Positions 1-64,000 of a DNA stretch of 64,000 bases are shown one piece after another (position 1 is the stretch's first letter; each line of letters starts with the position of its first letter). This DNA comes from Catellatospora sp. KI3 (GTDB lineage: Bacteria > Actinomycetota > Actinomycetes > Mycobacteriales > Micromonosporaceae), in NCBI RefSeq assembly GCF_029948125.1, contig NZ_JASAMB010000009.1, positions 1 to 64,000 on the forward strand. The letters are read 5' to 3'. The notes under the pieces were generated by a model, which was not told the origin of the DNA, ran no database searches, and worked only from the letters and a program-made list of their open reading frames with translations. A program made the position numbers and the translations under genes.

Positions 1-14
1 CTGCGGAGCTCGCG

Positions 15-917
15 ATGACCACCACCCTGAGCCGTCACTCGACGGAGCCGACCGCGCCGCCCGCCCGCCCCGCCCCGCGCCGCCGCCGGGTGTTCACCGC
101 CGAGCGCCGCCCCGGCAAGCTCACCTACCTGTCGCTGCTGGCCCTCGCGTTCTTCGCGGCGCTCCCGCTGTACTGGATGCTGGTCGTCGGCTCGCACGAC
201 AACGGCGTCCTCGGGCAGGTCCCGCCGCCGCTGGGCCTCGGCGGCAACCTGATGGCCAACCTCGAACGGGCCTTCGGCACGGTGCCGTTCTTCAAGGCGC
301 TGACCAACTCGTTCCTGGTCTCCAGTGCCATCACGCTGAGCGTGGTGCTGTTCTCGACCCTGGCCGGGTTCGCGTTCGCCAAGCTGACCTTCAAGGGCCG
401 CAACGCGATGCTGCTGATCATCATCGCCACCATGATGATCCCGAACCAGCTGGGCGTCATCCCGCTGTACATGCTCATGGCGAAGATCGAGTGGACCGGC
501 CAGATCTACGCGGTCATCGTGCCCGCGATGGTCAACGCGTTCGGCGTCTTCTTCATGACGCAGTACCTGTCGGAGGCGGTGCCGACCGAGCTGCTGGAGG
601 CGGCGCGCGCGGACGGCTGCACCACGTTGCGCATCTTCTGGCATGTGGTGCTTCCGGCGGCCAAACCCGCGGCGTCGGTGCTGGGCATGCTCACCTTCAT
701 GACGGCCTGGAACGACTTCTTCTGGCCGCTGGTGGTGCTCACCCCGGAGGATCCGACCGTGCAGACCGCACTGTCGACCCTGGCCAGCGGCTATGTCGCG
801 GACTTCTCGCTGACGCTGACGGGTGCCTTCGTCGCGACGGTGCCGCTGCTGCTGGTGTTCATCGGGCTGGGCCGCCAGATCATCGGCGGCATCATGCAGG
901 GCGCCGTCAAGGGCTGA
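15..917 (+). CDS. Carbohydrate ABC transporter permease (MalG type)
   Basis: Inner-membrane permease of a binding-protein-dependent sugar importer, 300 aa. After a basic, Pro-rich cytoplasmic N-terminus (about residues 1-38) the protein has six predicted membrane segments. The conserved EAA loop is visible around residues 193-212 (ELLEAARADGCTTLRIFWHV), which docks on the ATPase. Length and loop fit the MalG/CUT1 family. GGAG lies six bases before the ATG. The partner permease and the binding protein should lie upstream, outside the window. The substrate cannot be read from sequence, although the secreted glycosidases nearby make an oligosaccharide plausible. Confidence 0.93.
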   Translation: MTTTLSRHSTEPTAPPARPAPRRRRVFTAERRPGKLTYLSLLALAFFAALPLYWMLVVGSHDNGVLGQVPPPLGLGGNLMANLERAFGTVPFFKALTNSFLVSSAITLSVVLFSTLAGFAFAKLTFKGRNAMLLIIIATMMIPNQLGVIPLYMLMAKIEWTGQIYAVIVPAMVNAFGVFFMTQYLSEAVPTELLEAARADGCTTLRIFWHVVLPAAKPAASVLGMLTFMTAWNDFFWPLVVLTPEDPTVQTALSTLASGYVADFSLTLTGAFVATVPLLLVFIGLGRQIIGGIMQGAVKG

Positions 918-925
918 CGCACGAC

Positions 926-979
926 TTGTATCGAGGGGTTGACACAAGCACTACGCTTTGTATCAACCCCTCGATACAA
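926..979 (+). promoter_or_regulatory. Two palindromic operators overlapping a promoter
   Basis: Two copies of TTGTATC-N8-GAYACAA lie at 926-947 and 958-979, with centres 32 bp apart (about three helical turns). Their N8 spacers are reverse complements (GAGGGGTT and AACCCCTC), so the whole block is also a large inverted repeat. A TTGACA -35 (939-944) lies in the first site and TATCAA (961-966) in the second with 16-bp spacing, so a bound repressor would cover the promoter. A GGAGG ribosome site (980-984) follows. The GntR gene two cistrons downstream is the likely ligand, by inference. Confidence 0.75.
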
Positions 980-991
980 GGAGGCTCCGTC

Positions 992-1705
992 ATGGCGTAC
1001 CGGCTCCTGGGCATCGCCCTGGGCGCGGTCGTGGCCTGGCAGGTCGCCGACCGGCTGCCGCTCGGCCGCGGCTACGCCCTGGCCGGCCCCGCCTTCGCGC
1101 TGACGCTGCTGCTCACCGCGCTGGCCGCCGAACGCCTGGCGCCCCGACCCGGGGCCACCGGGCCGCGCTCGGCGTCGCTGGCGGTCCGCCGCATCCGCGA
1201 CTACCTGCCGGTCTACCCCAGCTGGGTGGCGGGCCTCGGCACCGTCGCCCTGGTCGCGCTGCTCTCGGTGACCACGGCCGTGGCCGTCGCCGACGACCAG
1301 GGCCGCGCCGGCCGCGCCATCAGCCGGAACTGCGACGACGGGGTCATGACCAGTAGCCCCTGGCCGGGCGGCTACTACGCGCTGCCGATCCTCGCCGCCA
1401 CCGGCGCCTGCCTGCTGCTCGCTCTGGTCGCGCTCCGGGCGGTCGCCCGGCGACCGCGCCTGGCCGGCGACGACGGCACGCGCCGCCGGGCCGCCGAAGT
1501 GATCATCAGCGGGTACGGCATCGCCGTGCTGACGCCGCTGGCCGGATGCGCCAGCGCGGCCGTCGCCGGCGCCTTCGCCGTCCAGTGCGGAGCGCACCGG
1601 ACGGGCGTCGTCTACACGACCGCGGCCGTCGCCGCGGTCACCCTCGTCGTGTTCTGGGCGTACCTGGTCTCGGTGCTGCTGTTCGGCCGTAGGGTGCGGG
1701 CATGA
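992..1705 (+). CDS. Multi-pass membrane protein co-transcribed with a GntR regulator
   Basis: A 237-residue hydrophobic protein with about five or six predicted membrane segments (near residues 4-20, 26-45, 83-103, 130-150, 175-195 and 210-232) and a loop with a single Cys (NCDDG) after the third. No enzyme motif was recognised. The start is set by GGAGG seven bases before the ATG. The stop overlaps the ATG of the GntR gene (ATGA), so translation of the two is probably coupled. Small membrane proteins paired with YtrA-type GntR regulators are common in actinobacteria and often belong to stress or transport operons. The function here is unknown. Confidence 0.75.
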   Translation: MAYRLLGIALGAVVAWQVADRLPLGRGYALAGPAFALTLLLTALAAERLAPRPGATGPRSASLAVRRIRDYLPVYPSWVAGLGTVALVALLSVTTAVAVADDQGRAGRAISRNCDDGVMTSSPWPGGYYALPILAATGACLLLALVALRAVARRPRLAGDDGTRRRAAEVIISGYGIAVLTPLAGCASAAVAGAFAVQCGAHRTGVVYTTAAVAAVTLVVFWAYLVSVLLFGRRVRA

Positions 1706-2079
1706 GCGAGCTGCCCGAGATCGCGGTCGACCCCGGGCTGCACGTGCCGCCGTACGAGCAGATCCGGCAGCAGCTCGCCGACCTGATCACCGGCGGAGTG
1801 CTGGCCACCGGGCACCGGCTGCCGCCCATCCGGCAACTCGCCGCCGACCTCGGCCTCGCCGTGGGGACGGTCGCGCGGGCGTACCAGGAACTGGAGTCGG
1901 CCGGGCTGGTCCACACCCGCCGTGCCGCCGGGACCGCGGTCGCCCCGCTGAGTGCCCAGCCGGCCGAGGGGCGCGCGGAGACGCTGGCCCGCCAGTACGC
2001 CCAGGCGGCGAGGCGACTCGGCCTGACCGCCGACGAAGCCCTCGCCGCCGTGGCCCGCCACTGGCCCCCCACCCCCTGA
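1702..2079 (+). CDS. GntR-family transcriptional regulator, YtrA type
   Basis: A 125-aa regulator. The N-terminal winged helix-turn-helix (about residues 10-75) carries the family signature: PPYEQIRQQLADLI, then GHRLPPIRQLAADLGLAVGTVARAYQELESAGLV. Only about 45 residues follow, so there is no large effector domain; this is the YtrA-like short class. It overlaps the membrane-protein gene by 4 bp and sits in the operon preceded by two TTGTATC-N8-GATACAA operators, which implies autoregulation. The family usually represses its own operon until an effector, often a cell-envelope signal, is present. Confidence 0.9.
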   Translation: MSELPEIAVDPGLHVPPYEQIRQQLADLITGGVLATGHRLPPIRQLAADLGLAVGTVARAYQELESAGLVHTRRAAGTAVAPLSAQPAEGRAETLARQYAQAARRLGLTADEALAAVARHWPPTP

Positions 2080-2153
2080 CACCGCCCCTCGCCCCCGCCC
2101 CGCCCCGCCGCGCCCCGCCGCGCCCCGCCGCGCCGCGCCCGTGGGCTCGGGTG

Positions 2154-2217
2154 GTGCAGTTTCGGGGAAAGTGCAGGGATCTTGGCCGGAATTCGAGCAC
2201 TTTCCCCGAAACTGCAC
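2154..2217. repeat. 64-bp palindromic repeat, copy 1 (convergent junction)
   Basis: Arms GTGCAGTTTCGGGGAAAGTGC and its reverse complement (21 bp) flank a 22-base centre that is itself partly palindromic (GGATC and GAATTC). It lies between the stop of the plus-strand GntR gene and the stop of the minus-strand gene at 2241. Three more copies occur in this window, each also between convergent genes. A bidirectional terminator or a REP-like element are the two readings. Confidence 0.9.
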
Positions 2218-2240
2218 GCCGCCCGCCCGAGGGCGGGGCG

Positions 2241-2915
2241 TCACTGGGGCAGGGGCGGGGTCTTCCACATCGCGGCGAATCCGGCGGCCTCGCCGAACAG
2301 CCAGCGGGAGATCTCGCCGACCCGGCGCGGCTCCACCCGATGGCTCACCCCGCGCCGCACGTCCACCAGCACCGGCTCGCCGTGCGGAAGGATCTGCCCC
2401 ATGTTGGCGCGCATCAGGTGCAGCGTGGCCGTGACCAGCTCCGTAGTCGGCGGCTCCTCGTCGAAGTGCAGCCGCACCGCCTCCACCCGGCCGTCGTCGT
2501 AGCGCAGTCCGAAGTGGGCGCTCACCCGCACCGGCAGGTCCGCGATGATCGCGAGGGCGTCGTTGACCGGGGTCAGGTGGGCGGTGTGCGGCTCGCCCAG
2601 TGAGCGCAGGTAGCGCGTCGCGCCGGCCGTCAGCGCGTCGTAGAGCCTGCTCCAGCGGGGGTTGACCGCCTTGCGGACCGCCGCCAGATGCGTGCCGTCC
2701 ATGCCGAACTCGATGTCGTTCTTCAGGGCCTTGACCATCTGGCTGTGCGGGTTGAACCCGCCGCCGGTCTCGCGCTGGCGGCGCAGTTTGCCGACGAACG
2801 CGGCCTTGGCGGGTCCGGTCCGGTCGACGTAGCGGGTGAACGCGAGCAGGGTCGCGTAGGGCAGCGCGGCGCGGGTGTCGGTCGATGTGTCGGGGGTGGC
2901 GACACGGATGGTCAT
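2241..2915 (-). CDS. Conserved hypothetical protein, 224 aa
   Basis: A soluble 224-residue protein of unrecognised family. It is rich in Arg, Ala and Thr and has no signal peptide or membrane segment. Features visible are a basic N-terminal third (AAFVGKLRRQRETGGGFNPH), a central GATRYLRSLGEPHTAHLTPVN stretch and a C-terminal GEISRWLFGEAAGFAAMWKTP. The codon pattern is typical of coding DNA. The ATG is preceded only by a weak GGAG-like site. It ends next to palindromic repeat copy 1 and is transcribed divergently from the channel gene at 3423. No function is proposed. Confidence 0.6.
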   Translation of the reverse strand: MTIRVATPDTSTDTRAALPYATLLAFTRYVDRTGPAKAAFVGKLRRQRETGGGFNPHSQMVKALKNDIEFGMDGTHLAAVRKAVNPRWSRLYDALTAGATRYLRSLGEPHTAHLTPVNDALAIIADLPVRVSAHFGLRYDDGRVEAVRLHFDEEPPTTELVTATLHLMRANMGQILPHGEPVLVDVRRGVSHRVEPRRVGEISRWLFGEAAGFAAMWKTPPLPQ

Positions 2916-3033
2916 GGCGGCTCCATTCGCAGGTCAGCGGCCTTGATTCGAACACACATTCTAATACATCCGAGCCCCGTTTCCCATCCCTCACAGCCCC
3001 CCCGCCGCCATCTCCCGACCCCGCCCCACGATC

Positions 3034-3092
3034 GACGCTGGCCTATCTAGGGCACCGATTTTCACGATCTGTCCCCTAGATAGGCCAGCGTC
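3034..3092. repeat. Perfect 19-bp inverted repeat
   Basis: GACGCTGGCCTATCTAGGG at 3034-3052 is repeated exactly in reverse complement at 3074-3092, around a 21-base, AT-richer loop. It sits in the roughly 500-bp gap between two divergently transcribed genes, where a terminator is not expected. It contains the otherwise rare CTAG tetramer in both arms. It could be an operator for a large dimer, a structured RNA or a mobile-element footprint. Confidence 0.8.
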
Positions 3093-3115
3093 ATTGAAGG
3101 GCGCCGCCACTATCG

Positions 3116-3250
3116 CCCGCCCAGCCCAGCCCAGCCCAGCTCAGCGAGCCGAGCCAGCGCCGAGCTAGCCAGCCCGGCGAGCCAACCCGGCACAGCGAGC
3201 CGAGCCAGCCGGCTGAGCCAGCCCAGCCCAGCCCAGCTCGGCCGGGCCAG
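3116..3250. repeat. Degenerate CAGCC/CAGCCGAG low-complexity tract
   Basis: About 130 bases made of imperfect short tandem units (CCCAG, CCGAG, AGCCAG). They give only artificial reading frames full of Gly, Leu and Ala. Together with the 19-bp inverted repeat at 3034-3092 this fills the gap between the divergent genes at 2241-2915 and 3423-3839. No gene is seen here. Confidence 0.7.
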
Positions 3251-3422
3251 CCCGTCCGGCGCCGTCGTGCCTTGTGTCGCCTCGCCACGGCTCGTGTCGG
3301 TTGGCGTGCGGGGGTTGCCGCGCGTTGGCGGGGTGGTGGTTGGCGGGTCGGCCGGTGGTGTGGCGGGTTCTGGCCGGACGGGCGGGTATGCGGCAGCGGC
3401 ACCGTTGGCCAGAATCGGCGGC

Positions 3423-3839
3423 GTGTATCTGCTGCGTCGTCTGACCAATTCGCCCCGGGCACTGCTGTTCAGCTACCTGCTCCTGATAGCGGTCTCCGCT
3501 GGCCTGTACAAACTGTTCGAACACGACAAGTCTCTCGGCGACGCCCTGTGGTGGGCGGTGGTCACCGCCTCCACCGTCGGGTACGGCGACACCTACCCGA
3601 CGACCACCGCGGGCCGGATCCTGGCCGGTTTACTGATCTCGGTGATGGTCCTGTTCGTGATCCCGCTGATCACGGCGCATTTCGCCAGCAAGCTGATCGT
3701 GAACAACGACGCGTTCGTGCACGAGGAGCAGGAAGAGATCAAGAACCAGCTCCGCGAGATCCGCGCCATCCTGGAGTCCCGCCGCGACCCTGCCACCCCG
3801 GCCGCCTCCGAGCACCGCCACGCCGCTACTCCGCACTGA
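3423..3839 (+). CDS. Two-TM potassium channel (KcsA-like)
   Basis: A 138-aa ion channel subunit. TM1 spans about residues 14-30, a pore helix about 38-50, the K+ selectivity filter TVGYGD is at 51-56, and TM2 about 63-86. A charged, probably coiled-coil cytoplasmic tail (EEQEEIKNQLREIRAILESRR, about 100-120) would drive tetramer assembly. Size and order match bacterial KcsA-type channels and not voltage-gated ones. The GTG start lies seven bases after CAGAAT, consistent with a leaderless transcript. Upstream in-frame codons run into the low-complexity tract and were excluded. Confidence 0.92.
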   Translation: MYLLRRLTNSPRALLFSYLLLIAVSAGLYKLFEHDKSLGDALWWAVVTASTVGYGDTYPTTTAGRILAGLLISVMVLFVIPLITAHFASKLIVNNDAFVHEEQEEIKNQLREIRAILESRRDPATPAASEHRHAATPH

Positions 3840-3867
3840 CCGCCGGCGATCGTGGCCGTGTCGGCCG

Positions 3868-3907
3868 CCGCTGGTGGCGCTCAAGTCGAAGTGATCGCCA
3901 CCAGCGG
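3868..3907 (+). terminator. Hairpin downstream of the channel gene
   Basis: CCGCTGGTGGCG (3868-3879) and CGCCACCAGCGG (3896-3907) form a perfect 12-bp stem with a 16-base loop, 28 bp after the channel stop. There is no T-run, as is usual for actinobacterial terminators. Confidence 0.65.
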
Positions 3908-4270
3908 TTGTTTCGTCCACTCAGCCTGGCAAGATCGCGATTTGCGGTCGCCTCGACCTAGCCCAGTCCGCACATGATCGCCGTCTGCGGTCGTCCGGGC
4001 ATCGCACAGCCTGTCTGGTGACCGCAAGCAGTGATCAAGGCACGGGCCGCGTCCATGATCAGTGTTTCGGGGCCGTGTGGGCCGACCCGGCGGCTTCGCC
4101 CGGCCGGCGGCTTCGTCCGGCCGGCGGCTTCGTCCGGCCGGCGGCTCGCGCCCAGGGCGGTGGGCCTGGCCGGAAGTTGGCGCCAAAGCGGTCAGGATTC
4201 GAGAAGTCCTGGTCAGGGGCTCGCGGCTAGGGTGATCGAGAAGGACATCACCACTAGTTCAGGAGTGACC
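3908..4270. other. Intergenic region with 17-bp tandem repeats
   Basis: No gene is supported between the channel terminator and the VOC gene. Bases 4088-4146 hold about 3.5 copies of a 17-bp unit (CGGCGGCTTCGTCCGGC, with one C/T variant). Just upstream of the VOC gene are TAGGGT (about 4229) and an AGGAG ribosome site (4261-4265). Confidence 0.6.
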
Positions 4271-4627
4271 GTGACCGGCTCTACGACCCAGGGCATCAAG
4301 ACCGTGCTGCACCCCGTGACCGACCTCGCTGCCGCCAAGGCCGTCTACACCGCGCTGCTCGGCGTCGAGCCGCAGCACGACGCGCCGTACTACGTCGGGT
4401 ATGAGGTCGAGGGCCAGCACATCGGGCTGGTGCCGGGTGGCGCCGCGCAGGGCATGACCGGGCCGGTGGCGTACTGGCACGTGCCGGACATCGAGGCGAA
4501 GCTGGCTGAGCTGACCGCCGCCGGGGCGAGCGTCAAGGACGGGGTGAAGGAGGTCGGCCCGGGCCGCCGGGTGGCCACCGTCACCGACGCCGACGGCAAC
4601 GTGCTCGGGCTGCTCCAGGACCAGTGA
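4271..4627 (+). CDS. VOC (glyoxalase/bleomycin-resistance fold) protein
   Basis: A 118-aa single-domain protein of the vicinal-oxygen-chelate superfamily. It has two beta-alpha-beta-beta-beta halves: TVLHPVTDLAAAKAVYTALLGV opens the first, VAYWHVPDIEAKLAELTAAGA opens the second, and VTDADGNVLGLLQDQ closes the fold. The His and terminal acidic positions fit metal ligands, but enzyme and drug-binding members cannot be separated by sequence. GTG at 4271 is chosen because AGGAG (4261-4265) precedes it by five bases; GTG at 4265 is the alternative. It is followed directly by a GGGGCCC-type repeat. Confidence 0.85.
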   Translation: MTGSTTQGIKTVLHPVTDLAAAKAVYTALLGVEPQHDAPYYVGYEVEGQHIGLVPGGAAQGMTGPVAYWHVPDIEAKLAELTAAGASVKDGVKEVGPGRRVATVTDADGNVLGLLQDQ

Positions 4628-4653
4628 GCGTCGTCCGCCCCGCCGCCGGGGTG

Positions 4654-4702
4654 AAGAAGGGCCCCTTCTTCTACGCAATGCGATAAGAAGGGGCCCTTCC
4701 TT
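4654..4702. repeat. GGGGCCC palindromic repeat, copy 1
   Basis: Arms AAGAAGGGCCCCTTCTT and AAGAAGGGGCCCTTCCTT, separated by a spacer containing CTACGCAATGCGAT. It lies 27 bp after the VOC stop codon. Each arm is itself a palindrome around GGGCCC, so alternative hairpins are possible. A terminator role is likely for this copy. Confidence 0.85.
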
Positions 4703-4794
4703 ACATCCCCGCGCGGGTGGGGAGGGAGGCGCGTCGTTAGCTGAGAGCGGGGGAGCGGGCTACCGTAGCCCGGTTCACGACAGATGGGGAGACG

Positions 4795-7185
<2,391 letters not shown>

Positions 7186-7195
7186 CGGCAGCGTC

Positions 7196-7228
7196 GATGG
7201 GCATCCGTACCTTGTGCGGATGCCCATC
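7196..7228. terminator. Bidirectional terminator hairpin
   Basis: GATGGGCATCCG and CGGATGCCCATC form a 12-bp stem with a 9-base loop, lying between the convergent UvrA-like and SDR genes. It is a different sequence from the 64-bp repeat found at other convergent junctions. Confidence 0.8.
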
Positions 7229-7236
7229 TCCCGCTC

Positions 7237-7935
7237 CTAGCGCCGGAGTTGTTCGAAGCGGAACTCGCGGATGAAGCAGTCGCGGGGCTGCGCCACGGCG
7301 AACAGCACGCAGTCGACCACCGACTGGGCGGTCAGGTCGCTGTCGGCCGTACGCGGGCCGTCCTGCACGAAGTCCGGCGGGAACAGCGAGATGACCCGGA
7401 TGCCCTCGGGGCGCAGCCGGTGCGACAGGATCTCGGCGAGCCCGGCCTGGGCATGCTTGGCGGCGTAGAAGGCCGGGTGGGCCTCGGAGCGGTGGTTGCC
7501 GACCTCGCCGCAGCCGGAGACGAGCGTGACCACATCGGCCCGGTCCGAGGCGCGCAGCAGCGGCAGCAGGTGCTTGGTGAGCAGCAGCGTGCCGGTGCCC
7601 GCCCCGGCGAGGGTGTTCTCGATGGCGTCGTCGGCGGCGTCGAGCAGGTCGGGCCCGCTCAGGTAGGCCGCGCCGTTGTGGATCAGCACGTCGAGCCGGT
7701 CGGTGCGCTCGGCGATCGCGGCGGCGTAGGCGCGTACGGTGTCGGGCCGGGCCAGGTCGCAGGCGAACGCCTCGACGCGACCGTGCTGCGCCAGGTCGGC
7801 GGTCGAGGTGACGGCGGCCGGGTCGCGGGCCGCCGCGTACACGTGGGCGCCGCGTTCGGCGAAGGCCAGGGCCAGGCGGCGGCCGGTGTCACGCCCGGCG
7901 CCGGTGACGGCGACGCGCAGCCCCTCGAAGGTCAT
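7237..7935 (-). CDS. Short-chain dehydrogenase/reductase
   Basis: A 232-aa Rossmann-fold oxidoreductase. The cofactor motif near the N-terminus is TGAGRDTG, a variant of TGxxxGxG. DLARPD and HNGAA (NAG-like) follow, and the catalytic Tyr-Lys pair is AFYAAKHA near residue 155. The upstream Ser is in TLVSGCG. The ATG at 7935 is placed at the start of the first beta strand; longer upstream frames add only low-complexity residues. The ribosome site is weak. It converges on the UvrA-like gene and diverges from the DUF305-like gene. The substrate is unknown. Confidence 0.87.
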   Translation of the reverse strand: MTFEGLRVAVTGAGRDTGRRLALAFAERGAHVYAAARDPAAVTSTADLAQHGRVEAFACDLARPDTVRAYAAAIAERTDRLDVLIHNGAAYLSGPDLLDAADDAIENTLAGAGTGTLLLTKHLLPLLRASDRADVVTLVSGCGEVGNHRSEAHPAFYAAKHAQAGLAEILSHRLRPEGIRVISLFPPDFVQDGPRTADSDLTAQSVVDCVLFAVAQPRDCFIREFRFEQLRR

Positions 7936-8157
7936 CACAGGACAGATCGAACCATGGGCGGGCGGGTCTTGGTCCACGGTGACTCCAGACCGGGTGGGTG
8001 CCGGTGCCCGGGCGGGCGCCGTGGGGTGCGGCGATCGTAGGCGGGGGCGCGCCGGAGCCGGGCGGAACCGGCGCGACCTGACCGCGGCTCGGCCTGAGCC
8101 GGCCTGGGAGCGGGATGCACCGGCACCGCCGCCCCGGAGGAGTGGGCGGTGCCGGTG

Positions 8158-8175
8158 GTGGAGAGCGCTCTCCAC
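8158..8175. promoter_or_regulatory. LacI-type operator, site A
   Basis: GTGGAGAGC followed by GCTCTCCAC, an 18-bp perfect palindrome with central CG. The form is typical of LacI/CebR-type regulators of polysaccharide genes. It lies in the divergent gap between the SDR and the DUF305-like gene. Confidence 0.8.
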
Positions 8176-8305
8176 GCCGAGGAGTGTTACGCGGTTGTTG
8201 CCAGCCGTCAATACCCGAGGAGAATGGTGTCCATATTGCTCGCCAAGATGACGGTTCACGAGGCGTTCCATTGACACCGGCCGGGGCCGCCCGCAGACTC
8301 GGCGA

Positions 8306-8323
8306 GCGGATAACGCTCTCCCA
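8306..8323. promoter_or_regulatory. LacI-type operator, degenerate site B
   Basis: The right half GCTCTCCCA matches the site at 27247-27264 exactly in reverse complement, while the left half GCGGATAAC is degenerate. It lies 38 bp before the ATG of the DUF305-like gene and 148 bp from site A, which would allow looping. It is weaker than the other sites. Confidence 0.5.
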
Positions 8324-8360
8324 CGATCATGACGTGCTGCGCCCGCCCAGGAGGTCGGCC

Positions 8361-9113
8361 ATGGACCCAGCCCTCGCCCCCACCCTCTCGCGACCAGACT
8401 CCAGCCCTGGTCAGCCCGTCCACCACGGCCGAACCGAGCCGCCGCCGACGGCGACCCGCCCGGGCGCCACGTTGGGAAGGGGCCCTTCTACTACGGATAG
8501 CGATAAGAAGGGGCCCTTCCTTGCGCTGAGGCTGGTGGGGGTGGTGGTGGCGGTGCTGCTGGCCGGGGCGGGCTGCGGCGGGGCCGCCGCGCCGGGTGCC
8601 CCGGCCGCGCCGCCCCGCCCGGTCGCCTCGCCGCTGCTGCTGCAGGGGGCCGACGTGGCCTGGCTACAGCTCATGATCTCGATGGACGGGCAGCTGATCG
8701 CCCTGCTGGAGCGGGCCGAGCAGCGTGCCGGCGACGCGGCCGTGCGCGAGCTCGCCGGGCGGCTGCACCGGGAGCACACGCCGGAGCTGGACCGGCTGGT
8801 CGAGCTGCGGACCCGGGCGGGCCTGCCGACCGACGACATCCACAAAGGCCATGACATGCCGGGCATGGTGACCGACGCCGACCTGGCCGAAGTGGACGCG
8901 ACGGCCGCGACCGGGTTCGACGCGCTGTTCCTGACCCGGGTGCGCGAGCACCTGGACCAGTGCGTCTCGCTGGCCAAGTCGGAGCAGGAAGCGGGGACGG
9001 ATCCGGCGATCCGCGCGGCGGCCACTGCCGTGGAACGGGAACGGGCAGCTCAGCGTGCCGAATGGGACCGGGTCGCGAAGGGACGTATTGACGTACCGGC
9101 AACCGGGGCGTAA
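8361..9113 (+). CDS. DUF305-like exported protein
   Basis: The mature part (after about residue 75) resembles the DUF305 four-helix fold: DVAWLQLMISMDGQLIALLERA, then HREHTPELDRLVELR, then a Met/His stretch (HKGHDMPGM), then LFLTRVREHLDQCVSLAKSE. The family's usual MI-x-HH pair is absent (MISMDGQ). A hydrophobic export segment ending in LLAGAGCGG suggests a lipoprotein. AGGAGG six bases upstream supports ATG 8361, but that puts about 53 odd residues before the signal, part of them encoded by a GGGGCCC repeat. A CTG or GTG start at 8526-8535 is the alternative. LacI-type sites precede the gene. Confidence 0.7.
   Translation: MDPALAPTLSRPDSSPGQPVHHGRTEPPPTATRPGATLGRGPSTTDSDKKGPFLALRLVGVVVAVLLAGAGCGGAAAPGAPAAPPRPVASPLLLQGADVAWLQLMISMDGQLIALLERAEQRAGDAAVRELAGRLHREHTPELDRLVELRTRAGLPTDDIHKGHDMPGMVTDADLAEVDATAATGFDALFLTRVREHLDQCVSLAKSEQEAGTDPAIRAAATAVERERAAQRAEWDRVAKGRIDVPATGA
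8474..8522. repeat. GGGGCCC palindromic repeat, copy 2 (inside a reading frame)
   Basis: GGGAAGGGGCCCTTCTAC, then CGATAAGAAGGGGCCCTTCC. Unlike the other three copies, this one is upstream of the signal-peptide codons of the DUF305-like gene and downstream of its best ribosome site, so either it is translated or the true start lies after it. Confidence 0.8.
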
Positions 9114-9119
9114 AACTCT

Positions 9120-9135
9120 TGGAGAGCGCTCTCCA
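9120..9135. promoter_or_regulatory. LacI-type operator, site C
   Basis: TGGAGAGCGCTCTCCA, a perfect 16-bp palindrome identical in core to site A. It is 7 bp after the DUF305-like stop and about 117 bp before the start of the discoidin-DUF1996 gene. Confidence 0.8.
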
Positions 9136-9251
9136 TCGTACTGCGGTGTGAAGCGGCCATGCCCGCCAGCAGCTCGCGGTACGGCCCGTCCCAGTTCGGC
9201 CGCTCCCGCCTGCCCAGGGCGTGGGCGTGCCCCCACCTCCCGGGAGATCGC

Positions 9252-10643
9252 ATGACAACCTCCGGCCAGTCCCGGCCGAGCCGCGCCCTCATCCGGCGCG
9301 GAATTCTCGCCGCGGCCGCGCTGACGGCCTCGCTGCTGGTGGCTCCGGCCCCCGCCGCGCAGGCCGCCACGCAGCTGCTGTCGCAGGGCAAGCCCGCGAC
9401 GGCCTCCTCCGTCGAGAACGGCGGCACCGTCGCGACCGCCGCCGTCGACGGCAACCCCACGACCCGCTGGTCCAGCGCGTGGGCCGACCCGCAGTGGCTG
9501 CGCGTCGACCTCGGCTCCTCCGCCACCATCAGCCAGGTGGTGCTGCAGTGGGAGTCGGCGTACGCGAAGGCCTTCCAGATCCAGGTGTCGGCTGACGGCA
9601 GCAACTGGACCTCGGTCTACTCGACCACGACCGGCCCCGGCGGCACCCAGACGCTCAACGTCTCGGGCACCGGCCGCTACGTGCGCATGTACGGCACGCA
9701 GCGCGCCAACGGCTACGGCTACTCGCTGTTCGAGTTCCAGGTGTACGGCGACAACGGCAGCACGCCCCCGACCTCCGGGTACGTGCTGGCCAACCCGCAG
9801 GTCACGGGCGTGACCCCGTCGACCTACAACCCGCCGCACGCCTACTTCCACGAGTTCCAGGCCAACTGCGCGTTCAGCCACGACAAGCCCGACGACCCGA
9901 TCGTGTTCGCGGGCCTGCCCGGCGCCTCGCACATGCACACGTTCATGGGCAACCGCACCACCAACGCCAACAGCACCACCGCCTCGCTGCAGGCCGGCAC
10001 CTCGACCTGCACCGCGCCGGACGACAAGTCGGGCTACTGGATGCCGACGATGTACAACGGCAACACGGTGATCACCCCGGTCGGGCCGCAGGTCATCTAC
10101 TACAAGACCGGCGTCAACGACTACACCTCGGTCCGGCCGTTCCCGCTGGGCCTGCGGTTCGTCGTGGGCAGCCCGTCGGCCACGCCCGACCAGTTCATGT
10201 ACGGCTCGGTCGAGGGCTGGGAGTGCGGCGAGAGCTACCACAACGCCGACTTCCCGTCGTACTGCCCGACGTACTCCCAGGTCAACGTCCGCTACCAGGC
10301 CCCGAGCTGCTGGAACGGCCTGTACCTGGACACGCCGGACCACAAGAGCCACATGGCGTACCCGGTGAACCTGGTCTGCCCGGCCAGCCACCCGATCGCC
10401 CTGCCGATGCTCGAGTTCAAGATGGCGTTCCCGGTCAACGGGGACATGTCGCAGGTGCGGCTGTCCAGTGGGCGGGGCTACTCGTTCCACTACGACTTCT
10501 TCAACGCCTGGGACCCGGCTACGCAGGCCGCGCTGATCACCCACTGCATCAACGGCGGCCTGCAGTGCAACGCCCGCGGGTACGACGAGACGCAGCCCGG
10601 TCGGGGTGCGGCGCTCGGCACGAACTACCGCCTGCCGGCGTAG
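9252..10643 (+). CDS. Secreted discoidin (F5/8C) plus DUF1996 protein
   Basis: A 463-aa exported protein. A signal peptide (about 1-37, RRGILAAAALTASLLVAPAP then AQAA) is followed by an F5/8 type C/CBM32-like domain (about 39-165: TRWSSAWADPQWLRVDLG, ending YSLFEFQVYG). A DUF1996 domain fills about 180-463, with HEFQANCAFSH, HMHTFMGN and several Cys residues. DUF1996 is widespread in actinobacteria and fungi, usually fused to carbohydrate-binding modules; its activity is not established. The discoidin domain closely resembles those of the neighbouring GH3 protein. GGAG precedes the ATG. LacI-type site C lies upstream and a strong terminator follows. Confidence 0.9.
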   Translation: MTTSGQSRPSRALIRRGILAAAALTASLLVAPAPAAQAATQLLSQGKPATASSVENGGTVATAAVDGNPTTRWSSAWADPQWLRVDLGSSATISQVVLQWESAYAKAFQIQVSADGSNWTSVYSTTTGPGGTQTLNVSGTGRYVRMYGTQRANGYGYSLFEFQVYGDNGSTPPTSGYVLANPQVTGVTPSTYNPPHAYFHEFQANCAFSHDKPDDPIVFAGLPGASHMHTFMGNRTTNANSTTASLQAGTSTCTAPDDKSGYWMPTMYNGNTVITPVGPQVIYYKTGVNDYTSVRPFPLGLRFVVGSPSATPDQFMYGSVEGWECGESYHNADFPSYCPTYSQVNVRYQAPSCWNGLYLDTPDHKSHMAYPVNLVCPASHPIALPMLEFKMAFPVNGDMSQVRLSSGRGYSFHYDFFNAWDPATQAALITHCINGGLQCNARGYDETQPGRGAALGTNYRLPA

Positions 10644-10653
10644 TACGCACCAC

Positions 10654-10687
10654 GGCGGTCGGCCCCGGCATGGCGGGGCCGACCGCC
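10654..10687 (+). terminator. Strong terminator hairpin
   Basis: GGCGGTCGGCCCCG and CGGGGCCGACCGCC form a perfect 14-bp stem with a 6-base loop, 10 bp after the DUF1996 gene, followed by TCTTCGTG. Confidence 0.88.
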
Positions 10688-10754
10688 TCTTCGTGTCCGG
10701 GACGGCACGCGGCAGGGCTTGACTTATCTCCGTACGTCGATGAAGCTTCGTCAT

Positions 10755-10770
10755 TGGAGAGCGCTCTCTG
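10755..10770. promoter_or_regulatory. LacI-type operator, site D
   Basis: TGGAGAGCGCTCTCTG, differing from sites A and C only at the last two bases of the right arm. It lies about 75 bp upstream of the discoidin-GH3 gene. Confidence 0.75.
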
Positions 10771-10844
10771 ACATGATCCTCCACCGCCGTGGCACGTCCC
10801 GCTCCCCACGAGACGCTGCCCGGCCTGTCCTGTCAGGAGCAGCC

Positions 10845-13931
<3,087 letters not shown>

Positions 13932-13935
13932 GTCA

Positions 13936-13984
13936 AGGAAGGGGCCCTTCTTATCGCTTCCCGTAGTGGAAGGGCCCCTTCCTA
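13936..13984. repeat. GGGGCCC palindromic repeat, copy 3
   Basis: AGGAAGGGGCCCTTCTTATCG, then a short spacer, then GGAAGGGGCCCTTCCT in the opposite arrangement to copy 1. It starts 5 bp after the GH3 stop and precedes the AfsR-like gene. A probable terminator. Confidence 0.85.
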
Positions 13985-14043
13985 ACCTCGCGCTCGGTGA
14001 ACGGGTGGTGGGCCTGTGGCTGCGGCCTGGGAGACTGGGCGGC

Positions 14044-17000
14044 ATGCGGGTGGGGATCCTCGGGCCGCTGGAGGTGGACTCCGGCGGGCGGCACATCGAG
14101 ATCACGGGGGCGCGGCTGCGCGCGCTGCTGATCCGGCTGGCGCTGGACGCGGGCCGGACCGTCAGCGTGCCCGCGCTCGCCGACGCGCTCTGGGGCGACG
14201 CCGCGCCCGCCGACCCCGCCAACGCGGTGCAGTCCCTGGTCTCGCGGCTGCGCCGGTTGCTGCCCGACGGCACGGTCAGCTTCGGCCCCGGCGGCTACCG
14301 GCTGGACCTGCCCGCCGAGGACGTCGACGCGCTGCGGTTCGAGCAGCTGGCCCGGCAGGGGCAACGGGAGCTGCGCGCCGGTGACCCGGCCGGGGCCGTA
14401 CGGTCGCTGGCGGCCGCGCTCGGACTGTGGCGCGGCGAGCCGCTGGCCGAGGTGGCCGACGCGCCGTACGCGGCCGCCCCGGCCGCCCGCTGGGCCGAGC
14501 TGCGCCTGTCCGCGGTCGAGGACCGGATCGAGGCGGAGCTGGCCGGTGACGGCGGCGAGCACCTGGTCGCCGAGCTGGAGGAGCTGACCCGGGTCCACCC
14601 GCTGCGGGAGCGCCCGCACGCGCTGCTGGTGCAGGCGCTCTACCAGGCGGGACGGCAGGCCGAGGCGCTGTCGGCGTACGACGCGCTGCGTGACCGCCTC
14701 GCCGACCAGCTCGGTCTCGACCCGTCCCCGCAACTGCGGGAGCTGCGCACCGCCGTGCTGCGCGCCGACCCGGCCCTGGCCGGGCGCAAGCCCGTCCGGC
14801 GCGGCAACCTGCGTGCCGCGCTGACCAGTTTCGTCGGCCGTGAACCCGAGCGAGCCCGCATCGAGCAGCAGCTGGCCACCGGACGTCTGGTCACCCTGGT
14901 CGGGCCGGGCGGGGCGGGCAAGACCCGCCTGGCCACGACCGTCGCCGCCGAGCACGCCGGGCGCGGCGACGGCGCGGTATGGCTGGTCGAGCTCGCCGGC
15001 GTCGTCGACCCGATCGACCTGACCCAGACCGTGCTGGCCGCCCTGGAACTGCGGGAGCTGCCGCATCTGGAGAGCACGGGCACGCCGCCCGCCCCGCGCG
15101 ACGCCGTCAGCCGCCTGGTCGAGGCGCTGTCGTCCCCCGGCACGCTGGTGCTGCTGGACAACTGCGAGCACATCGTCGCCGCCGTCGCGCAGCTGGCCGA
15201 CGACCTGCTCAGCCGCTGCCCCCGGCTGCGGATCGTGGCGACCAGCCGCGAACCGCTCGGCATCCTCGGCGAGGCCCTGTGCCCGGTCACCCCGCTGAGC
15301 CTGCCCGAACCCGACGCCGACGTGGCCCGGGCGCTGACCTTCCCGGTGGTGGAGCTGCTGCGCGACCGGGCGGTGGCCGTGCGGCCCGACTTCGCCGTCG
15401 ACGAGGGCAACGTCGCGGCGGTGGTCGAGATCTGCCGCCGCCTGGACGGGCTGCCGCTGGCGATCGAGCTGGCCGCCGCCCGGCTGCGTACGCTGTCGCC
15501 GCAGCATGTGGCCGCGCGGTTGGACGACCGGTTCCGGCTGCTCACCGGCGGCAGCCGTACCGCGCTGGCCCGGCACCGGACCCTGCGCGCCGTCGTCGAC
15601 TGGAGCTGGGACCTGCTCGGCGAGCAGGAGCGGCTGCTGGCCGCCCGGCTGGCCGTGTTCCCGGCCGGGATCGCCCACGACAGCGCCGCGGGCGTCTGCG
15701 CGGGCCCCGACCTGCCCGCCGACGAGGTGCCCGACCTGCTCGACGCGCTGGTCGACCGGTCGCTGCTGCAGCTCGTGCCCGCCGCCGAGCCCCGCTACCG
15801 CATGCTGGACACCATCCGGGAGTACGGTCTGGAGCAGCTCGCCGCCGCGGGCACCCTGGCCGCCGCGCGCGGCGCGCACCTGGCCTGGTTCCTGGAGCTG
15901 GCCGAGACCGCCGAGCCGAAGCTGCGCGGTCCGGAGCAGATCGAGTGGATCGGCCGGCTCGTCACCGAGCGGGACAACGTGCTCGCCGCACTGCACCACG
16001 CCTGCGACACCGGCGACGCCGACGCGGCGGTGCGGATGGGGGCGTCGCTGGGCCTGTTCTGGACGGTGCTCGGCGACAACGCCGAGGCGGCGACGTGGCT
16101 GGGGCAGGCGCTGGCGGTGCCGGGGCCGTCACCGGCGCAGACCCGTACCCTGGCCAGGATCTTCCACCTGATCAACAAGGCCGCGGTCGAGCCGTCGCAG
16201 GAGGGCGTCGCCAGTGTCATGGAGACGTTCGTGAAGCTGGCGGCCGAGGTGGACCCGGAGTGGGACCACCCGCTGTTCGCGCTGGTCGAACCCGCGATGG
16301 CGATGGTGGGCGACGACACCGAGGCCGGGTTGGCCGCGATCGAGCGGCGGCTGGGCCGCGCCGACCCGTGGGCGCAGGCGATGCTGCTGGCGGCGCGGGC
16401 GTTCATCCGCGACAACGACGGCGACGCCGACGGCATGTACGCCGACCTGACCGACGCGGTCGCCCGGCTGCGCGCCATCGGGGACCGGGCCGGCCTGTCG
16501 GTCGCGCTGACCGCGCTGGCAGAGGCGGAGCTGGTACGCGGGCGCGGTGCGGCCGCCGTGGGCCTGCTGCACGAGTCGATCTCGCTGGTACGGCAGCTCA
16601 GCTCCGACGACGACAGCGGCTACGCCCGGATGCGGCTGGCCGCCATGCGCGTGCACCTCGGCGAGTACGACGCCGCCCGCGCCGACCTGCGCGAGCTGGC
16701 GCGGGGCGGCAACGGCCGCGACGTGTGCGGTGCCCTGCTGACCCTGGGCGACCTCGCCCGCTACCAGGACCGGCTGGACGAGGCGGGGGAGTACTACGCG
16801 GCCGCCAAGCAGCAGGTCGCGGAGACGTTCATGGTGTCGCCGCAGTTCCTGGCGCTGATCGGCACGTCGGTGGCGCACCTGACGGTGGCCCGGCGCGACC
16901 TGGACACCGCGCGCGCGGAGCTGGCGTCCGCGCTGGTGGCAGGCGTGCAGGTCAGGGACATGCCGGTGGTGGCGAAGGTCGGCGTCGCGGTGGCGGACTA

Positions 17001-17199
17001 CTGGCTGGCGGTCGGGGAGCCGGAGCGGGCCGGCTACGTGCTCGGGGCGGCGGAGCGCATCCGCGGCGTGGCCGACCGCGGCAGCCCGGACGCGGTACGG
17101 GTGTCCGCACTGGTCGAGGCCGACCCGGCGGGCCGCTCCGGCTACGCCCGAGGCCGCGACCTGGACCGCCCCCAGGCCCTCACCGCCCTCGACCTCTGA
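14044..17199 (+). CDS. AfsR/SARP-type regulator with NTPase and TPR domains
   Basis: A 1051-aa transcriptional regulator. An N-terminal winged-helix OmpR-like DNA-binding domain (about 1-90: MRVGILGPLEV, then LIRLALDAGRTVSVPALADALWG) is followed by a bacterial transcriptional activation (BTAD) domain (about 95-240). A STAND/NB-ARC-like NTPase follows, with Walker A GPGGAGKT at 287-294 and Walker B-like LVLLDNCEH near 376. Helical TPR-like repeats run from about 700. This architecture defines AfsR-like activators of secondary metabolism. The ATG follows GAGACT by 7 bases, so the transcript may be leaderless. Its targets are not evident; the DrrAB-like exporter is convergent. Confidence 0.92.
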   Translation: MRVGILGPLEVDSGGRHIEITGARLRALLIRLALDAGRTVSVPALADALWGDAAPADPANAVQSLVSRLRRLLPDGTVSFGPGGYRLDLPAEDVDALRFEQLARQGQRELRAGDPAGAVRSLAAALGLWRGEPLAEVADAPYAAAPAARWAELRLSAVEDRIEAELAGDGGEHLVAELEELTRVHPLRERPHALLVQALYQAGRQAEALSAYDALRDRLADQLGLDPSPQLRELRTAVLRADPALAGRKPVRRGNLRAALTSFVGREPERARIEQQLATGRLVTLVGPGGAGKTRLATTVAAEHAGRGDGAVWLVELAGVVDPIDLTQTVLAALELRELPHLESTGTPPAPRDAVSRLVEALSSPGTLVLLDNCEHIVAAVAQLADDLLSRCPRLRIVATSREPLGILGEALCPVTPLSLPEPDADVARALTFPVVELLRDRAVAVRPDFAVDEGNVAAVVEICRRLDGLPLAIELAAARLRTLSPQHVAARLDDRFRLLTGGSRTALARHRTLRAVVDWSWDLLGEQERLLAARLAVFPAGIAHDSAAGVCAGPDLPADEVPDLLDALVDRSLLQLVPAAEPRYRMLDTIREYGLEQLAAAGTLAAARGAHLAWFLELAETAEPKLRGPEQIEWIGRLVTERDNVLAALHHACDTGDADAAVRMGASLGLFWTVLGDNAEAATWLGQALAVPGPSPAQTRTLARIFHLINKAAVEPSQEGVASVMETFVKLAAEVDPEWDHPLFALVEPAMAMVGDDTEAGLAAIERRLGRADPWAQAMLLAARAFIRDNDGDADGMYADLTDAVARLRAIGDRAGLSVALTALAEAELVRGRGAAAVGLLHESISLVRQLSSDDDSGYARMRLAAMRVHLGEYDAARADLRELARGGNGRDVCGALLTLGDLARYQDRLDEAGEYYAAAKQQVAETFMVSPQFLALIGTSVAHLTVARRDLDTARAELASALVAGVQVRDMPVVAKVGVAVADYWLAVGEPERAGYVLGAAERIRGVADRGSPDAVRVSALVEADPAGRSGYARGRDLDRPQALTALDL

Positions 17200-17241
17200 C
17201 CGCGCCCGCGCCCGCGCGCCGCGCCGCGCCGCGCCGCGCCC

Positions 17242-17305
17242 GTGCAGTTTCGGGGAAAGTGCGCGAATCATGGGGCTGATTCCTGCACTTTCCCCGAAAC
17301 TGCAC
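17242..17305. repeat. 64-bp palindromic repeat, copy 2 (convergent junction)
   Basis: Same 21-bp arms as copy 1; the 22-base centre has its own GAATC/GATTC pairing. It lies between the AfsR-like stop and the stop of the minus-strand ABC permease. Confidence 0.9.
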
Positions 17306-17328
17306 TCCGCCCGCGTGGCGTGCGGGGG

Positions 17329-18156
17329 TCAGGTGCGGCGGCGGTAGGCGCGGACGGCGAGCGGGGCGAAGACCGCCAGCATGCCCAGTGACCAGGCCAG
17401 GGTGTGCAGGACCGGTGCGGCGGTCGGGCCGCCGAGCATCAGCGCCCGCGAGGCCGCCATCACGTCGGTGACCGGGTTGAGCTTCACCCATGCCTGCAGC
17501 CAGCCGGGCAGCGTACTGGTCTGCACCATCATGTTGGTGCCGAAGGTCAGCGGGAACATCAGCACGAACGAGATGCCCTGCACCGCGCCGGGCTCGCGGA
17601 CCAGCATGCCGATCAGCACCGAGGCCCAGCTCAGGCAGAAGCTGAACACGAGCACCAGCAGGCAGGCCGACAGGCCGAGCAGCGGTGAGGTGCCGAACCG
17701 GAATCCGAGGGCGAAGCCGAGCCCGAGCAGCACCACCATCGACACCACGAACCGGATCACGTCGCCGACGACCGCGCCGATCAGCGGGGCCGAGCGGGCG
17801 ATGGGCAGGCTGCGGAAGCGGTCGAAGACGCCCTTCTTGATGTCGGTGTTGAGGTTGACGCCGATCGCGGTGGAGGCGAACATCGCCGTCTGCACCATGA
17901 TCGCCGGGAGCAGGAACTGCAGGTACTCGTGCTGGCTGCCCGCGATGGCACCGCCGAGCAGGTACACGAAGATGACCACGAAGATCACCGGCTGGAGCGT
18001 GACGTCGAGCAGCTGCTCGGGCGTACGCATGGTCTTGGTCAGGCTGCGCCCGGCCAGCGCGAGGCTGTGCCGCAGCAGCGCGAACGGCCGCCGGGCCGGG
18101 GTGGCGGTGCCGGTCCCGCCGGGGCGCTGGGCGGGGGCGAGGGCGGTGGTCGTCAT
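17329..18156 (-). CDS. ABC-2 type exporter permease (DrrB-like)
   Basis: A 275-aa integral membrane protein with six predicted membrane segments and the ABC2_membrane pattern. FRSLPIARSAPLIGAVVGDVIRF is the typical cytoplasmic loop, and NPVTDVMAASRALMLGG near the C-terminus is characteristic of DrrB/NodJ-like permeases. The N-terminal 25 residues are Pro/Thr-rich. Its start overlaps the stop of the ATPase gene (ATGA), giving a two-gene operon ATPase-permease. The family exports antibiotics, glycolipids or polyketides; no substrate can be assigned. Confidence 0.92.
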   Translation of the reverse strand: MTTTALAPAQRPGGTGTATPARRPFALLRHSLALAGRSLTKTMRTPEQLLDVTLQPVIFVVIFVYLLGGAIAGSQHEYLQFLLPAIMVQTAMFASTAIGVNLNTDIKKGVFDRFRSLPIARSAPLIGAVVGDVIRFVVSMVVLLGLGFALGFRFGTSPLLGLSACLLVLVFSFCLSWASVLIGMLVREPGAVQGISFVLMFPLTFGTNMMVQTSTLPGWLQAWVKLNPVTDVMAASRALMLGGPTAAPVLHTLAWSLGMLAVFAPLAVRAYRRRT

Positions 18157-19115
18157 GCGCGCGCCTCCTCGGACGACTTGCCGGTGCCGTGACCGGTGAG
18201 GGTGAAGAAGACCTCGTCGAGGCTGGGCAGCCGCAGCGAGAGTTCGACGACGGCGACGCCCGCGGCGTCGAGGCGGCGTACGACCTCGGTGAAGGCCTTG
18301 TCGCCGGGGACCGGCACGGTGAGCACGCCGCGGCTGGGCGACTCGGCCTGGTGCCCGCTGACCTCGGCCAGGATCGCGCCCGCCTCGGCCAGGCGGGCCG
18401 GGTCGGCGGGGCGGACCACGACGGTCTGGCCGCCGACGATCCGCTTCAGGTCGTCCGGGGTGTCGTGGGCGATGACCCGGCCGTGGTCGATGACCGTGAT
18501 CTCGTCGGCGAGCGCGTCGGCCTCCTCCAGGTACTGCGTGGTCAGCAGGACGGTGGAGCCGTCGCCGACCAGGCCGCGGACCATGCTCCAGACGTCGTCG
18601 CGCTTGGCCGGGTCCAGGCCGGTGGTCGGCTCGTCGAGGTAGATGACGTCGGGGCGGCCGACCAGGCTCGCGGCCAGGTCGAGGCGGCGGCGCATGCCGC
18701 CGGAGTAGGTGCGGGCCGGGCGTCCGGCGGCCTCGGCCAGGTCGAACCGGGCCAGCAGCTCGGCGGCGCGGGCGCGGGCGTCGGCGGTGCGCAGGTCCAG
18801 CAGGCGGCCGATCAGCACCAGGTTCTCGGCGCCGGTCAGGTCCTCGTCGATGGAGGCGTACTGGCCGGTCAGGCCGATGCGGCGGCGTACCGCGTCGGCG
18901 TCGCGGACCACGTCGAGCCCGCCGACGACGGCCCGTCCGGCGTCAGGGCGCAGCAGGGTGGCCAGGATGCGTACCGCGGTGGTCTTGCCGGCGCCGTTGG
19001 GGCCCAGCACGCCCAGCACGGTGCCGGGGCGGGCGGCCAGGTCGACCCCGGCCAGCGCGGTCGTGGCGCCGAACCGCTTGACCAGGCCCTCAGCCTGGAA
19101 AGCGAAGGTCATCAT
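18153..19115 (-). CDS. ABC exporter ATP-binding protein (DrrA-like)
   Basis: A 320-aa ATPase partner of the downstream permease. Walker A is GPNGAGKTT near residue 43, the signature is YSGGMRRRLDLA near 140, and Walker B is PDVIYLDEPTTGLDP near 163. The C-terminal extension (about 230-320), with LRLPSLDEVFFTLTGHGTGK, is the DrrA-type tail. The tandem ATG codons at 19115 and 19112 sit behind GAGGA; the second may be used. The gene overlaps the permease by 4 bp. The DrrAB family confers drug export or self-resistance. Confidence 0.93.
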   Translation of the reverse strand: MMTFAFQAEGLVKRFGATTALAGVDLAARPGTVLGVLGPNGAGKTTAVRILATLLRPDAGRAVVGGLDVVRDADAVRRRIGLTGQYASIDEDLTGAENLVLIGRLLDLRTADARARAAELLARFDLAEAAGRPARTYSGGMRRRLDLAASLVGRPDVIYLDEPTTGLDPAKRDDVWSMVRGLVGDGSTVLLTTQYLEEADALADEITVIDHGRVIAHDTPDDLKRIVGGQTVVVRPADPARLAEAGAILAEVSGHQAESPSRGVLTVPVPGDKAFTEVVRRLDAAGVAVVELSLRLPSLDEVFFTLTGHGTGKSSEEARA

Positions 19116-19305
19116 TCCTCGTTCCGTCAGTCGGTGTGCGACGCGACCACTGTCGGGCGGGCCGCTGCCAGCGCGCGCACACGCCGCTGGCACGGCCGTG
19201 TCAGCGGCGTGCGGGCATCCGGATCTGGCAGGTCAGGGCCATGATGCGGTACGTTGCGAAGCCCTCCGCCTCCCGCGAGGTCCCCCGATTTCGGCGAGGT
19301 CAGCC

Positions 19306-19503
19306 ATGCACCGGTGCGGCAAGCACGTCGTCCTGTCCGCCCCCGCCTCCGCGGGCTCCCAGTGGGTGAGCTGCGCCGTTCACTACCTGGGCAGCGGCCA
19401 CCTCCGCGAGCGCTTCACCCGCATGATCGCCCTCGAGTACGGCGGCGAGGAGATCCTGATGCTCGCCCGGATCATCGACCACGCGATGCCCGACCCCGCC
19501 TGA
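19306..19503 (+). CDS. Small hypothetical protein, 65 aa
   Basis: Short open frame with actinobacterial third-position bias, transcribed divergently from the exporter operon. A GAGG site lies about seven bases before the ATG. The product is soluble, with two Cys (MHRCGKHVV and WVSCAVHYLG) and an acidic/hydrophobic C-terminus (GGEEILMLARIIDHAMPDPA). No family was recognised. The call depends on codon bias and the ribosome site only. Confidence 0.5.
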   Translation: MHRCGKHVVLSAPASAGSQWVSCAVHYLGSGHLRERFTRMIALEYGGEEILMLARIIDHAMPDPA

Positions 19504-19566
19504 AGTGCCGATCCCGCTGTCGCGGAAAACAGGTACATACCTCTCCGAAGCGGATATGTTCGGCGC

Positions 19567-20142
19567 ATGGGAGGCAGCAGCGCATTTCGCGGGTTCGTGC
19601 CGTGGATCATCTTCTGGGTGGTGTCCGGCCCCAGCACGTGGGTGTACGCGGCGGGCGGGGCGTTCCTCGCGGCGCTCATCCTGCTGCCGCTGCGCCACCA
19701 CAAGCCGGTCAGGATCCTGGACATCGTGTCGGTGGTCTTCTTCGGCGCCCTGACGCTCGCCGGGCTCGTGCTGGGCCCCAGCCGGGGGCAGTGGCTGGAG
19801 CACTACGCGCAGGCGATCTCCAGCGGCATCCTCGCCATCGTGGTGCTCGGATCACTGGCCTTCACGCCCTTCACCGAGCAGTACGCCCGCGAGCAGACCG
19901 CGCCCGAGGTCCAGCAGCGACCCGTCTTCAAGCAGGTCAACCGCACGCTGACGCTGGTCTGGGGGCTCGCCTTCGCGGCCTGTGCGGTCCTCGGCGTGCT
20001 GGCGCAGCAGGTCAGCCACGGCAAGGACTGGCTGAACTGGATCCTGCCGATCGTGCTGATCGCGGGCGCGTTCAAGTTCACCATGTGGTACCCGCGGCAG
20101 GTCCGCGCCCGCGCGGCGGTCGCGGCGCCGGCCCGGCCCTAG
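19567..20142 (+). CDS. Five-TM membrane protein, 191 aa
   Basis: A hydrophobic protein with about five membrane segments (near 8-25, 28-43, 52-70, 82-100 and 128-150, with a last one about 158-175). Polar loops include FTPFTEQYAREQTAPEVQQR and SHGKDWLNW. The repeated short-helix pattern resembles intracellular-septation or DUF3159-like small membrane proteins, but no defining motif is clear. The start is leaderless by pattern: TATGTT at 19555-19560, six bases, then ATG. It converges with the SnoaL-like gene after only 7 bp. The function is unknown. Confidence 0.72.
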   Translation: MGGSSAFRGFVPWIIFWVVSGPSTWVYAAGGAFLAALILLPLRHHKPVRILDIVSVVFFGALTLAGLVLGPSRGQWLEHYAQAISSGILAIVVLGSLAFTPFTEQYAREQTAPEVQQRPVFKQVNRTLTLVWGLAFAACAVLGVLAQQVSHGKDWLNWILPIVLIAGAFKFTMWYPRQVRARAAVAAPARP

Positions 20143-20149
20143 GCGGGGC

Positions 20150-20575
20150 TCAGCCGCCGAGCGTGGTGTCGTCGCGGGCGTCCATGTAGATGTCGGAGGC
20201 GATCCGCCAGCCGTCGGGCCGGCGGGTGAGCACCTTCAGGGAGAAGTTGCGGCGCACCGGCATCGCCGCGCCGTCGGAGGTCTGCTGCCCGGCCCGCTCC
20301 AGGTAGGTCTTCACCACCGCCACCTCGGGCGTGAGCAGCCGGATGTCGGCCTGCGGCGGCCCCAGCGGCCGGCCCGCGGCGAAGTGCCGGTCGGCGAACA
20401 GGTCCGCCAGGTACGCGGCGATCTCCGGGCCGCCCCGGCGCGACGTGCCGAACGCGTTGGTCCAGTCGGCGTCGGCGGTGTAGAGGTCGGCCACTCCGTC
20501 GGCGGACAGGGTCGCGAACGCCGTACCGAGGCGCCGCATCACGTCGCCGATCGCCGCAAGATCCTCGTCAGCCAT
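20150..20575 (-). CDS. SnoaL-like/SgcJ-type small protein
   Basis: A 141-aa protein of the NTF2-like cone fold. An N-terminal helix (LAAIGDVMRRLGTAFATLSADGVADLYTADADWTN) is followed by FGTSRRGGPEIAAYLADLF and beta strands VAVVKTYLERAG and RRNFSLKVLTRRPDGWRIASD. The SgcJ/EcaC/ketosteroid-isomerase-like families include cyclases, hydroxylase partners and many unknowns. Start ATG 20575 is six bases after TACCCT (leaderless). The same TACCCT-GGCGGC-(A/G)TG sequence faces the other way for the divergent hydrolase gene. Confidence 0.78.
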   Translation of the reverse strand: MADEDLAAIGDVMRRLGTAFATLSADGVADLYTADADWTNAFGTSRRGGPEIAAYLADLFADRHFAAGRPLGPPQADIRLLTPEVAVVKTYLERAGQQTSDGAAMPVRRNFSLKVLTRRPDGWRIASDIYMDARDDTTLGG

Positions 20576-20663
20576 GCCGCCAGGGTAAGGCCGTACCGTC
20601 ATCGACCGGGCCTACCTGGACAAACAGCCGCGCCGCAGCCGGGTCGGGCCATACCCTGGCGGC

Positions 20664-21500
20664 GTGACGACGACTGGCACGGCGTAACTGCGGCGGCGCG
20701 AGGACGGCGACTGGGAGATCATCGAGAACGCGCCGGACCGCACCCTGGCCCGGGTGCTCCTGCTGCCGGGGCTGTTCTGCACCGCCGAGTTCTACACCGA
20801 CGTGCTGTCGGATCCGGCGCTGGCGGCGGCGGGCGTGCTCGCGCGTGCGGCGGATCCGCCCGGCTTCGCGGGGCGCCCGGTGCCCAGGGACTTCGACTAC
20901 CGCGTGGAGACCTACGCCGACCTCGTCGAGCGGTACGCCGAGCGCGAGGCGGTCGATCTCATCGTCGGGCACTCGTACTTCGCCAACGTCGGGGTCGAGA
21001 TCGCCGCCCGGGGCCGGTACCGGGGGAAGCTGCTGCTGCTCTCGCCGTCGTTCTCGCGGGCCGACGAGGAGGCCGACCTGCTGTCGCTCGACGGGGCGAG
21101 CCGGATCCCGGTGGTCGGCACGCTGGTGTGGCTGGGCATCAACCCGTCGCTGAAGAAGGGGATGCGCGACCGGCTGCCCTCGGCCCGCTTCCACGAGCTG
21201 TTCGAGCAGATGAAGCTCAACTCCCACGCCGCCAACCGGCACCTGGTCACCGGCTTCTTCGACCACATCAAGCAGTACGGCGACCTGACCGGCCGCCTGG
21301 CCACCGCCACCACGCCGGTGTGGGTGGCCCGGGGCGACCGGGACGAGATCGGGCTCACCCGGCAGGAGCAGGCCGCCATCGCCGCCGCACCGCATGTGCT
21401 GCTGCAGACCATCCCGGGCGCGGCCCACTTCTCCATCACCGACACCCCGCACGCGATCGCCCGGCTGGTGCTGGACCTGCTGGACGCCGCGCCGGACTGA
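20664..21500 (+). pseudogene. Alpha/beta hydrolase with in-frame stop at codon 8
   Basis: The body of the frame encodes a full alpha/beta hydrolase: VLLLPGLFCTAEFYTD (oxyanion loop), VGHSYFANVG (nucleophile-elbow-like GHSYF), the acid region WVARGDRDE and a C-terminal GAAHFSITD with the catalytic-type His. The promoter-matched start is GTG 20664 (TACCCT-GGCGGC-GTG), but the eighth codon is TAA (20685-20687) in the same frame. Translation could restart at CTG 20688 or GTG 20754; GTG 20754 would remove the segment before the first strand. It is either a recent nonsense mutation, a sequencing error or a true short leader peptide. Confidence 0.6.
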
Positions 21501-21511
21501 GGGGGTGGAGG

Positions 21512-22471
21512 TCAGGCCCAGGGGAGGGCGGCGCGGTGGTGCCAGTAGGCGGCGGGTGGTTCGGCCAGTTCTGAGAGTGCGGCGAGCTCGGTGGTGGCCG
21601 GGGTCAGGGTGCGGGCGGCGAGGTTGCTGCGCAGTTGCGCGACGGTGGCCGCCCCGGACAGCACCACGTCGGCCCACGGCTGGGCCAGCGCGGCCGCCAG
21701 CGCGACCGCGTCGGGCGTCGAGTCCGACCCGCTTGCCACCGCGGCGACCGCCTCGGGGGCCGCGGCCGCGGCCAGCCGTCCGTTGGCCATCGCCTCCTTG
21801 ACGATCACCCGGCAGCCGCGCGACCGGGCGCGGGCCAGCGCGGGCCCGGCCGACGGCTCCAGCGGGTTCCAGGTCGACTGGACGCTGCCGAACAGCGGCC
21901 GCCCGCCGACCTCGATCTCCAGCGCCGCGTCGACGGTGTCCGCCTGGCGCGGGCCGCTGGTGGAGAAGCCGACGGTGACGCCGCTGTCGCGCAGGTCGGC
22001 CAGCGCGCGGTGCAGCGCGGCATCGGCGAGCGCCGGGCTGTCCGGGGTCAGCGAGTGGATCTGGTACAGGTCGAGCCGGTCGCCCAGCAGCTGCCGCGTC
22101 TCGGCCAGCTGCCGGGTGAACGTGGCGAGGCTGTGGTCCTTGGTCTCGTGCACGGCCGCGTCGGTCCGCCAGCCGGCCGTATAGGTGTAGCCCCACTTGC
22201 TGCCGACCACCACATCGGACGGGGTGCGCTCGCGCAGCCAGGCGGCCAGGAACTCCTCGGCGCGGCCGTACGAGCGGGCGGTGTCCACGTAGCGCACTCC
22301 GGCGGCGTACGCGGCGTCGAGCAGTTCGGATGTGCGCCGCGCGAGCTCGGGCACGGACCGGTCCCCGGGCAGGTCACTTGCGCGGCCGAGGTTGATGTAG
22401 CCGGGGCGCCCGACGGCGGCCAGGCCGAGTCCGATCGTCGGCGCGCCGGTGGGCAGCCGTTCCAGTGCCAT
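21512..22471 (-). CDS. Aldo/keto reductase
   Basis: A 319-aa (beta/alpha)8-barrel oxidoreductase. The catalytic set is visible: GVRYVDTARSYG (Asp and Tyr), VVVGSKWGYTY (Lys) and DLYQIHSLTPD (His). The NADPH-binding end has ALAQPWADVVLSGAATVAQLRSNL. It belongs to the bacterial AKR group often annotated as L-glyceraldehyde or D-threo-aldose reductases; the substrate is not determinable. ATG 22471 is preferred over the TTG four codons upstream. It converges on the hydrolase frame with an 11-bp gap. Confidence 0.9.
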   Translation of the reverse strand: MALERLPTGAPTIGLGLAAVGRPGYINLGRASDLPGDRSVPELARRTSELLDAAYAAGVRYVDTARSYGRAEEFLAAWLRERTPSDVVVGSKWGYTYTAGWRTDAAVHETKDHSLATFTRQLAETRQLLGDRLDLYQIHSLTPDSPALADAALHRALADLRDSGVTVGFSTSGPRQADTVDAALEIEVGGRPLFGSVQSTWNPLEPSAGPALARARSRGCRVIVKEAMANGRLAAAAAPEAVAAVASGSDSTPDAVALAAALAQPWADVVLSGAATVAQLRSNLAARTLTPATTELAALSELAEPPAAYWHHRAALPWA

Positions 22472-22867
22472 GTTTGCGTCCAATCCAGGCGGTAGGCGTA
22501 CGCGCGGGTTCTGTTACATCATCTCCCGTCGCAGGTCAGGCCGTCAGCCGAACCTGTACGCGCTTTCTACCAGCGGTTACACAGATCCGGTTTAGTTTTT
22601 GCATTGATCTGTGGACTTCTAGCCGCGACTGCCTTAACGTTTTGCTACCACAGCCAGAAACACCGATGACAAGAGCCGGTAACACGGCTCTGTCGTGGTG
22701 CCCCTTCGACCGCCCGCGTTGCACAGGCGCGAAAGCGCAGGTCACGCATCCCGCTCCGGTCGAGTGGCCACCTGGCGGTTCCGGTGTGCACTGTCGCGTC
22801 CCGACGGTGCGCGCCGCAGCGCCATGGCCACGCCCCATGGGAACGGATAAATGCAGGGAGGAGTGCA
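22472..22867. promoter_or_regulatory. Long AT-richer leader of the GH87-like gene
   Basis: A 396-bp gap between divergent genes with lower GC than its surroundings. It holds ACAGATC (22581-22587) facing GATCTGT (22606-22612), and a GAGCCG/CGGCTC hairpin (22673-22690). A strong AGGGAGGAG ribosome site ends the region. No copy of the TGGAGAGCGCTCTCCA operator is present, unlike the other secreted-enzyme genes. No gene is seen. Confidence 0.55.
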
Positions 22868-25800
22868 ATGCAAACCACGAAAAACCGCAGACTGCGGCTG
22901 GTCGCCGGCCTGGTGGCGACGGGTCTCATGGTCTTCGGCGCCCCGGCGCTGACGGCGCAGGCGGCAGGCGGTCCGAACCTCTCGCTCGGCAAGACGGCGA
23001 GCGCGAGCAGCACCAACAACGGCTTCGTGACCGGAAACCTCAACGACGGCAACCAGGGCAGCTACTGGGAGGGCACGAACAACTCGTTCCCCCAGTGGGC
23101 GCAGATCGACCTTGGCGCCGCCACCAGCATCGACCAGGTGGTGCTCAAGCTGCCCGCCAACTGGGAGCAGCGCACCCAGACGCTGTCGGTGCAGGGCTCG
23201 ACCAACGGCTCGACCTGGTCGACGCTGGTCAACTCGGCCGGTTACACGTTCAGCCCCGGCAGTGCCAACACGGTGACGCTCAACTTCACCGCCTCCAGCC
23301 AGCGGTACGTGCGGGTCAACATCACCGCCAACACCACCTGGGCGGCGGCGCAGCTGTCCGAGCTCGAGGTCTACGGCGCCGGCACCGGCACCGGCTCGGG
23401 CAACCTGGCCCAGGGCAAGGCGACCACCGAGAGCGGCCACGCCGACGTCTACGGCTCGGGCAACACCGTCGACGGCAACCAGGGCAGCTACTGGGAGAGC
23501 ACGAACAACGCGTTCCCGCAGTGGGTGCGCGTGGACCTCGGCTCGGCCGTCAGCGTGAACAAGGTCGTGGCGAAGCTGCCGAGCGGCTGGGGCGCGCGTA
23601 CCCAGACCATCACGGTGCAGGGCTCCACGGACGGGACGAACTTCACCAACCTCGTCGCCTCGACGGTGTACAGCTTCGCCCCGTCGGCGAACACGGTGAC
23701 GATCAACTTCTCGGCCGCGACGGTCCGCTACGTGCGGCTGTGGGTCACCGCGAACTCGGCGTGGCCCGCCGCGCAGATCTCCGAGTTCGAGGTGTACGGC
23801 CCGACGACCGGTGACACCCAGGCCCCGTCCACCCCGGGCAGCCTGGCCTACACCCAGCCGGCCCAGGGTCAGATCAAGCTGACCTGGAACGCCTCCACCG
23901 ACAACACGGGCGTCACCGCGTACGACGTCTACGCCAACGGGGCGCTGCTGACCAGTGTCAGCGGCACCACGCTGACCTACACCGACGGCCGTCCCGACAG
24001 CGAGACGGTCAGCTACTACGTGCGGGCCCGCGACGCCGCCGGCAACCAGTCCGGCAACAGCAACACGGTCACCCGCACCGGCCAGACCGGTGACCAGGTA
24101 GCCCCGACCGCCCCGGGCAGCCTCGCCTACACCTCGCCCGCCTCCGGCCAGATCAAGCTGACCTGGACCGCGTCGGTCGACAACGTGGGCGTGACCAACT
24201 ACGACGTGTACGCCAACAGCTCGCTGCGGGCCACCGTGGCCGGCAACGTGCTGACGTACACCGACAGCCAGCCGGACACCGCCACGGTCAGCTACTTCGT
24301 GCGGGCCCGCGACGCCGCCGGCAACATCTCGCCGATGAGCAACACGGTCACCCGCAACGGCTCCGGTGGTGGCGGCACCAACCAGGCGCTGGGCAAGCCG
24401 GTCACCGACAACGGCCACACCTGGGTGTACACCCCGGAGCTGGCCGTCGACGGCGACCTGACCACGTACTGGGAGGGCAGCACGTCGCCCAACCAGCTCA
24501 CCGTGGCCCTGGGCTCGAACGTGTCGCTCGGCTCGATCGTGGTCAAGCTGAACCCCGACGCCGCGTGGGGCGCCCGTACCCAGACCATCCAGGTCCTGGG
24601 CCGCGAGCAGAGCAGCAGCTCGTTCGTCAACGTCGTGTCGGCGCAGACGTACAGCTTCAACCCGGCCTCCGGCAACACGGTCACCATCCCGGCCTCGGGC
24701 AACTACGCCGACGTCCGGCTGCAGTTCACCGGCAACTCCGGCGCCCCCGGCGGCCAGGTGGCCGAGTTCCAGGTCATCGGCGTTCCGGCGCCGAACCCGG
24801 ACCTCACCGTCACCGCGGCGACCTGGAGCCCGGCCTCGCCGATCGAGACCGACGCCATCACCGCCACCGCGACGGTGAAGAACAACGGCACCGCCACGGC
24901 GGGCGCGACCAACGTCAACTTCTACCTCGGCACGGTCAAGGTGGGTACGGCGAACGTCGCGTCGCTGGCCGCGGGCGCGCAGTCCAACGTCTCGGTGAGC
25001 ATCGGCACGCAGAACGCGGGCACGTACGCGCTGACCGCCAAGGTCGACGAGTCGAACGCGGTCGTCGAGCAGAGCGAGACCAACAACAGCTACACCAACC
25101 CCACCAACCTGGTGGTGGCGCCGGTGCAGACCTCGGACCTGGTCGCCGCCGCGGTGGCGTTCAGCCCGAGCAACCCGTCGGCGGGCAACACCGTCACCTT
25201 CTCGGTGTCGATCAAGAACCAGGGCGTCCAGGCCTCGGCCTCCGGCGCGCACGGCATCACCCTGGTGCTGAAGGACGCCGCCACCGGCGCGACCATCACC
25301 ACCAAGACCGGGTCGTACTCCGGTGTCATCAACGCCGGGGCGACCACGTCCCCGGTGAACCTGGGCACCTGGACGGCCGTGAACGGCAAGTACAACGTGA
25401 CCACGACCATCGCGGTCGACGGTAACGAGCTGCCGGTCAAGCAGGGCAACAACACCAGCACGCAGGGCTTCTTCGTCGGTCGCGGCGCCAACCTGGGCTA
25501 CGACATGTACGAGGCCGAGGACGGCACCACCGGCGGCGGCGCGGGCGTGGTAGGCCCGAACCGCACCATCGGCGACCTCGGCGGTGAGGCGTCCGGCCGC
25601 AAGGCCGTCACCCTGAACACCAACGGCGCCTACGTGCAGTGGACCACCAAGGCCGACGCCAACGCGCTGGTCACCCGGTTCTCGATCCCGGACAACTCGG
25701 GCGGCACCGGCACCACGTCGACGCTGAACATCTACGTCAACGGCGCCTTCCACAAGGCGATCACGCTGACCTCCAAGCACTCGTGGCTGTACGGAGCGGA

Positions 25801-27154
25801 AGCGGCACCGAGCAACTCGCCCGGCGCCGGTCCGGCCCGCCACCTGTACGACGAGGCCAACATCCTGCTGGACAGCACCATCCCGGCCGGTAGCACGATC
25901 AAGCTGCAGAAGGACGCCGCCAACTCCGGCACGTTCGCGATCGACTTCATCAACCTGGAGAAGGTCTCGCCGCGGGCGAACCCGGACCCGGCCCACCTGA
26001 AGGTGCCGACCGGTTTCACCCACCAGAACGTGCAGGACGCGCTCGACGCGGTCCGCATGGACACCACGGGCACCTGGACCGGTGTGTACCTGCCGGCCGG
26101 CACGTACTCCACCGCCCAGAAGCTCCAGGTCTACGGCAAGCCGATCAAGGTCACCGGCGCGGGCATGTGGTATACCCGCTTCGAGACGCCGACCTCGCAG
26201 GAGAACACCGACGCGGGCTTCCGGGTCGAGAGCAGCGCGAACGGCTCCACGTTCGAGCACCTCGCGTTCTTCGGCAACTACACCATCCGCCAGGACGGCC
26301 CGGGCAAGGTCTGGGGCGAGCTCAAGACGGTCAACAACCTGACCTTCGACAGCGTATGGGTCGAGCACACCGTCTGCGGTTTCTGGGGCGTCAACGTCAG
26401 CGGCTGGACCGTCAAGAACAGCCGCATCCGCGACACCTTCGCCGACGGCATCAACCTGACCAACGACTCCACCAACAACCTCGTCACCAACGTCGAGGGC
26501 CGGGGCAACGGCGACGACGCGTTCGCGCTGTTCTCCGCCACCGACGGCGGCGGCTCGGTCGGCAACCACGGCAACGTCTTCGAGAACCTCTCGGCGACGC
26601 TGACCTGGCGCGCGGCGGGTCTGGCGGTCTACGGCGGCTACGACAACACGTTCCGCAACATGTACATCGCGGACATGCTGACGTACTCGGGCATCACGAT
26701 CTCGTCGCTGGACTTCGGCTACCCGTTCGTCGGGTTCGGCAACCCGCCGACGAAGTTCGAGAACATCTCGCTGGTCCGGGCAGGTGGCCACTTCTGGGGC
26801 AACCAGACCTTCGGCGCCATCTGGGTGTTCGCGGCCACCCACACCTTCCAGGCGATCCGGGTGACCGACGTGGACATCATCGACCCGACGTACTCGGGCA
26901 TCATGTTCCAGAGCAAGTACCCGGAGCAGAAGCCGGTGACCGACACCATCTTCACCAACGTCCGCATCAGCGGCGCCCAGAAGAGCGGTGACGCGTACGA
27001 CGCCAAGTCCGGCATCGGCATCTGGGTCAACGAGATGCCCGAAGCGGGTCAGGGCCCGGCCATCGGTTCGGCGACGTTCACCAACCTGACGTTCAGCAAC
27101 AACTTCCAGAACATCAGGAACACCACCACCACGTTCACGATCACGCAGAACTAG
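22868..27154 (+). CDS. Secreted multidomain GH87-like alpha-1,3-glucanase/mycodextranase
   Basis: A 1428-aa exported polysaccharidase. It has a signal peptide (about 1-33), discoidin domains 1 and 2 (about 36-158 and 168-315), two fibronectin-III domains (about 322-410 and 415-505), a third discoidin domain (about 510-638), two CARDB-like domains (about 645-750 and 755-870), a CBM35-like domain (YDMYEAEDGTTGGGAG onward, about 878-1035) and a right-handed beta-helix to the end. Asp1193, Asp1216 and Asp1217 (FADGINL, then GNGDDAF) reproduce the D-x22-D-D catalytic spacing of GH87. These enzymes cut alpha-1,3-glucan of fungal walls or nigeran. It is a single gene with a terminator hairpin 18 bp downstream. 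Confidence 0.88.
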   Translation: MQTTKNRRLRLVAGLVATGLMVFGAPALTAQAAGGPNLSLGKTASASSTNNGFVTGNLNDGNQGSYWEGTNNSFPQWAQIDLGAATSIDQVVLKLPANWEQRTQTLSVQGSTNGSTWSTLVNSAGYTFSPGSANTVTLNFTASSQRYVRVNITANTTWAAAQLSELEVYGAGTGTGSGNLAQGKATTESGHADVYGSGNTVDGNQGSYWESTNNAFPQWVRVDLGSAVSVNKVVAKLPSGWGARTQTITVQGSTDGTNFTNLVASTVYSFAPSANTVTINFSAATVRYVRLWVTANSAWPAAQISEFEVYGPTTGDTQAPSTPGSLAYTQPAQGQIKLTWNASTDNTGVTAYDVYANGALLTSVSGTTLTYTDGRPDSETVSYYVRARDAAGNQSGNSNTVTRTGQTGDQVAPTAPGSLAYTSPASGQIKLTWTASVDNVGVTNYDVYANSSLRATVAGNVLTYTDSQPDTATVSYFVRARDAAGNISPMSNTVTRNGSGGGGTNQALGKPVTDNGHTWVYTPELAVDGDLTTYWEGSTSPNQLTVALGSNVSLGSIVVKLNPDAAWGARTQTIQVLGREQSSSSFVNVVSAQTYSFNPASGNTVTIPASGNYADVRLQFTGNSGAPGGQVAEFQVIGVPAPNPDLTVTAATWSPASPIETDAITATATVKNNGTATAGATNVNFYLGTVKVGTANVASLAAGAQSNVSVSIGTQNAGTYALTAKVDESNAVVEQSETNNSYTNPTNLVVAPVQTSDLVAAAVAFSPSNPSAGNTVTFSVSIKNQGVQASASGAHGITLVLKDAATGATITTKTGSYSGVINAGATTSPVNLGTWTAVNGKYNVTTTIAVDGNELPVKQGNNTSTQGFFVGRGANLGYDMYEAEDGTTGGGAGVVGPNRTIGDLGGEASGRKAVTLNTNGAYVQWTTKADANALVTRFSIPDNSGGTGTTSTLNIYVNGAFHKAITLTSKHSWLYGAEAAPSNSPGAGPARHLYDEANILLDSTIPAGSTIKLQKDAANSGTFAIDFINLEKVSPRANPDPAHLKVPTGFTHQNVQDALDAVRMDTTGTWTGVYLPAGTYSTAQKLQVYGKPIKVTGAGMWYTRFETPTSQENTDAGFRVESSANGSTFEHLAFFGNYTIRQDGPGKVWGELKTVNNLTFDSVWVEHTVCGFWGVNVSGWTVKNSRIRDTFADGINLTNDSTNNLVTNVEGRGNGDDAFALFSATDGGGSVGNHGNVFENLSATLTWRAAGLAVYGGYDNTFRNMYIADMLTYSGITISSLDFGYPFVGFGNPPTKFENISLVRAGGHFWGNQTFGAIWVFAATHTFQAIRVTDVDIIDPTYSGIMFQSKYPEQKPVTDTIFTNVRISGAQKSGDAYDAKSGIGIWVNEMPEAGQGPAIGSATFTNLTFSNNFQNIRNTTTTFTITQN

Positions 27155-27172
27155 CCCCACCGTATTACCGGT

Positions 27173-27212
27173 CAGCGCCGCCGGCGGGCCTCACGGCCTG
27201 TCGGCGGCGCTG
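27173..27212 (+). terminator. Terminator hairpin after the GH87-like gene
   Basis: CAGCGCCGCCG and CGGCGGCGCTG form a perfect 11-bp stem with an 18-base loop, 18 bp after the stop. Confidence 0.75.
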
Positions 27213-27246
27213 CCGCGTTTCCGGCAGCGCATGCCATGCGTGATCT

Positions 27247-27264
27247 TGGGAGAGCGCTATCCCA
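27247..27264. promoter_or_regulatory. LacI-type operator, site E
   Basis: TGGGAGAGCGCTATCCCA, an 18-bp palindrome with one mismatch pair. It is related to sites A, C and D but has GGG/CCC outer arms. It lies 110 bp upstream of the small secreted protein gene. Confidence 0.75.
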
Positions 27265-27373
27265 CAGTTCAGGACCACGTACCCGCGTGAATGGACCTCT
27301 GCTTACGGTGGCGTCGCCGCGATTGCCGCGGTGCTCGCACCGGCGGGCGGGCATGCCCTCAAGGAGGAAGTAC

Positions 27374-27694
27374 ATGCGCAGAATCAAGACACTGGTGCAG
27401 CTGTCCGCGATCGTCGTGGTGGCCGCGCTGCCGGTCCTCGCGGTGCAGGCCCCCGCGCACGCGGCGGGCTGCTCGGGTTCGTACGGCGACGCCGGCCGCT
27501 CCTACACCGCCTACGGCTGCGCCGGGTACCCGTCGAGCTTCAGCATGCAGGCCCGCGCCAAGTGCACCCCGACCGGCAGCGGATCGGTGTACTACGCGTA
27601 CGGCCCGAAGGTCGGCATCCTCGGCACCTCCCGGGCCCTGTGCCAGTCCGGCTACGTGGCCCTGGCCGGCACCGCGCTCGTCTACTCCGTCTGA
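27374..27694 (+). CDS. Small secreted four-Cys protein, 106 aa
   Basis: An exported small protein. A signal peptide of about 31 residues (MRRIKTLVQLSAIVVVAALP, ending AHAAG) is followed by about 75 mature residues with four Cys (GCSGSYGD, YGCAGYP, KCTPTG and LCQSGY), probably two disulfides. The mature part is rich in Gly, Ser and Tyr. No enzyme motif was recognised; it may be a binding or inhibitor protein. AGGAGG six bases before ATG fixes the start. A LacI-type operator lies upstream and a hairpin terminator downstream, so it appears co-regulated with the secreted glycosidases. Confidence 0.8.
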   Translation: MRRIKTLVQLSAIVVVAALPVLAVQAPAHAAGCSGSYGDAGRSYTAYGCAGYPSSFSMQARAKCTPTGSGSVYYAYGPKVGILGTSRALCQSGYVALAGTALVYSV

Positions 27695-27702
27695 TCACGA
27701 CA

Positions 27703-27737
27703 GGCACGGTGGACGGCCGCTCCCGGCCCACCGTGCC
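27703..27737 (+). terminator. Terminator hairpin
   Basis: GGCACGGTGG and CCACCGTGCC form a perfect 10-bp stem with a 15-base loop, starting 8 bp after the small secreted protein gene. Confidence 0.78.
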
Positions 27738-27817
27738 GCTACGTCCGCCCTGGACGGTGGGCAGCTCGCGCCGACCGGTCGATGGCACGGCCCCGACCGC
27801 CTGGCTACGCTGCGTCG

Positions 27818-28111
27818 ATGTTGATCGTGGATGGGCAGTCCAATGAGCGCCTGGTGCTCGACGGCGAATGGTTCGAGAAGCTGCACGGCGGCCAGTCGAA
27901 GACCCGGGTGCCCGCGTCGTCGTTCCGCAGCGCGACCTGGCAGGACATCGACCGCCGGGTACGGCTCTTCAGCAGCGAGCGCGAGCAGCTGGTCTCGGTG
28001 ATGCTCTCGTTCGACGGCGGCCCCTTCGTGGGGTTCGTCGCCCCCGCCGAGAAGAAGTCACAGCTCGAAGCCATCGTGGCCGGCCTCGAAGCCGCCCGCA
28101 CGACCGCCTGA
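27818..28111 (+). CDS. Hypothetical protein, 97 aa
   Basis: A small soluble protein of unknown family. It starts MLIVDGQSNERLVLDGEWFEKL, contains SATWQDIDRRVRLFSSEREQLVSVMLSFDGG and ends in a helical EKKSQLEAIVAGLEAARTTA. The start is supported by a leaderless promoter pattern: TACGCT (27806-27811), six bases, ATG. It is the last gene before the 850-bp repeat-rich gap. Confidence 0.68.
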   Translation: MLIVDGQSNERLVLDGEWFEKLHGGQSKTRVPASSFRSATWQDIDRRVRLFSSEREQLVSVMLSFDGGPFVGFVAPAEKKSQLEAIVAGLEAARTTA

Positions 28112-28119
28112 CCGGGCAT

Positions 28120-28167
28120 CCCCTCGGCCCCTCGGCCCCTCGGCCCCTCGGCCCCTCGGCCCCTCGG
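28120..28167. repeat. Six tandem copies of CCCCTCGG
   Basis: An exact 8-bp unit repeated six times without interruption, 8 bp after the 97-aa protein gene. A candidate variable-number tandem repeat. Confidence 0.92.
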
Positions 28168-28511
28168 CTCGCCCCGGCCTGGACCGCCGACCTCGGGCAA
28201 GGTCTTCGTGGCCGGCCAGGAGCTGGCGTCGTCGTCGGAGAACCAGGCCGTGTGGACGCCGGTCGCCACCGTGGTGTCGACACCGAAGCCGCCGAGCCGA
28301 CCGCGTGCACTCGTTCGGTCGCCGCGATCGGCTTCGGGGCGTCCGCCGACGAAGGAGGCTCCCGCTTCCGGCGCATCTGGTGAGACCCACCCCGGTGACG
28401 GACCCGTGCGACGGATGGGAGGCGGCGGTGATCGTCGTTTCCGGTCGTGAAGTTCGTCGTCAGCGGGCCCTTTGACCGAGAATCGCGATCATGCCCGGTA
28501 GGTATGCCGAA

Positions 28512-28655
28512 GATCGCCGACTCGGGTCCCGTTCCAGCTGTGGCCGGGACGCGGTCGCCGACTCGGGTCCCTTTCCCTGCGGGTGGCCGCTGTGCGATCG
28601 CTGACCCGGGTCCCTTTTCTGCGGGCGACCGGGTGCGATCGCCTGTCCGGACCCT
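28512..28655. repeat. Degenerate tandem repeat of about 42 bp
   Basis: Four units beginning GRTCGCYGACYCGGGTCCC at 28512, 28553, 28596 and 28637 (the last more diverged), with periods of 41, 43 and 41 bp. The middle units share the tail TCCCTTTYCCTGCGGG. It lies in the gap 28112-28964, which carries no supported gene. The frames across it are compositional artefacts. Confidence 0.6.
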
Positions 28656-28786
28656 GGCCGGTGGTCGGTGCTGTGGGCGCGCGTCGAAGATCGCGCTCAG
28701 CGGTCACTTCACCACGCGGCCGCTGCTCCGAACTCCACTTCCGTGCCCCCATCCGCCGATCTTCGCCGCGCCCTCGCGGTGCCTGG

Positions 28787-28850
28787 CTGCAGTTTCGGGG
28801 AAAGTGCAGGAATCTTGGGCGTGATTCCAGCACTTTCCCCGAAACTGCAG
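28787..28850. repeat. 64-bp palindromic repeat, copy 3 (convergent junction)
   Basis: Arms CTGCAGTTTCGGGGAAAGTGC and its complement with a GAATC/GATTC inner pairing. It is in the gap between the plus-strand 97-aa gene and the minus-strand HPr gene. Downstream, 28856-28945 is a GGTGCGGCGCGG low-complexity tract. Confidence 0.9.
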
Positions 28851-28964
28851 CCTCGTCACGGGCCCGGTGCGGCGCGGCCCGGTGCGGCCCGGTGCGGCGC
28901 GGTGCGGCGCGGCCTGGTGCGGCGCGTGGCGGCCAGGTGCGGGGGTGGGTGGGGTGGGGGTGGG

Positions 28965-29225
28965 TCAGGGGGTGGTGGTGAGGGCGGTGACGATGGCGGC
29001 GAGGGCTTCGGGGGCGTCGTCGCCGGTGGCGCGGACGGTCACGGTCTGGCCGGCGGTCGCGCCGAGGGCGAGCAGGCCGAGGATGCCGCGGGCGGAGGCC
29101 GTACGCCCGCCGAAGCTGATCTCGACGTCGCTGCTGAAGCGCGCCGCGGCCCGCACCACCTGACCGGCCGGCCGCGCGTGCAGGTGCGCGCCCAGCACGA
29201 CGTCGGTCTCACAGCTTCCGGGCAT
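28965..29225 (-). CDS. HPr-like phosphocarrier protein of the Dha phosphorelay
   Basis: An 86-aa HPr-fold phosphocarrier. The active-site motif HLHARPAG places the phosphorylated His at residue 16. In the regulatory-serine region (SARGILGLLALG) Gly47 replaces the Ser46 that HPr kinase would modify, so it cannot be controlled that way. It would accept phosphate from the EI encoded at 31344-33002 and pass it to DhaM. It overlaps the DhaM gene by 17 bp, so the two form an operon. Next to dhaK and dhaL the dedicated Dha role is more likely than general sugar PTS. Confidence 0.88.
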   Translation of the reverse strand: MPGSCETDVVLGAHLHARPAGQVVRAAARFSSDVEISFGGRTASARGILGLLALGATAGQTVTVRATGDDAPEALAAIVTALTTTP

Positions 29226-29601
29226 CCCAGGCCTCCCGCGCCGCGGCGACCACGGTGTCCAGGTCGGCGCCGGTGGCGGCGATGACCGCGGCGGCCAGGG
29301 CGCCCTCGACGAACGGCACGTCGAGCAGCACCACCTTCTCGCGCGGCTCGTCGTCCAGGACGGCCTTGGCGGTCAGCACCGAGCTGCCCAGGTCGGGGAT
29401 GACCACCACGCCGAGCGCGTCGTCGGCGTCGTCGATGGCGGTGCGTACGAGGTCGTAGCCGGTGCCCAGCCCGCCGTCCTCGGTGCCGCCGGCGGTGTTG
29501 ATGCCGACGTGCTCCCCGGCGACCTGGCGCAGCAGTTCCCGGACGCCCGCCACCAGCAGTGCGCTGTGCGAGACGAGCACGATGCTCACAGTGCTGGTCA
29601 T
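29209..29601 (-). CDS. dhaM: DhaM phosphotransferase subunit (EIIA-mannose fold)
   Basis: A 130-aa stand-alone EIIA-Man-like domain that phosphorylates the ADP held by DhaL. The phospho-His is His12 in VLVSHSALLVAGV. The family's Gly-rich segment AGGTEDGGLGTGYDLV follows. VVVIPDLGSSVLTAKAVLDD and VLLDVPFVEGALAAAVIAATG are typical of DhaM. In E. coli DhaM is one polypeptide with HPr and EI-like parts; here they are separate genes. The ATG is seven bases after TAGCAT (leaderless-like) and diverges from dhaK. Confidence 0.9.
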   Translation of the reverse strand: MTSTVSIVLVSHSALLVAGVRELLRQVAGEHVGINTAGGTEDGGLGTGYDLVRTAIDDADDALGVVVIPDLGSSVLTAKAVLDDEPREKVVLLDVPFVEGALAAAVIAATGADLDTVVAAAREAWDARKL

Positions 29602-29698
29602 GATGGGGATGCTACGCCGCGCAGACCGGGCGGAACCGGGGCAAGATTGACATGGTGCCCCGTGGCGCGTACGGGCCGACCGGGAAGGGAGTTCCGTC

Positions 29699-30697
29699 GT
29701 GAAGAAGTTCATCAACCATCCCGACGCGGTCGTCCGGGAGGCCCTGATCGGCCTGTCCGCCGCCCATCCCGACCTGCGCGTGGACCTGGACGGCCCGTAT
29801 GCGGCCCGCGCCGACGCCCCGCGGGCGGGCAAGGTCGCACTGGTCTCCGGCGGCGGTTCCGGGCACGAGCCGATGCACGCCGGCTTCGTCGGCCTGGGCA
29901 TGCTCGACGCGGCCTGCCCAGGGGAGGTGTTCACCTCGCCGGTGCCGGACCAGATCGTGGCGGCCAGCAGGGCCGTCGACGGCGGCGCGGGCGTGGTCCA
30001 CATCGTGAAGAACTACACCGGGGACGTGATGAACTTCCAGCTCGCCGCCGACCTGCTCGGCGACGGGGGCATCGAGGTGCAGACGGTGCTGGTCAACGAC
30101 GACGTGGCGGTGGAGGACTCGACCTGGACCGCCGGGCGGCGCGGCACGGGCGCCACGATGCTGGTGGAGAAGATCGCCGGAGCGCTGGCCGAGACCGGTG
30201 CGGGCGCGGCGGCGGTGGCCGCGATGGGGACCCGGGTGAACGAGGCCAGCGGGTCGTTCGCGGTGGCGCTTACCGCGTGCACCACCCCGGCGGCGGGGCG
30301 GCCCGGGTTCGAGCTGCCCGAGGACGAGATGGAGGTCGGGGTCGGCATCCACGGCGAGCCGGGGCGGCGGCGCGAGCAGCTGCTGCCGGCCCGTGACATC
30401 GCGGCCATGTCGCTGGAGGCGATCATGGCGGCCAAGCCGGTGGCCTCGGGCGAGGACGTGATCGTGCTGATGAACGGCCTCGGCGGCACCCCGCTGATCG
30501 AGCTCTACCTGCTGTACGGCGAGGTCGCGGGCATGCTCGAGGCGGCCGGGGTGCGCATCGCGCGCAACCTGGTCGGCGACTATGTGACGAGCCTGGACAT
30601 GGCGGGCATGTCGCTGACGGTGTGCCGGGCCGACGCCGAGATGCTGCGGCTGTGGGACGCGCCGGTGCGCACCCCGGCGCTGCGGTGGGGGGTCTGA
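29699..30697 (+). CDS. dhaK: Dihydroxyacetone kinase substrate-binding subunit DhaK
   Basis: A 332-aa DhaK subunit, which binds dihydroxyacetone covalently through a His. The conserved GSGHEPMHAGFVGLGMLDAA (substrate loop) lies near residue 52, KNYTGDVMNFQLA near 103, and GVGIHGEPG near 215 holds the hemiaminal-forming His. Length matches the E. coli protein (356 aa) less a short C-terminus. The GTG start has a GGGAAGGGAG site upstream. Its stop shares a base with the dhaL ATG (TGATG), so the two are translationally coupled. Confidence 0.95.
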   Translation: MKKFINHPDAVVREALIGLSAAHPDLRVDLDGPYAARADAPRAGKVALVSGGGSGHEPMHAGFVGLGMLDAACPGEVFTSPVPDQIVAASRAVDGGAGVVHIVKNYTGDVMNFQLAADLLGDGGIEVQTVLVNDDVAVEDSTWTAGRRGTGATMLVEKIAGALAETGAGAAAVAAMGTRVNEASGSFAVALTACTTPAAGRPGFELPEDEMEVGVGIHGEPGRRREQLLPARDIAAMSLEAIMAAKPVASGEDVIVLMNGLGGTPLIELYLLYGEVAGMLEAAGVRIARNLVGDYVTSLDMAGMSLTVCRADAEMLRLWDAPVRTPALRWGV

Positions 30698-31347
30698 TGG
30701 ACGCCTCCCAGGCCAGGGCCTGGCTGTACGCGGTCGCCGACTCGATCGCCGGCCAGGCCGACCACCTGACCCAGCTCGACGCGGCGATCGGGGACTCCGA
30801 TCACGGGGTGAACATGAACCGGGGCTTCACCGCCGTACGGGCCGCGCTGGACGGGGCGCCCGCCGACGGCGTACGCGGGGTGTTCACGCTGGCCGGGTCG
30901 ACGCTGGTGTCGCGGGTGGGCGGGGCGTCCGGGCCGCTGTTCGGCAGCGCGCTGCGGGCGCTGGGCAAGGCGCTGCCGGAGCAGGGCGACGCCGACACCG
31001 CAGCACTGGCGGCGGGGCTGCGGGCCGGGCTGGAGGCGGTGTGCAAGCTGGGCGGTGCGGTGCCGGGCGACAAGACCATCGTGGACGCGTACGCCCCGGC
31101 GGTGGACGCGTTCGAGCAGGCCGCGCGGGCGCACTCCGGCGACCGCGACGGCGGCCTGGCGGCGGCCGCGCGAGCCGCCGCCGACGCGGCCCAGCAGGGC
31201 ATGCGCGACACCATCCCGCTGCAGGCCCGCCGCGGCCGCGCCTCCTACCTGGGCGAGCGCAGCGTGGGGCACCAGGACCCCGGGGCCACCTCCACCTGGT
31301 TGATCTTCCAGGCGCTGGCCGACACCGTCACCACGCGACGCCCATGA
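30697..31347 (+). CDS. dhaL: Dihydroxyacetone kinase ADP-binding subunit DhaL
   Basis: A 216-aa helical-barrel subunit carrying the nucleotide cofactor. The Mg-binding Asp cluster is DAAIGDSDHGVNMNRG near residue 27. GGASGPLFGSALRALG, PGDKTIVDAYAPA and SYLGERSVGHQDPGATS are all diagnostic of DhaL. With DhaK and DhaM it forms the PEP-dependent dihydroxyacetone kinase rather than the ATP-dependent single-chain form. It overlaps both neighbours by 1 and 4 bases, fixing it in the dhaK-dhaL-EI operon. Confidence 0.95.
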   Translation: MDASQARAWLYAVADSIAGQADHLTQLDAAIGDSDHGVNMNRGFTAVRAALDGAPADGVRGVFTLAGSTLVSRVGGASGPLFGSALRALGKALPEQGDADTAALAAGLRAGLEAVCKLGGAVPGDKTIVDAYAPAVDAFEQAARAHSGDRDGGLAAAARAAADAAQQGMRDTIPLQARRGRASYLGERSVGHQDPGATSTWLIFQALADTVTTRRP

Positions 31348-33002
31348 CCGGCGCTGACGTGGTCTACCGGGGCACGCCCGGTGCGGCGGGGGTGGCGGTG
31401 GGCAGGCTGCACCTGCTCGCACCGGAGTCACCCGGCAACGGCGTGCTGGCCGCGGCGGGCCCAGAGCGGTTGCGGACCGCGTTCGACGCGGTCGCGGCGG
31501 GGCTGCGCGCCCGCGCGGCGGCCATCCGGGCGGCCGTGGCGGAGCAGGCCGCTGCGGACCGCGGCGGCCTCGTGCCGCCGGGGGCGCAGGTGGACCAGGC
31601 GGCCGAGATCCTGGAGGCGACGGCGCTGATCGCCGACGACCCCGACCTGCGGGCGGCCGCGATGGCCGAGTGCGCGGCGGGCGAGCGCGCCGACCGGGCC
31701 GTGATCGAGGCGGCGGCGCGCTACGCCGAGCTGCTGGCGGGCCTGGACGACCCTACGCTGGCGGCCCGCGCGGCCGACGTACGGCTGGTCGGGCAGCGGG
31801 TGGTGCAGCAGCTGCGGGGCGGGGTGCGGCCCGTCGCCGACGGCCCGGTGCTGCTGGCCGCCGCCGAGCTCGGCGCCGACGACCTGCTGAACCCGGAGGC
31901 CACCGTGCTGGGCGGTGTGTCGGCGCGGGGCGGCCCGAACGCGCACGTCGCGATCGTGGCGCGGGCGCTGGGCGTGCCGCTGGTGTTCGGCATCGACCTG
32001 CCCTCGGCCGAGGACGGGGCCGAAGCGGTCCTCGACGGCGCCGCCGGCGTCCTGACCGTACGCCCCGGTGCCGCCGCCCGCGCCGCGGCCGACAACGCCG
32101 TGGCCACGGCCCGGCAGCGGCGCCAGTGGCTGGCCGAGCACCGCGACCTGCCCGCCGTGACCGCCGACGGGCAGCCGGTGACGCTGCTGGTCAACGTGTC
32201 GGCGGCCGCCGACGTCGAGGCGGGGCTGGCCGCGGGTGCGGCCGGGGCGGGACTGATCCGCACCGAGCTGCCGTTCCTGCAGGCGGCCCGCTGGCCGACC
32301 CGGGCCGAGCACGTGGCGGCGCTGCGGCCGGTGCTGACCGCGCTGGCGGGGCGGACCGCGACGGTACGGGTGCTCGACTTCGCCCCCGACAAGCTGCCGC
32401 CGTTCCTCGCCGCCGAGGCGACCGTGCACCGGGGGCTGCAGCTGCTGCTGGCGCACCCGGACGCGTTCGCCGACCAGCTCGCGGCGATTCTGGACACCGG
32501 AGCCGACACCCGGCTGCGGATCATGGTGCCGATGGTGGCGTCGGCCGCGGACCTGTACCGCTGCCGCGAGCTGCTGCACGAGGTGTCGCACGAGCACGGC
32601 ACCGGGGTGCCGCCGCTCGGCGCGATGATCGAGCTGCCCGAGGCGGTGGCCGAGGTCGACGCGATCGCGGCCGCGTCGGACTTCCTCTCCATCGGCAGCA
32701 ACGACCTCACCGCCGCGCTGCTGGGCCTGGACCGGCGCGACCCGGCGCTGACCCCGGCCCGCGCCGCGGACCCGCCGGTGCTGGCCGCGATCGCACGGGT
32801 GGCCGCGGCGGGAGTGCGGGCGGGGCGGGACGTGTCGGTGTGCGGGGACGCGGCGGGCGACCCGGCCGTCGTCCCGGCGCTGCTCGCGGCGGGGTGCCGG
32901 ATCCTGTCGGTGGCGCCGACGTCGCTGGACGAGGTGCGGGCGGTGGTTCGGGGCACGACGCTGGTTCGGGACACGACGCTCGGGCCGTCCGATCACGGGT
33001 GA
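31344..33002 (+). CDS. PEP-protein phosphotransferase (enzyme I)
   Basis: A 552-aa enzyme I that autophosphorylates from PEP and passes phosphate to HPr. An N-terminal helical HPr-binding region is followed by a swivelling phospho-His domain with His201 in RGGPNAHVAIVARALGVP; the usual TSH is NAH here. In the PEP-binding barrel, GLIRTELPFLQ replaces the usual GLxRTEFL. The C-terminal VCGDAAGDP holds the catalytic Cys, with Asp where most enzymes I have Glu. The start overlaps dhaL by ATGA. Co-transcription with dhaKL suggests it serves the DhaM relay; it could be the cell's general enzyme I. Confidence 0.9.
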   Translation: MTGADVVYRGTPGAAGVAVGRLHLLAPESPGNGVLAAAGPERLRTAFDAVAAGLRARAAAIRAAVAEQAAADRGGLVPPGAQVDQAAEILEATALIADDPDLRAAAMAECAAGERADRAVIEAAARYAELLAGLDDPTLAARAADVRLVGQRVVQQLRGGVRPVADGPVLLAAAELGADDLLNPEATVLGGVSARGGPNAHVAIVARALGVPLVFGIDLPSAEDGAEAVLDGAAGVLTVRPGAAARAAADNAVATARQRRQWLAEHRDLPAVTADGQPVTLLVNVSAAADVEAGLAAGAAGAGLIRTELPFLQAARWPTRAEHVAALRPVLTALAGRTATVRVLDFAPDKLPPFLAAEATVHRGLQLLLAHPDAFADQLAAILDTGADTRLRIMVPMVASAADLYRCRELLHEVSHEHGTGVPPLGAMIELPEAVAEVDAIAAASDFLSIGSNDLTAALLGLDRRDPALTPARAADPPVLAAIARVAAAGVRAGRDVSVCGDAAGDPAVVPALLAAGCRILSVAPTSLDEVRAVVRGTTLVRDTTLGPSDHG

Positions 33003-33092
33003 GCGGATATTCGCCCCATTAGGGCCTGTTCGGCCTGGCGGCCGCCATACCCGGCAGCGACCGAATCAGACCGATCTAGTGTTGAGACTGGT

Positions 33093-33107
33093 CACGCCGA
33101 TGGCGTG
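33093..33107. promoter_or_regulatory. Operator-like palindrome upstream of glpF
   Basis: CACGCC-GAT-GGCGTG, a perfect 6+3+6 palindrome in the 225-bp gap before the glycerol genes, about 120 bp before the glpF ATG. A possible site for a glycerol regulator of IclR/GylR or DeoR type; no such regulator is encoded in the window. Confidence 0.45.
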
Positions 33108-33227
33108 AAACGGAACGAGATCACCATAGACGCGGTGGTCAGCGGCGAACCGACGCCGCGACGGCAGCGTATCCGCCGCCCGGCTCGTCGCCTTGCTCGC
33201 CAACCCGCGTAGGGGGCGGGAACAACC

Positions 33228-34094
33228 ATGGCGGAGACGAAGTCCCACTGCATCTGGCGCGAGATGAGCGCCGAGTTCGCCGGGACCATGATCCTGATTC
33301 TGTTCGGTGTCGGCGTGGTCGCCCAGGTCGTGGCCGGAGGCTACGGGGACCACGACAGCATCACCTGGGCGTGGGGGCTGGGCGTGACGCTGGGTGTCTA
33401 CACCGCCGCGCGGATCAGCGGCGCACACCTCAACCCGGCGGTGACCCTGGCGCTGGCGACGTTCAAGGGGTTCCCCTGGCGCAAGGTGGTGCCGTACTGG
33501 GTCGCGCAGCTGCTCGGCGCGTTCGTCGCGGCGCTGATCGTACGGTGGAACTACACCGAGGTGCTGGGCAAGGTCGATCCTGGTCACACCATCAAGACGC
33601 AGGGGGTCTTCTCCACCCTGCCCGGCAACGGCACGCTGCCCATCGGCACCTGGGGCGCCTTCCGCGACCAGATCATCGGCACGGCGATCCTGCTCTTCCT
33701 GGTGCTGGCGCTGACCGATGTGCTCAACCTGCCGCCGCTGGCCAACCTCGCCCCGCTCATGATCGGCCTGCTGGTGGTCGCGATCGGCATGGCCTGGGGC
33801 ACCGCCGCCGGGTACGCCATCAACCCGGCCCGCGACCTGGGGCCCCGCTTCGCCTCCTATCTGACGGGTTACGACACCGCCTGGAGAGACCAGTATGGGA
33901 ATCTCTATTTCTGGGTGCCGATTCTGGGCCCGTTCATCGGCGGTCTGCTGGGCGCCTGGCTGTACCACCTGCTGATCGGGCGGCACCTGACGCCGGAGAC
34001 GGTGGTGGAGGGCACGCCGACCGGAACGGTGGCGCTGGATGCCGAGGCGAGCCCGCCGGTGCTGCCGGAGGGCGGAAGCGAGCCCGGAAAGTGA
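33228..34094 (+). CDS. glpF: Glycerol uptake facilitator (aquaglyceroporin)
   Basis: A 288-aa MIP-family channel with six membrane segments and two half-helices. The NPA boxes are SGAHLNPAVTLA (near residue 67) and GYAINPARDLGPR (near 196). The Asp after the second NPAR is the mark of glycerol-conducting members and not pure water channels. The C-terminal 35 residues are a polar tail. It precedes glpK by 38 bp and supplies its substrate. Confidence 0.94.
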   Translation: MAETKSHCIWREMSAEFAGTMILILFGVGVVAQVVAGGYGDHDSITWAWGLGVTLGVYTAARISGAHLNPAVTLALATFKGFPWRKVVPYWVAQLLGAFVAALIVRWNYTEVLGKVDPGHTIKTQGVFSTLPGNGTLPIGTWGAFRDQIIGTAILLFLVLALTDVLNLPPLANLAPLMIGLLVVAIGMAWGTAAGYAINPARDLGPRFASYLTGYDTAWRDQYGNLYFWVPILGPFIGGLLGAWLYHLLIGRHLTPETVVEGTPTGTVALDAEASPPVLPEGGSEPGK

Positions 34095-34132
34095 AATGAT
34101 CGATCCGGACCGTTGTGGAGAGGACTCGCGAG

Positions 34133-35650
34133 ATGGCTGACTTCGTCGGTGCGATCGACCAGGGCACGACCAGCACCCGGTTCATGATCTTCGACCACGG
34201 TGGCAACGAGGTCGGCAAGCACCAGCTCGAGCACAAGCAGTACCTGCCGCAGGCGGGCTGGGTCGAGCACAACCCGGTCGAGATCTGGGAGCGCACCAGC
34301 GCGGTGGTCAAGACGGCCATGGCGCAGCAGAAGCTGCAGGCCACCGACCTCGCCGCGCTGGGCATCACCAACCAGCGCGAGACGACCGTGGTGTGGAACC
34401 GCAGGACCGGGCGGCCGTACTACAACGCGATCGTCTGGCAGGACACCCGCACCGACCGCATCGCGGCCGCGCTGGACCGCGACGGCCGCGGCGACGTGAT
34501 CCGGCGCAAGGCCGGGCTGCCGCCGGCGACGTACTTCTCCGGCGGCAAGATCCAGTGGATCCTGGAGAACGTCGGCGGCGTACGGGAAGCGGCGGAGAAC
34601 GGCGACGCGCTGTTCGGCAACACCGACACCTGGGTGCTGTGGAATCTCACCGGCGGCGCCGACGGCGGCGTGCACATCACCGACGTCACCAACGCCAGCC
34701 GCACCATGCTGATGAACCTGGAGACCCTGGACTGGGACGACGAGCTGCTGGGCTTCTTCGGCATACCCCGGCAGATGCTGCCGCAGATCCGCCCGTCGTC
34801 GGACCCGACGCTCTACGGCACCACCCGGACCAGCGGGCCCGTCGGCGGCGAGGTGCCGCTGCCGGCCTCGCTCGGCGACCAGCAGGCCGCCACCGTCGGG
34901 CAGGTGTGCTTCAGCCCCGGCGAGGCCAAGAACACCTACGGCACGGGCAACTTCATGCTGCTCAACACCGGCACCGAACTGGTCCGCTCCAACAGCGGCC
35001 TGCTCACCACGGTCTGCTACCAGTTCGGCGGCCAGCCCGCCGTGTACGCCCTGGAAGGGTCCATCGCCGTCACCGGCTCGGCCATCCAGTGGCTGCGCGA
35101 CCAGCTCGGCATCATCAGCGGCGCCGCGCAGAGCGAAGCCCTGGCCCGGCAGGTCGACGACAACGGCGGGATCTACTTCGTGCCCGCCTTCTCCGGCCTG
35201 TTCGCGCCCTACTGGCGCTCCGACGCCCGCGGCGTGATCGTGGGCCTGTCCCGGTTCAACACCAACGCCCACCTGGCCCGCGCCGCCCTGGAGGCGATCT
35301 GCTACCAGTCGCGCGACGTCGTCGAGGCGATGGAGAAGGATTCCGGGGTCAAGCTCGACTTCCTCAAGGTCGACGGCGGGATCACCGCGAACAGGCTGTG
35401 CATGCAGCTGCAGGCTGACATCCTGGGGGTGCCGGTCAGCAAACCGGTGGTCGCCGAGACGACCGCGCTCGGCGCCGCGTACGCGGCCGGGCTCGCCGTC
35501 GGATTCTGGGAGTCCACCGACCAGCTGCGCCAGCACTGGCACGAGGACCAGCGCTGGGACCCGCAGTGGACCGACCAGCAGCGCACCGAGGGCTACAAAG
35601 GCTGGAAGAAGGCGGTGGAGCGGACGCTGAACTGGGTCGAGGTGGAGTGA
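34133..35650 (+). CDS. glpK: Glycerol kinase
   Basis: A 505-aa FGGY-family kinase that phosphorylates glycerol to sn-glycerol 3-phosphate with ATP. The N-terminal phosphate loop is [15 protein letters not shown], substrate-binding [12 protein letters not shown] and DTRTDRI follow, and the FGGY-type block is [20 protein letters not shown], then [21 protein letters not shown]. Length matches E. coli GlpK (502 aa). The start ATG has GGAGAGGA upstream. It lies between glpF and glpD in one transcription unit. Confidence 0.97.
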
Positions 35651-35706
35651 AACCCCAGCTCACGGGGTAAGAGCACACGGAAGTCGCACAGCGGGGGAGG
35701 CTGGCC

Positions 35707-37407
35707 GTGGAGGCTGTTGCCATGTCCGCCCAGGCGCGCCGCCAGGCGCTGGCCGACATGTCGGCCCGGGAACTGGACATCCTGGTCATCGGCGGGGGAG
35801 TCGTGGGGGCGGGGGCCGCGCTCGACGCGGTCACCCGGGGCCTGTCCACCGGCATCGTCGAGGCGCGGGACTGGGCGTCGGGCACGTCCAGCCGCTCCAG
35901 CAAACTGATCCACGGCGGGCTGCGGTACCTGGAGATGCTCGACTTCTCGCTGGTCGCCGAGGCCCTGAAGGAGCGGGCGCTGCTGCTGACGCGGATCTGC
36001 CCGCACCTGGTGAAGCCGGTGAAGTTCCTCTACCCGCTGACGCACCGGATCTGGGAGCGGCCCTATGTGGGCGCGGGCGTCACCCTGTACGACACCATGG
36101 GGTTGACCACCGGCAGCGGGCGCGGCGTGCCGCACCACAAGCACCTGTCGCACCGCCGGGCCCTGCACGAGGCCCCCTGCCTGAAGAAGGCATCGCTGGT
36201 CGGGGCGGTGCAGTACTGGGACGGGCAGGTCGACGACGCCCGGCACACGCTGACGGTGGTGCGCACAGCCGCATCGTACGGGGCGCACGCGGCCAACCGG
36301 GCGAAGGTGATCTCGTTCCTGCGGGAAGGGGAGCGGGTCGTCGGGGCGCGGGTGCGCGACCAGCTCAGCGACGACGTGTACGACATCCGGGCGCAGCAGA
36401 TCATCAACGCGACCGGGGTGTGGACCGACGAGACGCAGCGGATGGCCGACACCCGCGGGCAGTTCCACGTGCGGGCGTCGAAGGGGATCCACCTGCTGGT
36501 GCCGCGTGACCGGATCCAGTCGCGGACCGGGCTGATCCTGCGGACGGAGAAGAGCGTCCTGTTCGTCATACCGTGGGGCCGGCACTGGATCATCGGGACG
36601 ACGGACACGGACTGGCACCTCGACCTCGCCCACCCCGCCGCCACCGCCGGCGACATCCGGTACCTGCTCGCGCACGTGAACTCCGTGCTGGTCACGAAGC
36701 TGACCCAGGAGGACGTCGAAGGGGTGTACGCCGGGCTGCGGCCGCTGCTGGCGGGGGAGTCCGAGGAGACGAGCAAGCTGTCCCGCGAGCACCTGGTCGG
36801 GCATCCGGTGCCGGGGCTGGTGGTCGTCGCGGGCGGGAAGTACACGACGTACCGGGTGATGGGCAAGGACGCGGTCGACGAGGCGGTGCGGGGGCTGGAC
36901 CTGAAGGTGCCGGAGTCGATCACCCATGAGGTGCCGCTGGTGGGGGCCGACGGGTATCGCGGGCTGTGGAACCGGCGGCACCTGCTGGCGCAGGAGTCGG
37001 GGCTGCACGTGGTGCGGATCCAGCACCTGCTCAACCGGTACGGCTCGATGATCCACGAGGTGCTGGCGTTGATCGCGGAGTACCCGGAGCTGGCGGAGCC
37101 GCTGCCGGGGGCCGACGACTACCTGGCGGCCGAGGCGGTCTACGCGGCGTCGCACGAGGGTGCGCTGCACGTGGACGACGTGCTGGCCCGGCGTACCCGG
37201 GCGTCCATCGAGACGTGGTCGCGCGGGGTGCAGGCGTCGGAGACGGTGGCGCGGCTGATGGGCTCGGTGCTGGGCTGGTCGCCGGACGAGATCGCCGAGG
37301 AGATCGAGGTGTACGCACGGCGCGTCCAGGCCGAGCGGCAGTCGCAGCAGGAACCCGACGACGAGTCAGCCGACAAGGTCCGCCTGGCCGCCCCCGACCT
37401 GGGCTGA
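35707..37407 (+). CDS. glpD: Aerobic glycerol-3-phosphate dehydrogenase
   Basis: A 566-aa FAD-dependent enzyme that oxidises glycerol 3-phosphate to dihydroxyacetone phosphate and feeds electrons to quinone. The FAD-binding motif is VIGGGVVGAGAALDAVTRGL near residue 26. SSRSSKLIHGGLRYLE and AGGKYTTYRVMGKDA are GlpD/DAO signatures. The C-terminal helical DAO_C domain runs from about 400 to 530. GTG 35707 is chosen because GGGGGAGG precedes it by six bases; ATG 35722 is possible. It completes the glpF-glpK-glpD operon. Confidence 0.96.
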   Translation: MEAVAMSAQARRQALADMSARELDILVIGGGVVGAGAALDAVTRGLSTGIVEARDWASGTSSRSSKLIHGGLRYLEMLDFSLVAEALKERALLLTRICPHLVKPVKFLYPLTHRIWERPYVGAGVTLYDTMGLTTGSGRGVPHHKHLSHRRALHEAPCLKKASLVGAVQYWDGQVDDARHTLTVVRTAASYGAHAANRAKVISFLREGERVVGARVRDQLSDDVYDIRAQQIINATGVWTDETQRMADTRGQFHVRASKGIHLLVPRDRIQSRTGLILRTEKSVLFVIPWGRHWIIGTTDTDWHLDLAHPAATAGDIRYLLAHVNSVLVTKLTQEDVEGVYAGLRPLLAGESEETSKLSREHLVGHPVPGLVVVAGGKYTTYRVMGKDAVDEAVRGLDLKVPESITHEVPLVGADGYRGLWNRRHLLAQESGLHVVRIQHLLNRYGSMIHEVLALIAEYPELAEPLPGADDYLAAEAVYAASHEGALHVDDVLARRTRASIETWSRGVQASETVARLMGSVLGWSPDEIAEEIEVYARRVQAERQSQQEPDDESADKVRLAAPDLG

Positions 37408-37512
37408 CCGCCGCGCCGGCCGCCCGCCGCCCGCCGGTACGTGCAGTTTCCTGCGGGAGGCGGCAGTCTGCCTGACCGGGCTTCCGGTTGCGGGTGGCGA
37501 TAGCCTTCGGGC

Positions 37513-37935
37513 GTGGAGTTCCTGGAGATCCGCGCGGTGACGCCCGGCCCGCGAGCGTTCCTCGACGGTGCCGATCCGGCCACCGGCGAGACCGTGCACA
37601 CGACTGTCTACAGCGGATACGTGGTCCTGGGCCGCAGTGCCGGCTTCCGCGGGGCGATCAGCCTGGGCCAGCTGCAGGAGATCTCGTTCTTCCTGCCCGA
37701 CAGTGCGCCGTACCCGCAGCCGCCGACCGCGCTGTGGGCCGAGCTGAGCGTGCGCCGGTTCCGCAGCACGGGCAACATCAGCGCGGTGCACCTCGGGGCC
37801 TGCGACGAACGTGTCGAGGTCGCGCCCGACCCGCGCGGCGGCGAGCACCGCTGGCTGCGGCTGACGTTCAAGGCCCCGAACTACTCCCACGACCTCGTCG
37901 AGCTCAACTACCGCGTGACGGTCCAGTCGCGCTGA
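37513..37935 (+). CDS. Hypothetical protein, 140 aa
   Basis: A soluble, beta-rich 140-residue protein with no recognised family. Visible stretches are MEFLEIRAVTPGPRAFL, GYVVLGRSAGFRGAISLGQL and HRWLRLTFKAPNYSHDLVEL. No signal peptide or membrane segment. The GTG start is leaderless by pattern: TAGCCT (37501-37506), six bases, GTG. It is 13 bp upstream of the methyltransferase gene and probably co-transcribed with it. Confidence 0.7.
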   Translation: MEFLEIRAVTPGPRAFLDGADPATGETVHTTVYSGYVVLGRSAGFRGAISLGQLQEISFFLPDSAPYPQPPTALWAELSVRRFRSTGNISAVHLGACDERVEVAPDPRGGEHRWLRLTFKAPNYSHDLVELNYRVTVQSR

Positions 37936-37948
37936 GGAGACACGGACG

Positions 37949-39091
37949 TTGAGCAGCGCGGAGATCATGGCACGGACGGCGTACGTGCGCGCGCTCGCCG
38001 ATGGTGGACACCTGGACGACGAGCACCTGGTCTGCGCCTTTCAAGAGGTACCGCGGCACGGGTTCCTGCCCGCGTTCTTCCTCTGGCAGCCCGACGGCAG
38101 GTGGCGCGGGGTCGACCGCAGAGAGCCCGACTACCTGCGGCTCGTGTACGCCGACACCGCTCTCGCCACCCAGCTCGACGGCGAGACCACCCCCGACCCG
38201 AAGGCCCCGGCCCGATCCGGCACTCCGACCTGCGGCTCCACCCGGCCCAGCCTGATGGCGACCATGCTCGAAGCCCTCGCCCTCACCGGCCGCGAGCGGG
38301 TCCTGGAGGTGGGCCTCGGCACGGGCTACAACGCCGCGCTGCTCAGCCACCGCCTCGGCGACTCCAACGTGTACAGCGTCGACGTCGACGGCGCCGTTGT
38401 GGAGGCGGCCCGCTCGCGGCTCAATTCCTGCGGCTGCGAACCGCACATCGCCACCACGGACGGGCGGTCCGGCTGGCCCGGCTCACCACGCTTCGACCGC
38501 CTCATCGCCACCTGCGCCGTCCCTGCCATACCCCCGGACTGGATCTTCCAGGTCGCCGACGGCGGCCTGATAGTCGCCAGCCTGTGGCGCGGACTCGGCG
38601 GGGGCCCGCTCGTGCGCCTGGAGGTCGACCACGGCACGGCGCAGGGCCGATTCCTGTCGATGCCAGGCGATCCCATGCCGGTACGCACCGCCGCCCGCGT
38701 CGACCCCGACGCTGCGTGGAAGGCGGCGGCCGGCCAGACCGGAGCCACCCACACCACCCCCGTCCCACCCGATGCGCTCGACCATCCGCACGCCTCACTC
38801 TGGGTGTCGCTCCTGGTACCCGACGCCGGGCGGCTCGACGTGCTGCCCGAGGACGGCTCCGCGCAGCTGTGGCTGCTGGCCCTGGACGGTTCCTGGTCGT
38901 GCCTCGACACCGGCACGAACCGGGTCGAGCAGCGCGGCCCGCGCAGGCTGTGGGACGAGGTCGAGCAGGCGTACTCCCTGTGGCGGCGCCAAGGCGAGCC
39001 TGCCCGCGAGCGCACCGGCCTCACGGTGACCCGCGACGGCCTGCACCGGATCTGGCTCGACCACCCGTCGAACGCAGCCGTTGACCTCTAG
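37949..39091 (+). CDS. PIMT-like SAM-dependent methyltransferase
   Basis: A 380-aa protein with a protein-L-isoaspartate-O-methyltransferase-like core. The segment FQEVPRHGFLP resembles the PIMT N-terminal region, GSTRPSLMATMLEALAL stands in place of the usual ISQP motif, and VLEVGLGTGYNAALLS is the SAM-binding loop (near residue 114). About 190 extra C-terminal residues contain SLLVPDAGRLDVLPEDGSAQLW. Extended PIMT homologues in actinobacteria include RiPP-modifying and repair enzymes; no precursor peptide was found here. The TTG start is behind GAGGAG; the first in-frame ATG (MARTAYVRALADGG) is seven codons later and may be used instead. Confidence 0.8.
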   Translation: MSSAEIMARTAYVRALADGGHLDDEHLVCAFQEVPRHGFLPAFFLWQPDGRWRGVDRREPDYLRLVYADTALATQLDGETTPDPKAPARSGTPTCGSTRPSLMATMLEALALTGRERVLEVGLGTGYNAALLSHRLGDSNVYSVDVDGAVVEAARSRLNSCGCEPHIATTDGRSGWPGSPRFDRLIATCAVPAIPPDWIFQVADGGLIVASLWRGLGGGPLVRLEVDHGTAQGRFLSMPGDPMPVRTAARVDPDAAWKAAAGQTGATHTTPVPPDALDHPHASLWVSLLVPDAGRLDVLPEDGSAQLWLLALDGSWSCLDTGTNRVEQRGPRRLWDEVEQAYSLWRRQGEPARERTGLTVTRDGLHRIWLDHPSNAAVDL

Positions 39092-39127
39092 CCGCAGCCT
39101 GAACTCGCCCAAATCCGGGAAGCCATG

Positions 39128-39191
39128 GTGCAGTTTCGGGGAAGGTGCGGCAATCCGAGCCCGGATTCGTGCACTTTCCCCGAAACTGCAG
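39128..39191. repeat. 64-bp palindromic repeat, copy 4 (convergent junction)
   Basis: Arms GTGCAGTTTCGGGGAAGGTGC and GCACTTTCCCCGAAACTGCA with one A/G change, and inner GGATT pairing. It is 37 bp after the methyltransferase stop, facing the minus-strand collagen-like gene. The rest of the gap to 39381 shows no gene. Confidence 0.9.
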
Positions 39192-39381
39192 CCTAGGCCG
39201 CCGTCGGGGAAGGACTCGATGTCGACCTTGCCCGCGTCGAGCCCGGCCTGGTCCGTGCCGCCGACGCGATACTCGCCGGCACGGCGGCACGTCCCGCCTG
39301 ACGGCGACAGCAGCAGGAGCCGGGACGGCCGCTGGTGGCGGCTCGTTCCGGCTCCTTGTCGGCTGCGACGGGCGGCGACCG

Positions 39382-40044
39382 CTACGGCGCCGGCGCCGGC
39401 GCCACCGCTACCGCGACCAGCTTCGTGACGTAGCTCCCCACGCCGAAGCAGCGCGCGGCGACCCGGTCGCCCGCCGCGACGGTGACCAGAGCCGTCATGC
39501 TGCTGGACACCCCGTAGCCCTGCGAGGGGTCGGGCTGTCCGGCGATCCGCTCGAGCATGGTTGCGAACTGCTCGGCCACGTTCCCGTTCTTCTCAAGGCT
39601 GCACCGGAAGAAGGGATTGCCCCCGACGGTCTCCGCGGTGATCGTGCTCGTGAACTGGTAGCGCCCTGCGGGCAGGCCCTCGAGCAGGGCGATGTCGCGC
39701 GGGTCGGTGTTCGGCGTCAGCGTGCCCCTGAGATTGGCCGTCTCGAAGGCGGCCGGCAGCGTGGGGGGTCCGGGCGGGCCCTGTCGGCCGGGCTTGCCCT
39801 GCGGTCCGCGCGGGCCCTTGATGTTCCAGACCACGCTCTGCTCGTTCTTGCCGCAGCCGTGCCCGCCACCCCTGGGCAGGTCGGGGATGCGTACGTCGCC
39901 GGTCTTCTTGTCGACGCAGGCGCTGATGACCGCCGCTGCTTCGGGCTCGGCCTGGGCGAAACCGCCGAAGGCCAGCAGGGTGGCGGCCGCGAGGCCGACC
40001 ACTCCGACGGCCCGTCGTACCCGAGCTCTGGTAGACGACTTCAC
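39382..40044 (-). CDS. Secreted protein with a collagen-like segment
   Basis: A 220-aa exported protein. A signal peptide (about 1-32, ending AQA) is followed by a Cys-containing head, ISACVDKKTGDVRIPD and HGCGKNEQSVVWN. A short collagen-like Gly-X-Y run follows (GPRGPQGKPGRQGPPGPP, about 77-94) and a beta-rich C-terminal domain of about 125 residues (ALLEGLPAGRYQFTSTITAE onward) that may trimerise. This head-collagen-tail layout is common in surface proteins of actinobacteria. The function is unknown. The C-terminus ends in an Ala-Pro run. Confidence 0.8.
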   Translation of the reverse strand: MKSSTRARVRRAVGVVGLAAATLLAFGGFAQAEPEAAAVISACVDKKTGDVRIPDLPRGGGHGCGKNEQSVVWNIKGPRGPQGKPGRQGPPGPPTLPAAFETANLRGTLTPNTDPRDIALLEGLPAGRYQFTSTITAETVGGNPFFRCSLEKNGNVAEQFATMLERIAGQPDPSQGYGVSSSMTALVTVAAGDRVAARCFGVGSYVTKLVAVAVAPAPAP

Positions 40045-40169
40045 GTTTCTCCTCGGTGACAGTTGGACTCCCTGCGGTGGAAGACCCCGAGGTCGGTTCT
40101 AGCGGGCTGCGAGCACGAATCCACGGCACCACGCCGTACGGTGCGTGGTGTTGAGGCTACTTAGGGTGA

Positions 40170-40811
40170 CTATATGCCCAGTACGGGCAGGCACTCCTTG
40201 ACGCCGGTGAGCTCGATGTCGTCCCGGCGGACCCGGTCCCATGCCTCGCGGGTGAGCCGCCAGCGCTGGATCCGCGCGAGCTCGCCGCGCCGGGTGTCCC
40301 AGTCCGTGCCGTTCGGCTCGTAGCCCAGGGCACGGGACACGCGGTTGGAGGCCACGTTGTCGACGAAGGCGTCGCTGCCGGCCTCGCGCGCGCCCAGCCC
40401 GGCGAAGGCCAGCTGCAGGATCGCCGCCCGCATCTCCCGGCCCAGCCCCTGTCCGCGACTGCCGGGTGCCAGCCACGAGAAGCTGGACACCGTGCCGAAC
40501 CGGTCGAAGTCCCGGCCGATGAGGTCCTGCATGCCGACCGGCTCTCCGTCGACGAGGACGACGAAGTAGAGCCGCCAGGCATCGGGGCTCATGCGGGAGC
40601 GGCCGGACCAGATGGCGCGCAGCCACCGCCATTCGCGTTCGGGGCTGTCGGCGTAGAACGAGTGCGGGTCGTCGAACGGCCACGGCTCGGCGTCGGCGAT
40701 CCCGGCCCGCACGAGCGGCACCAGGCGCTCCAGCAGTTCGTCGGAGGCACCGGCCAGCGTCAGGCGAGGCGTGCGGACTGCCACGTTCAGCGGGGGATAG
40801 GTGTGCGCCAC
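40170..40811 (-). CDS. GNAT-family N-acetyltransferase, RimJ-like
   Basis: A 213-aa acetyltransferase. The acetyl-CoA pocket is GSRGQGLGREMRAAILQLAF near residue 117, and the typical C-terminal helix motif ASNRVSRALGYEPNG follows. The N-terminal RTPRLTLAGASDELLERLVPLV fits the ribosomal-protein or RimJ subgroup. The GTG start is leaderless by pattern (TACCGT, six bases, GTG on the minus strand). The substrate is unknown. Confidence 0.9.
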   Translation of the reverse strand: MAHTYPPLNVAVRTPRLTLAGASDELLERLVPLVRAGIADAEPWPFDDPHSFYADSPEREWRWLRAIWSGRSRMSPDAWRLYFVVLVDGEPVGMQDLIGRDFDRFGTVSSFSWLAPGSRGQGLGREMRAAILQLAFAGLGAREAGSDAFVDNVASNRVSRALGYEPNGTDWDTRRGELARIQRWRLTREAWDRVRRDDIELTGVKECLPVLGI

Positions 40812-40880
40812 GCCCGGACGGTAGCCAGCCAGCCCGGGCGCCGCACCCGCTTTTCCCCGGCCGTGCCTTACCGGTGCGCC

Positions 40881-41237
40881 TCAGACGTCGCGGACCAGCT
40901 TCACGGTCAGTTCGGTGTCGTTGTGGTGGCCCTCGTAGTCGGCGAAGTCCCCGGCCGCGAACGTCCAGCCGCCCTCGGCGATGATGGCGCGCAGCTTGGC
41001 CAGCGGCAGCCGGACCGCGTCGGCGGGCATGTCCCACTCGCCGACGACGACCTCTTCGGCCCGCTCCGCCAGCTCGTCGAGCGTCTCGAACTCCTCCGGC
41101 TCGTCGGTGCCGTCGACGGGGAACCAGTCGCCCTCGGCCCGGCGCAGCAGCTCCGCCTCGGCCTCTGCGGCCCAGTCCACGTCCCCGTCCCAGTCGTGCT
41201 CGAAAAAGGAGAAGCGCAGCAGGAGGGTCTCGGTCAC
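40881..41237 (-). CDS. Hypothetical acidic protein, 118 aa
   Basis: A small, strongly acidic soluble protein (many Asp and Glu; ELAERAEEVVVGEWDMPADAV) with no recognised domain. It starts MTETLLLRFSFFEHDWDGDVDW and ends FADYEGHHNDTELTVKLVRDV. The start is leaderless by pattern (TACGAT, six bases, GTG on the minus strand). It is divergent from the kinase gene with a 69-bp gap. Confidence 0.65.
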   Translation of the reverse strand: MTETLLLRFSFFEHDWDGDVDWAAEAEAELLRRAEGDWFPVDGTDEPEEFETLDELAERAEEVVVGEWDMPADAVRLPLAKLRAIIAEGGWTFAAGDFADYEGHHNDTELTVKLVRDV

Positions 41238-41306
41238 CGGGGGATCGTACTGCAGCGTCTCGGCCGGTATCCGTTACGTTCGGTTCCGGTTGGGTAGGCC
41301 CGTGAT

Positions 41307-42791
41307 ATGGCACATTCTCCGCAGCTGGTCGGTCGGCGCTACCGGCTGGTGGAACGCCTCGGCACCGGTGGTACGGCAGTCGTGTGGCGGGCGTACGACG
41401 AGGTCCTGCACCGGCCGGTGGCCGTCAAACTGCTCAGCTCGGCGCTCGATGCCCAGCCCGGGGCGCTGGCCCAGCTGCGGGTCGAGGCGCTGGCGGCGGC
41501 GAAGCTCTCCCATCCGCACCTCACCTCCGTGTACGACTACGGCGAGCAGGCCACCACCGACGGGCACCGGCAGCCGTACCTGGTGATGGAGGTCGTCGAG
41601 GGGACGACGCTGTCGCTGGCGCTACGCGCGGCGCCGCAGGGCCTGGGCTGGCGCCGCGCGGTCGAGATCACCGCGCAGGCGGCCGGGGCGCTGGCGGCCG
41701 CGCATGCCCGGGGCATCGTCCACCGCGACGTCAGCCCCGCCAACATCATGCTCACCGCGCAGGGCGTGAAGGTCGTCGACTTCGGCATCTGCGCCCTGTC
41801 CGGCACCGCCGACGAGGGCGACGAGCTGGTCGGCACCGTCGACTACATCGCACCGGAGCGGATCGCCGGCACCGAGGTCACCGCCGCCTGCGACGTGTAC
41901 GCGCTGGGCCTGGTGCTCTACCGCTGCCTGACCGGCTCGCTGCCCTGGCCCGGCGGCACCGCCGCGCAGCGGCTGCGCGACCACGTCCGGCAGCCGCCGC
42001 AGGCGCTGCCGCCCATCGACGGCCTGCCCCCGCACGTCGCCGCCCTGTGCATGGCGTGCCTGGCGAAGGACCCCGCCGAGCGCCCCACCGCCGCCGACCT
42101 CGCCACCCGGCTCGGCACGACCCCGGCCGAGGCGCCCGCGGCGGCGTCCGGCGCCGACCGCGAATCGACCCAGGTGCTGGCGATGCCCTCGGACACGGTA
42201 CGCCTGAGCGGCCGCCCCGGCCCGACCCGGCGCGCGGCGCTGCGGCCCAAGCCGGTCGCGGCCACCGCCGCGCTGCTGGCCGCCGGGCTGGCCAGCGCGG
42301 TCATGGCGGGCGGCGCGGCGAGCGGCCGACCGCCCGCCGCCGAGACGGCCGAACCGCCGGAGTTGTGCGAGGTCACCTACGACGAGCACGTCAGCGGAGA
42401 CCGGTACGCCGCCACCGTGACCGTCGCGTCCAGCACCGACCGGCCCGGCGCCGGGTGGCGGCTGACCTTCACCAGCGGCGGCGACCGCATGCTGGCGGAG
42501 GGGCCGGCCCGGCTGCTGCGCGAAGGCCGCCAGGTGTCGGTGACGGCCCCGGACGGCCTGGCGCCCGGACGGCCGGTGACCGTGAAGCTGACCGGCGCCC
42601 GGATGACCCAGGCGAGCCGGCCCGCGGACTTCGCCCTCGACGGCCGGGCGTGCCGGAGCACCACCACCGTGGTCGAAACGACCGCGCCGAGCCCGCGTAC
42701 GACCGGTACGCCCGCCGATGTGGACGGCCGGGGCGGCGGCCCGGGGCCCGAGCAGCACAAGGGAAAAGGCAAGGGCAAGGGCAAGAAGTAG
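41307..42791 (+). CDS. Membrane Ser/Thr protein kinase with CBM2-like exported domain
   Basis: A 494-aa Hanks-type kinase. The kinase domain spans about 12-270: Gly-rich LGTGGTAVVW, Lys41, catalytic HRDVSPAN at 139-146, DFG at 158-160 and APE near 182. A juxtamembrane region leads to one membrane helix (about 317-338). The exported part (354-449) has the outline of a CBM2/cellulose-binding domain: two terminal Cys (CEVTY and GRAC), GWRLTFTSGG, PGRPVTVKLTG and FALDG. Most of the Trp residues that bind cellulose are missing. The tail is Lys/Gly repeats (KGKGKGKGKK). ATG follows TAGGCC by six bases, leaderless. Confidence 0.88.
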   Translation: MAHSPQLVGRRYRLVERLGTGGTAVVWRAYDEVLHRPVAVKLLSSALDAQPGALAQLRVEALAAAKLSHPHLTSVYDYGEQATTDGHRQPYLVMEVVEGTTLSLALRAAPQGLGWRRAVEITAQAAGALAAAHARGIVHRDVSPANIMLTAQGVKVVDFGICALSGTADEGDELVGTVDYIAPERIAGTEVTAACDVYALGLVLYRCLTGSLPWPGGTAAQRLRDHVRQPPQALPPIDGLPPHVAALCMACLAKDPAERPTAADLATRLGTTPAEAPAAASGADRESTQVLAMPSDTVRLSGRPGPTRRAALRPKPVAATAALLAAGLASAVMAGGAASGRPPAAETAEPPELCEVTYDEHVSGDRYAATVTVASSTDRPGAGWRLTFTSGGDRMLAEGPARLLREGRQVSVTAPDGLAPGRPVTVKLTGARMTQASRPADFALDGRACRSTTTVVETTAPSPRTTGTPADVDGRGGGPGPEQHKGKGKGKGKK

Positions 42792-42814
42792 GAGCAGCCG
42801 ACCGTCGACCCGGC

Positions 42815-43546
42815 TCAGGCTGGGGCGGGTACGAACCGGGTCGCGCGCAGGGCCTCGTAGAACGGGCGGTGGTAGGCGTCCAGCTCGGCCAGGCGCGGGT
42901 CGTTGTCGGGCCGCACCCCGTGGCGGGTCGCCTCGGTGGTGAAACCGGTGCTCGCCTCGACGTCGCGGTGCCACGCCTGGGTCCGGGAGAACATGTCCTG
43001 CGAACCGGACTGCCAGGTCAGCGCCTGGGGCAGTGGCGGCAGCCCGGTCTCGGCGCAGAACCGGGCGGCGGCCTCGGCGGGGCTGGCGGCCATCTCGTCG
43101 CCGTCAAGCACGAGCGGGTCCCGGCCGGTCGCGGCGCGTACGGCGGTGACCATGCCGTGCAGGCGCTCGAAGCCGATCTCGTCGCGCTCGACCGCCGGGT
43201 TCATGGCGTAGTGGGAGGCGATCACCGCGGCCGGGTCGCGGATCATGAAGGTGTTCACGACCGAGGTGTAGAGGCGCTGGTCGGCGAGGATCTCGTCGTA
43301 CGGGTAGTCGGTGGTCTCCTTGAAGAAGACCGTCCTGCCCCGCTCCTCGGCCAGCGCCAGCAGCAGGTCGAACAGTTCGCCGGTGCTGCCGGCGCGCCGT
43401 CCGGCGACGTCGAAGTGGCCCACTGCGGCGAGGTTGGAGAACGGCTCGTGGACCACCTCCAGGTCGCCCCGCTCGATCAGCATCCGCAGGAACGCGGTCG
43501 ACCGGGACCGGGGCACGGCCCACAGGGCGATGACGGGGGCGCTCAC
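42815..43546 (-). CDS. Sulfotransferase-family protein
   Basis: A 243-aa enzyme with the PAPS-dependent sulfotransferase pattern. The 5'-phosphosulfate loop is LWAVPRSRSTAFLRMLIER near residue 8, and the 3'-phosphate motif is FMIRDPAAVIASHYAMNP near 100. VVHEPFSNL and FFKETTDYPYDEIL match bacterial sulfotransferase homologues. It lies 37 bp after the ArgG-like gene on the same strand and probably shares its transcript. It could sulfate, or simply bind, the product of the divergent adenylation-reductase. Activity is unproven, and some relatives are only distant. Confidence 0.82.
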   Translation of the reverse strand: MSAPVIALWAVPRSRSTAFLRMLIERGDLEVVHEPFSNLAAVGHFDVAGRRAGSTGELFDLLLALAEERGRTVFFKETTDYPYDEILADQRLYTSVVNTFMIRDPAAVIASHYAMNPAVERDEIGFERLHGMVTAVRAATGRDPLVLDGDEMAASPAEAAARFCAETGLPPLPQALTWQSGSQDMFSRTQAWHRDVEASTGFTTEATRHGVRPDNDPRLAELDAYHRPFYEALRATRFVPAPA

Positions 43547-43583
43547 TGCGATCGGTCTCTCTTCGTCGGCGGTGCGGGGCGGG

Positions 43584-44753
43584 TCAGTTCGCGGACGGGT
43601 CGTGCCAGCGGTTGCCGCCGGAGCCGAACCGGGTCTGCTGGTCGCCCCCGGTGCCGGGGGCTTCGATGCCCTCGGCCCGCGCCCGGCCCTGGTGCAGGCT
43701 GAGCTGGACCGTGGCGGTGACGGCGCGGGTGAGTTCGTCCATGGCCAGGCGGGCGGCGGCCGGCGCGGCGGCCTCGTGGCGGGCCTCGTAGACGGCGGCG
43801 CCGAGCACCGGGGCCAGCGTCCGGTAGAGGGCCTGGGCGTGCGGGTCGAGGCAGACCTCGAGGGCGCGCTGCCAGGCGACGTCGAGCACTTCGAGGCCGG
43901 GAGCCTCGTAGACGCCCCGGCAGCGGGTGCCGATGATGCGCCGCTCGACCACGTCGCGCAGCCAGATCCCGTGCCGGGCGCCGAGGTCGTTGGCGGTGGT
44001 CAGGACCCGGACCGGGTCGGGGCCGCTGCCGTCGACGTCGGTGACCTCGCCGTCGGTGAAGGTGACGGTGACGGTGTCGGCCCGCTCGGGCGCCTCGGCG
44101 GGCCAGGCGCTCCAGCGGGGGCGCAGCGTGCGGGGGCCCACCGGGTTGGCGAGGTCCTCCAGCGCGGTCGACTCGTGTGAGGCGCCGGCGAGGTTGGCGT
44201 CGGTGGAGCGGTCGGCGTCGCTGCCCTCGTCGAGCGGCAGGCCGGCGTGCTCGACCGCGGCGAGCATCTCCTTGCGGCCGGGGAAGCGGGCCAGGGCGTC
44301 CGGGTCGGTCCAGGGGGCGAAGACGGGCAGGTCGGGGGCGAACGCGCGACCGTACGCCGCGAAGCGCCGCTGGTCGTTGCCGCCGCCCACGCAGCCGTGG
44401 GCCAGCACCGTGCAGCCGTCGGCGCGCATCCGCCCGACCAGCCCTTCGACCAGGACGTGGCGCGAGGCGCCGGTGGTATTCCAGTATCCGCCGTCGTGGC
44501 GGGCCTGGTGGCGCAGCAGCCGCAGACCCATCGCGGCCATGCTCGGGCGCAGGTCGACGGCGGTGGCCTCGAACCCGTGCGCGCGCAGCCCGGCGACGAC
44601 CCCGTCGACGCCGTCGTCGTGCTGTCCGATGTCGGCCACGTAGTGATGGCTGGCGATCCCGTTGTCGCGCAGCCACACGCCGAGAGCGAGGCTGGACAGG
44701 CCGCCCGCCTGGAATACGCCGACGTGCTGGCCGGCCAGTTCCCGGTGTCGCAT
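43584..44753 (-). CDS. Argininosuccinate-synthase homologue with degenerate ATP loop
   Basis: A 389-aa homologue of ArgG. Downstream family motifs are kept: VLAHGCVGGGNDQRRFAAYG (GCTGKGNDQxRFE in ArgG), PVFAPW and STDANLAGASHESTALED (SxDxNLWGxSxE). The N-terminal pyrophosphatase loop SGGLDTS, which handles ATP, reads AGGLSSL here (residues about 16-22), losing the Asp and both key Ser/Thr positions. It is therefore unlikely to be the housekeeping ArgG. It may use a different chemistry or serve the adjacent NRPS-like locus. ATG 44753 follows a GAGAGG site; GTG-like extensions to 44804 are possible. Confidence 0.8.
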   Translation of the reverse strand: MRHRELAGQHVGVFQAGGLSSLALGVWLRDNGIASHHYVADIGQHDDGVDGVVAGLRAHGFEATAVDLRPSMAAMGLRLLRHQARHDGGYWNTTGASRHVLVEGLVGRMRADGCTVLAHGCVGGGNDQRRFAAYGRAFAPDLPVFAPWTDPDALARFPGRKEMLAAVEHAGLPLDEGSDADRSTDANLAGASHESTALEDLANPVGPRTLRPRWSAWPAEAPERADTVTVTFTDGEVTDVDGSGPDPVRVLTTANDLGARHGIWLRDVVERRIIGTRCRGVYEAPGLEVLDVAWQRALEVCLDPHAQALYRTLAPVLGAAVYEARHEAAAPAAARLAMDELTRAVTATVQLSLHQGRARAEGIEAPGTGGDQQTRFGSGGNRWHDPSAN

Positions 44754-44804
44754 CTGCTCGTGCCTCTCGCCCTGGGTGCCGCGCGGGCCGGGTCGGTCCG
44801 CCAA

Positions 44805-45017
44805 AACCCGGCCACCCTAGCAGTGGTCCACAAAGGACGACAAGACTCTTCCCAATAGACTTTGATGTATGTTAGTAACTACAGCTGATCCATAAAAGTC
44901 AATCGGTTAACAATTGTGAATCCAATGTGTACATGACGTGACGTCGTCGAATCGGGACCCGACTTCCGGCGGCGCAGACGTGCGGGGACGATGCCCGCGC
45001 GGCGGGAGGGACCTGTT
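44805..45017. promoter_or_regulatory. AT-rich divergent promoter region of the A-T-R locus
   Basis: Bases 44820-44945 are strikingly AT-rich for this genome. Plus strand: TTAACA (44907-44912), 17 bp, TACATG (44930-44935). Minus strand: TTGACT (complement of 44897-44902) followed by TTACTA-like sequence. GTTAAC and CAATTG palindromes are present near the plus-strand promoter. A GGGAGGG ribosome site (45004-45010) sits before GTG 45018. Confidence 0.6.
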
Positions 45018-48000
45018 GTGGAGACGCGCGCATCCATCGTGCGACCGGTCGGGCAGCTGTGGGCCGGGGTCGGCCCGGCACTGGCGGTACCCTCCGACTG
45101 CTCGGTGCTCGACCTGTTCGAAGCCGCGGCGGACCGCCACCCGGACCGCCCGGCCGTCCGCTACCGCGACCGCGAGCTGACCTACCGCGAACTCGACCGG
45201 CTCGCCGAGGCGATCGCGGTGCGCCTGCGCGACGCGGGCGCGGTCCCGGGCGGGTTCGTCCCGCTGGTCGTCAACGAGGGCGTCGAGTTCCCGGCGGCGC
45301 TGCTGGCGGCGATGAAGGTCGGCGCGCCGTTCGTGCCCATCGACCCGGAGTGGCCGACCACCCGCATCGAGGGCCTGTTCGGCCAGCTCGCGCCCAGCGC
45401 CGTGCTGGCGGTCGAGGCGACGCTGCCGGTGGTGCGGGCCGTCGGCGCCGACGACCTCGTGGTCCGCGCCGACCTCGGCCCGGCCGAGCAGGCCGGTGAA
45501 CCGGAGCCGGGGGTGCGGCCCGGCCCCGAGGACCTCATCTACGGGTACTTCACCTCGGGCTCCACCGGCACCCCCAAGTGCGCCCTCAACCGGCACCGGG
45601 GCCTGGTCAACCGGATGGCGTCGATGTCGTTCCACTTCGGCGACGGCGCCGACCAGGTCGTGCTGCAGAACAGCCGCCCCACCTTCGACTCCTCCATGTG
45701 GCAGGTGCTGTGGCCGCTGACCACGGGCGGCCTGGTGGTCATGCCCGACCGGCGCGGCATCCTCGACCTGGAGGGCACCTGCCGCATCCTGGCCGAGCAC
45801 GGCGTCACGATCACCGACTTCGTGCCGTCGGTGCTCAGCGCCCTGGTCACCCTGCTCGAACTGCGCCCGGAGCTGCGGACGAGCCTGGCCGGCCTGCGCC
45901 GCATGCTCATCGGCGGCGAGGAGGCCAACGCGGCCGTGCTGCGCCGACTGCGCGAGCTGCTGCCCAACCTGCGCGTCACCAACACGTTCGGGCCGACCGA
46001 GTGCTCGATCGGCTCGGTGTTCCACCACATCGACGACCTGTCCGGCCGGATCCCGCTCGGCACCCCCATCCCCAACACGGCCGCGGTGGTGCTCGACGAC
46101 GAGATGCGGCCCGTGCCCGCGCTGACCGTCGGCGAGATCTACATCGGCGGGGCGTGCGTCGGCGCCGGGTACCTCGGCGACCCGGCGCGCACCGAGCGGG
46201 CCTTCGTGCCCAACCCGTTCCCGCAGATCGGCGGCGAGCTGCTCTACCGCACCGGCGACCTGGGCCACCACACCGCCGACGGGCTGCTGATGTTCGACGG
46301 CAGGCGCGACGACCAGGTCAAGGTCGGCGGCGTACGGATCGAGCTGGCCGAGGTCGAGCGGGTGCTCAGCGCCCACCCGTCGGTCCAGGCGGCGGCCGTG
46401 ATCACCCGGGGCGAGGGCGACGCCCGCTCGCTCGCCGCGTTCGTCGTGGCGCGACCGGGGGCCGGCATCGAGGTGGGGCCGCTGCTGGACTGGCTGCGCA
46501 CCGAGCTGCCGCCCGAGACCGTGCCGCAGACGGTCACCCCGGTGCGGGCGATCCCGCTGACCTCGCACGGCAAGGCCGACCGCAAGGCCCTGGAGCGGAT
46601 CGCCCGCGACAGCGCCGCCACCGGCCCGGTCGAGCAGCCCGCCAGCGTCGAGGAGGAGCTGGTCGCCGCCGTCTGGCGCGAGCTGCTCGGCGTCGGCGAG
46701 GTGTCGGTGGTCGCGTCCTTCGCCGGGTACGGCGGCACGTCGCTGCTCGCCCACCAGGTCGCGACGCTGCTGACGGTCCGCTGCGGGCGCCCGGTGCACG
46801 TGGCCGACCTGCTGAGTGCCGACACGGTACGCGCGCAGGCCCGGCTGCTCGTCGACGGCGCGACCGGCCGTACGGCCCTCGACGTGTCCCGGCTGCGCCG
46901 CGACGCCGATGCTTCCGCGCTGGTCACCGCGCAGGTGCCCCGCCCGCCGCAGACCGCGAGCCGGCTGCTGCTGACCGGTGCCACCGGGTTCATCGGCGCG
47001 CACCTGCTGGCGGAGCTGCTCGCCGGGCCGCGGGTCGAGCTGGTCTGCCTGGTCCGCGCCGCGGACGCCGAACAGGCGGCCAGGCGGCTGGTCGAGGTGC
47101 TCCGGGCGTACCGGCTGAATGACGCTCTCGCCGTGCTGGAGCCCCGACTGGCCGACGGCTCGGTCCGGGCACTGCCCGGCGACCTGGCCCAGGCCGGGCT
47201 CGGCCTGTCCGGACCGCAGTTCAAGGAGCTGGCCGAGGAGATCGACGGGGTCGTCCACGCCGGTGCGATGGTCAACTTCCTGCGCGACTACGACGGCCAC
47301 CGCGCGCCCAACGTGGCCGGCACCGGCGAGCTGATCCGGCTGGCCACCGCCGGGAAGGGCTGCCGCCTGCACGTCCTGTCCACCCTGAGCGTCCTGGGCG
47401 GCACGGGGGCGGACCTGGACGGTCCGGCCGCGCTGCCCGGCCTCGACGAGCTCCCGCCCGGCGGGTACGAGCAGTCCAAACTGGTCGCCGAGCACCTGCT
47501 CCTCGGCGCCCGCGCACTCGGCGTGGACTCGGTCGTCTACCGGCTGGGCGAGATATGGCCGCACCGGGTGACCGGCGTGCCGAACCCGGCGTCGCTGGCC
47601 CACTCGATCGTGTACGCGGCGGCCGCCACCGGCGTCGTCTTCCCCACCGAAGCGAGCACCGACCACCTCGCCGTCGACGCGGTGGCCCGGCACCTGGCGG
47701 CGGTGGCGGTCGGGCACCGGCCCGCCACGGACACGGTCCACCTGGTCCGGCCGTCGACGCTGCGCTACGCCGACGTCTTCGACCACCTGGCCCGAGCCGG
47801 CGCGCAGCCGCTGGGGTATCCGGAGTTCCGGCGGCGCCTGGTCGCGCTGACGGAGCAGGACGGCGCGGACGAACGCCTGATCCGGGTCGCGATGCTGCTG
47901 CCGCCGGCCGACGACGCCGAGCCCGCCGCACCGCCCGCCTTCGACCGCCTGTTCACCGACAGCTCGGCCGACCCCGGCCCGGCCGTAGGCACCGCAGGGC

Positions 48001-48065
48001 TCTACGAAGGATCGCCGCTGACCGACCTCACCCCGTTCCTGGAGGCGGTGACCGCCCGTCGCTGA
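45018..48065 (+). CDS. NRPS-like carboxylate reductase: adenylation-thiolation-reductase
   Basis: A 1015-aa single-module megasynthase. The adenylation domain (about 28-530) has YFTSGSTGTPK (177-187), TFGPTECSIGS, LYRTGDLG and GRRDDQVKVGGVRIE; Lys519 lies in TSHGKADRKAL. Asp224 in FDSSMWQ fits alpha-amino-acid selection. In the thiolation domain Ser575 (YGGTSLLAHQ) carries phosphopantetheine. The thioester reductase domain (about 645-1015) has NADPH loop TGATGFIGAHLL and a YEQSK Tyr-Lys pair. It should activate an amino acid or carboxylic acid and release it as an aldehyde or alcohol. There is no condensation domain. GGGAGGG seven bases before GTG 45018 fixes the start. Confidence 0.93.
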   Translation: METRASIVRPVGQLWAGVGPALAVPSDCSVLDLFEAAADRHPDRPAVRYRDRELTYRELDRLAEAIAVRLRDAGAVPGGFVPLVVNEGVEFPAALLAAMKVGAPFVPIDPEWPTTRIEGLFGQLAPSAVLAVEATLPVVRAVGADDLVVRADLGPAEQAGEPEPGVRPGPEDLIYGYFTSGSTGTPKCALNRHRGLVNRMASMSFHFGDGADQVVLQNSRPTFDSSMWQVLWPLTTGGLVVMPDRRGILDLEGTCRILAEHGVTITDFVPSVLSALVTLLELRPELRTSLAGLRRMLIGGEEANAAVLRRLRELLPNLRVTNTFGPTECSIGSVFHHIDDLSGRIPLGTPIPNTAAVVLDDEMRPVPALTVGEIYIGGACVGAGYLGDPARTERAFVPNPFPQIGGELLYRTGDLGHHTADGLLMFDGRRDDQVKVGGVRIELAEVERVLSAHPSVQAAAVITRGEGDARSLAAFVVARPGAGIEVGPLLDWLRTELPPETVPQTVTPVRAIPLTSHGKADRKALERIARDSAATGPVEQPASVEEELVAAVWRELLGVGEVSVVASFAGYGGTSLLAHQVATLLTVRCGRPVHVADLLSADTVRAQARLLVDGATGRTALDVSRLRRDADASALVTAQVPRPPQTASRLLLTGATGFIGAHLLAELLAGPRVELVCLVRAADAEQAARRLVEVLRAYRLNDALAVLEPRLADGSVRALPGDLAQAGLGLSGPQFKELAEEIDGVVHAGAMVNFLRDYDGHRAPNVAGTGELIRLATAGKGCRLHVLSTLSVLGGTGADLDGPAALPGLDELPPGGYEQSKLVAEHLLLGARALGVDSVVYRLGEIWPHRVTGVPNPASLAHSIVYAAAATGVVFPTEASTDHLAVDAVARHLAAVAVGHRPATDTVHLVRPSTLRYADVFDHLARAGAQPLGYPEFRRRLVALTEQDGADERLIRVAMLLPPADDAEPAAPPAFDRLFTDSSADPGPAVGTAGLYEGSPLTDLTPFLEAVTARR

Positions 48066-48126
48066 CCCGGGTGACCTGGCGTCCCCGGATCGTCGGTCCG
48101 GATCATCCGTCCTATATGGTGTATCA

Positions 48127-48750
48127 GTGCTGCTCGATCCCGGCCTGCTCGCCGTCTTCCTCGTCGCCGTCCTGGTCATCTGCCTGACCCCGGGGCCGGA
48201 CATGCTCTACATCCTGGCCACGTCCATCAGCCAGGGGGTCAGGGCGGGCCTGGTCGCCTCGGTCGGCATGTCCCTGGGCATGCTGGTGCACACCGCGCTG
48301 GTGGCGGCAGGTCTGGCCGCCGCGATGGCCGCCGTCCCGGTGCTGTACGACGTGGTCCGCTACGCCGGGGCCGCGTACCTGCTCTACATCGGCATCCGCT
48401 CGTGGCGGGAGAGCGCCGGGGCGACCGAGGTCGAGCTGCGCCCGGTGCTGCCGCTGCGCACCGTGCTGTGGCGGGCCACCGTGACGAACCTGCTCAACCC
48501 GAAGATCGTCCTGTTCTACCTGGCGTTCCTGCCCCAGTTCGTGGCGCCCGACCGGGGCCGCACCGGGCTGCAGCTGCTGGTGCTCGGCCTGCTGTTCGTG
48601 CTGGTGGGCCTGCTCGTCGACGCGGTCATCGCGGTCGCCTCGGGCCGCCTGGGCCAGTGGCTCCAGCGCCGCCGCCCCATCTCGGGCATCCTCAACCGCA
48701 TCGCCGCCGCCGTCTTCGTGGCCCTCGCGGTCCGCCTCGTCTTCGCCTGA
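48127..48750 (+). CDS. LysE/RhtB-family exporter
   Basis: A 207-aa inner-membrane translocator with six predicted segments. The family signature near the N-terminus is LTPGPDMLYILATSISQGVRAG, and TNLLNPKIVLFYLAFLPQFV lies near residue 120. The family exports amino acids and derivatives. It lies 61 bp after the adenylation-reductase gene on the same strand but has its own leaderless start (TATGGT at 48115-48120, six bases, GTG). Export of the product of that locus is an attractive inference. Confidence 0.92.
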   Translation: MLLDPGLLAVFLVAVLVICLTPGPDMLYILATSISQGVRAGLVASVGMSLGMLVHTALVAAGLAAAMAAVPVLYDVVRYAGAAYLLYIGIRSWRESAGATEVELRPVLPLRTVLWRATVTNLLNPKIVLFYLAFLPQFVAPDRGRTGLQLLVLGLLFVLVGLLVDAVIAVASGRLGQWLQRRRPISGILNRIAAAVFVALAVRLVFA

Positions 48751-48796
48751 CCTCCCGTCCCTGTTCCCGGCCCCGCCCGGCGCGGCGTTCTCGCCC

Positions 48797-48874
48797 AAGA
48801 CCGTTCAGGTTGCCGGGCAATCGGGGGTATCGCGGCTCGTATTCGCCCGATTGCCCGGCAACTTGAGCGATCTT
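48797..48874 (+). terminator. Long imperfect inverted repeat after the LysE gene
   Basis: The arm CAGGTTGCCGGGCAATCGGG (48806-48825) pairs with 48846-48865 with one mismatch. Weaker pairing extends outwards to 48797 (AAGA) and 48874 (TCTT). The loop is 20 bases. It resembles the 64-bp repeat in size but not in sequence. Probable terminator. Confidence 0.7.
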
Positions 48875-48911
48875 GAAGCGGGGTCGGCGGACCTGGTCGG
48901 CGAGTGTGGCA

Positions 48912-49006
48912 TTGACACGAATTTATTAAGGAGGTTATCTATGGGGCAGCAAAATAACGTTATAGAGCGGTGCCGTCCCTCCCGCGCACCGTGCCGTCCG
49001 CGCTGA
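48912..49006 (+). promoter_or_regulatory. GH2 promoter, operator-like palindrome and possible 21-codon leader ORF
   Basis: TTGACA (48912-48917), 17 bp, TTATCT (48935-48940) is a near-ideal promoter. ATAACGTTAT (48954-48963), just downstream, looks like a small operator. Overlapping them, AAGGAGG six bases before ATG 48941 opens a 21-codon Arg-rich frame (MGQQNNVIERCRPSRAPCRP, then R) ending at 49006. Promoter and leader ORF cannot both act from the same start site, because the ribosome site lies inside the promoter spacer. Confidence 0.5.
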
Positions 49007-49030
49007 CGCGCTCCGTCCCGAGGAGAACCC

Positions 49031-51694
49031 ATGCAGCGAGCACGTCCACCGGCGCGCCTGCGCCGCGCCGTCCTGTCCGCCCTCACCGGCCTGGCCGTGG
49101 TCGCGGCCGGGCTGACCACCACCGAGGCACCGGCCGTCGCCGCGCCCGCCCAGCCGTCCCCGCTCACCACCCCCTGGACCGCCCAGGCCCTCAACGGCAC
49201 GCCGCTGCCGGAGTACCCCCGGCCGCAGATGACCCGCCCGGACTGGCAGAACCTCAACGGCGAGTGGCAGCTGCGCCAGTCGACCACCAACGACGCCCCG
49301 GTCTTCGGCCAGACCCTGCCCGAGCGCGTCAACGTGCCGTTCCCGGTCGAGTCGGCGCTGTCGGGCATCAAGCGCCCCGCCAACGACACCCGCTACTACC
49401 TGTTCTACCGACGCACCTTCACCGTCCCGGCGGGCTGGGCCGGCCGGCGGGTGCAGCTGCACTTCGGCGCGGTCGACTGGCAGACCACGGTCTGGGTCAA
49501 CGGCGTACAGGTCGGCGGCCACACCGGCGGCTACGACCGGTTCGAGTTCGACATCACCCCGCAGCTCAACGGCGGCACCAACGAGCTGATCGTGAAGGTG
49601 TTCGACCCGACCGACTCCGGGGTCAACGGCACCAACCCGGTCCGCGGCAAGCAGGTGCGCAACCCGGGCGGCATCATGTACATCCCGTCGTCGGGCATCT
49701 GGCAGACGGTGTGGCTGGAGCCGACGCCGACCTCGTCGATCTACAGCGTCGACTTCTACCCCAACCTGAGCAACAACACGCTGCGGGTGCGCGTCTTCAC
49801 GCGCGGGGACGTGACCGGGCACTCGGTGTTCGCCGAGGCGCTCAACGGCTCCACCGTCGTGGGCAGCGCCACCGGCGCGTTCACCGACTTCAGCGTGCCG
49901 GTGCCCAACGCCCGCCGCTGGTCGCCCGACGACCCGTTCCTCTACAACCTGCGCATCTCGCTGCGCAACTCCGGCGGCACCACGGTCGACCAGACCATGC
50001 ACTACTTCGGGATGCGCGAGATCGGCAAGGCCGTCATCAACGGGCGGCTCATGCCGACCCTCAACGGCCAGTTCGTGATGCAGAACGGCACCCTGGACCA
50101 GGGCTTCTGGCCCGACGGGCTGTACACCGCGCCGACCGACGCGGCGCTCGCCGCCGACCTGCAGAAGATCAAGGACCTCGGCCTGAACATGGTGCGCAAG
50201 CACATCAAGGTCGAGCCGCAGCGCTGGTTCTACCACGCCGACCGCATCGGCCTGCTGGTCTGGCAGGACATGCCGAGCATGCACGGCGTGCCCGGCACCG
50301 CCGAGCAGCACGCCCAGTTCGAGACCGAGCTGGGCCAGATCGTCGACGAGCACCGCTCGGCCCCGTCGGTGATCGCGTACGTGCCGTTCAACGAGGGCTG
50401 GGGCGAGTGGAACCTCGCCGACACCAGCCGCATCGTGCAGAACGTCAAGAACCAGGACCCGACCCGGTTCGTCAACGCCCACAGCGGCTTCAACTGCTGC
50501 AACTCCAAGGGCGACCCGGCCAACGGCGACTTCATCGACTGGCACATGTACGTCGGCCCCGACGCCCCCATCCCGTCGGGCACCCGCGTCTCGGTGCTGG
50601 GGGAGTACGGCGGCCTCGGCATCCGCACCCCCGGCCACGAGTACAGCCCGAACGGCAACTTCGGGGCGTACGAGATGCACTCCACCGTCCAGTCGATCAC
50701 CGACCGGTACGTCGGCCTGATCAACCGGGCGACCACGCTGATGTACAGCCGCGGCGCCAGCGCGCTGGTCTACACCCAGCCGTTCGACGTCGAGGGTGAG
50801 GTCAACGGCTTCTGGACGTACGACCGGCAGGTCATGAAGTTCGACCTCGCCCGGGTCCGCGCCGCGAATCTCGGCATCATCGCGGCGTCCAAGCAGCTCA
50901 ACACCAGCCCGCCGCCCGGCGGGCAGAACCTGTTCGGCCCCGGCGGCAAGTGCGTCGACGTGGCCTCCGACGACACCGGCGGCAACGGCGCGGCCGTGCA
51001 GCTGTGGGACTGCCAGGGCTTCGCCGCCGACATGCGCTGGGCCTGGAACGGCAGCACCCTGCGCACGCTGGGCCGGTGCCTGGACGTCACCAACAACGGC
51101 ACCGGCAACGGCGCCCTGCTCCAGCTGTGGGACTGCAACGGCGGCGGCGCCCAGAACTGGGTCCCGCAGGCCAACGGCACGCTGCTCAACCCGCAGTCGG
51201 GCCGCTGCATCGACGCCCCGAACGGGGCCACCGCCAACGGGACCAGGCTGCAGATCTGGGACTGCAACGGCTCCGGGGCGCAGCTGATCCGCATCGGCGG
51301 CGGCCACGGCAGCGCCACCAACATCCTCGGCCCCGGCGGCAAGTGCGTCGACGTCGCCGCCGACGACACCGGGGGCAACGGCGCGGCCGTGCAGCTGTGG
51401 GACTGCCAGGGCACCTCGCAGGACCAGCGCTGGAGCTGGAACGGCCTGACGCTGCGCTCGCTGGGCCGGTGCCTGGACGTCACCGGCAACGGCACCGCCA
51501 ACGGGGTGCAGCTGCAGCTGTGGGACTGCAACGGCGGCGGCGCCCAGAACTGGGTGCCGCAGGCCAACGGCGGGCTGCGCAACCCGCAGTCGGGCCGCTG
51601 CGTCGACTCACCGAGCGGGTCCACCGCCAACGGGGCCCGGCTGCAGATCTACGACTGCAACGGCTCGGGCGCGCAGGTGTTCAGCAAGCAGTGA
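49031..51694 (+). CDS. Secreted glycoside hydrolase family 2 with two ricin-B lectin domains
   Basis: An 887-aa exported beta-glycosidase. A signal peptide (about 1-38) is followed by the GH2 sugar-binding domain (about 60-215, with LFYRRTFTVPAGWAGRRVQLHFGAVDW), an immunoglobulin-like domain (about 220-335) and the TIM barrel (about 340-625). Glu455 in FNEGWGEW is the probable acid/base and Glu525 in VLGEYGG the nucleophile. Two ricin-B (CBM13) modules follow (about 635-755 and 765-887), each with repeated GRCLDV and QLWDCNGGGAQNW units. The exact glycan is unknown. GAGGAG precedes the ATG by five bases. Confidence 0.93.
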   Translation: MQRARPPARLRRAVLSALTGLAVVAAGLTTTEAPAVAAPAQPSPLTTPWTAQALNGTPLPEYPRPQMTRPDWQNLNGEWQLRQSTTNDAPVFGQTLPERVNVPFPVESALSGIKRPANDTRYYLFYRRTFTVPAGWAGRRVQLHFGAVDWQTTVWVNGVQVGGHTGGYDRFEFDITPQLNGGTNELIVKVFDPTDSGVNGTNPVRGKQVRNPGGIMYIPSSGIWQTVWLEPTPTSSIYSVDFYPNLSNNTLRVRVFTRGDVTGHSVFAEALNGSTVVGSATGAFTDFSVPVPNARRWSPDDPFLYNLRISLRNSGGTTVDQTMHYFGMREIGKAVINGRLMPTLNGQFVMQNGTLDQGFWPDGLYTAPTDAALAADLQKIKDLGLNMVRKHIKVEPQRWFYHADRIGLLVWQDMPSMHGVPGTAEQHAQFETELGQIVDEHRSAPSVIAYVPFNEGWGEWNLADTSRIVQNVKNQDPTRFVNAHSGFNCCNSKGDPANGDFIDWHMYVGPDAPIPSGTRVSVLGEYGGLGIRTPGHEYSPNGNFGAYEMHSTVQSITDRYVGLINRATTLMYSRGASALVYTQPFDVEGEVNGFWTYDRQVMKFDLARVRAANLGIIAASKQLNTSPPPGGQNLFGPGGKCVDVASDDTGGNGAAVQLWDCQGFAADMRWAWNGSTLRTLGRCLDVTNNGTGNGALLQLWDCNGGGAQNWVPQANGTLLNPQSGRCIDAPNGATANGTRLQIWDCNGSGAQLIRIGGGHGSATNILGPGGKCVDVAADDTGGNGAAVQLWDCQGTSQDQRWSWNGLTLRSLGRCLDVTGNGTANGVQLQLWDCNGGGAQNWVPQANGGLRNPQSGRCVDSPSGSTANGARLQIYDCNGSGAQVFSKQ

Positions 51695-51701
51695 CCGCGT
51701 A

Positions 51702-51732
51702 GCCGGGCGGACGGGTCACCCGCCCGCCCGGC
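51702..51732 (+). terminator. Terminator hairpin after GH2 gene
   Basis: GCCGGGCGG-A-CGGG pairs with CCCGCCCGCCCGGC around a TCA loop, starting 8 bp after the stop. Confidence 0.75.
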
Positions 51733-51783
51733 ACCGGCAACGTACCAGCGGGCCGCCAGGGGGTGGGCCCGTCGTGACCGTGG

Positions 51784-52050
51784 TCAGCGGGCTCGCGGTC
51801 GGCGACCGCGGCGGGGCGGCGCGGAGCCGGCGACCGCGGCCAGCCGCCCGCGGAAATGGGCGGCGGTACGGGCCAGGGACTGCGCCAGCGGGCATGGCAG
51901 TGCCCGGCCGCACGAGCAGATCCCGGCCATCCGCGCGTGTCTGTCCAGTAAGGTCGTCGCCGCGTCGATCCGGCCCTTGGCATACGCGACGAACTGCTCG
52001 CGGTTCAGGACTCGGCCGTGTCCGGCCGTCGATGTCGAGTCGTCGTACAT
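51784..52050 (-). CDS. Small Cys-motif protein, 88 aa
   Basis: A small basic protein of unknown function. After an acidic start (MYDDSTSTAG) it has a helix REQFVAYAKGRIDAATTLLDRH and a cysteine cluster ICSCGRALPCPL (C-x-C-x5-C), possibly a metal site. The C-terminus is Arg-rich (PPRRGRRPRAR). AGGAGG lies five bases before the ATG, the best ribosome site in this stretch. It is downstream of the cupin gene on the same strand. Confidence 0.7.
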   Translation of the reverse strand: MYDDSTSTAGHGRVLNREQFVAYAKGRIDAATTLLDRHARMAGICSCGRALPCPLAQSLARTAAHFRGRLAAVAGSAPPRRGRRPRAR

Positions 52051-52141
52051 GACTGCCTCCTGACATCTGTATGCCACGGCGGCGGGTCGAACTAACCCGC
52101 GGCACGGGGGCGGCACGATCCGGCCGTGCCGCCCCCGCCGC

Positions 52142-52564
52142 TCAGCGGGCGCCCGCGAACTCGCTCAGCGGCAGCTCGCCGCCGAGGTCGGCGGAGGCGA
52201 GCAGGTGCAGCGACTCCTGCTCGTTCGGGTCGGTGCGCGCGACCACGACGACCACCTCCTCGGCGCCGGTCACCGGCATGTGCGGCAGGTCCGCCGGGAT
52301 GTAGACCATGTCGCCGGGCGTCAGCACCTGGCTGAACTCCAGCGCGTGCCCGTAGCGGACGGTGTGGGTGCCGCGGACGACGTAGATCCCCGACTCGTGC
52401 CCGGCGTGGACGTGCGGCGTCCCCTCGCTGTACGGCGGGATCGTCAGCACGTGCAGGCACAGCCGCTTCGATCCGCACGACTCCGCGGAGATGCCCTGAA
52501 AGAAGAACCCGCCCTGCCTGCCGAGGTAGCCATCGGACGATCTGCGTAGCACCATGCATTCCAT
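52142..52564 (-). CDS. Cupin-domain protein
   Basis: A 140-aa single-cupin protein. Motif 1 reads TPHVHAGHESGIYVVRG, supplying two His and a Glu as metal ligands near residues 50-56. Motif 2 reads PGDMVYIPADLPHMP with the last His. Such small cupins include metal-dependent isomerases and dioxygenases as well as sugar-binding proteins; no specificity is visible. The ATG at 52564 is six bases after TACAAC on the minus strand, a leaderless-like start. It is divergent from the GNAT gene. Confidence 0.85.
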   Translation of the reverse strand: MECMVLRRSSDGYLGRQGGFFFQGISAESCGSKRLCLHVLTIPPYSEGTPHVHAGHESGIYVVRGTHTVRYGHALEFSQVLTPGDMVYIPADLPHMPVTGAEEVVVVVARTDPNEQESLHLLASADLGGELPLSEFAGAR

Positions 52565-52673
52565 GGCAGAGTTGTACCTGCTCAGGCCGGGCCCGATCAC
52601 TCCTGACACGCGCTGCGGAGCAACGTCGCCCAATGTCCTCGCCCGCAGGCGCGGCAGTGGTTAGCATCCGCCG

Positions 52674-53582
52674 GTGAGTGCATTCCGGAACGATACGCGG
52701 CTGCGGTTCTTCGCCGATCCGGGCGAGTTCCTCGCCTGCGCCGGAGCACATCTGGCCGCCGCACCGGTCGTCAACACGGCGGTCACCACCACCGCCCACC
52801 GGTCGGTGGCGCAGCTGGCCGCCGGAGTTCCGCTGCCCGCGCACCACTGGTGGCTGGCGGTCGGCGACGAGTCCGATGCCGTGGTGGGGGCCGCGATGCG
52901 CGCCTCGAACAGCGTGCCGTACCCGCTGTTCCTGCTGCCGATGCCGGACGGCGCGGCGGTGGCGCTGGCCCGTGCCCTGCACGAGCGCGGCGAGGAGGTG
53001 CTCGGGGTCAACGGGGTGCTGCCCACCGCCGAGCTGTGCGTCGCCGAACTGGCCCGGCTGGGCGGCGGCCGGGTCGAGGTCCGGCGGCAGACCATGCTGT
53101 ACGAACTCGGCGAGCTGAACCCTCCGGCGCCCGTACCGGGCCGGTTGGTGCCCGCCACGGTCGACGACCTGGCCCTGGCGGCGCGGTGGTCCGCCGCGTT
53201 CGTGGGGGACGCCGATGAGCAGGCGGGGCGGCTCACCCATGGCAGCATGCCCGAGATGGCCGACCCCGCCGAGGTGCGGCGCCGGCTCCAGGCCGGTCGG
53301 CTGTGGTTCTGGGTCGACGGGTCCGGGGCGCCGGTGCACCTGATCGGATGCCACCCGCCCTCGTTCGGCGCGGCCCGGGTCGGTCCGGTGTACACGCCGC
53401 CGGAGCAGCGCGGTCGCGGCTGGGCCGCCAACGCGGTCGCCGAGGTGTCCCGGCGGGTACAGGCCGGGGGTGCGCGGGCGTGCCTGTTCACCGATCAGGC
53501 CAACCCTACGTCGAACAGGCTCTACGCCGCGCTCGGCTACCGGCCGGTGGCCGAGCTGGCCAACTTCGTGATCTCCCGCTGA
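52674..53582 (+). CDS. GNAT-family N-acetyltransferase, 302 aa
   Basis: A two-part protein. An N-terminal region of about 150 residues (FRNDTRLRFFADPGEFLAC onward) is related to GNAT-like domains. A C-terminal GNAT domain has the CoA loop VYTPPEQRGRGWAANAVAEVSR near residue 240 and LFTDQANPTSNRLYAALGYRPV. The GTG start is leaderless by pattern (TAGCAT at 52662-52667, six bases, GTG). The substrate is unknown. Confidence 0.88.
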   Translation: MSAFRNDTRLRFFADPGEFLACAGAHLAAAPVVNTAVTTTAHRSVAQLAAGVPLPAHHWWLAVGDESDAVVGAAMRASNSVPYPLFLLPMPDGAAVALARALHERGEEVLGVNGVLPTAELCVAELARLGGGRVEVRRQTMLYELGELNPPAPVPGRLVPATVDDLALAARWSAAFVGDADEQAGRLTHGSMPEMADPAEVRRRLQAGRLWFWVDGSGAPVHLIGCHPPSFGAARVGPVYTPPEQRGRGWAANAVAEVSRRVQAGGARACLFTDQANPTSNRLYAALGYRPVAELANFVISR

Positions 53583-53613
53583 GCGCGGATGCCCGGCGCC
53601 CGCGCGGCCGGGT

Positions 53614-54582
53614 TCACGCGGGGGCGGACAGGATGAGACGGACTTCCGTGGTGCGGAATCCGGCCCGTTCGAACGCGGCTGCCATCGGCCGGTTGCCCAG
53701 GTCGGTGGTGGCGGTGATCCGGTCGGCGCCGTCGGCCGCGTGCAGGCGGATGATGGCGGCCAGCAGCTCCGCCACGTACCCGCGGCCGCGCAGTTCGGGC
53801 ACCACGCCGAGGTAGCCGACGTTGCGGTGGTAGGGCGTGGCGGACGGGATCGCGAGCCCGGCCAGGGCGCCGTCGGGGGTGTACGCCAGCCGCCACCAGT
53901 CGCGGCTGCCGGGCCGGTCGAGGTAGAAGGCCAGCGCCTCGCGGGCGGCGGCCTCGGCTCCGTGCGCGGCCTCGCTCTCCCGGGTGTGCGCGTCGAGCGA
54001 GCCCTCGGCCACCCGCAGCATCGCGGCGAGGAAGGCCCCGTCGTCGGGCTCGGGCGTGAAGACCAGCCGTTGGGGCTGGTCCGGGACACCGGCTTCGGGC
54101 GTCCACTCGTACTGCAGCCGCTCCACCTCGACGGTCAGCCCGGCCCGCCGGGCGGCCTCCTGCCGCCAGGCGACCGCCTTGACGTACGCCGGATCGTCGC
54201 GCCAGCCGCCGGGCAGCCGCATGAGGTTGTACAGCGGCGGCTGCGGCGCGCCCGCCTCGCCGAACGCGCGGTGCGCGGCGTCCAGCAGCCCGGCGGCCAG
54301 CATCGGCCGCTCACCGGCGGGCACTTCCGCGGCGACGGCGAGGCAGTCCAGCGCCAGCGGGTGGACGCTGTCGTGCTGCCCCCACCACAGGGCGCGGGCC
54401 AGGATCCGGCCGTCGCCGCCCCGGGCGGTCCAGGTCCACTCGGGACGGTGCTGGCGCTGCTCGGCCTCGGCCCGGTAGCGGTCCGCGGGCAGCCGCCACA
54501 CCGGCTCGTCCGAGGTCAGTGCCAGGGCCTGGGCCAGCTCCGGACTGCCGGAGGCGGCGGTGCCGTACGTGGTGCCGCGCAA
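53614..54582 (-). CDS. GNAT-family N-acetyltransferase, about 322 aa
   Basis: A tandem-GNAT-like protein. The first half is degenerate (LDCLAVAAEVPAGERPMLAAGLL, then GGWRDDP). The second half is canonical, with VGYLGVVPELRGRGYVAELLAAIIRLH (acetyl-CoA binding) and TTDLGNRPMAAAFERAGFR. The family is a GCN5-related group common in actinobacteria. The start is uncertain: TTG 54582 (behind GAGAAGAGA) is given, and GTG 54642 would add 20 Arg/Gly/Pro-rich residues. It converges on the preceding GNAT gene. Confidence 0.83.
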   Translation of the reverse strand: MRGTTYGTAASGSPELAQALALTSDEPVWRLPADRYRAEAEQRQHRPEWTWTARGGDGRILARALWWGQHDSVHPLALDCLAVAAEVPAGERPMLAAGLLDAAHRAFGEAGAPQPPLYNLMRLPGGWRDDPAYVKAVAWRQEAARRAGLTVEVERLQYEWTPEAGVPDQPQRLVFTPEPDDGAFLAAMLRVAEGSLDAHTRESEAAHGAEAAAREALAFYLDRPGSRDWWRLAYTPDGALAGLAIPSATPYHRNVGYLGVVPELRGRGYVAELLAAIIRLHAADGADRITATTDLGNRPMAAAFERAGFRTTEVRLILSAPA

Positions 54583-54813
54583 GCGGGTCTCTTCTCTGCC
54601 GTGTCGCACGCTGCGGCCGGGTGCCGGGTGCGGGGCTCCCACCGTAACCGCGCGGCCTGCGGGCGGCCACCGAGTAGCACTGACGGCCCGACTCCGTGGT
54701 GGCCTCCGTGGTCGGCACGGATGGCGCGGGTCGGCCGGGGCGAGAAGCTTGTCCCGTGGCCGGATGAGGCCACGACCGAAGGGCCGGCGAGGCCCGCGAC
54801 CTCAGGAGTGACC

Positions 54814-55269
54814 ATGGGCGCCACCACTGCGAAGAGCAAGACCCACGACGGCTTCAGCGCCGACGAGCGCGCCGCGATGAAGGACCACGCCCGCGAGCTG
54901 AAGTCCGCTGCCCGCCGCGACCCGGCCACGGCCAGGGCGGAGGCGGAGCGGGAGGTGCTGGCGAAGATCGCCGAGATGGGCGAGTCCGACCGCGCCCTGG
55001 CCGGGCGCCTGCACGAGATCATCGCCGCCGCCGCCCCGGAGCTGGCACCGAAGCTCTGGTACGGCATGCCCGCGTACGCCCGCGACGGCAAGCTCGTCTG
55101 CTTCTTCCAGAGCGCGCAGAAGTTCAAGTCCCGGTACGCGACCCTCGGCTTCAACGACGCGGCGAACCTCGACGACGGCGACATGTGGCCGACCGCGTAC
55201 GCGCTCACCGAGCTGACCCCGGCCGCCGAGGCGCGCATCAGCGCACTCGTGCGGCAGGCGGCAAGCTGA
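54814..55269 (+). CDS. DUF1801/YdhG-like protein
   Basis: A 151-aa soluble protein. The N-terminal half is a charged helical region (DERAAMKDHARELKSAARRD, then EREVLAKIAEM). The C-terminal half has the DUF1801/YdhG signature: APKLWYGMPAYARDGKLVCFF, then FKSRYATLGFND. Relatives include Bacillus frataxin-like Fra/YdhG and uncharacterised proteins. AGGAGTG before ATG 54814 sets the start. The PNPOx-like gene follows after 35 bp on the same strand. Confidence 0.82.
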   Translation: MGATTAKSKTHDGFSADERAAMKDHARELKSAARRDPATARAEAEREVLAKIAEMGESDRALAGRLHEIIAAAAPELAPKLWYGMPAYARDGKLVCFFQSAQKFKSRYATLGFNDAANLDDGDMWPTAYALTELTPAAEARISALVRQAAS

Positions 55270-55304
55270 CCGGCCCGGACTCTTCGAGCAGGAGGCAACA
55301 CCCT

Positions 55305-55748
55305 ATGACGACCCCACCCCGCTCACCTGAGCAGCGCAGAGCCGACACCCTGCGGCGGCTGGAGACCGACGTCGACGCCTGGGTGGCCACCGCCGCCGCC
55401 GACGGCACGCCGTACCTGGTGCCGCTGTCGTTCCTCTGGGACGGCGAGACGCTGCTGATCTCGACGGCGGCCGGCAACCCGACGGCCCGGAACCTGCGGG
55501 CCAACCAGCGGGTGCGGCTGACGGTGGGGCCGACCCGCGACGTGGTGCTCATCGAGGGTACCGCCGTCGTGGTGGACGAACTCGCGACCGAGGTCGGCGA
55601 CGCGTTCGCCGCCCGGACCGGGTTCGATCCGCGCAGGTCGCGCGACTACCCGTACTTCCGGATCCGGCCGCAGCTGATCCAGGCCTGGCGCGAGGTGAAC
55701 GAGATCGCCGGCCGCGACCTCATGGTCGGTGGTGAGTGGCGGGTGTGA
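55305..55748 (+). CDS. Pyridoxamine-5'-phosphate-oxidase-fold protein (PPOX class)
   Basis: A 147-aa split-barrel flavin- or F420-binding-type protein. DAWVATAAADGTPYLVPLSFLWDG is the typical first strand pair, LISTAAGNPTARNLRANQRVRLTVG follows, and the C-terminal PYFRIRPQLIQAWREVNE closes the domain. The family includes FMN and F420 oxidoreductases and haem-degrading proteins. GCAGGAGG lies ten bases before the ATG. It is probably co-transcribed with the DUF1801 gene. Confidence 0.88.
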   Translation: MTTPPRSPEQRRADTLRRLETDVDAWVATAAADGTPYLVPLSFLWDGETLLISTAAGNPTARNLRANQRVRLTVGPTRDVVLIEGTAVVVDELATEVGDAFAARTGFDPRRSRDYPYFRIRPQLIQAWREVNEIAGRDLMVGGEWRV

Positions 55749-55888
55749 CGGCTCCGACGCGAGGCGGCGGACCCGGTGCCGACCGGGTTCGCCCACCGGC
55801 GGAGGGGCGGGTCGCCGCGCCGCCTGGCCGGAGTATGGTGTGGCAGCATCCGCCCACGCCGATCGAACAGACGTAGAGGTGACGGTGC

Positions 55889-57238
55889 ATGACCACCGTG
55901 AACCAGATCATGGTGCCGTTCCACGGTGAGGGGTCGGGCACCGGCGAGCTGTCCTGGGGGCAGCGGGAGATCTGGGCGGCGATGCGGCGCCAGCAGTCGG
56001 CCATCCCGGTCGGCGGCTGCCTGCCGCTGCCGGACGGCACCACATTGGACGACATGGTGGCGGAGCTGCGCTTCAACATGAGCCGCCACCAGACGATGCG
56101 CACCCGGCTGGAGTTCGGCGCGGACGGGCGGCCGCGGCAGGTGGTGGCGGCCTCCGGTGAGATCGCCCTCGAGGTGGTGGACGCCGACGGCGCGGACCCG
56201 GCCGAGGTCGGCGAGCAGCTGCGGCAGCGCTACTGGACCACCGGGTACGACTATGCCGCCGAGTGGCCGCTGCGGATGGGCGTCGTGGTCAGCGGCGGCG
56301 TGCCGACCCACGTCGTGGTCGTCTTCCACCACCTGGTCAGCGACGGGTTCGGCAGTCTCGTGCTGATGACCGATCTGGCCGAGCGGGACCCGGCCACCGG
56401 CGCGGCCGGGTCGCCCCCGGCGCTGATGCAGCCGCTGGAGCAGGCCAGATGGCAGGCGACCCCGGCGGGCGTGCGGCAGCACGAGATGGCGATGCGGCAC
56501 TGGGAGGGGCTGCTGCGGGCCATACCGGCGCGCAGGTTCGCCGGCTCGGACGACCCGCGCGAGCCGCGCTACTGGGAGGGCGAGCTGATCTCGCCCGCGA
56601 TGCACGCGGCGGTGCGGATCATCGCGGCGCGGACCGCGACCGACTCGGGCGCGGTGCTGCTGGCGGCGTTCGCGGTGGTGCTGGCCAGGCTGACCGCGGT
56701 CAGCCCGGCGGTGGTCCGGACCGTGGTCAGCAACCGGTTCCGGCCGGGCCTGGCCAACGTCGTCAGCCCGGTCAACCAGACCAGCCTGTGCGTGCTCGAC
56801 GTCGCCGACGCGACCTTCGACGAGGTGGTACGCCGCACCCGCCAGCGCTCGATGGCCGCCTACAAGTACGCCTACTACGACCCGGAGCGGCTGTCCGAGC
56901 TGGTGGCGGGCGTGGAGCGGGAGCGGGGCGAGCCGCTGGACATCTCGTGCTTCTTCAACGACCGGCGGGTCCGCCACCGGGACGATTCGGGGCCGGTGCC
57001 GACCGCCGCGCAGGTCGAGGCGGCCGCCGACCGCACCGCGTTCCGCTGGCTGCGCCAGCAGGACCAGCCCTTCGAGCGGCTGTTCGTGCACGTCGAGGAC
57101 GAGCCGGACACGCTGGTGCTGACGGTCTGCGGCGACACCCGCCACGTGTCACCCGCCGACCTGCGCGCCTGCCTGACCGGTATGGCGGCGCTGGCGGTCG
57201 AGGCGGCGCTGGACCCGGCGACCCGGACCGGGGTCTGA
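55889..57238 (+). CDS. Stand-alone NRPS condensation-domain protein
   Basis: A 449-aa free-standing condensation/acyltransferase protein of the chloramphenicol-acetyltransferase fold. C1-like LSWGQREIWAAM is near residue 21. The catalytic motif FHHLVSDGFG (HHxxxDG) is near 146. VVSNRFRPGLANVVSPVNQT corresponds to the C5 region, and FNDRR then TLVLTVCGDTR to the C-terminal latch. No carrier domain is attached, so it must act in trans on a carrier protein or a soluble amine/alcohol. The A-T-R protein 8 kb upstream lacks exactly this domain. The convergent alpha/beta hydrolase ends 9 bp away. Confidence 0.9.
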   Translation: MTTVNQIMVPFHGEGSGTGELSWGQREIWAAMRRQQSAIPVGGCLPLPDGTTLDDMVAELRFNMSRHQTMRTRLEFGADGRPRQVVAASGEIALEVVDADGADPAEVGEQLRQRYWTTGYDYAAEWPLRMGVVVSGGVPTHVVVVFHHLVSDGFGSLVLMTDLAERDPATGAAGSPPALMQPLEQARWQATPAGVRQHEMAMRHWEGLLRAIPARRFAGSDDPREPRYWEGELISPAMHAAVRIIAARTATDSGAVLLAAFAVVLARLTAVSPAVVRTVVSNRFRPGLANVVSPVNQTSLCVLDVADATFDEVVRRTRQRSMAAYKYAYYDPERLSELVAGVERERGEPLDISCFFNDRRVRHRDDSGPVPTAAQVEAAADRTAFRWLRQQDQPFERLFVHVEDEPDTLVLTVCGDTRHVSPADLRACLTGMAALAVEAALDPATRTGV

Positions 57239-57247
57239 CCGGCCGGC

Positions 57248-58102
57248 TCAGCGCGCCACGGGTGTCCCGGCGTCGAGGAAGGCGCCCACCGGCGCGACGA
57301 TGCGCGGGTCGCCGAGGATCCGGCGGTGGCCGAGCCCGCTGGTGACCAGCAACCGCGATCCCGGGTACGCCGCGTGCAGGCGGCGGCCGTGGCCGACCTC
57401 CACCACGTCGTCGTCCTCGTCGTGGACGATCAGCAGCGGCACCGTCACCGCCGTCGGCTCGTACGTGCTGGAGAACCGCGTCCACAGGTCGGGCACGCCG
57501 ATGTCGCGGACCGACCGGGCGCGCAGGTGCTCGCTGAGCGACCGCCGCAGGCCCAGCTGCCGGGTGAACTCGGTGACCAGGTGGTCGAACTCGGCGGGGC
57601 CGCTGACCGCGACGAGCCGGTCCGCGCGCAGGCCGTTGCGCAGGGCGTGGAAGGCGCACGGGACCCCGAACGAGTGCGCGACGACCGCGGCGAAGCCGCC
57701 GTGCCGCTGCTGCAGCATCCGCATGATCCGCTCGTACTGCAGCAGGTTGGTCGAGGTGCCGCCGGAGGAGCCGTGGCCGGGGGCGTCGAAGGCGACCGGG
57801 CTGAATCCGCGATGGAGCAGGTCGGTGACCATGCCGGCGTACCGGGAGGCGCGCGAACTCCAGCCGTGCACCAGCAGCACCGGCCGCCGCCCGTCGCCCC
57901 AGGCGTAGGTGGCGACCGGCACGCCGTCGAAGTCGAGCTCGCCGACCGTGGCGGCGGCGTGGACGTCCTGCTCGCGCGGGTGGACCTGGGCGCGTCCGGT
58001 GGGGCGGAAGAAGAGCTTGTACGCGACGGCCCGGCCCAGTGGCGGGGCGAGCACGGCGGTGGCGTTCAGCAGCCGTCCGGTCAGGAGGATCGCAGCCTTC
58101 AT
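57248..58102 (-). CDS. Alpha/beta hydrolase, 284 aa
   Basis: A serine-hydrolase-fold protein. LLVHGWSSRASRYAGM carries the oxyanion loop, VVAHSFGVPCAF holds the nucleophile Ser in a GxSxG-like elbow (AHSFG), VHDEDDDVVEV the acid, and SGLGHRRIL the His. The N-terminal 25 residues are hydrophobic (LTGRLLNATAVLAPPLGRAVAY) and may associate with the membrane. Its promoter region holds an ACCGATCGGT palindrome. It could be a type-II thioesterase-like or esterase partner of the adjacent condensation protein, but it could equally be unrelated. Confidence 0.87.
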   Translation of the reverse strand: MKAAILLTGRLLNATAVLAPPLGRAVAYKLFFRPTGRAQVHPREQDVHAAATVGELDFDGVPVATYAWGDGRRPVLLVHGWSSRASRYAGMVTDLLHRGFSPVAFDAPGHGSSGGTSTNLLQYERIMRMLQQRHGGFAAVVAHSFGVPCAFHALRNGLRADRLVAVSGPAEFDHLVTEFTRQLGLRRSLSEHLRARSVRDIGVPDLWTRFSSTYEPTAVTVPLLIVHDEDDDVVEVGHGRRLHAAYPGSRLLVTSGLGHRRILGDPRIVAPVGAFLDAGTPVAR

Positions 58103-58123
58103 GTCGGCAGGCTAGCAATAAAT

Positions 58124-58145
58124 AAGACCGACCGATCGGTTAGTT
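58124..58145 (-). promoter_or_regulatory. TetR-type operator-like palindrome
   Basis: AAGACCGACCGATCGGTTAG contains the perfect core ACCGATCGGT (58131-58140), with a second GACCG half on one side. It lies about 30 bp upstream of the alpha/beta hydrolase ATG. The form is typical of TetR-family operators. No TetR gene is in the window. Confidence 0.55.
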
Positions 58146-58194
58146 ATCTCACAGCCCCGCCGGAGCGACGCCCCGGCGGGACTGCGGCCGGACC

Positions 58195-58959
58195 TCATGC
58201 CTGGCGGGTCGGCAGCACGACGATCTGGCGCAGGTTGACGTGCCGGGGGCGGCTCACCGCGTACGCGACCACGTCGGCGACCTCGGTCGCGGACAGTCCG
58301 CCCAGGACCTCGAGCATGCTGCTGAGCTGCGCCGACAACTCCGCGTTGTCGATATGGCCGCCGAGTTCGGTGTCGGTCAGGCCAGGCTCGATGTTGGTGA
58401 CGCGGACGTCGCGCGGTCCGAACTCGGTCCGCAGCCCGGTCGACAGGTGCGTCAGCGCCGCCTTGGTCGCTCCGTAGACGGCGTAGTTCGGAAAGGCCAC
58501 GTGCGCGCCGATGGAGGAGATGTTCACCAGATCGGCGGGCTGGCCGGCAGCCGCCGCCGCCAGCAGGTCCGCGGAGAAGGCCCGCACGACGCGCAGCACC
58601 CCGGAGACGTTGGTGTCGAGCATCCGCAGCCACTCGTCCTCCCGACCGTGGTCGACCGGGTTGGGCAGCATGACCCCGGCCGCGTTGACGACCAGGTCCA
58701 CCCGCCCGTACGCGCGGCGTACCGCGTCGGCGGCCGCGGCCACCGCGGCGCCGTCGGTGACATCGGTGGCCACGGCGACGGCCTGGCCGCCGTCAGCGAC
58801 GATCTTGTCGGCCAGGCCGGTGATCCGGTCCGCCCGGCGGGCCAGCAGCGCCACCCGGGCACCCGAGGCGGCCAGGAGCTGCGCGGTCGCGGCGCCCATG
58901 CCGCTGGCGGCTCCGGTGACGACGGCGGTGCGGGTGGTCAGGTTCTCGAAGACTGTCAT
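58195..58959 (-). CDS. Short-chain dehydrogenase/reductase
   Basis: A 254-aa classical SDR. The NADP loop is VVTGAASGMGAATAQLL near residue 15, ATDVTD and VNAAGVMLPNP (NAAG) follow, the catalytic Ser is in ISSIGAHV and the YGATK Tyr-Lys pair lies in YAVYGATKAALTHLS. IEPGLTDTELG follows. The ATG 58959 lies six bases after CAGGCT. It is divergent from the helix-turn-helix gene at 59062, a frequent arrangement for SDR genes controlled by MmyB-type regulators. Confidence 0.93.
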   Translation of the reverse strand: MTVFENLTTRTAVVTGAASGMGAATAQLLAASGARVALLARRADRITGLADKIVADGGQAVAVATDVTDGAAVAAAADAVRRAYGRVDLVVNAAGVMLPNPVDHGREDEWLRMLDTNVSGVLRVVRAFSADLLAAAAAGQPADLVNISSIGAHVAFPNYAVYGATKAALTHLSTGLRTEFGPRDVRVTNIEPGLTDTELGGHIDNAELSAQLSSMLEVLGGLSATEVADVVAYAVSRPRHVNLRQIVVLPTRQA

Positions 58960-59061
58960 GCCGTCAGCCTGCGGCGGTTCTCCCGGGCGACCCAGGGCTG
59001 TGCGCAACCTGGGTCTGGCAGTACCAGGATGCGCCTGCGCCGTCGGGGCAGACTGGTCGGC

Positions 59062-59955
59062 GTGCCCCAGCAGAACGGTCCCCAGGATATCGGCGAGTTC
59101 CTGCGCACGCGCCGCGCCCGGATCAGCCCGGCGCAGGCCGGGCTGCCCGAGTACGGGCGGCGGCGCGTGGCGGGTCTGCGCCGGGAGGAGATCGCCCAGC
59201 TCGCCGGGGTGAGCGTGGACTACTACACCCGGCTGGAGCAGGGGCGCGGCACCGGGGTCTCCGACGCGGTCCTAGACGCGATCGCCCGGGTGCTTCGGCT
59301 GGACGACACCGAGCACGACCACCTGCGCAACCTCGCCCGACCGGCCCGCCCCACGCCGGGTCCGGCCCGGCCGCCGAAGCTGCGCCGGGAACTGGTCCGG
59401 ATGCTGGAGCTGATGACGGCCGTGCCCGCGTTCGTGCTCGGCCGCCGCATGGACGTGCTCGCCTGGAACGCGCTGGCCGACGCGATCGCCGGGTTCGGCG
59501 CCATGCCCGCGCAGCGGCGCAACGTGGCGTACCAGACGTTCCTGAACCCGCACACCCGCACGCGCTACCGGGACTGGCCGGCCGTGGCCGCCGAGACCGT
59601 GGCCCACCTGCGCCGCGATGCCGGACGGCACCCCGGTGACGAGCGGCTCGCGGCGCTGGTGGGGCTGCTGTCCGTACGGGATCCGGTGTTCGCCCAGCTG
59701 TGGGCCGCGCACGGGGTCAAGGAGAAGGCCCACGGGCGCAAACTGCTGCGCCACCCCGTCGTCGGGGACCTGGACTTCGCGTACGAGACGTTCGCCCTGC
59801 CCGGCGACCCCGGCCAGTTTCTGGTGACGTACGTGGCCGAGGCCGGTTCACCCACCGAGGAGCGGCTGCGGGTGCTCGGCAGCTGGGCGGCCTCGCAGCC
59901 GGCAGGGCTATCCTCCCCCGATGACGCACGAACCCGAGCTGACCTCGCCGGTTGA
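59062..59955 (+). CDS. XRE-family regulator with MmyB-like ligand domain
   Basis: A 297-aa transcriptional regulator. The N-terminal helix-turn-helix (about 10-75: FLRTRRARISPAQAGL, then REEIAQLAGVSVDYYTRLEQGRG) is followed by a MmyB-like PAS-type ligand-binding domain (about 100-270) with PAFVLGRRMDVLAWNALADAI. These proteins usually sit divergent from the SDR or oxidoreductase they regulate, as here with the SDR at 58195. GTG 59062 is preferred because the protein then starts directly before the HTH; ATG 59029 is an alternative. The 3' end overlaps the next gene by 35 bp. Confidence 0.9.
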   Translation: MPQQNGPQDIGEFLRTRRARISPAQAGLPEYGRRRVAGLRREEIAQLAGVSVDYYTRLEQGRGTGVSDAVLDAIARVLRLDDTEHDHLRNLARPARPTPGPARPPKLRRELVRMLELMTAVPAFVLGRRMDVLAWNALADAIAGFGAMPAQRRNVAYQTFLNPHTRTRYRDWPAVAAETVAHLRRDAGRHPGDERLAALVGLLSVRDPVFAQLWAAHGVKEKAHGRKLLRHPVVGDLDFAYETFALPGDPGQFLVTYVAEAGSPTEERLRVLGSWAASQPAGLSSPDDARTRADLAG

Positions 59956-60901
59956 CCTGTGCCTGCCCGACGGCCGGCTCAACCCGGCCGCCGTCGGCTG
60001 GACCCGCCGCCCGCTGCACACGGCCAACCTGCGCGGCTGGGGCCGGGCCAAGCGCTGGGAGTACTGGGGCATCGTCACGCCCGCGCACATCATCGGGCTC
60101 GTCGCGTCATCGCTGGACTACGCCGGAGTGCACAGCGTGTACGTGCTGGACCGGGCCACCGGGCAGGAGAGCGCCACCGAGGCGGTCGTGCCGCTGGCCC
60201 GCGCGGTCGTGCTGCCGCCCCGCAGCGGCGCGGGCGAGGTGTCGGTACGCGGTGGCGGGCTGGAGATCAGGATCGGGCAGCGCCCCGACGGCACCGTGAT
60301 CCACGCGACCGGGCGCGGGGTGCGGCTCGACGTGGCGGTGCCGCTGCCCGCCGGGCACGAGTCGCTGGGTGTGGTCGTGCCGTGGAGCAGCACGCGGTTC
60401 CAGTACACGGTCAAGGATCTCGGCCGTCCGGTCCACGGCGAGCTGGAGCTGCACGGGCGCCGCCACGAGATCGGCGGGCCGGACGCGTTCGCGGTGCTGG
60501 ACCACGGGCGGGGCAAGTGGCCATACGCCATGACGTGGAACTGGGCCGCCGGGGCCGCGCCCGGCCGGGCGATCCAGCTGGGCGGCAAGTGGACCGACGG
60601 CACCGGCATGACCGAGAACGCCCTGTTCGTCGGGGGTCGCCTGCACAAGATCGGTGCCGAGCTGCGCTGGAGCTACGACCGGTCCGACTGGCTGCGGCCG
60701 TGGCGGATCAGCGGCGACCGGGTCGAGGCGGAGTTCCACCCGTTCCACGAGAAGGTCTCCCGGACGAACCTCGGTGTCGTGGCCAACGAGACGCACCAGT
60801 GCTTCGGCCACTTCACCGGCTGGGCCGCGACCGGCGACGGGGGCCGCACCAGCCTCGACGGCCTGGTCGGCTGGGCTGAAGAGGCCCGCAACCGCTGGTA
60901 G
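59921..60901 (+). CDS. DUF2804-family protein
   Basis: A 326-aa soluble, Trp-rich, beta-strand-rich protein of the DUF2804 group. Motifs include GRAKRWEYWGIVTP, FQYTVKDLGRPVHGEL, DHGRGKWPYAMTWNWAAG and TGMTENALFVGGRLHKIG. The fold is thought to be lipocalin-like with lipid or hydrophobic ligand binding; no enzymatic role is proven. The ATG is leaderless by pattern (TATCCT at 59909-59914, six bases), so its promoter lies within the end of the regulator gene. A GGGGCCC-like repeat follows the stop. Confidence 0.83.
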   Translation: MTHEPELTSPVDLCLPDGRLNPAAVGWTRRPLHTANLRGWGRAKRWEYWGIVTPAHIIGLVASSLDYAGVHSVYVLDRATGQESATEAVVPLARAVVLPPRSGAGEVSVRGGGLEIRIGQRPDGTVIHATGRGVRLDVAVPLPAGHESLGVVVPWSSTRFQYTVKDLGRPVHGELELHGRRHEIGGPDAFAVLDHGRGKWPYAMTWNWAAGAAPGRAIQLGGKWTDGTGMTENALFVGGRLHKIGAELRWSYDRSDWLRPWRISGDRVEAEFHPFHEKVSRTNLGVVANETHQCFGHFTGWAATGDGGRTSLDGLVGWAEEARNRW

Positions 60902-60914
60902 CGATCAGTGTCTC

Positions 60915-60965
60915 GATAAGAAGGGTCCCTTCTTCTACGCAGAACGATAAGAAGGGACCCTTCCT
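60915..60965. repeat. GGGGCCC-family palindromic repeat, copy 4 (variant)
   Basis: CGATAAGAAGGGTCCCTTCTT, then CTACGCAGAA, then CGATAAGAAGGGACCCTTCC. The central GGGGCCC is changed to GGGTCCC in one arm and GGGACCC in the other: a compensated change that keeps the pairing between arms. It lies between convergent genes. Confidence 0.85.
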
Positions 60966-60974
60966 TGCGATGGG

Positions 60975-61715
60975 TCAGTGCGGTGGGCGCTGGCCGAGGG
61001 CACCGGCTGCCTCGGCGGCGCTGCAGCTCATCTCGCCCGGCTGCAGCTGCGCCGAGTCCGGTCGCCAGACCTCTGGCTTGCCGCCTTGGGCGGTGTCGAG
61101 GCGGGCCAGGCGGCAGTCGAACGAGGACCGGTCGAGGTCGACGGCGCGCAGCGCCAGACCCACCGTCGCGCCCCTCGTGACGGTCTCCACCGTGATCCGC
61201 GGATCCAGGCCGAGCTCGGCCACCGCCGCCCGCGCCGCCGCCTCGTCGGAGACCCCGGTCAGTGCCTTCGCGATCACGTCGGGGTCGGGCAGCCGCGCCG
61301 GCGGGGGCAGCGGCTGGTAGGTGACCGGGGGACCGGCGGGGCAGTCCACGGACTCGGGCGGCGCGGCTTCGTACAGCGTGATCTCGATGGTGTAGCAGAA
61401 GTCGTAGTCGGCCGTGGTGGTGCCGCCGCCGAACCCGTCCCGCTGCTCGCCGGTGCCGGTCACCTTGACCGTGAGCGTCACGCCGCCCACGGCGTCCTTT
61501 CCGGTCACCCTGAGCAGGGTCAGGTCCTTGCGCTCGGCGGCCCGGCGGCCGAACTGCTCCGCCGTCCAGTTGGCGTTGCGCGTGCCGTGCACGGCGGTGC
61601 CGATACCGGCCGCCTTGTGCCGCGCGTCTTCTTCCGCCAGGTCCTCCAGCGACGACGCGCAGCCGCCGAGCAGCAGCGCCGTCGCCAGGCCCGCGGTGAA
61701 AGCTCCCCGTTTCAT
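60975..61715 (-). CDS. Predicted lipoprotein, 246 aa
   Basis: An exported lipoprotein. The n-region is MKRGAFTAG, the hydrophobic core LATALLLGG, and the lipobox LGGC places the lipidated Cys at residue 19. The mature part has three further Cys (DFCYTIEI, VDCPAGP and FDCRLA), a Pro-rich stretch YQPLPPPARLPDPD, and a C-terminal SCSAAEAAG. No family was recognised. ATG 61715 is chosen to start the signal peptide directly; upstream in-frame codons add an unlikely Arg/Pro leader. Confidence 0.82.
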   Translation of the reverse strand: MKRGAFTAGLATALLLGGCASSLEDLAEEDARHKAAGIGTAVHGTRNANWTAEQFGRRAAERKDLTLLRVTGKDAVGGVTLTVKVTGTGEQRDGFGGGTTTADYDFCYTIEITLYEAAPPESVDCPAGPPVTYQPLPPPARLPDPDVIAKALTGVSDEAAARAAVAELGLDPRITVETVTRGATVGLALRAVDLDRSSFDCRLARLDTAQGGKPEVWRPDSAQLQPGEMSCSAAEAAGALGQRPPH

Positions 61716-61802
61716 GACGGCAAGCCTCGCAGGCGCCTGACGGCCGCACATGCGCTGCGCTACTCAGGTCGAGATGAGTATGCCGGGTGCGGACGGCGGG
61801 TG

Positions 61803-62171
61803 TCAGCCGCGCTGGAGCGCCTCGCCCCAGATGTTGATCGTCGTGGTGAAGGAGCCGGGGGTGTGGGCCGTGATGACGACCGCGATCGGGATGAAGCTGT
61901 CTCCGGCGTACTCCGGCGTCGCCGTGTACCGGGTGACGGTGCCGTCGGCGACCAGCGGCCGCACGACGCCGAGGTCGATCTGCTGCTTGACCTCGGCGAT
62001 ACCGACGGGCACGTAGACGAGGTTCGGCGGGATGTCGCTGCCGCCGAACTCCGGCGGCAGCAGGAGCAGCTTCTCCAGCGAGCCCTCGGCGGCGAGCGCG
62101 GCCGCCGCCGACTCGGAGGTGATGTCGGAGAAGTCGGGCCCGTGCGGCTTCTTGCGGCGCAGTCCGAACAT
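61803..62171 (-). CDS. Hypothetical protein, 122 aa
   Basis: A soluble protein of unknown function. It has a basic start (MFGLRRKKPHGPDFSDITSE), a segment EKLLLLPPEFGGSDIPPNLV and a beta-rich C-terminal half (FIPIAVVITAHTPGSFTTTI, then NIWGE). ATG 62171 has AAGGGGA seven bases upstream; ATG 62198 would add MPADEGDDA. It diverges from the Sel1-like gene. Confidence 0.68.
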   Translation of the reverse strand: MFGLRRKKPHGPDFSDITSESAAAALAAEGSLEKLLLLPPEFGGSDIPPNLVYVPVGIAEVKQQIDLGVVRPLVADGTVTRYTATPEYAGDSFIPIAVVITAHTPGSFTTTINIWGEALQRG

Positions 62172-62365
62172 GGCGTCGTCCCCTTCGTCGGCGGGCATGA
62201 TCGCGAGAGTTTAGCGGACACCGCTGAAGCGTTTGACCGCGCGAACTTTAGTTTGCCGATGCGTCGAATGCGCGTAGTTCGGCGCCGATGCGGTCTGGCC
62301 GCGCCTGGTGCGGCCGCACTAGGCTGATCGTGACAGGTCCGAAGTGGGCGTAGACGAGGAGTTTC

Positions 62366-62950
62366 ATGGACGCGGCGATGCTGCTGACCACCGTTATGAT
62401 CTTCGGCGGCCCGGTCATCTGGTGGATTCTGCGCCGGACCGCGCGGTATCCCAGCCCGGCCGCCGCCAACGTCAGCTCGCTGGCCATGAAGCTGAGCCTG
62501 CTCCTGTATGTCGTGGCCGGACTGACGCTGTTCCTGTCCGGCGTGTACAGCGTGGGCAACACCGTCGGCAGCGCGATCTGGCTGCTCGCCGGACTCCTCG
62601 CCCTGTGGGCGACGACGCGGTGGCGGCTCGGGCTCCCGGCGATCATCGACCGCTGGTCGGCCGCGCGGGAGGCGTCCCTGCGGGCGGACGCGTCGGCGGG
62701 CAACAACCAGGCGGCGTACCTGCTGGGGATGGGGCTGAAGCTGCGCGGCGAGCGCGAGGAGGCCCGCCGGTGGCTGCAGCAGGCCGCCGAGGCCGGGCTG
62801 GTCGGCGCCCAGTGGGACCTGGCGCGGCTGGTCGACGAGATGGACGGCGCGGCGGCGGCCAAGCCGTGGTTCCAGGCCGCCGCGGACGCGGGGCACCCCG
62901 GCGCGCGCCACCTGCTGCGCCCAGGCGGCGCGTACGACACCGCGAACTGA
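62366..62950 (+). CDS. Membrane protein with Sel1-like repeats
   Basis: A 194-aa protein. Three predicted membrane segments (about 4-22, 40-60 and 64-82) precede a soluble C-terminal part with two Sel1-like/TPR units: NNQAAYLLGMGLKLRGEREE, then ARRWLQQAAEAGLVGAQWDL, then AKPWFQAAADAGHPGARHLL. Sel1 repeats mediate protein contacts. A GAGGAG site precedes the ATG. A textbook terminator follows. Confidence 0.82.
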   Translation: MDAAMLLTTVMIFGGPVIWWILRRTARYPSPAAANVSSLAMKLSLLLYVVAGLTLFLSGVYSVGNTVGSAIWLLAGLLALWATTRWRLGLPAIIDRWSAAREASLRADASAGNNQAAYLLGMGLKLRGEREEARRWLQQAAEAGLVGAQWDLARLVDEMDGAAAAKPWFQAAADAGHPGARHLLRPGGAYDTAN

Positions 62951-62962
62951 CCCGCGACCCCG

Positions 62963-62998
62963 AGCAGGTGCCGGCCCGCAGGCCGGCACCTGCTTTTT
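62963..62998 (+). terminator. Rho-independent terminator with T-run
   Basis: AGCAGGTGCCGGCC pairs with GGCCGGCACCTGCT around a short CGCA loop and is followed by TTTTT. It is the only hairpin in the window with a clear U-tract. Confidence 0.93.
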
Positions 62999-63055
62999 CG
63001 TGGGGCCGGGTCCGGTGGGCGAAAGTGACCTCCGTCATGGGGCCCTCCGGTATCC

Positions 63056-63107
63056 TTGACTCGGATACAAAACATCCGAGTAACATCTCGGACATAACTA
63101 GTCCGAG
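63056..63107 (+). promoter_or_regulatory. Promoter covered by two palindromic operators
   Basis: ACTCGGAT-N7-ATCCGAGT (63059-63081) and CTCGGAC-N7-GTCCGAG (63087-63107) are perfect inverted repeats with centres 27 bp apart. TTGACT (63056-63061) and TAACAT (63081-63086) form a promoter with 19-bp spacing, so the first site spans the spacer and the second follows the -10. This is typical of repression by a TetR, MarR or HxlR dimer pair. Confidence 0.78.
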
Positions 63108-63126
63108 TTTCCGGAGGAAGCTGACC

Positions 63127-63882
63127 ATGAAGATCGTCATCATCGGGGGCACCGGCCTGATCGGCACCAAGCTGGGTGCGCTGCTGCGGGCCGACGGCCA
63201 CGAGGTCGTCCCGGCCTCGCCGAGCACCGGCGTCGACATCATCGCCGGTACGGGCCTGGCCGAGGTGCTGACCGGGGCCGACGTCGTCGTCGACGTCACC
63301 AACTCGCCGTCGTTCGAGGAGAAGGCCGTGCTCGACTTCTTCCGGACCGCCGGGCGCAACCTGCTCGCCGCCGAGGCCGCCGCGGGCGTCCGGCACCACG
63401 TCGTGCTGTCCATCGTCAACGCCGAACGCAACCCCGACAGCGGCTACATGCGCGCCAAGGTCGCCCAGGAGGAGCTGGTCAAGGCCGGGACGGTGCCGTA
63501 CACGATCGTGCGGGCCACGCAGTTCCTCGAGTTCGCGGGCGCGATCGCGGCCACGGCCGCCCAGGGGGACACGATCACGCTGCCCCCCGCCGCGATGCAG
63601 CCCATCGCCGCCGACGACGTCGCCGCCGCGCTGGCCTGGGCCGTCGAGCAGCCGCCCGCCGACGGCAGCATCGACATCGCCGGTCCGGAGAAGCTGGGCC
63701 AGGACGAGTTCGTACGGCGCTACCTCGCCGCCGTGCACGACCCCCGCAAGGTGGTCACCGACCCGGATGCGCGCTACTTCGGCGCGCTGCTCGACGACTC
63801 GTCCCTGGTCCCGCTCGGCCAGGCGCGCCTGGGCCGGATCAGCCTCGCGGACTGGCTCGCCACCCAGGACACCGCGGCCTGA
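63127..63882 (+). CDS. NAD(P)-binding NmrA-like oxidoreductase
   Basis: A 251-aa atypical SDR. The cofactor loop is IIGGTGLIGTKLGALL at residues 5-20, followed by the DVVVDVTNSPSFEEKAVLDFF region and VVLSIVNAERNPDSGYMRAKVAQEELVK (YMRAK in the Tyr-Lys position). VRATQFLEFAGAIA and the terminal IDIAGPEKLGQDEFVRRYL fit NmrA/NAD(P)H-quinone-reductase-like members that bind NADPH and sense redox or electrophile state. GGAGGAAG lies before ATG 63127. It sits behind a double operator, so expression is probably inducible. Confidence 0.9.
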   Translation: MKIVIIGGTGLIGTKLGALLRADGHEVVPASPSTGVDIIAGTGLAEVLTGADVVVDVTNSPSFEEKAVLDFFRTAGRNLLAAEAAAGVRHHVVLSIVNAERNPDSGYMRAKVAQEELVKAGTVPYTIVRATQFLEFAGAIAATAAQGDTITLPPAAMQPIAADDVAAALAWAVEQPPADGSIDIAGPEKLGQDEFVRRYLAAVHDPRKVVTDPDARYFGALLDDSSLVPLGQARLGRISLADWLATQDTAA

Positions 63883-63895
63883 ACCGGTGCCGCCG

Positions 63896-63921
63896 CCCGT
63901 GCGCGCGGCGCCGCGCACGGG
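63896..63921 (+). terminator. Terminator hairpin at the window end
   Basis: CCCGTGCGCG and CGCGCACGGG form a perfect 10-bp stem with a 6-base loop, 13 bp after the NmrA-like gene. The remaining 79 bases to 64000 show no gene start. Confidence 0.75.
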
Positions 63922-64000
63922 GCACGTGGCCGACCCGGGATCCGGCAACGGCCCCGGGCGGTGGCGGCGGACGTCATACGCTCGGTCTGGGCGCGGCACC

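Follow-up and report, generated by a model that had tools for sequence, protein, structure and literature searches.

The azinomycins and other aziridine natural products are DNA-alkylating compounds.

In azinomycin- and ficellomycin-type clusters, AziU3/U2 closes sulfated DADH to the aziridine and has been termed functionally an aziridine synthase, and the description of PDB 7WUX gives O7-sulfo-DADH as the ligand and calls the fold novel. One review states that sulfotransferases make aziridines through cyclization following sulfation, and a sulfation/intramolecular cyclization is reported for ficellomycin. The argininosuccinate synthase (ArgG) fold also has a place in specialized chemistry: work on the nitrile synthetase ArtA describes this fold as capable of amide-to-nitrile chemistry and names the residues Q146, S197 and D199 (PMC13060819).

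The cassette described here, from the soil bacterium Catellatospora sp. KI3, comprises four neighbouring genes that probably make, and then export, a small reactive aziridine amino acid, as judged from sequence comparisons. Its chemistry would be of the known aziridine kind; the surprising part would be enzyme recruitment, with an ArgG-like protein in place of AziU3/U2.

Gene content and recurrence of the cassette

The window is the whole 64-kb stretch of DNA that was analysed. All four genes that a preliminary description had placed there are present (Table 1), and it was right about the sulfotransferase and the amino-acid-type exporter. It had also pointed to a divergent, AT-rich promoter region; no other 100-bp stretch in the 64 kb is as poor in GC as one within the 186-bp spacer (37% GC at 44831, compared with 72% overall). 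A kinase gene also adjoins the sulfotransferase (ST) gene, and the real start of the ArgG-like gene is possibly the ATG at 44753.

Table 1. Features of the cassette within the window
Feature	Position	Strand	Evidence
ST, PAPS-type sulfotransferase (Sulfotransfer_5)	42815-43546	-	PF19798, 56.9 bits vs cut-off 23.2
ArgG-like protein	43584-44804	-	PF00764 and PF20979 over cut-off
Divergent AT-rich promoter region	44805-44990	.	Lowest-GC 100 bp of window
ATR, single-module NRPS A-T-R reductase	44991-48065	+	AMP-binding, PP-binding and NAD_binding_4 domains
ATR subdomains	A ~45117-46574, T ~46659-46850 (Ser584), R ~46968-47693	+	
LysE/RhtB-type amino-acid exporter	48127-48750	+	PF01810, 122.7 bits vs 25.6

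ATR has the adenylation, thiolation (with its serine) and thioester-reductase domains of an A-T-R (C-minus) NRPS reductase, and scores above the cut-offs of TIGR01733 (363.6 vs 317.4 bits) and TIGR01746 (214.1 vs 213.35 bits). It carries the motifs GGTS at 581, TGATGFIG at 662 and GYEQSK at 825. The earlier proposal that an amino acid is reduced to an aldehyde appears right. The adenylation-domain aspartate given as Asp224 is present, but its number is D233 in the frame starting at 44991; the offset of 9 would fit an alternative start codon. The adenylation code, DSWDLGTIGK, is identical in 24 of 26 ATRs. The PAPS-type motifs of ST are intact: 5'-loop residues P12, R13, S16 and T17, together with R103 and S111, which we take to be PAPS-binding positions, are invariant among 23 aligned homologues. 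The ST AlphaFold model lies nearest to tyrosylprotein sulfotransferases with PAP, a weak resemblance (TM 0.37-0.51).

ArgG-like and ST genes occur together in 27 distinct actinobacterial loci (counted after dropping L145, a copy of L026) from several genera and families, 26 of them with ATR and usually also an aldo/keto reductase (AKR), so the arrangement is not due to chance. ATR, ArgG-like and ST adjoin in 26 of the 27, and all four genes in the nine where LysE is a neighbour, as would be expected of the single biosynthetic locus proposed earlier and contrary to genes that are never neighbours. Distances among ArgG-like, ATR, ST and AKR are strongly correlated (Mantel r 0.96-0.98 across 25-26 loci, a value that none of 2000 permutations reached). 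Many of the loci are close kin, so that the co-inheritance counts are not independent. AKR is present at no less than 80% of its length in 24 of the 27 loci, with a match of only 66 aa in the extended cassette L017; it was not found inside the window, although a usual cassette member, and a 67% relative lies ~163 kb off on the same contig. A Sulfotransfer_5-type ST is present in 27/27 cassettes, and sulfate-activation genes (CysD-like plus CysN-CysC-like) in 8/27.

Within the DNA examined around each locus, LysE is present in all nine compact cassettes and in 0/18 others. Extended cassettes add an acyl-CoA-dehydrogenase pair (ACAD-a in 17/27 loci, ACAD-b in 16/27) and an NRPS C-A-T module (16/27, at 50% identity or higher), both of which are absent from the window. 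Searches of the same surrounding DNA found relatives of AziU3, AziU2, LysX, LysY, transketolase and DegT in none of the 27.

The Catellatospora sp. KI3 genome also contains a second ATR-AKR-ST set (L104) lacking ArgG-like and AziU3 genes; ring closure may need neither, or may act in trans. A capsid-like protein encoded beside its ST was considered as an AziU3 relative and rejected, since it matches HK97 capsids. In six ArgG-like genomes, no AlkZ-type self-resistance gene was found at 40 kb or less from the cassette, and AlkZ-like copies lie elsewhere in 11/11 genomes searched, including seven in that of Catellatospora sp. KI3.

The ArgG-like protein and its clade

Domain matches and structural comparison both assign the ArgG-like protein to the argininosuccinate synthase fold. 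It falls under the argG cut-off of TIGR00032 (201.2 vs 268.2 bits). Another copy in the same genome, at G000:C17, reaches 468.5 bits; since this is the true ArgG, a housekeeping role for the ArgG-like protein was rejected. Across 28 clade members the PP-loop residue D37 is replaced by S in 27 and by L in one, and in the aspartate-binding loop T139 has become V and R141 has become G in all 28; D37, T139 and R141 are all kept in 55/55 canonical-type ArgG. T40 is also lost throughout the clade, and Lys197 has become Ala in 25/28. The citrulline-type residues N143, D144, R147, S200, E287 and Y299 are retained. The ArgG C-terminal tail is lost, and the clade has a short tail in which Q390, R392, F393, G396, G397 and W400 are invariant (28/28); the corresponding pattern, Q[TA]RF..GG..W, occurs in 0/55 canonical-type loci.

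A partner lyase is not close by: six ArgG-like genomes yielded 25 matches to PF00206 (ArgH/ADSL family), none within 100 kb on the cassette contig, and only in G037 was any match on that contig, the nearest ~116 kb away. Because the aspartate loop and the PP-loop Asp are lost clade-wide and no such gene is near in the six genomes searched, it is unlikely that the ArgG-like enzyme joins an amino acid, and that part of the preliminary description is probably wrong.

Structural comparison also matches the protein to ArtA (TM 0.76-0.77, 18-20% identity), but by sequence the clade is far closer to canonical ArgG (E 2e-77 vs 9e-13). A Q..S.D pattern, compared with the named ArtA residues by an inferred mapping, is found in ArgG-like and canonical ArgG proteins alike and so does not discriminate an ArtA type.

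Kinship with azabicycle clusters and the proposed pathway

The preliminary description recognized no matching pathway. That view does not hold, since the ST has relatives in azinomycin/ficellomycin-type azabicycle clusters, as do the ACAD pair and C-A-T module of extended clusters. With the STs of 20 AmCP-type (LysX/LysY) clusters the window ST shares 40-46% identity. The C-A-T code DVxDFGGVTK is common to extended cassettes and azabicycle clusters, and DVFDFGGVTK is identical in L017 and L133, a cluster that is ficellomycin-like by its ACAD. The best PDB match of the extended-cassette ACAD is 8hk0 (E 4e-88, next 3e-44), which matches the L133 ACAD over 384/384 residues at 840 bits. DSWDLGTIG, DVSDFGGVT and DVGDFGGVT occur in none of the open-licence papers searched, and the matches listed from these papers showed no conspicuous link between aziridine and argininosuccinate synthase.

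AziU3 and AziU2 of the AmCP-type clusters were identified by PDB 7wuw (E 5e-57 and 4e-42, respectively), and L133 has both. Among the 20 clusters with this ST type found through LysX, 19 carry AziU3 and one, from Pseudosporangium, carries an ArgG-like gene instead; the replacement argument within one cluster type thus depends on this single cluster, which was found via its ArgG-like gene and then again via the LysX search. At E 1e-5, no AziU3 was detected in the genomes of Pseudosporangium or Catellatospora sp. KI3; weak partial matches (27-36 bits) lie elsewhere in G037, G021, G472 and G438. A Fisher comparison of clusters with and without this ST type (20/20 vs 0/8) ignores kinship and so is given no probability here. 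Four of the eight clusters without it have another sulfotransferase type and a capsid-like gene; this type was Pfam-tested in L137, and the remaining three are 57-68% identical to that of L137. AziU3 and ArgG-like genes occur in 14 and 5 of 200 family genomes and in 5 and 2 of 394 class genomes, respectively, with no overlap, which is not proof because chance alone predicts little overlap. Seven further class ArgG-like matches had been dropped as canonical, L126-L128 for having SGGLD and the other four by score only. Separation between the two front ends is imperfect, given that L166, a cluster with AziU3, has a reductase-domain match (35%) as well. Homology of AziU3 to ArgG was considered and rejected: the fold of 7WUX is described as novel, an ArgG-like profile fails to retrieve it, and in L143 the AziU3 relative matches 7wuw.

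In the full reading, which we hold to be somewhat better supported than not, the cassette is the enzymatic equivalent of Wenker's synthesis of aziridines. The ATR and ST steps follow from the domains; the substrate, ring closure by the ArgG-like protein and every reaction as such are inferred. ATR would load an alpha-amino acid and release the amino aldehyde, which AKR (here probably the distant paralogue) would reduce to a beta-amino alcohol. ST with PAPS is proposed to form the O-sulfate; the sulfation suggested earlier more likely creates a leaving group than a decoration. In the ArgG-like protein, aspartate use would be gone and ATP use probably too, and the amino-acid head would sit in the old citrulline site while the neighbouring amine displaces sulfate, yielding the aziridine; the protein would thus be a non-homologous substitute for AziU3/U2. 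Export of the free amino acid would fall to LysE. Diaminopimelate cannot be read from adenylation codes, but 2,6-diaminopimelate would be the likeliest substrate, giving 2,6-diamino-7-hydroxyheptanoate (5-deoxy-DADH), its 7-O-sulfate and finally 2-amino-5-(aziridin-2-yl)pentanoate. The C-A-T module and acyl-CoA-dehydrogenase pair of extended clusters would continue to a 1-azabicyclo[3.1.0]hexane. More tentative, with slightly less than an even chance, is the specific claim of an ArgG fold turned aziridine synthase that uses neither ATP nor aspartate, holds sulfate at the old activated-phosphate site and replaces AziU3/U2, with an NRPS-type reductase making the C7 diamino alcohol straight from diaminopimelate. 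Aziridine amino acids would then have a second route that evolved independently of the first.

The ST alone, or spontaneous chemistry, might instead close the aziridine, with the ArgG-like protein doing another step or merely binding or shielding the product. The review and the ficellomycin report cited above favour such closure, as does L104, where a capsid-like protein sits beside the ST and neither ArgG-like nor AziU3 is present. We regard this as unlikely, given that an AziU3 or ArgG-like gene occurs in each of the 20 AmCP-type clusters examined that have this type of ST and that the ficellomycin-like L133 cluster also has AziU3 and AziU2. Slightly less likely still is an ArgG-like enzyme that still uses ATP, activating an amide or ureido oxygen as ArtA does to give a nitrile, amidine or cyclic guanidine, with the sulfate step separate. 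The chemical precedent of ArtA, the structural match to it and the retained citrulline-type residues are consistent with this idea; the replaced PP-loop Asp (28/28), the change of Lys197 to Ala (25/28), the much closer kinship to canonical ArgG and the exchange for AziU3 in an azabicycle-type cluster argue against it.

The pathway might instead form no aziridine and end at a stable sulfated compound, either an aldehyde or an amino alcohol (an N-acyl amino-alcohol sulfate, for instance). Such a compound would be the direct outcome of the ATR-AKR-ST order, and sulfated hydroxyls have been proposed for encapsulin clusters with SDR/ST pairs. This end product is improbable because it leaves the ArgG-like gene without a role and fits poorly with extended clusters, whose ACAD pair and NRPS code are of the azabicycle type. 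Finally, the adjoining kinase gene and the absence of a local AKR could suggest that the four genes are unrelated neighbours, a view with almost no chance of being correct in the face of 27 distinct loci, correlated divergence and synteny across several genera.

If the proposed pathway is true, it would represent a second route to aziridine natural products, spread across several actinobacterial families and readily recognised by a marker set (ATR with DSWDLGTIGK, AKR, Sulfotransfer_5 and ArgG-like with SGGLS). It would also show clearly how an enzyme of central metabolism can shed its ATP chemistry and be recruited to ring closure.

Comparison with described systems

The combination of A-T-R and LysE had suggested a leupeptin-type protease inhibitor, an idea set aside on published descriptions: the passages on leup genes in PMC11480411, PMC8283571, PMC10548850 and PMC11212599 name no ArgG or ST, and one of these four presents leupABCD as AMP-dependent ligases that are separate from one another, together with a reductase. 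Family 3 (natural product) encapsulin clusters, as described, have similar sets of sulfotransferase, reductase and AmCP/NRPS genes, but the window has no relative of a capsid-like gene, whereas the second ATR-AKR-ST set of the genome does.

With ArgG the ArgG-like protein shares its fold and citrulline-type residues, and it differs in lacking the PP-loop Asp, the aspartate loop and the C-terminal tail, in scoring below the family cut-off and in residing in a genome that has a separate true ArgG. ArtA/NitB of the auranthine pathway is likewise an ArgG-fold enzyme taken into a natural-product pathway, although it is only 18-20% identical and the clade is nearer to true ArgG. ArtA/NitB is not known to have a sulfotransferase partner.

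A further resemblance is to azinomycin/ficellomycin/vazabitide-type azabicycle clusters. The cassettes lack their LysX/LysY/transketolase/DegT front end and AziU3/U2, having A-T-R plus AKR and the ArgG-like gene, but possess a homologous Sulfotransfer_5 and the same sulfate-leaving-group logic, and extended cassettes have a homologous acyl-CoA-dehydrogenase pair and a C-A-T module with the shared code. Although AziU3/U2 (PDB 7WUX) is not retrieved from the PDB by the ArgG-like profile and is described as a novel fold, the same reaction is proposed for the ArgG-like protein, in which a neighbouring amine would displace sulfate.

Composition and conservation of the cassette

The sulfotransferase (ST), ArgG-like, adenylation-thiolation-reductase (ATR) and LysE exporter genes all lie where the preliminary description had placed them, with the domains it had named. 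The window belongs to contig C89 in a genome of 8.2 Mb, which by its gene neighbourhoods is that of an actinobacterium. The ATR keeps a GGTS carrier motif and has YxxxK in its reductase domain. Residues P12, R13, S16, T17, R103 and S111 of the ST, a Sulfotransfer_5 protein, are invariant among 23 aligned homologues, and its predicted model (pLDDT 84.6) best matches PAP-bound tyrosylprotein sulfotransferases at a modest TM of 0.37-0.51. No 100-bp stretch of the window is poorer in GC than one inside the 186-bp spacer of the divergent genes. A methyltransferase type found nearby (see table) hints at an adjoining RiPP-type locus.

The ArgG-like protein occurs in 5 of 200 family genomes at E 1e-60, the window genome among them. 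Loci from the best 80 of 203 in a genome-collection scan, plus regions taken by genome, gave 28 rows with ArgG-like and ST genes together. Two of these (L145 and L026, Herbidospora galbida) are identical over 15,000 bases, and the duplicates L032 (of L015) and L044 (of L016/L106) had already been left out, leaving 27 distinct loci. All 27 have the ArgG-like and ST genes, and 26 have an ATR, none being seen within the locus DNA examined for L019. An aldo/keto reductase (AKR) is likewise counted in 26, including a 66-aa match in L017, and reaches at least 80% of full length in 24; no AKR adjoins the window cassette, the one locus without it, and a 67% relative sits in the second ATR-AKR-ST set of the window genome (see table). 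Hosts are Micromonospora, Herbidospora, Nonomuraea, Kibdelosporangium, Lentzea, Rhodococcus rhodnii, Actinomadura, Streptomyces and MAGs. Inter-locus distances correlate for every gene pair (r 0.96-0.98; 25-26 loci), a level that 0 of 2000 permutations reached. The locus counts are not independent, several loci being close relatives. Judged from sequence, these genes form a conserved cassette. Its ATRs, by their adenylation-domain code, probably have one common substrate: DSWDLGTIGK appears in 24 of 26 (exceptions: DAWDLGTIGK in L017, DSWDYGTIGK in L035) and was not found in the open-licence literature searched.

Nine cassettes (window, L014, L018, L035, L050, L053, L056, L060, L069) are compact, all carrying LysE and none the extended set; in the other 18 of 27, no LysE was seen within the locus DNA examined. 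Most of these 18 carry the extended set, which comprises a C-A-T NRPS module (at least 50% identity in 16 of 27 cassettes, more distant in L017 and L036), acyl-CoA dehydrogenases a (17) and b (16), and a thioesterase (15). Eight of them also have CysD-like and CysN-CysC-like genes, which would provide PAPS.

The acyl-CoA dehydrogenase of one extended cassette has as its top PDB match 8hk0 (E 4e-88; second, 3e-44), which we take to be the Fic32-33 oxidase. Because the dehydrogenase of locus L133 matches 8hk0 over its full length (384/384 residues, 840 bits), this locus probably represents the ficellomycin cluster itself; relatives of AziU3 and AziU2 are encoded there too. The NRPS code DVFDFGGVTK is found in L133, L135, L107 and cassette L017; most extended cassettes have DVSDFGGVTK, and L036 and L106 have DVGDFGGVTK. 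The ArgG-like domain of L017 is fused to an NRPS, and this fusion links the ArgG-like protein, in Rosetta-stone fashion, to an azabicycle-type module.

Departures of the ArgG-like clade from argininosuccinate synthase

The predicted ArgG-like model (pLDDT 86.7) has the argininosuccinate-synthase fold (Foldseek E 1e-30, TM about 0.8). Its score falls under the argG cut-off, and a separate true ArgG is encoded elsewhere in the genome. Residues of 28 clade members (27 cassettes and the Pseudosporangium locus) were compared with 55 canonical-type sequences at positions that presumably form the Mg/PPi, aspartate and citrulline sites of ArgG structures. The PP-loop Asp is replaced by Ser in 27 of 28 members and by Leu in one; Thr40 to Ala, Thr139 to Val, Arg141 to Gly and Ser295 to Cys are each changed in 28 of 28, and Lys197 to Ala in 25 of 28. 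N143, D144, R147, S200, E287 and Y299 are retained. A short tail, Q[TA]RF..GG..W, seen in 0 of 55 canonical-type loci, replaces the canonical C-terminal tail. Six ArgG-like genomes hold 25 lyase-family (PF00206) genes, and only in the one-contig genome G037 do any share the cassette contig, the nearest about 116 kb off. The preliminary description had the ArgG-like enzyme joining or modifying the aldehyde; with the replaced residues and the tail lost and no lyase nearby in these six genomes, aspartate-dependent joining is unlikely.

Apparently alternating partners of the sulfate step

Clusters were called AmCP-type, after the amino-group carrier protein (AmCP), by LysX plus LysY. LysX occurs in 16 of 200 family genomes (E 1e-50); 15 of these clusters have a window-type ST, accompanied by AziU3 in 14 and by the ArgG-like gene in one, the Pseudosporangium locus, whose genome has no AziU3 at E 1e-5. 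The sixteenth (G186) is without either. Class-wide, LysX (E 1e-30) occurs at 16 places in 15 of 394 genomes; among 12 places examined, five have the window-type ST, and all five genomes have AziU3. The 20-kb regions of L133, L143 and L144 include it; in G331 it lies about 11 kb from LysX and in G582 about 26 kb. Exactly one candidate thus accompanies this ST in each of the 20 AmCP-type clusters that carry it, AziU3 in 19 and ArgG-like in one; their STs are 40-46% identical to that of the window. The gene next to AziU3 is AziU2 (PDB 7wuw, E 4e-42), adjoining it in 14 family loci. Relatives of AziU3, AziU2, LysX, LysY, transketolase and DegT occur in none of the 27 ATR cassettes within the locus DNA examined; G037, G021, G472 and G438 have weak, partial matches to AziU3 (27-36 bits) at other places in their genomes. 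L166, an AziU3/LysX/ST cluster, is the sole AziU3 locus with a thioester-reductase-type match. A search of six ArgG-like genomes found no gene for AlkZ-like self-resistance closer than 40 kb to the cassette.

Eight AmCP-type clusters are without the window-type ST, and neither AziU3 nor ArgG-like genes were found in their examined locus DNA. Four of the eight (L137, L139, L140 and L171) instead pair another ST with a capsid-like gene; the STs of L139, L140 and L171 are 57-68% identical to that of L137, the only one tested by Pfam. L104, the second ATR-AKR-ST set of the window genome, lacks both ArgG-like and AziU3 genes. Its ST gene shares 2 bp with a gene for a 303-aa HK97 capsid-like protein, which is probably an encapsulin of family 3 (natural product). 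Clusters of this encapsulin family commonly hold sulfotransferases, SDRs, NRPSs and AmCPs, according to PMC8346489. Partners of three kinds (AziU3/U2, ArgG-like and capsid-like) therefore seem to alternate at the sulfate step, which weakens the case for a dedicated ring-closing enzyme that is always needed. Alternatively, the arrangement hints that the capsid-like shell has a related part in this step.

Coordinates of features in the window and in related loci
Feature	Location	Coordinates	Remarks
Methyltransferase, ATP-grasp peptide maturase type	Window	37949-39091(+)	TIGR04188, 385 bits vs cut-off 380
Family 2 glycoside hydrolase	Window	49031-51694(+)	Two ricin-type lectin stretches; adjoins exporter
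Second ATR-AKR-ST set	L104	10146-16435(-)	G000:C89 about 210146-216435; ATR code DSWDIGGIGK
AKR of second set	C89	211760-212737	67% relative
ArgG-like/NRPS fusion	L017	9126-15374(+)	Two condensation domains, one A, one T
Probable ficellomycin cluster	L133, G371:C1	1367201-1387200	
Thioester-reductase-type match	L166	873-1739	35%; at edge
Other ST + capsid-like gene	L137	6648-9159	Sulfotransfer_3 and SDR by Pfam
Other ST + capsid-like gene	L139	2823-5685	SDR-like gene by eye
Other ST + capsid-like gene	L140	3999-5778	
Other ST + capsid-like gene	L171	10705-13288	SDR-like gene by eye

Proposed route and known aziridine chemistry

The ATR, AKR and ST acting in series would convert an alpha-amino acid to a beta-amino alcohol O-sulfate, a classic Wenker precursor (the term as used in part of PMC12559475). 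Clusters that handle a C7 2,6-diamino acid have a matching code in the downstream module and matching dehydrogenases, and residues for an amino-acid head are retained in the ArgG-like pocket; we therefore infer that diaminopimelate is the simplest ATR substrate. Reduction of one carboxyl would then yield DADH, the compound that is sulfated in the azinomycin route, minus its 5-hydroxyl. Once sulfated, this product would have its distal C6-N/C7-O at roughly the position that citrulline's activated ureido group would occupy, and the ArgG-like protein may hold it in that pose and catalyse loss of the sulfate. With compact cassettes, the resulting aziridine amino acid would leave the cell via LysE.

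In the azinomycin route, as the consulted part of PMC9570651 describes it, DADH is sulfated and the neighbouring amine displaces the sulfate; the ligand on AziU3/U2 in PDB 7WUX is O7-sulfo-DADH (PMC11168924, in part). The ArgG-like and ST genes of the Pseudosporangium locus (L016/L106/L107) adjoin LysX, ArgC/LysY-type reductase, transketolase and DegT genes. This gene set resembles the route described for azinomycin, which has a reductase (AziC4), a transketolase (AziC5/C6) and an aminotransferase, perhaps with an AmCP as carrier as in vazabitide (PMC9570651). The proposed ring-closing enzyme, drawn from arginine biosynthesis, is probably also new. The known part of the route is sulfate-leaving-group aziridine chemistry, and the new part is its front end.
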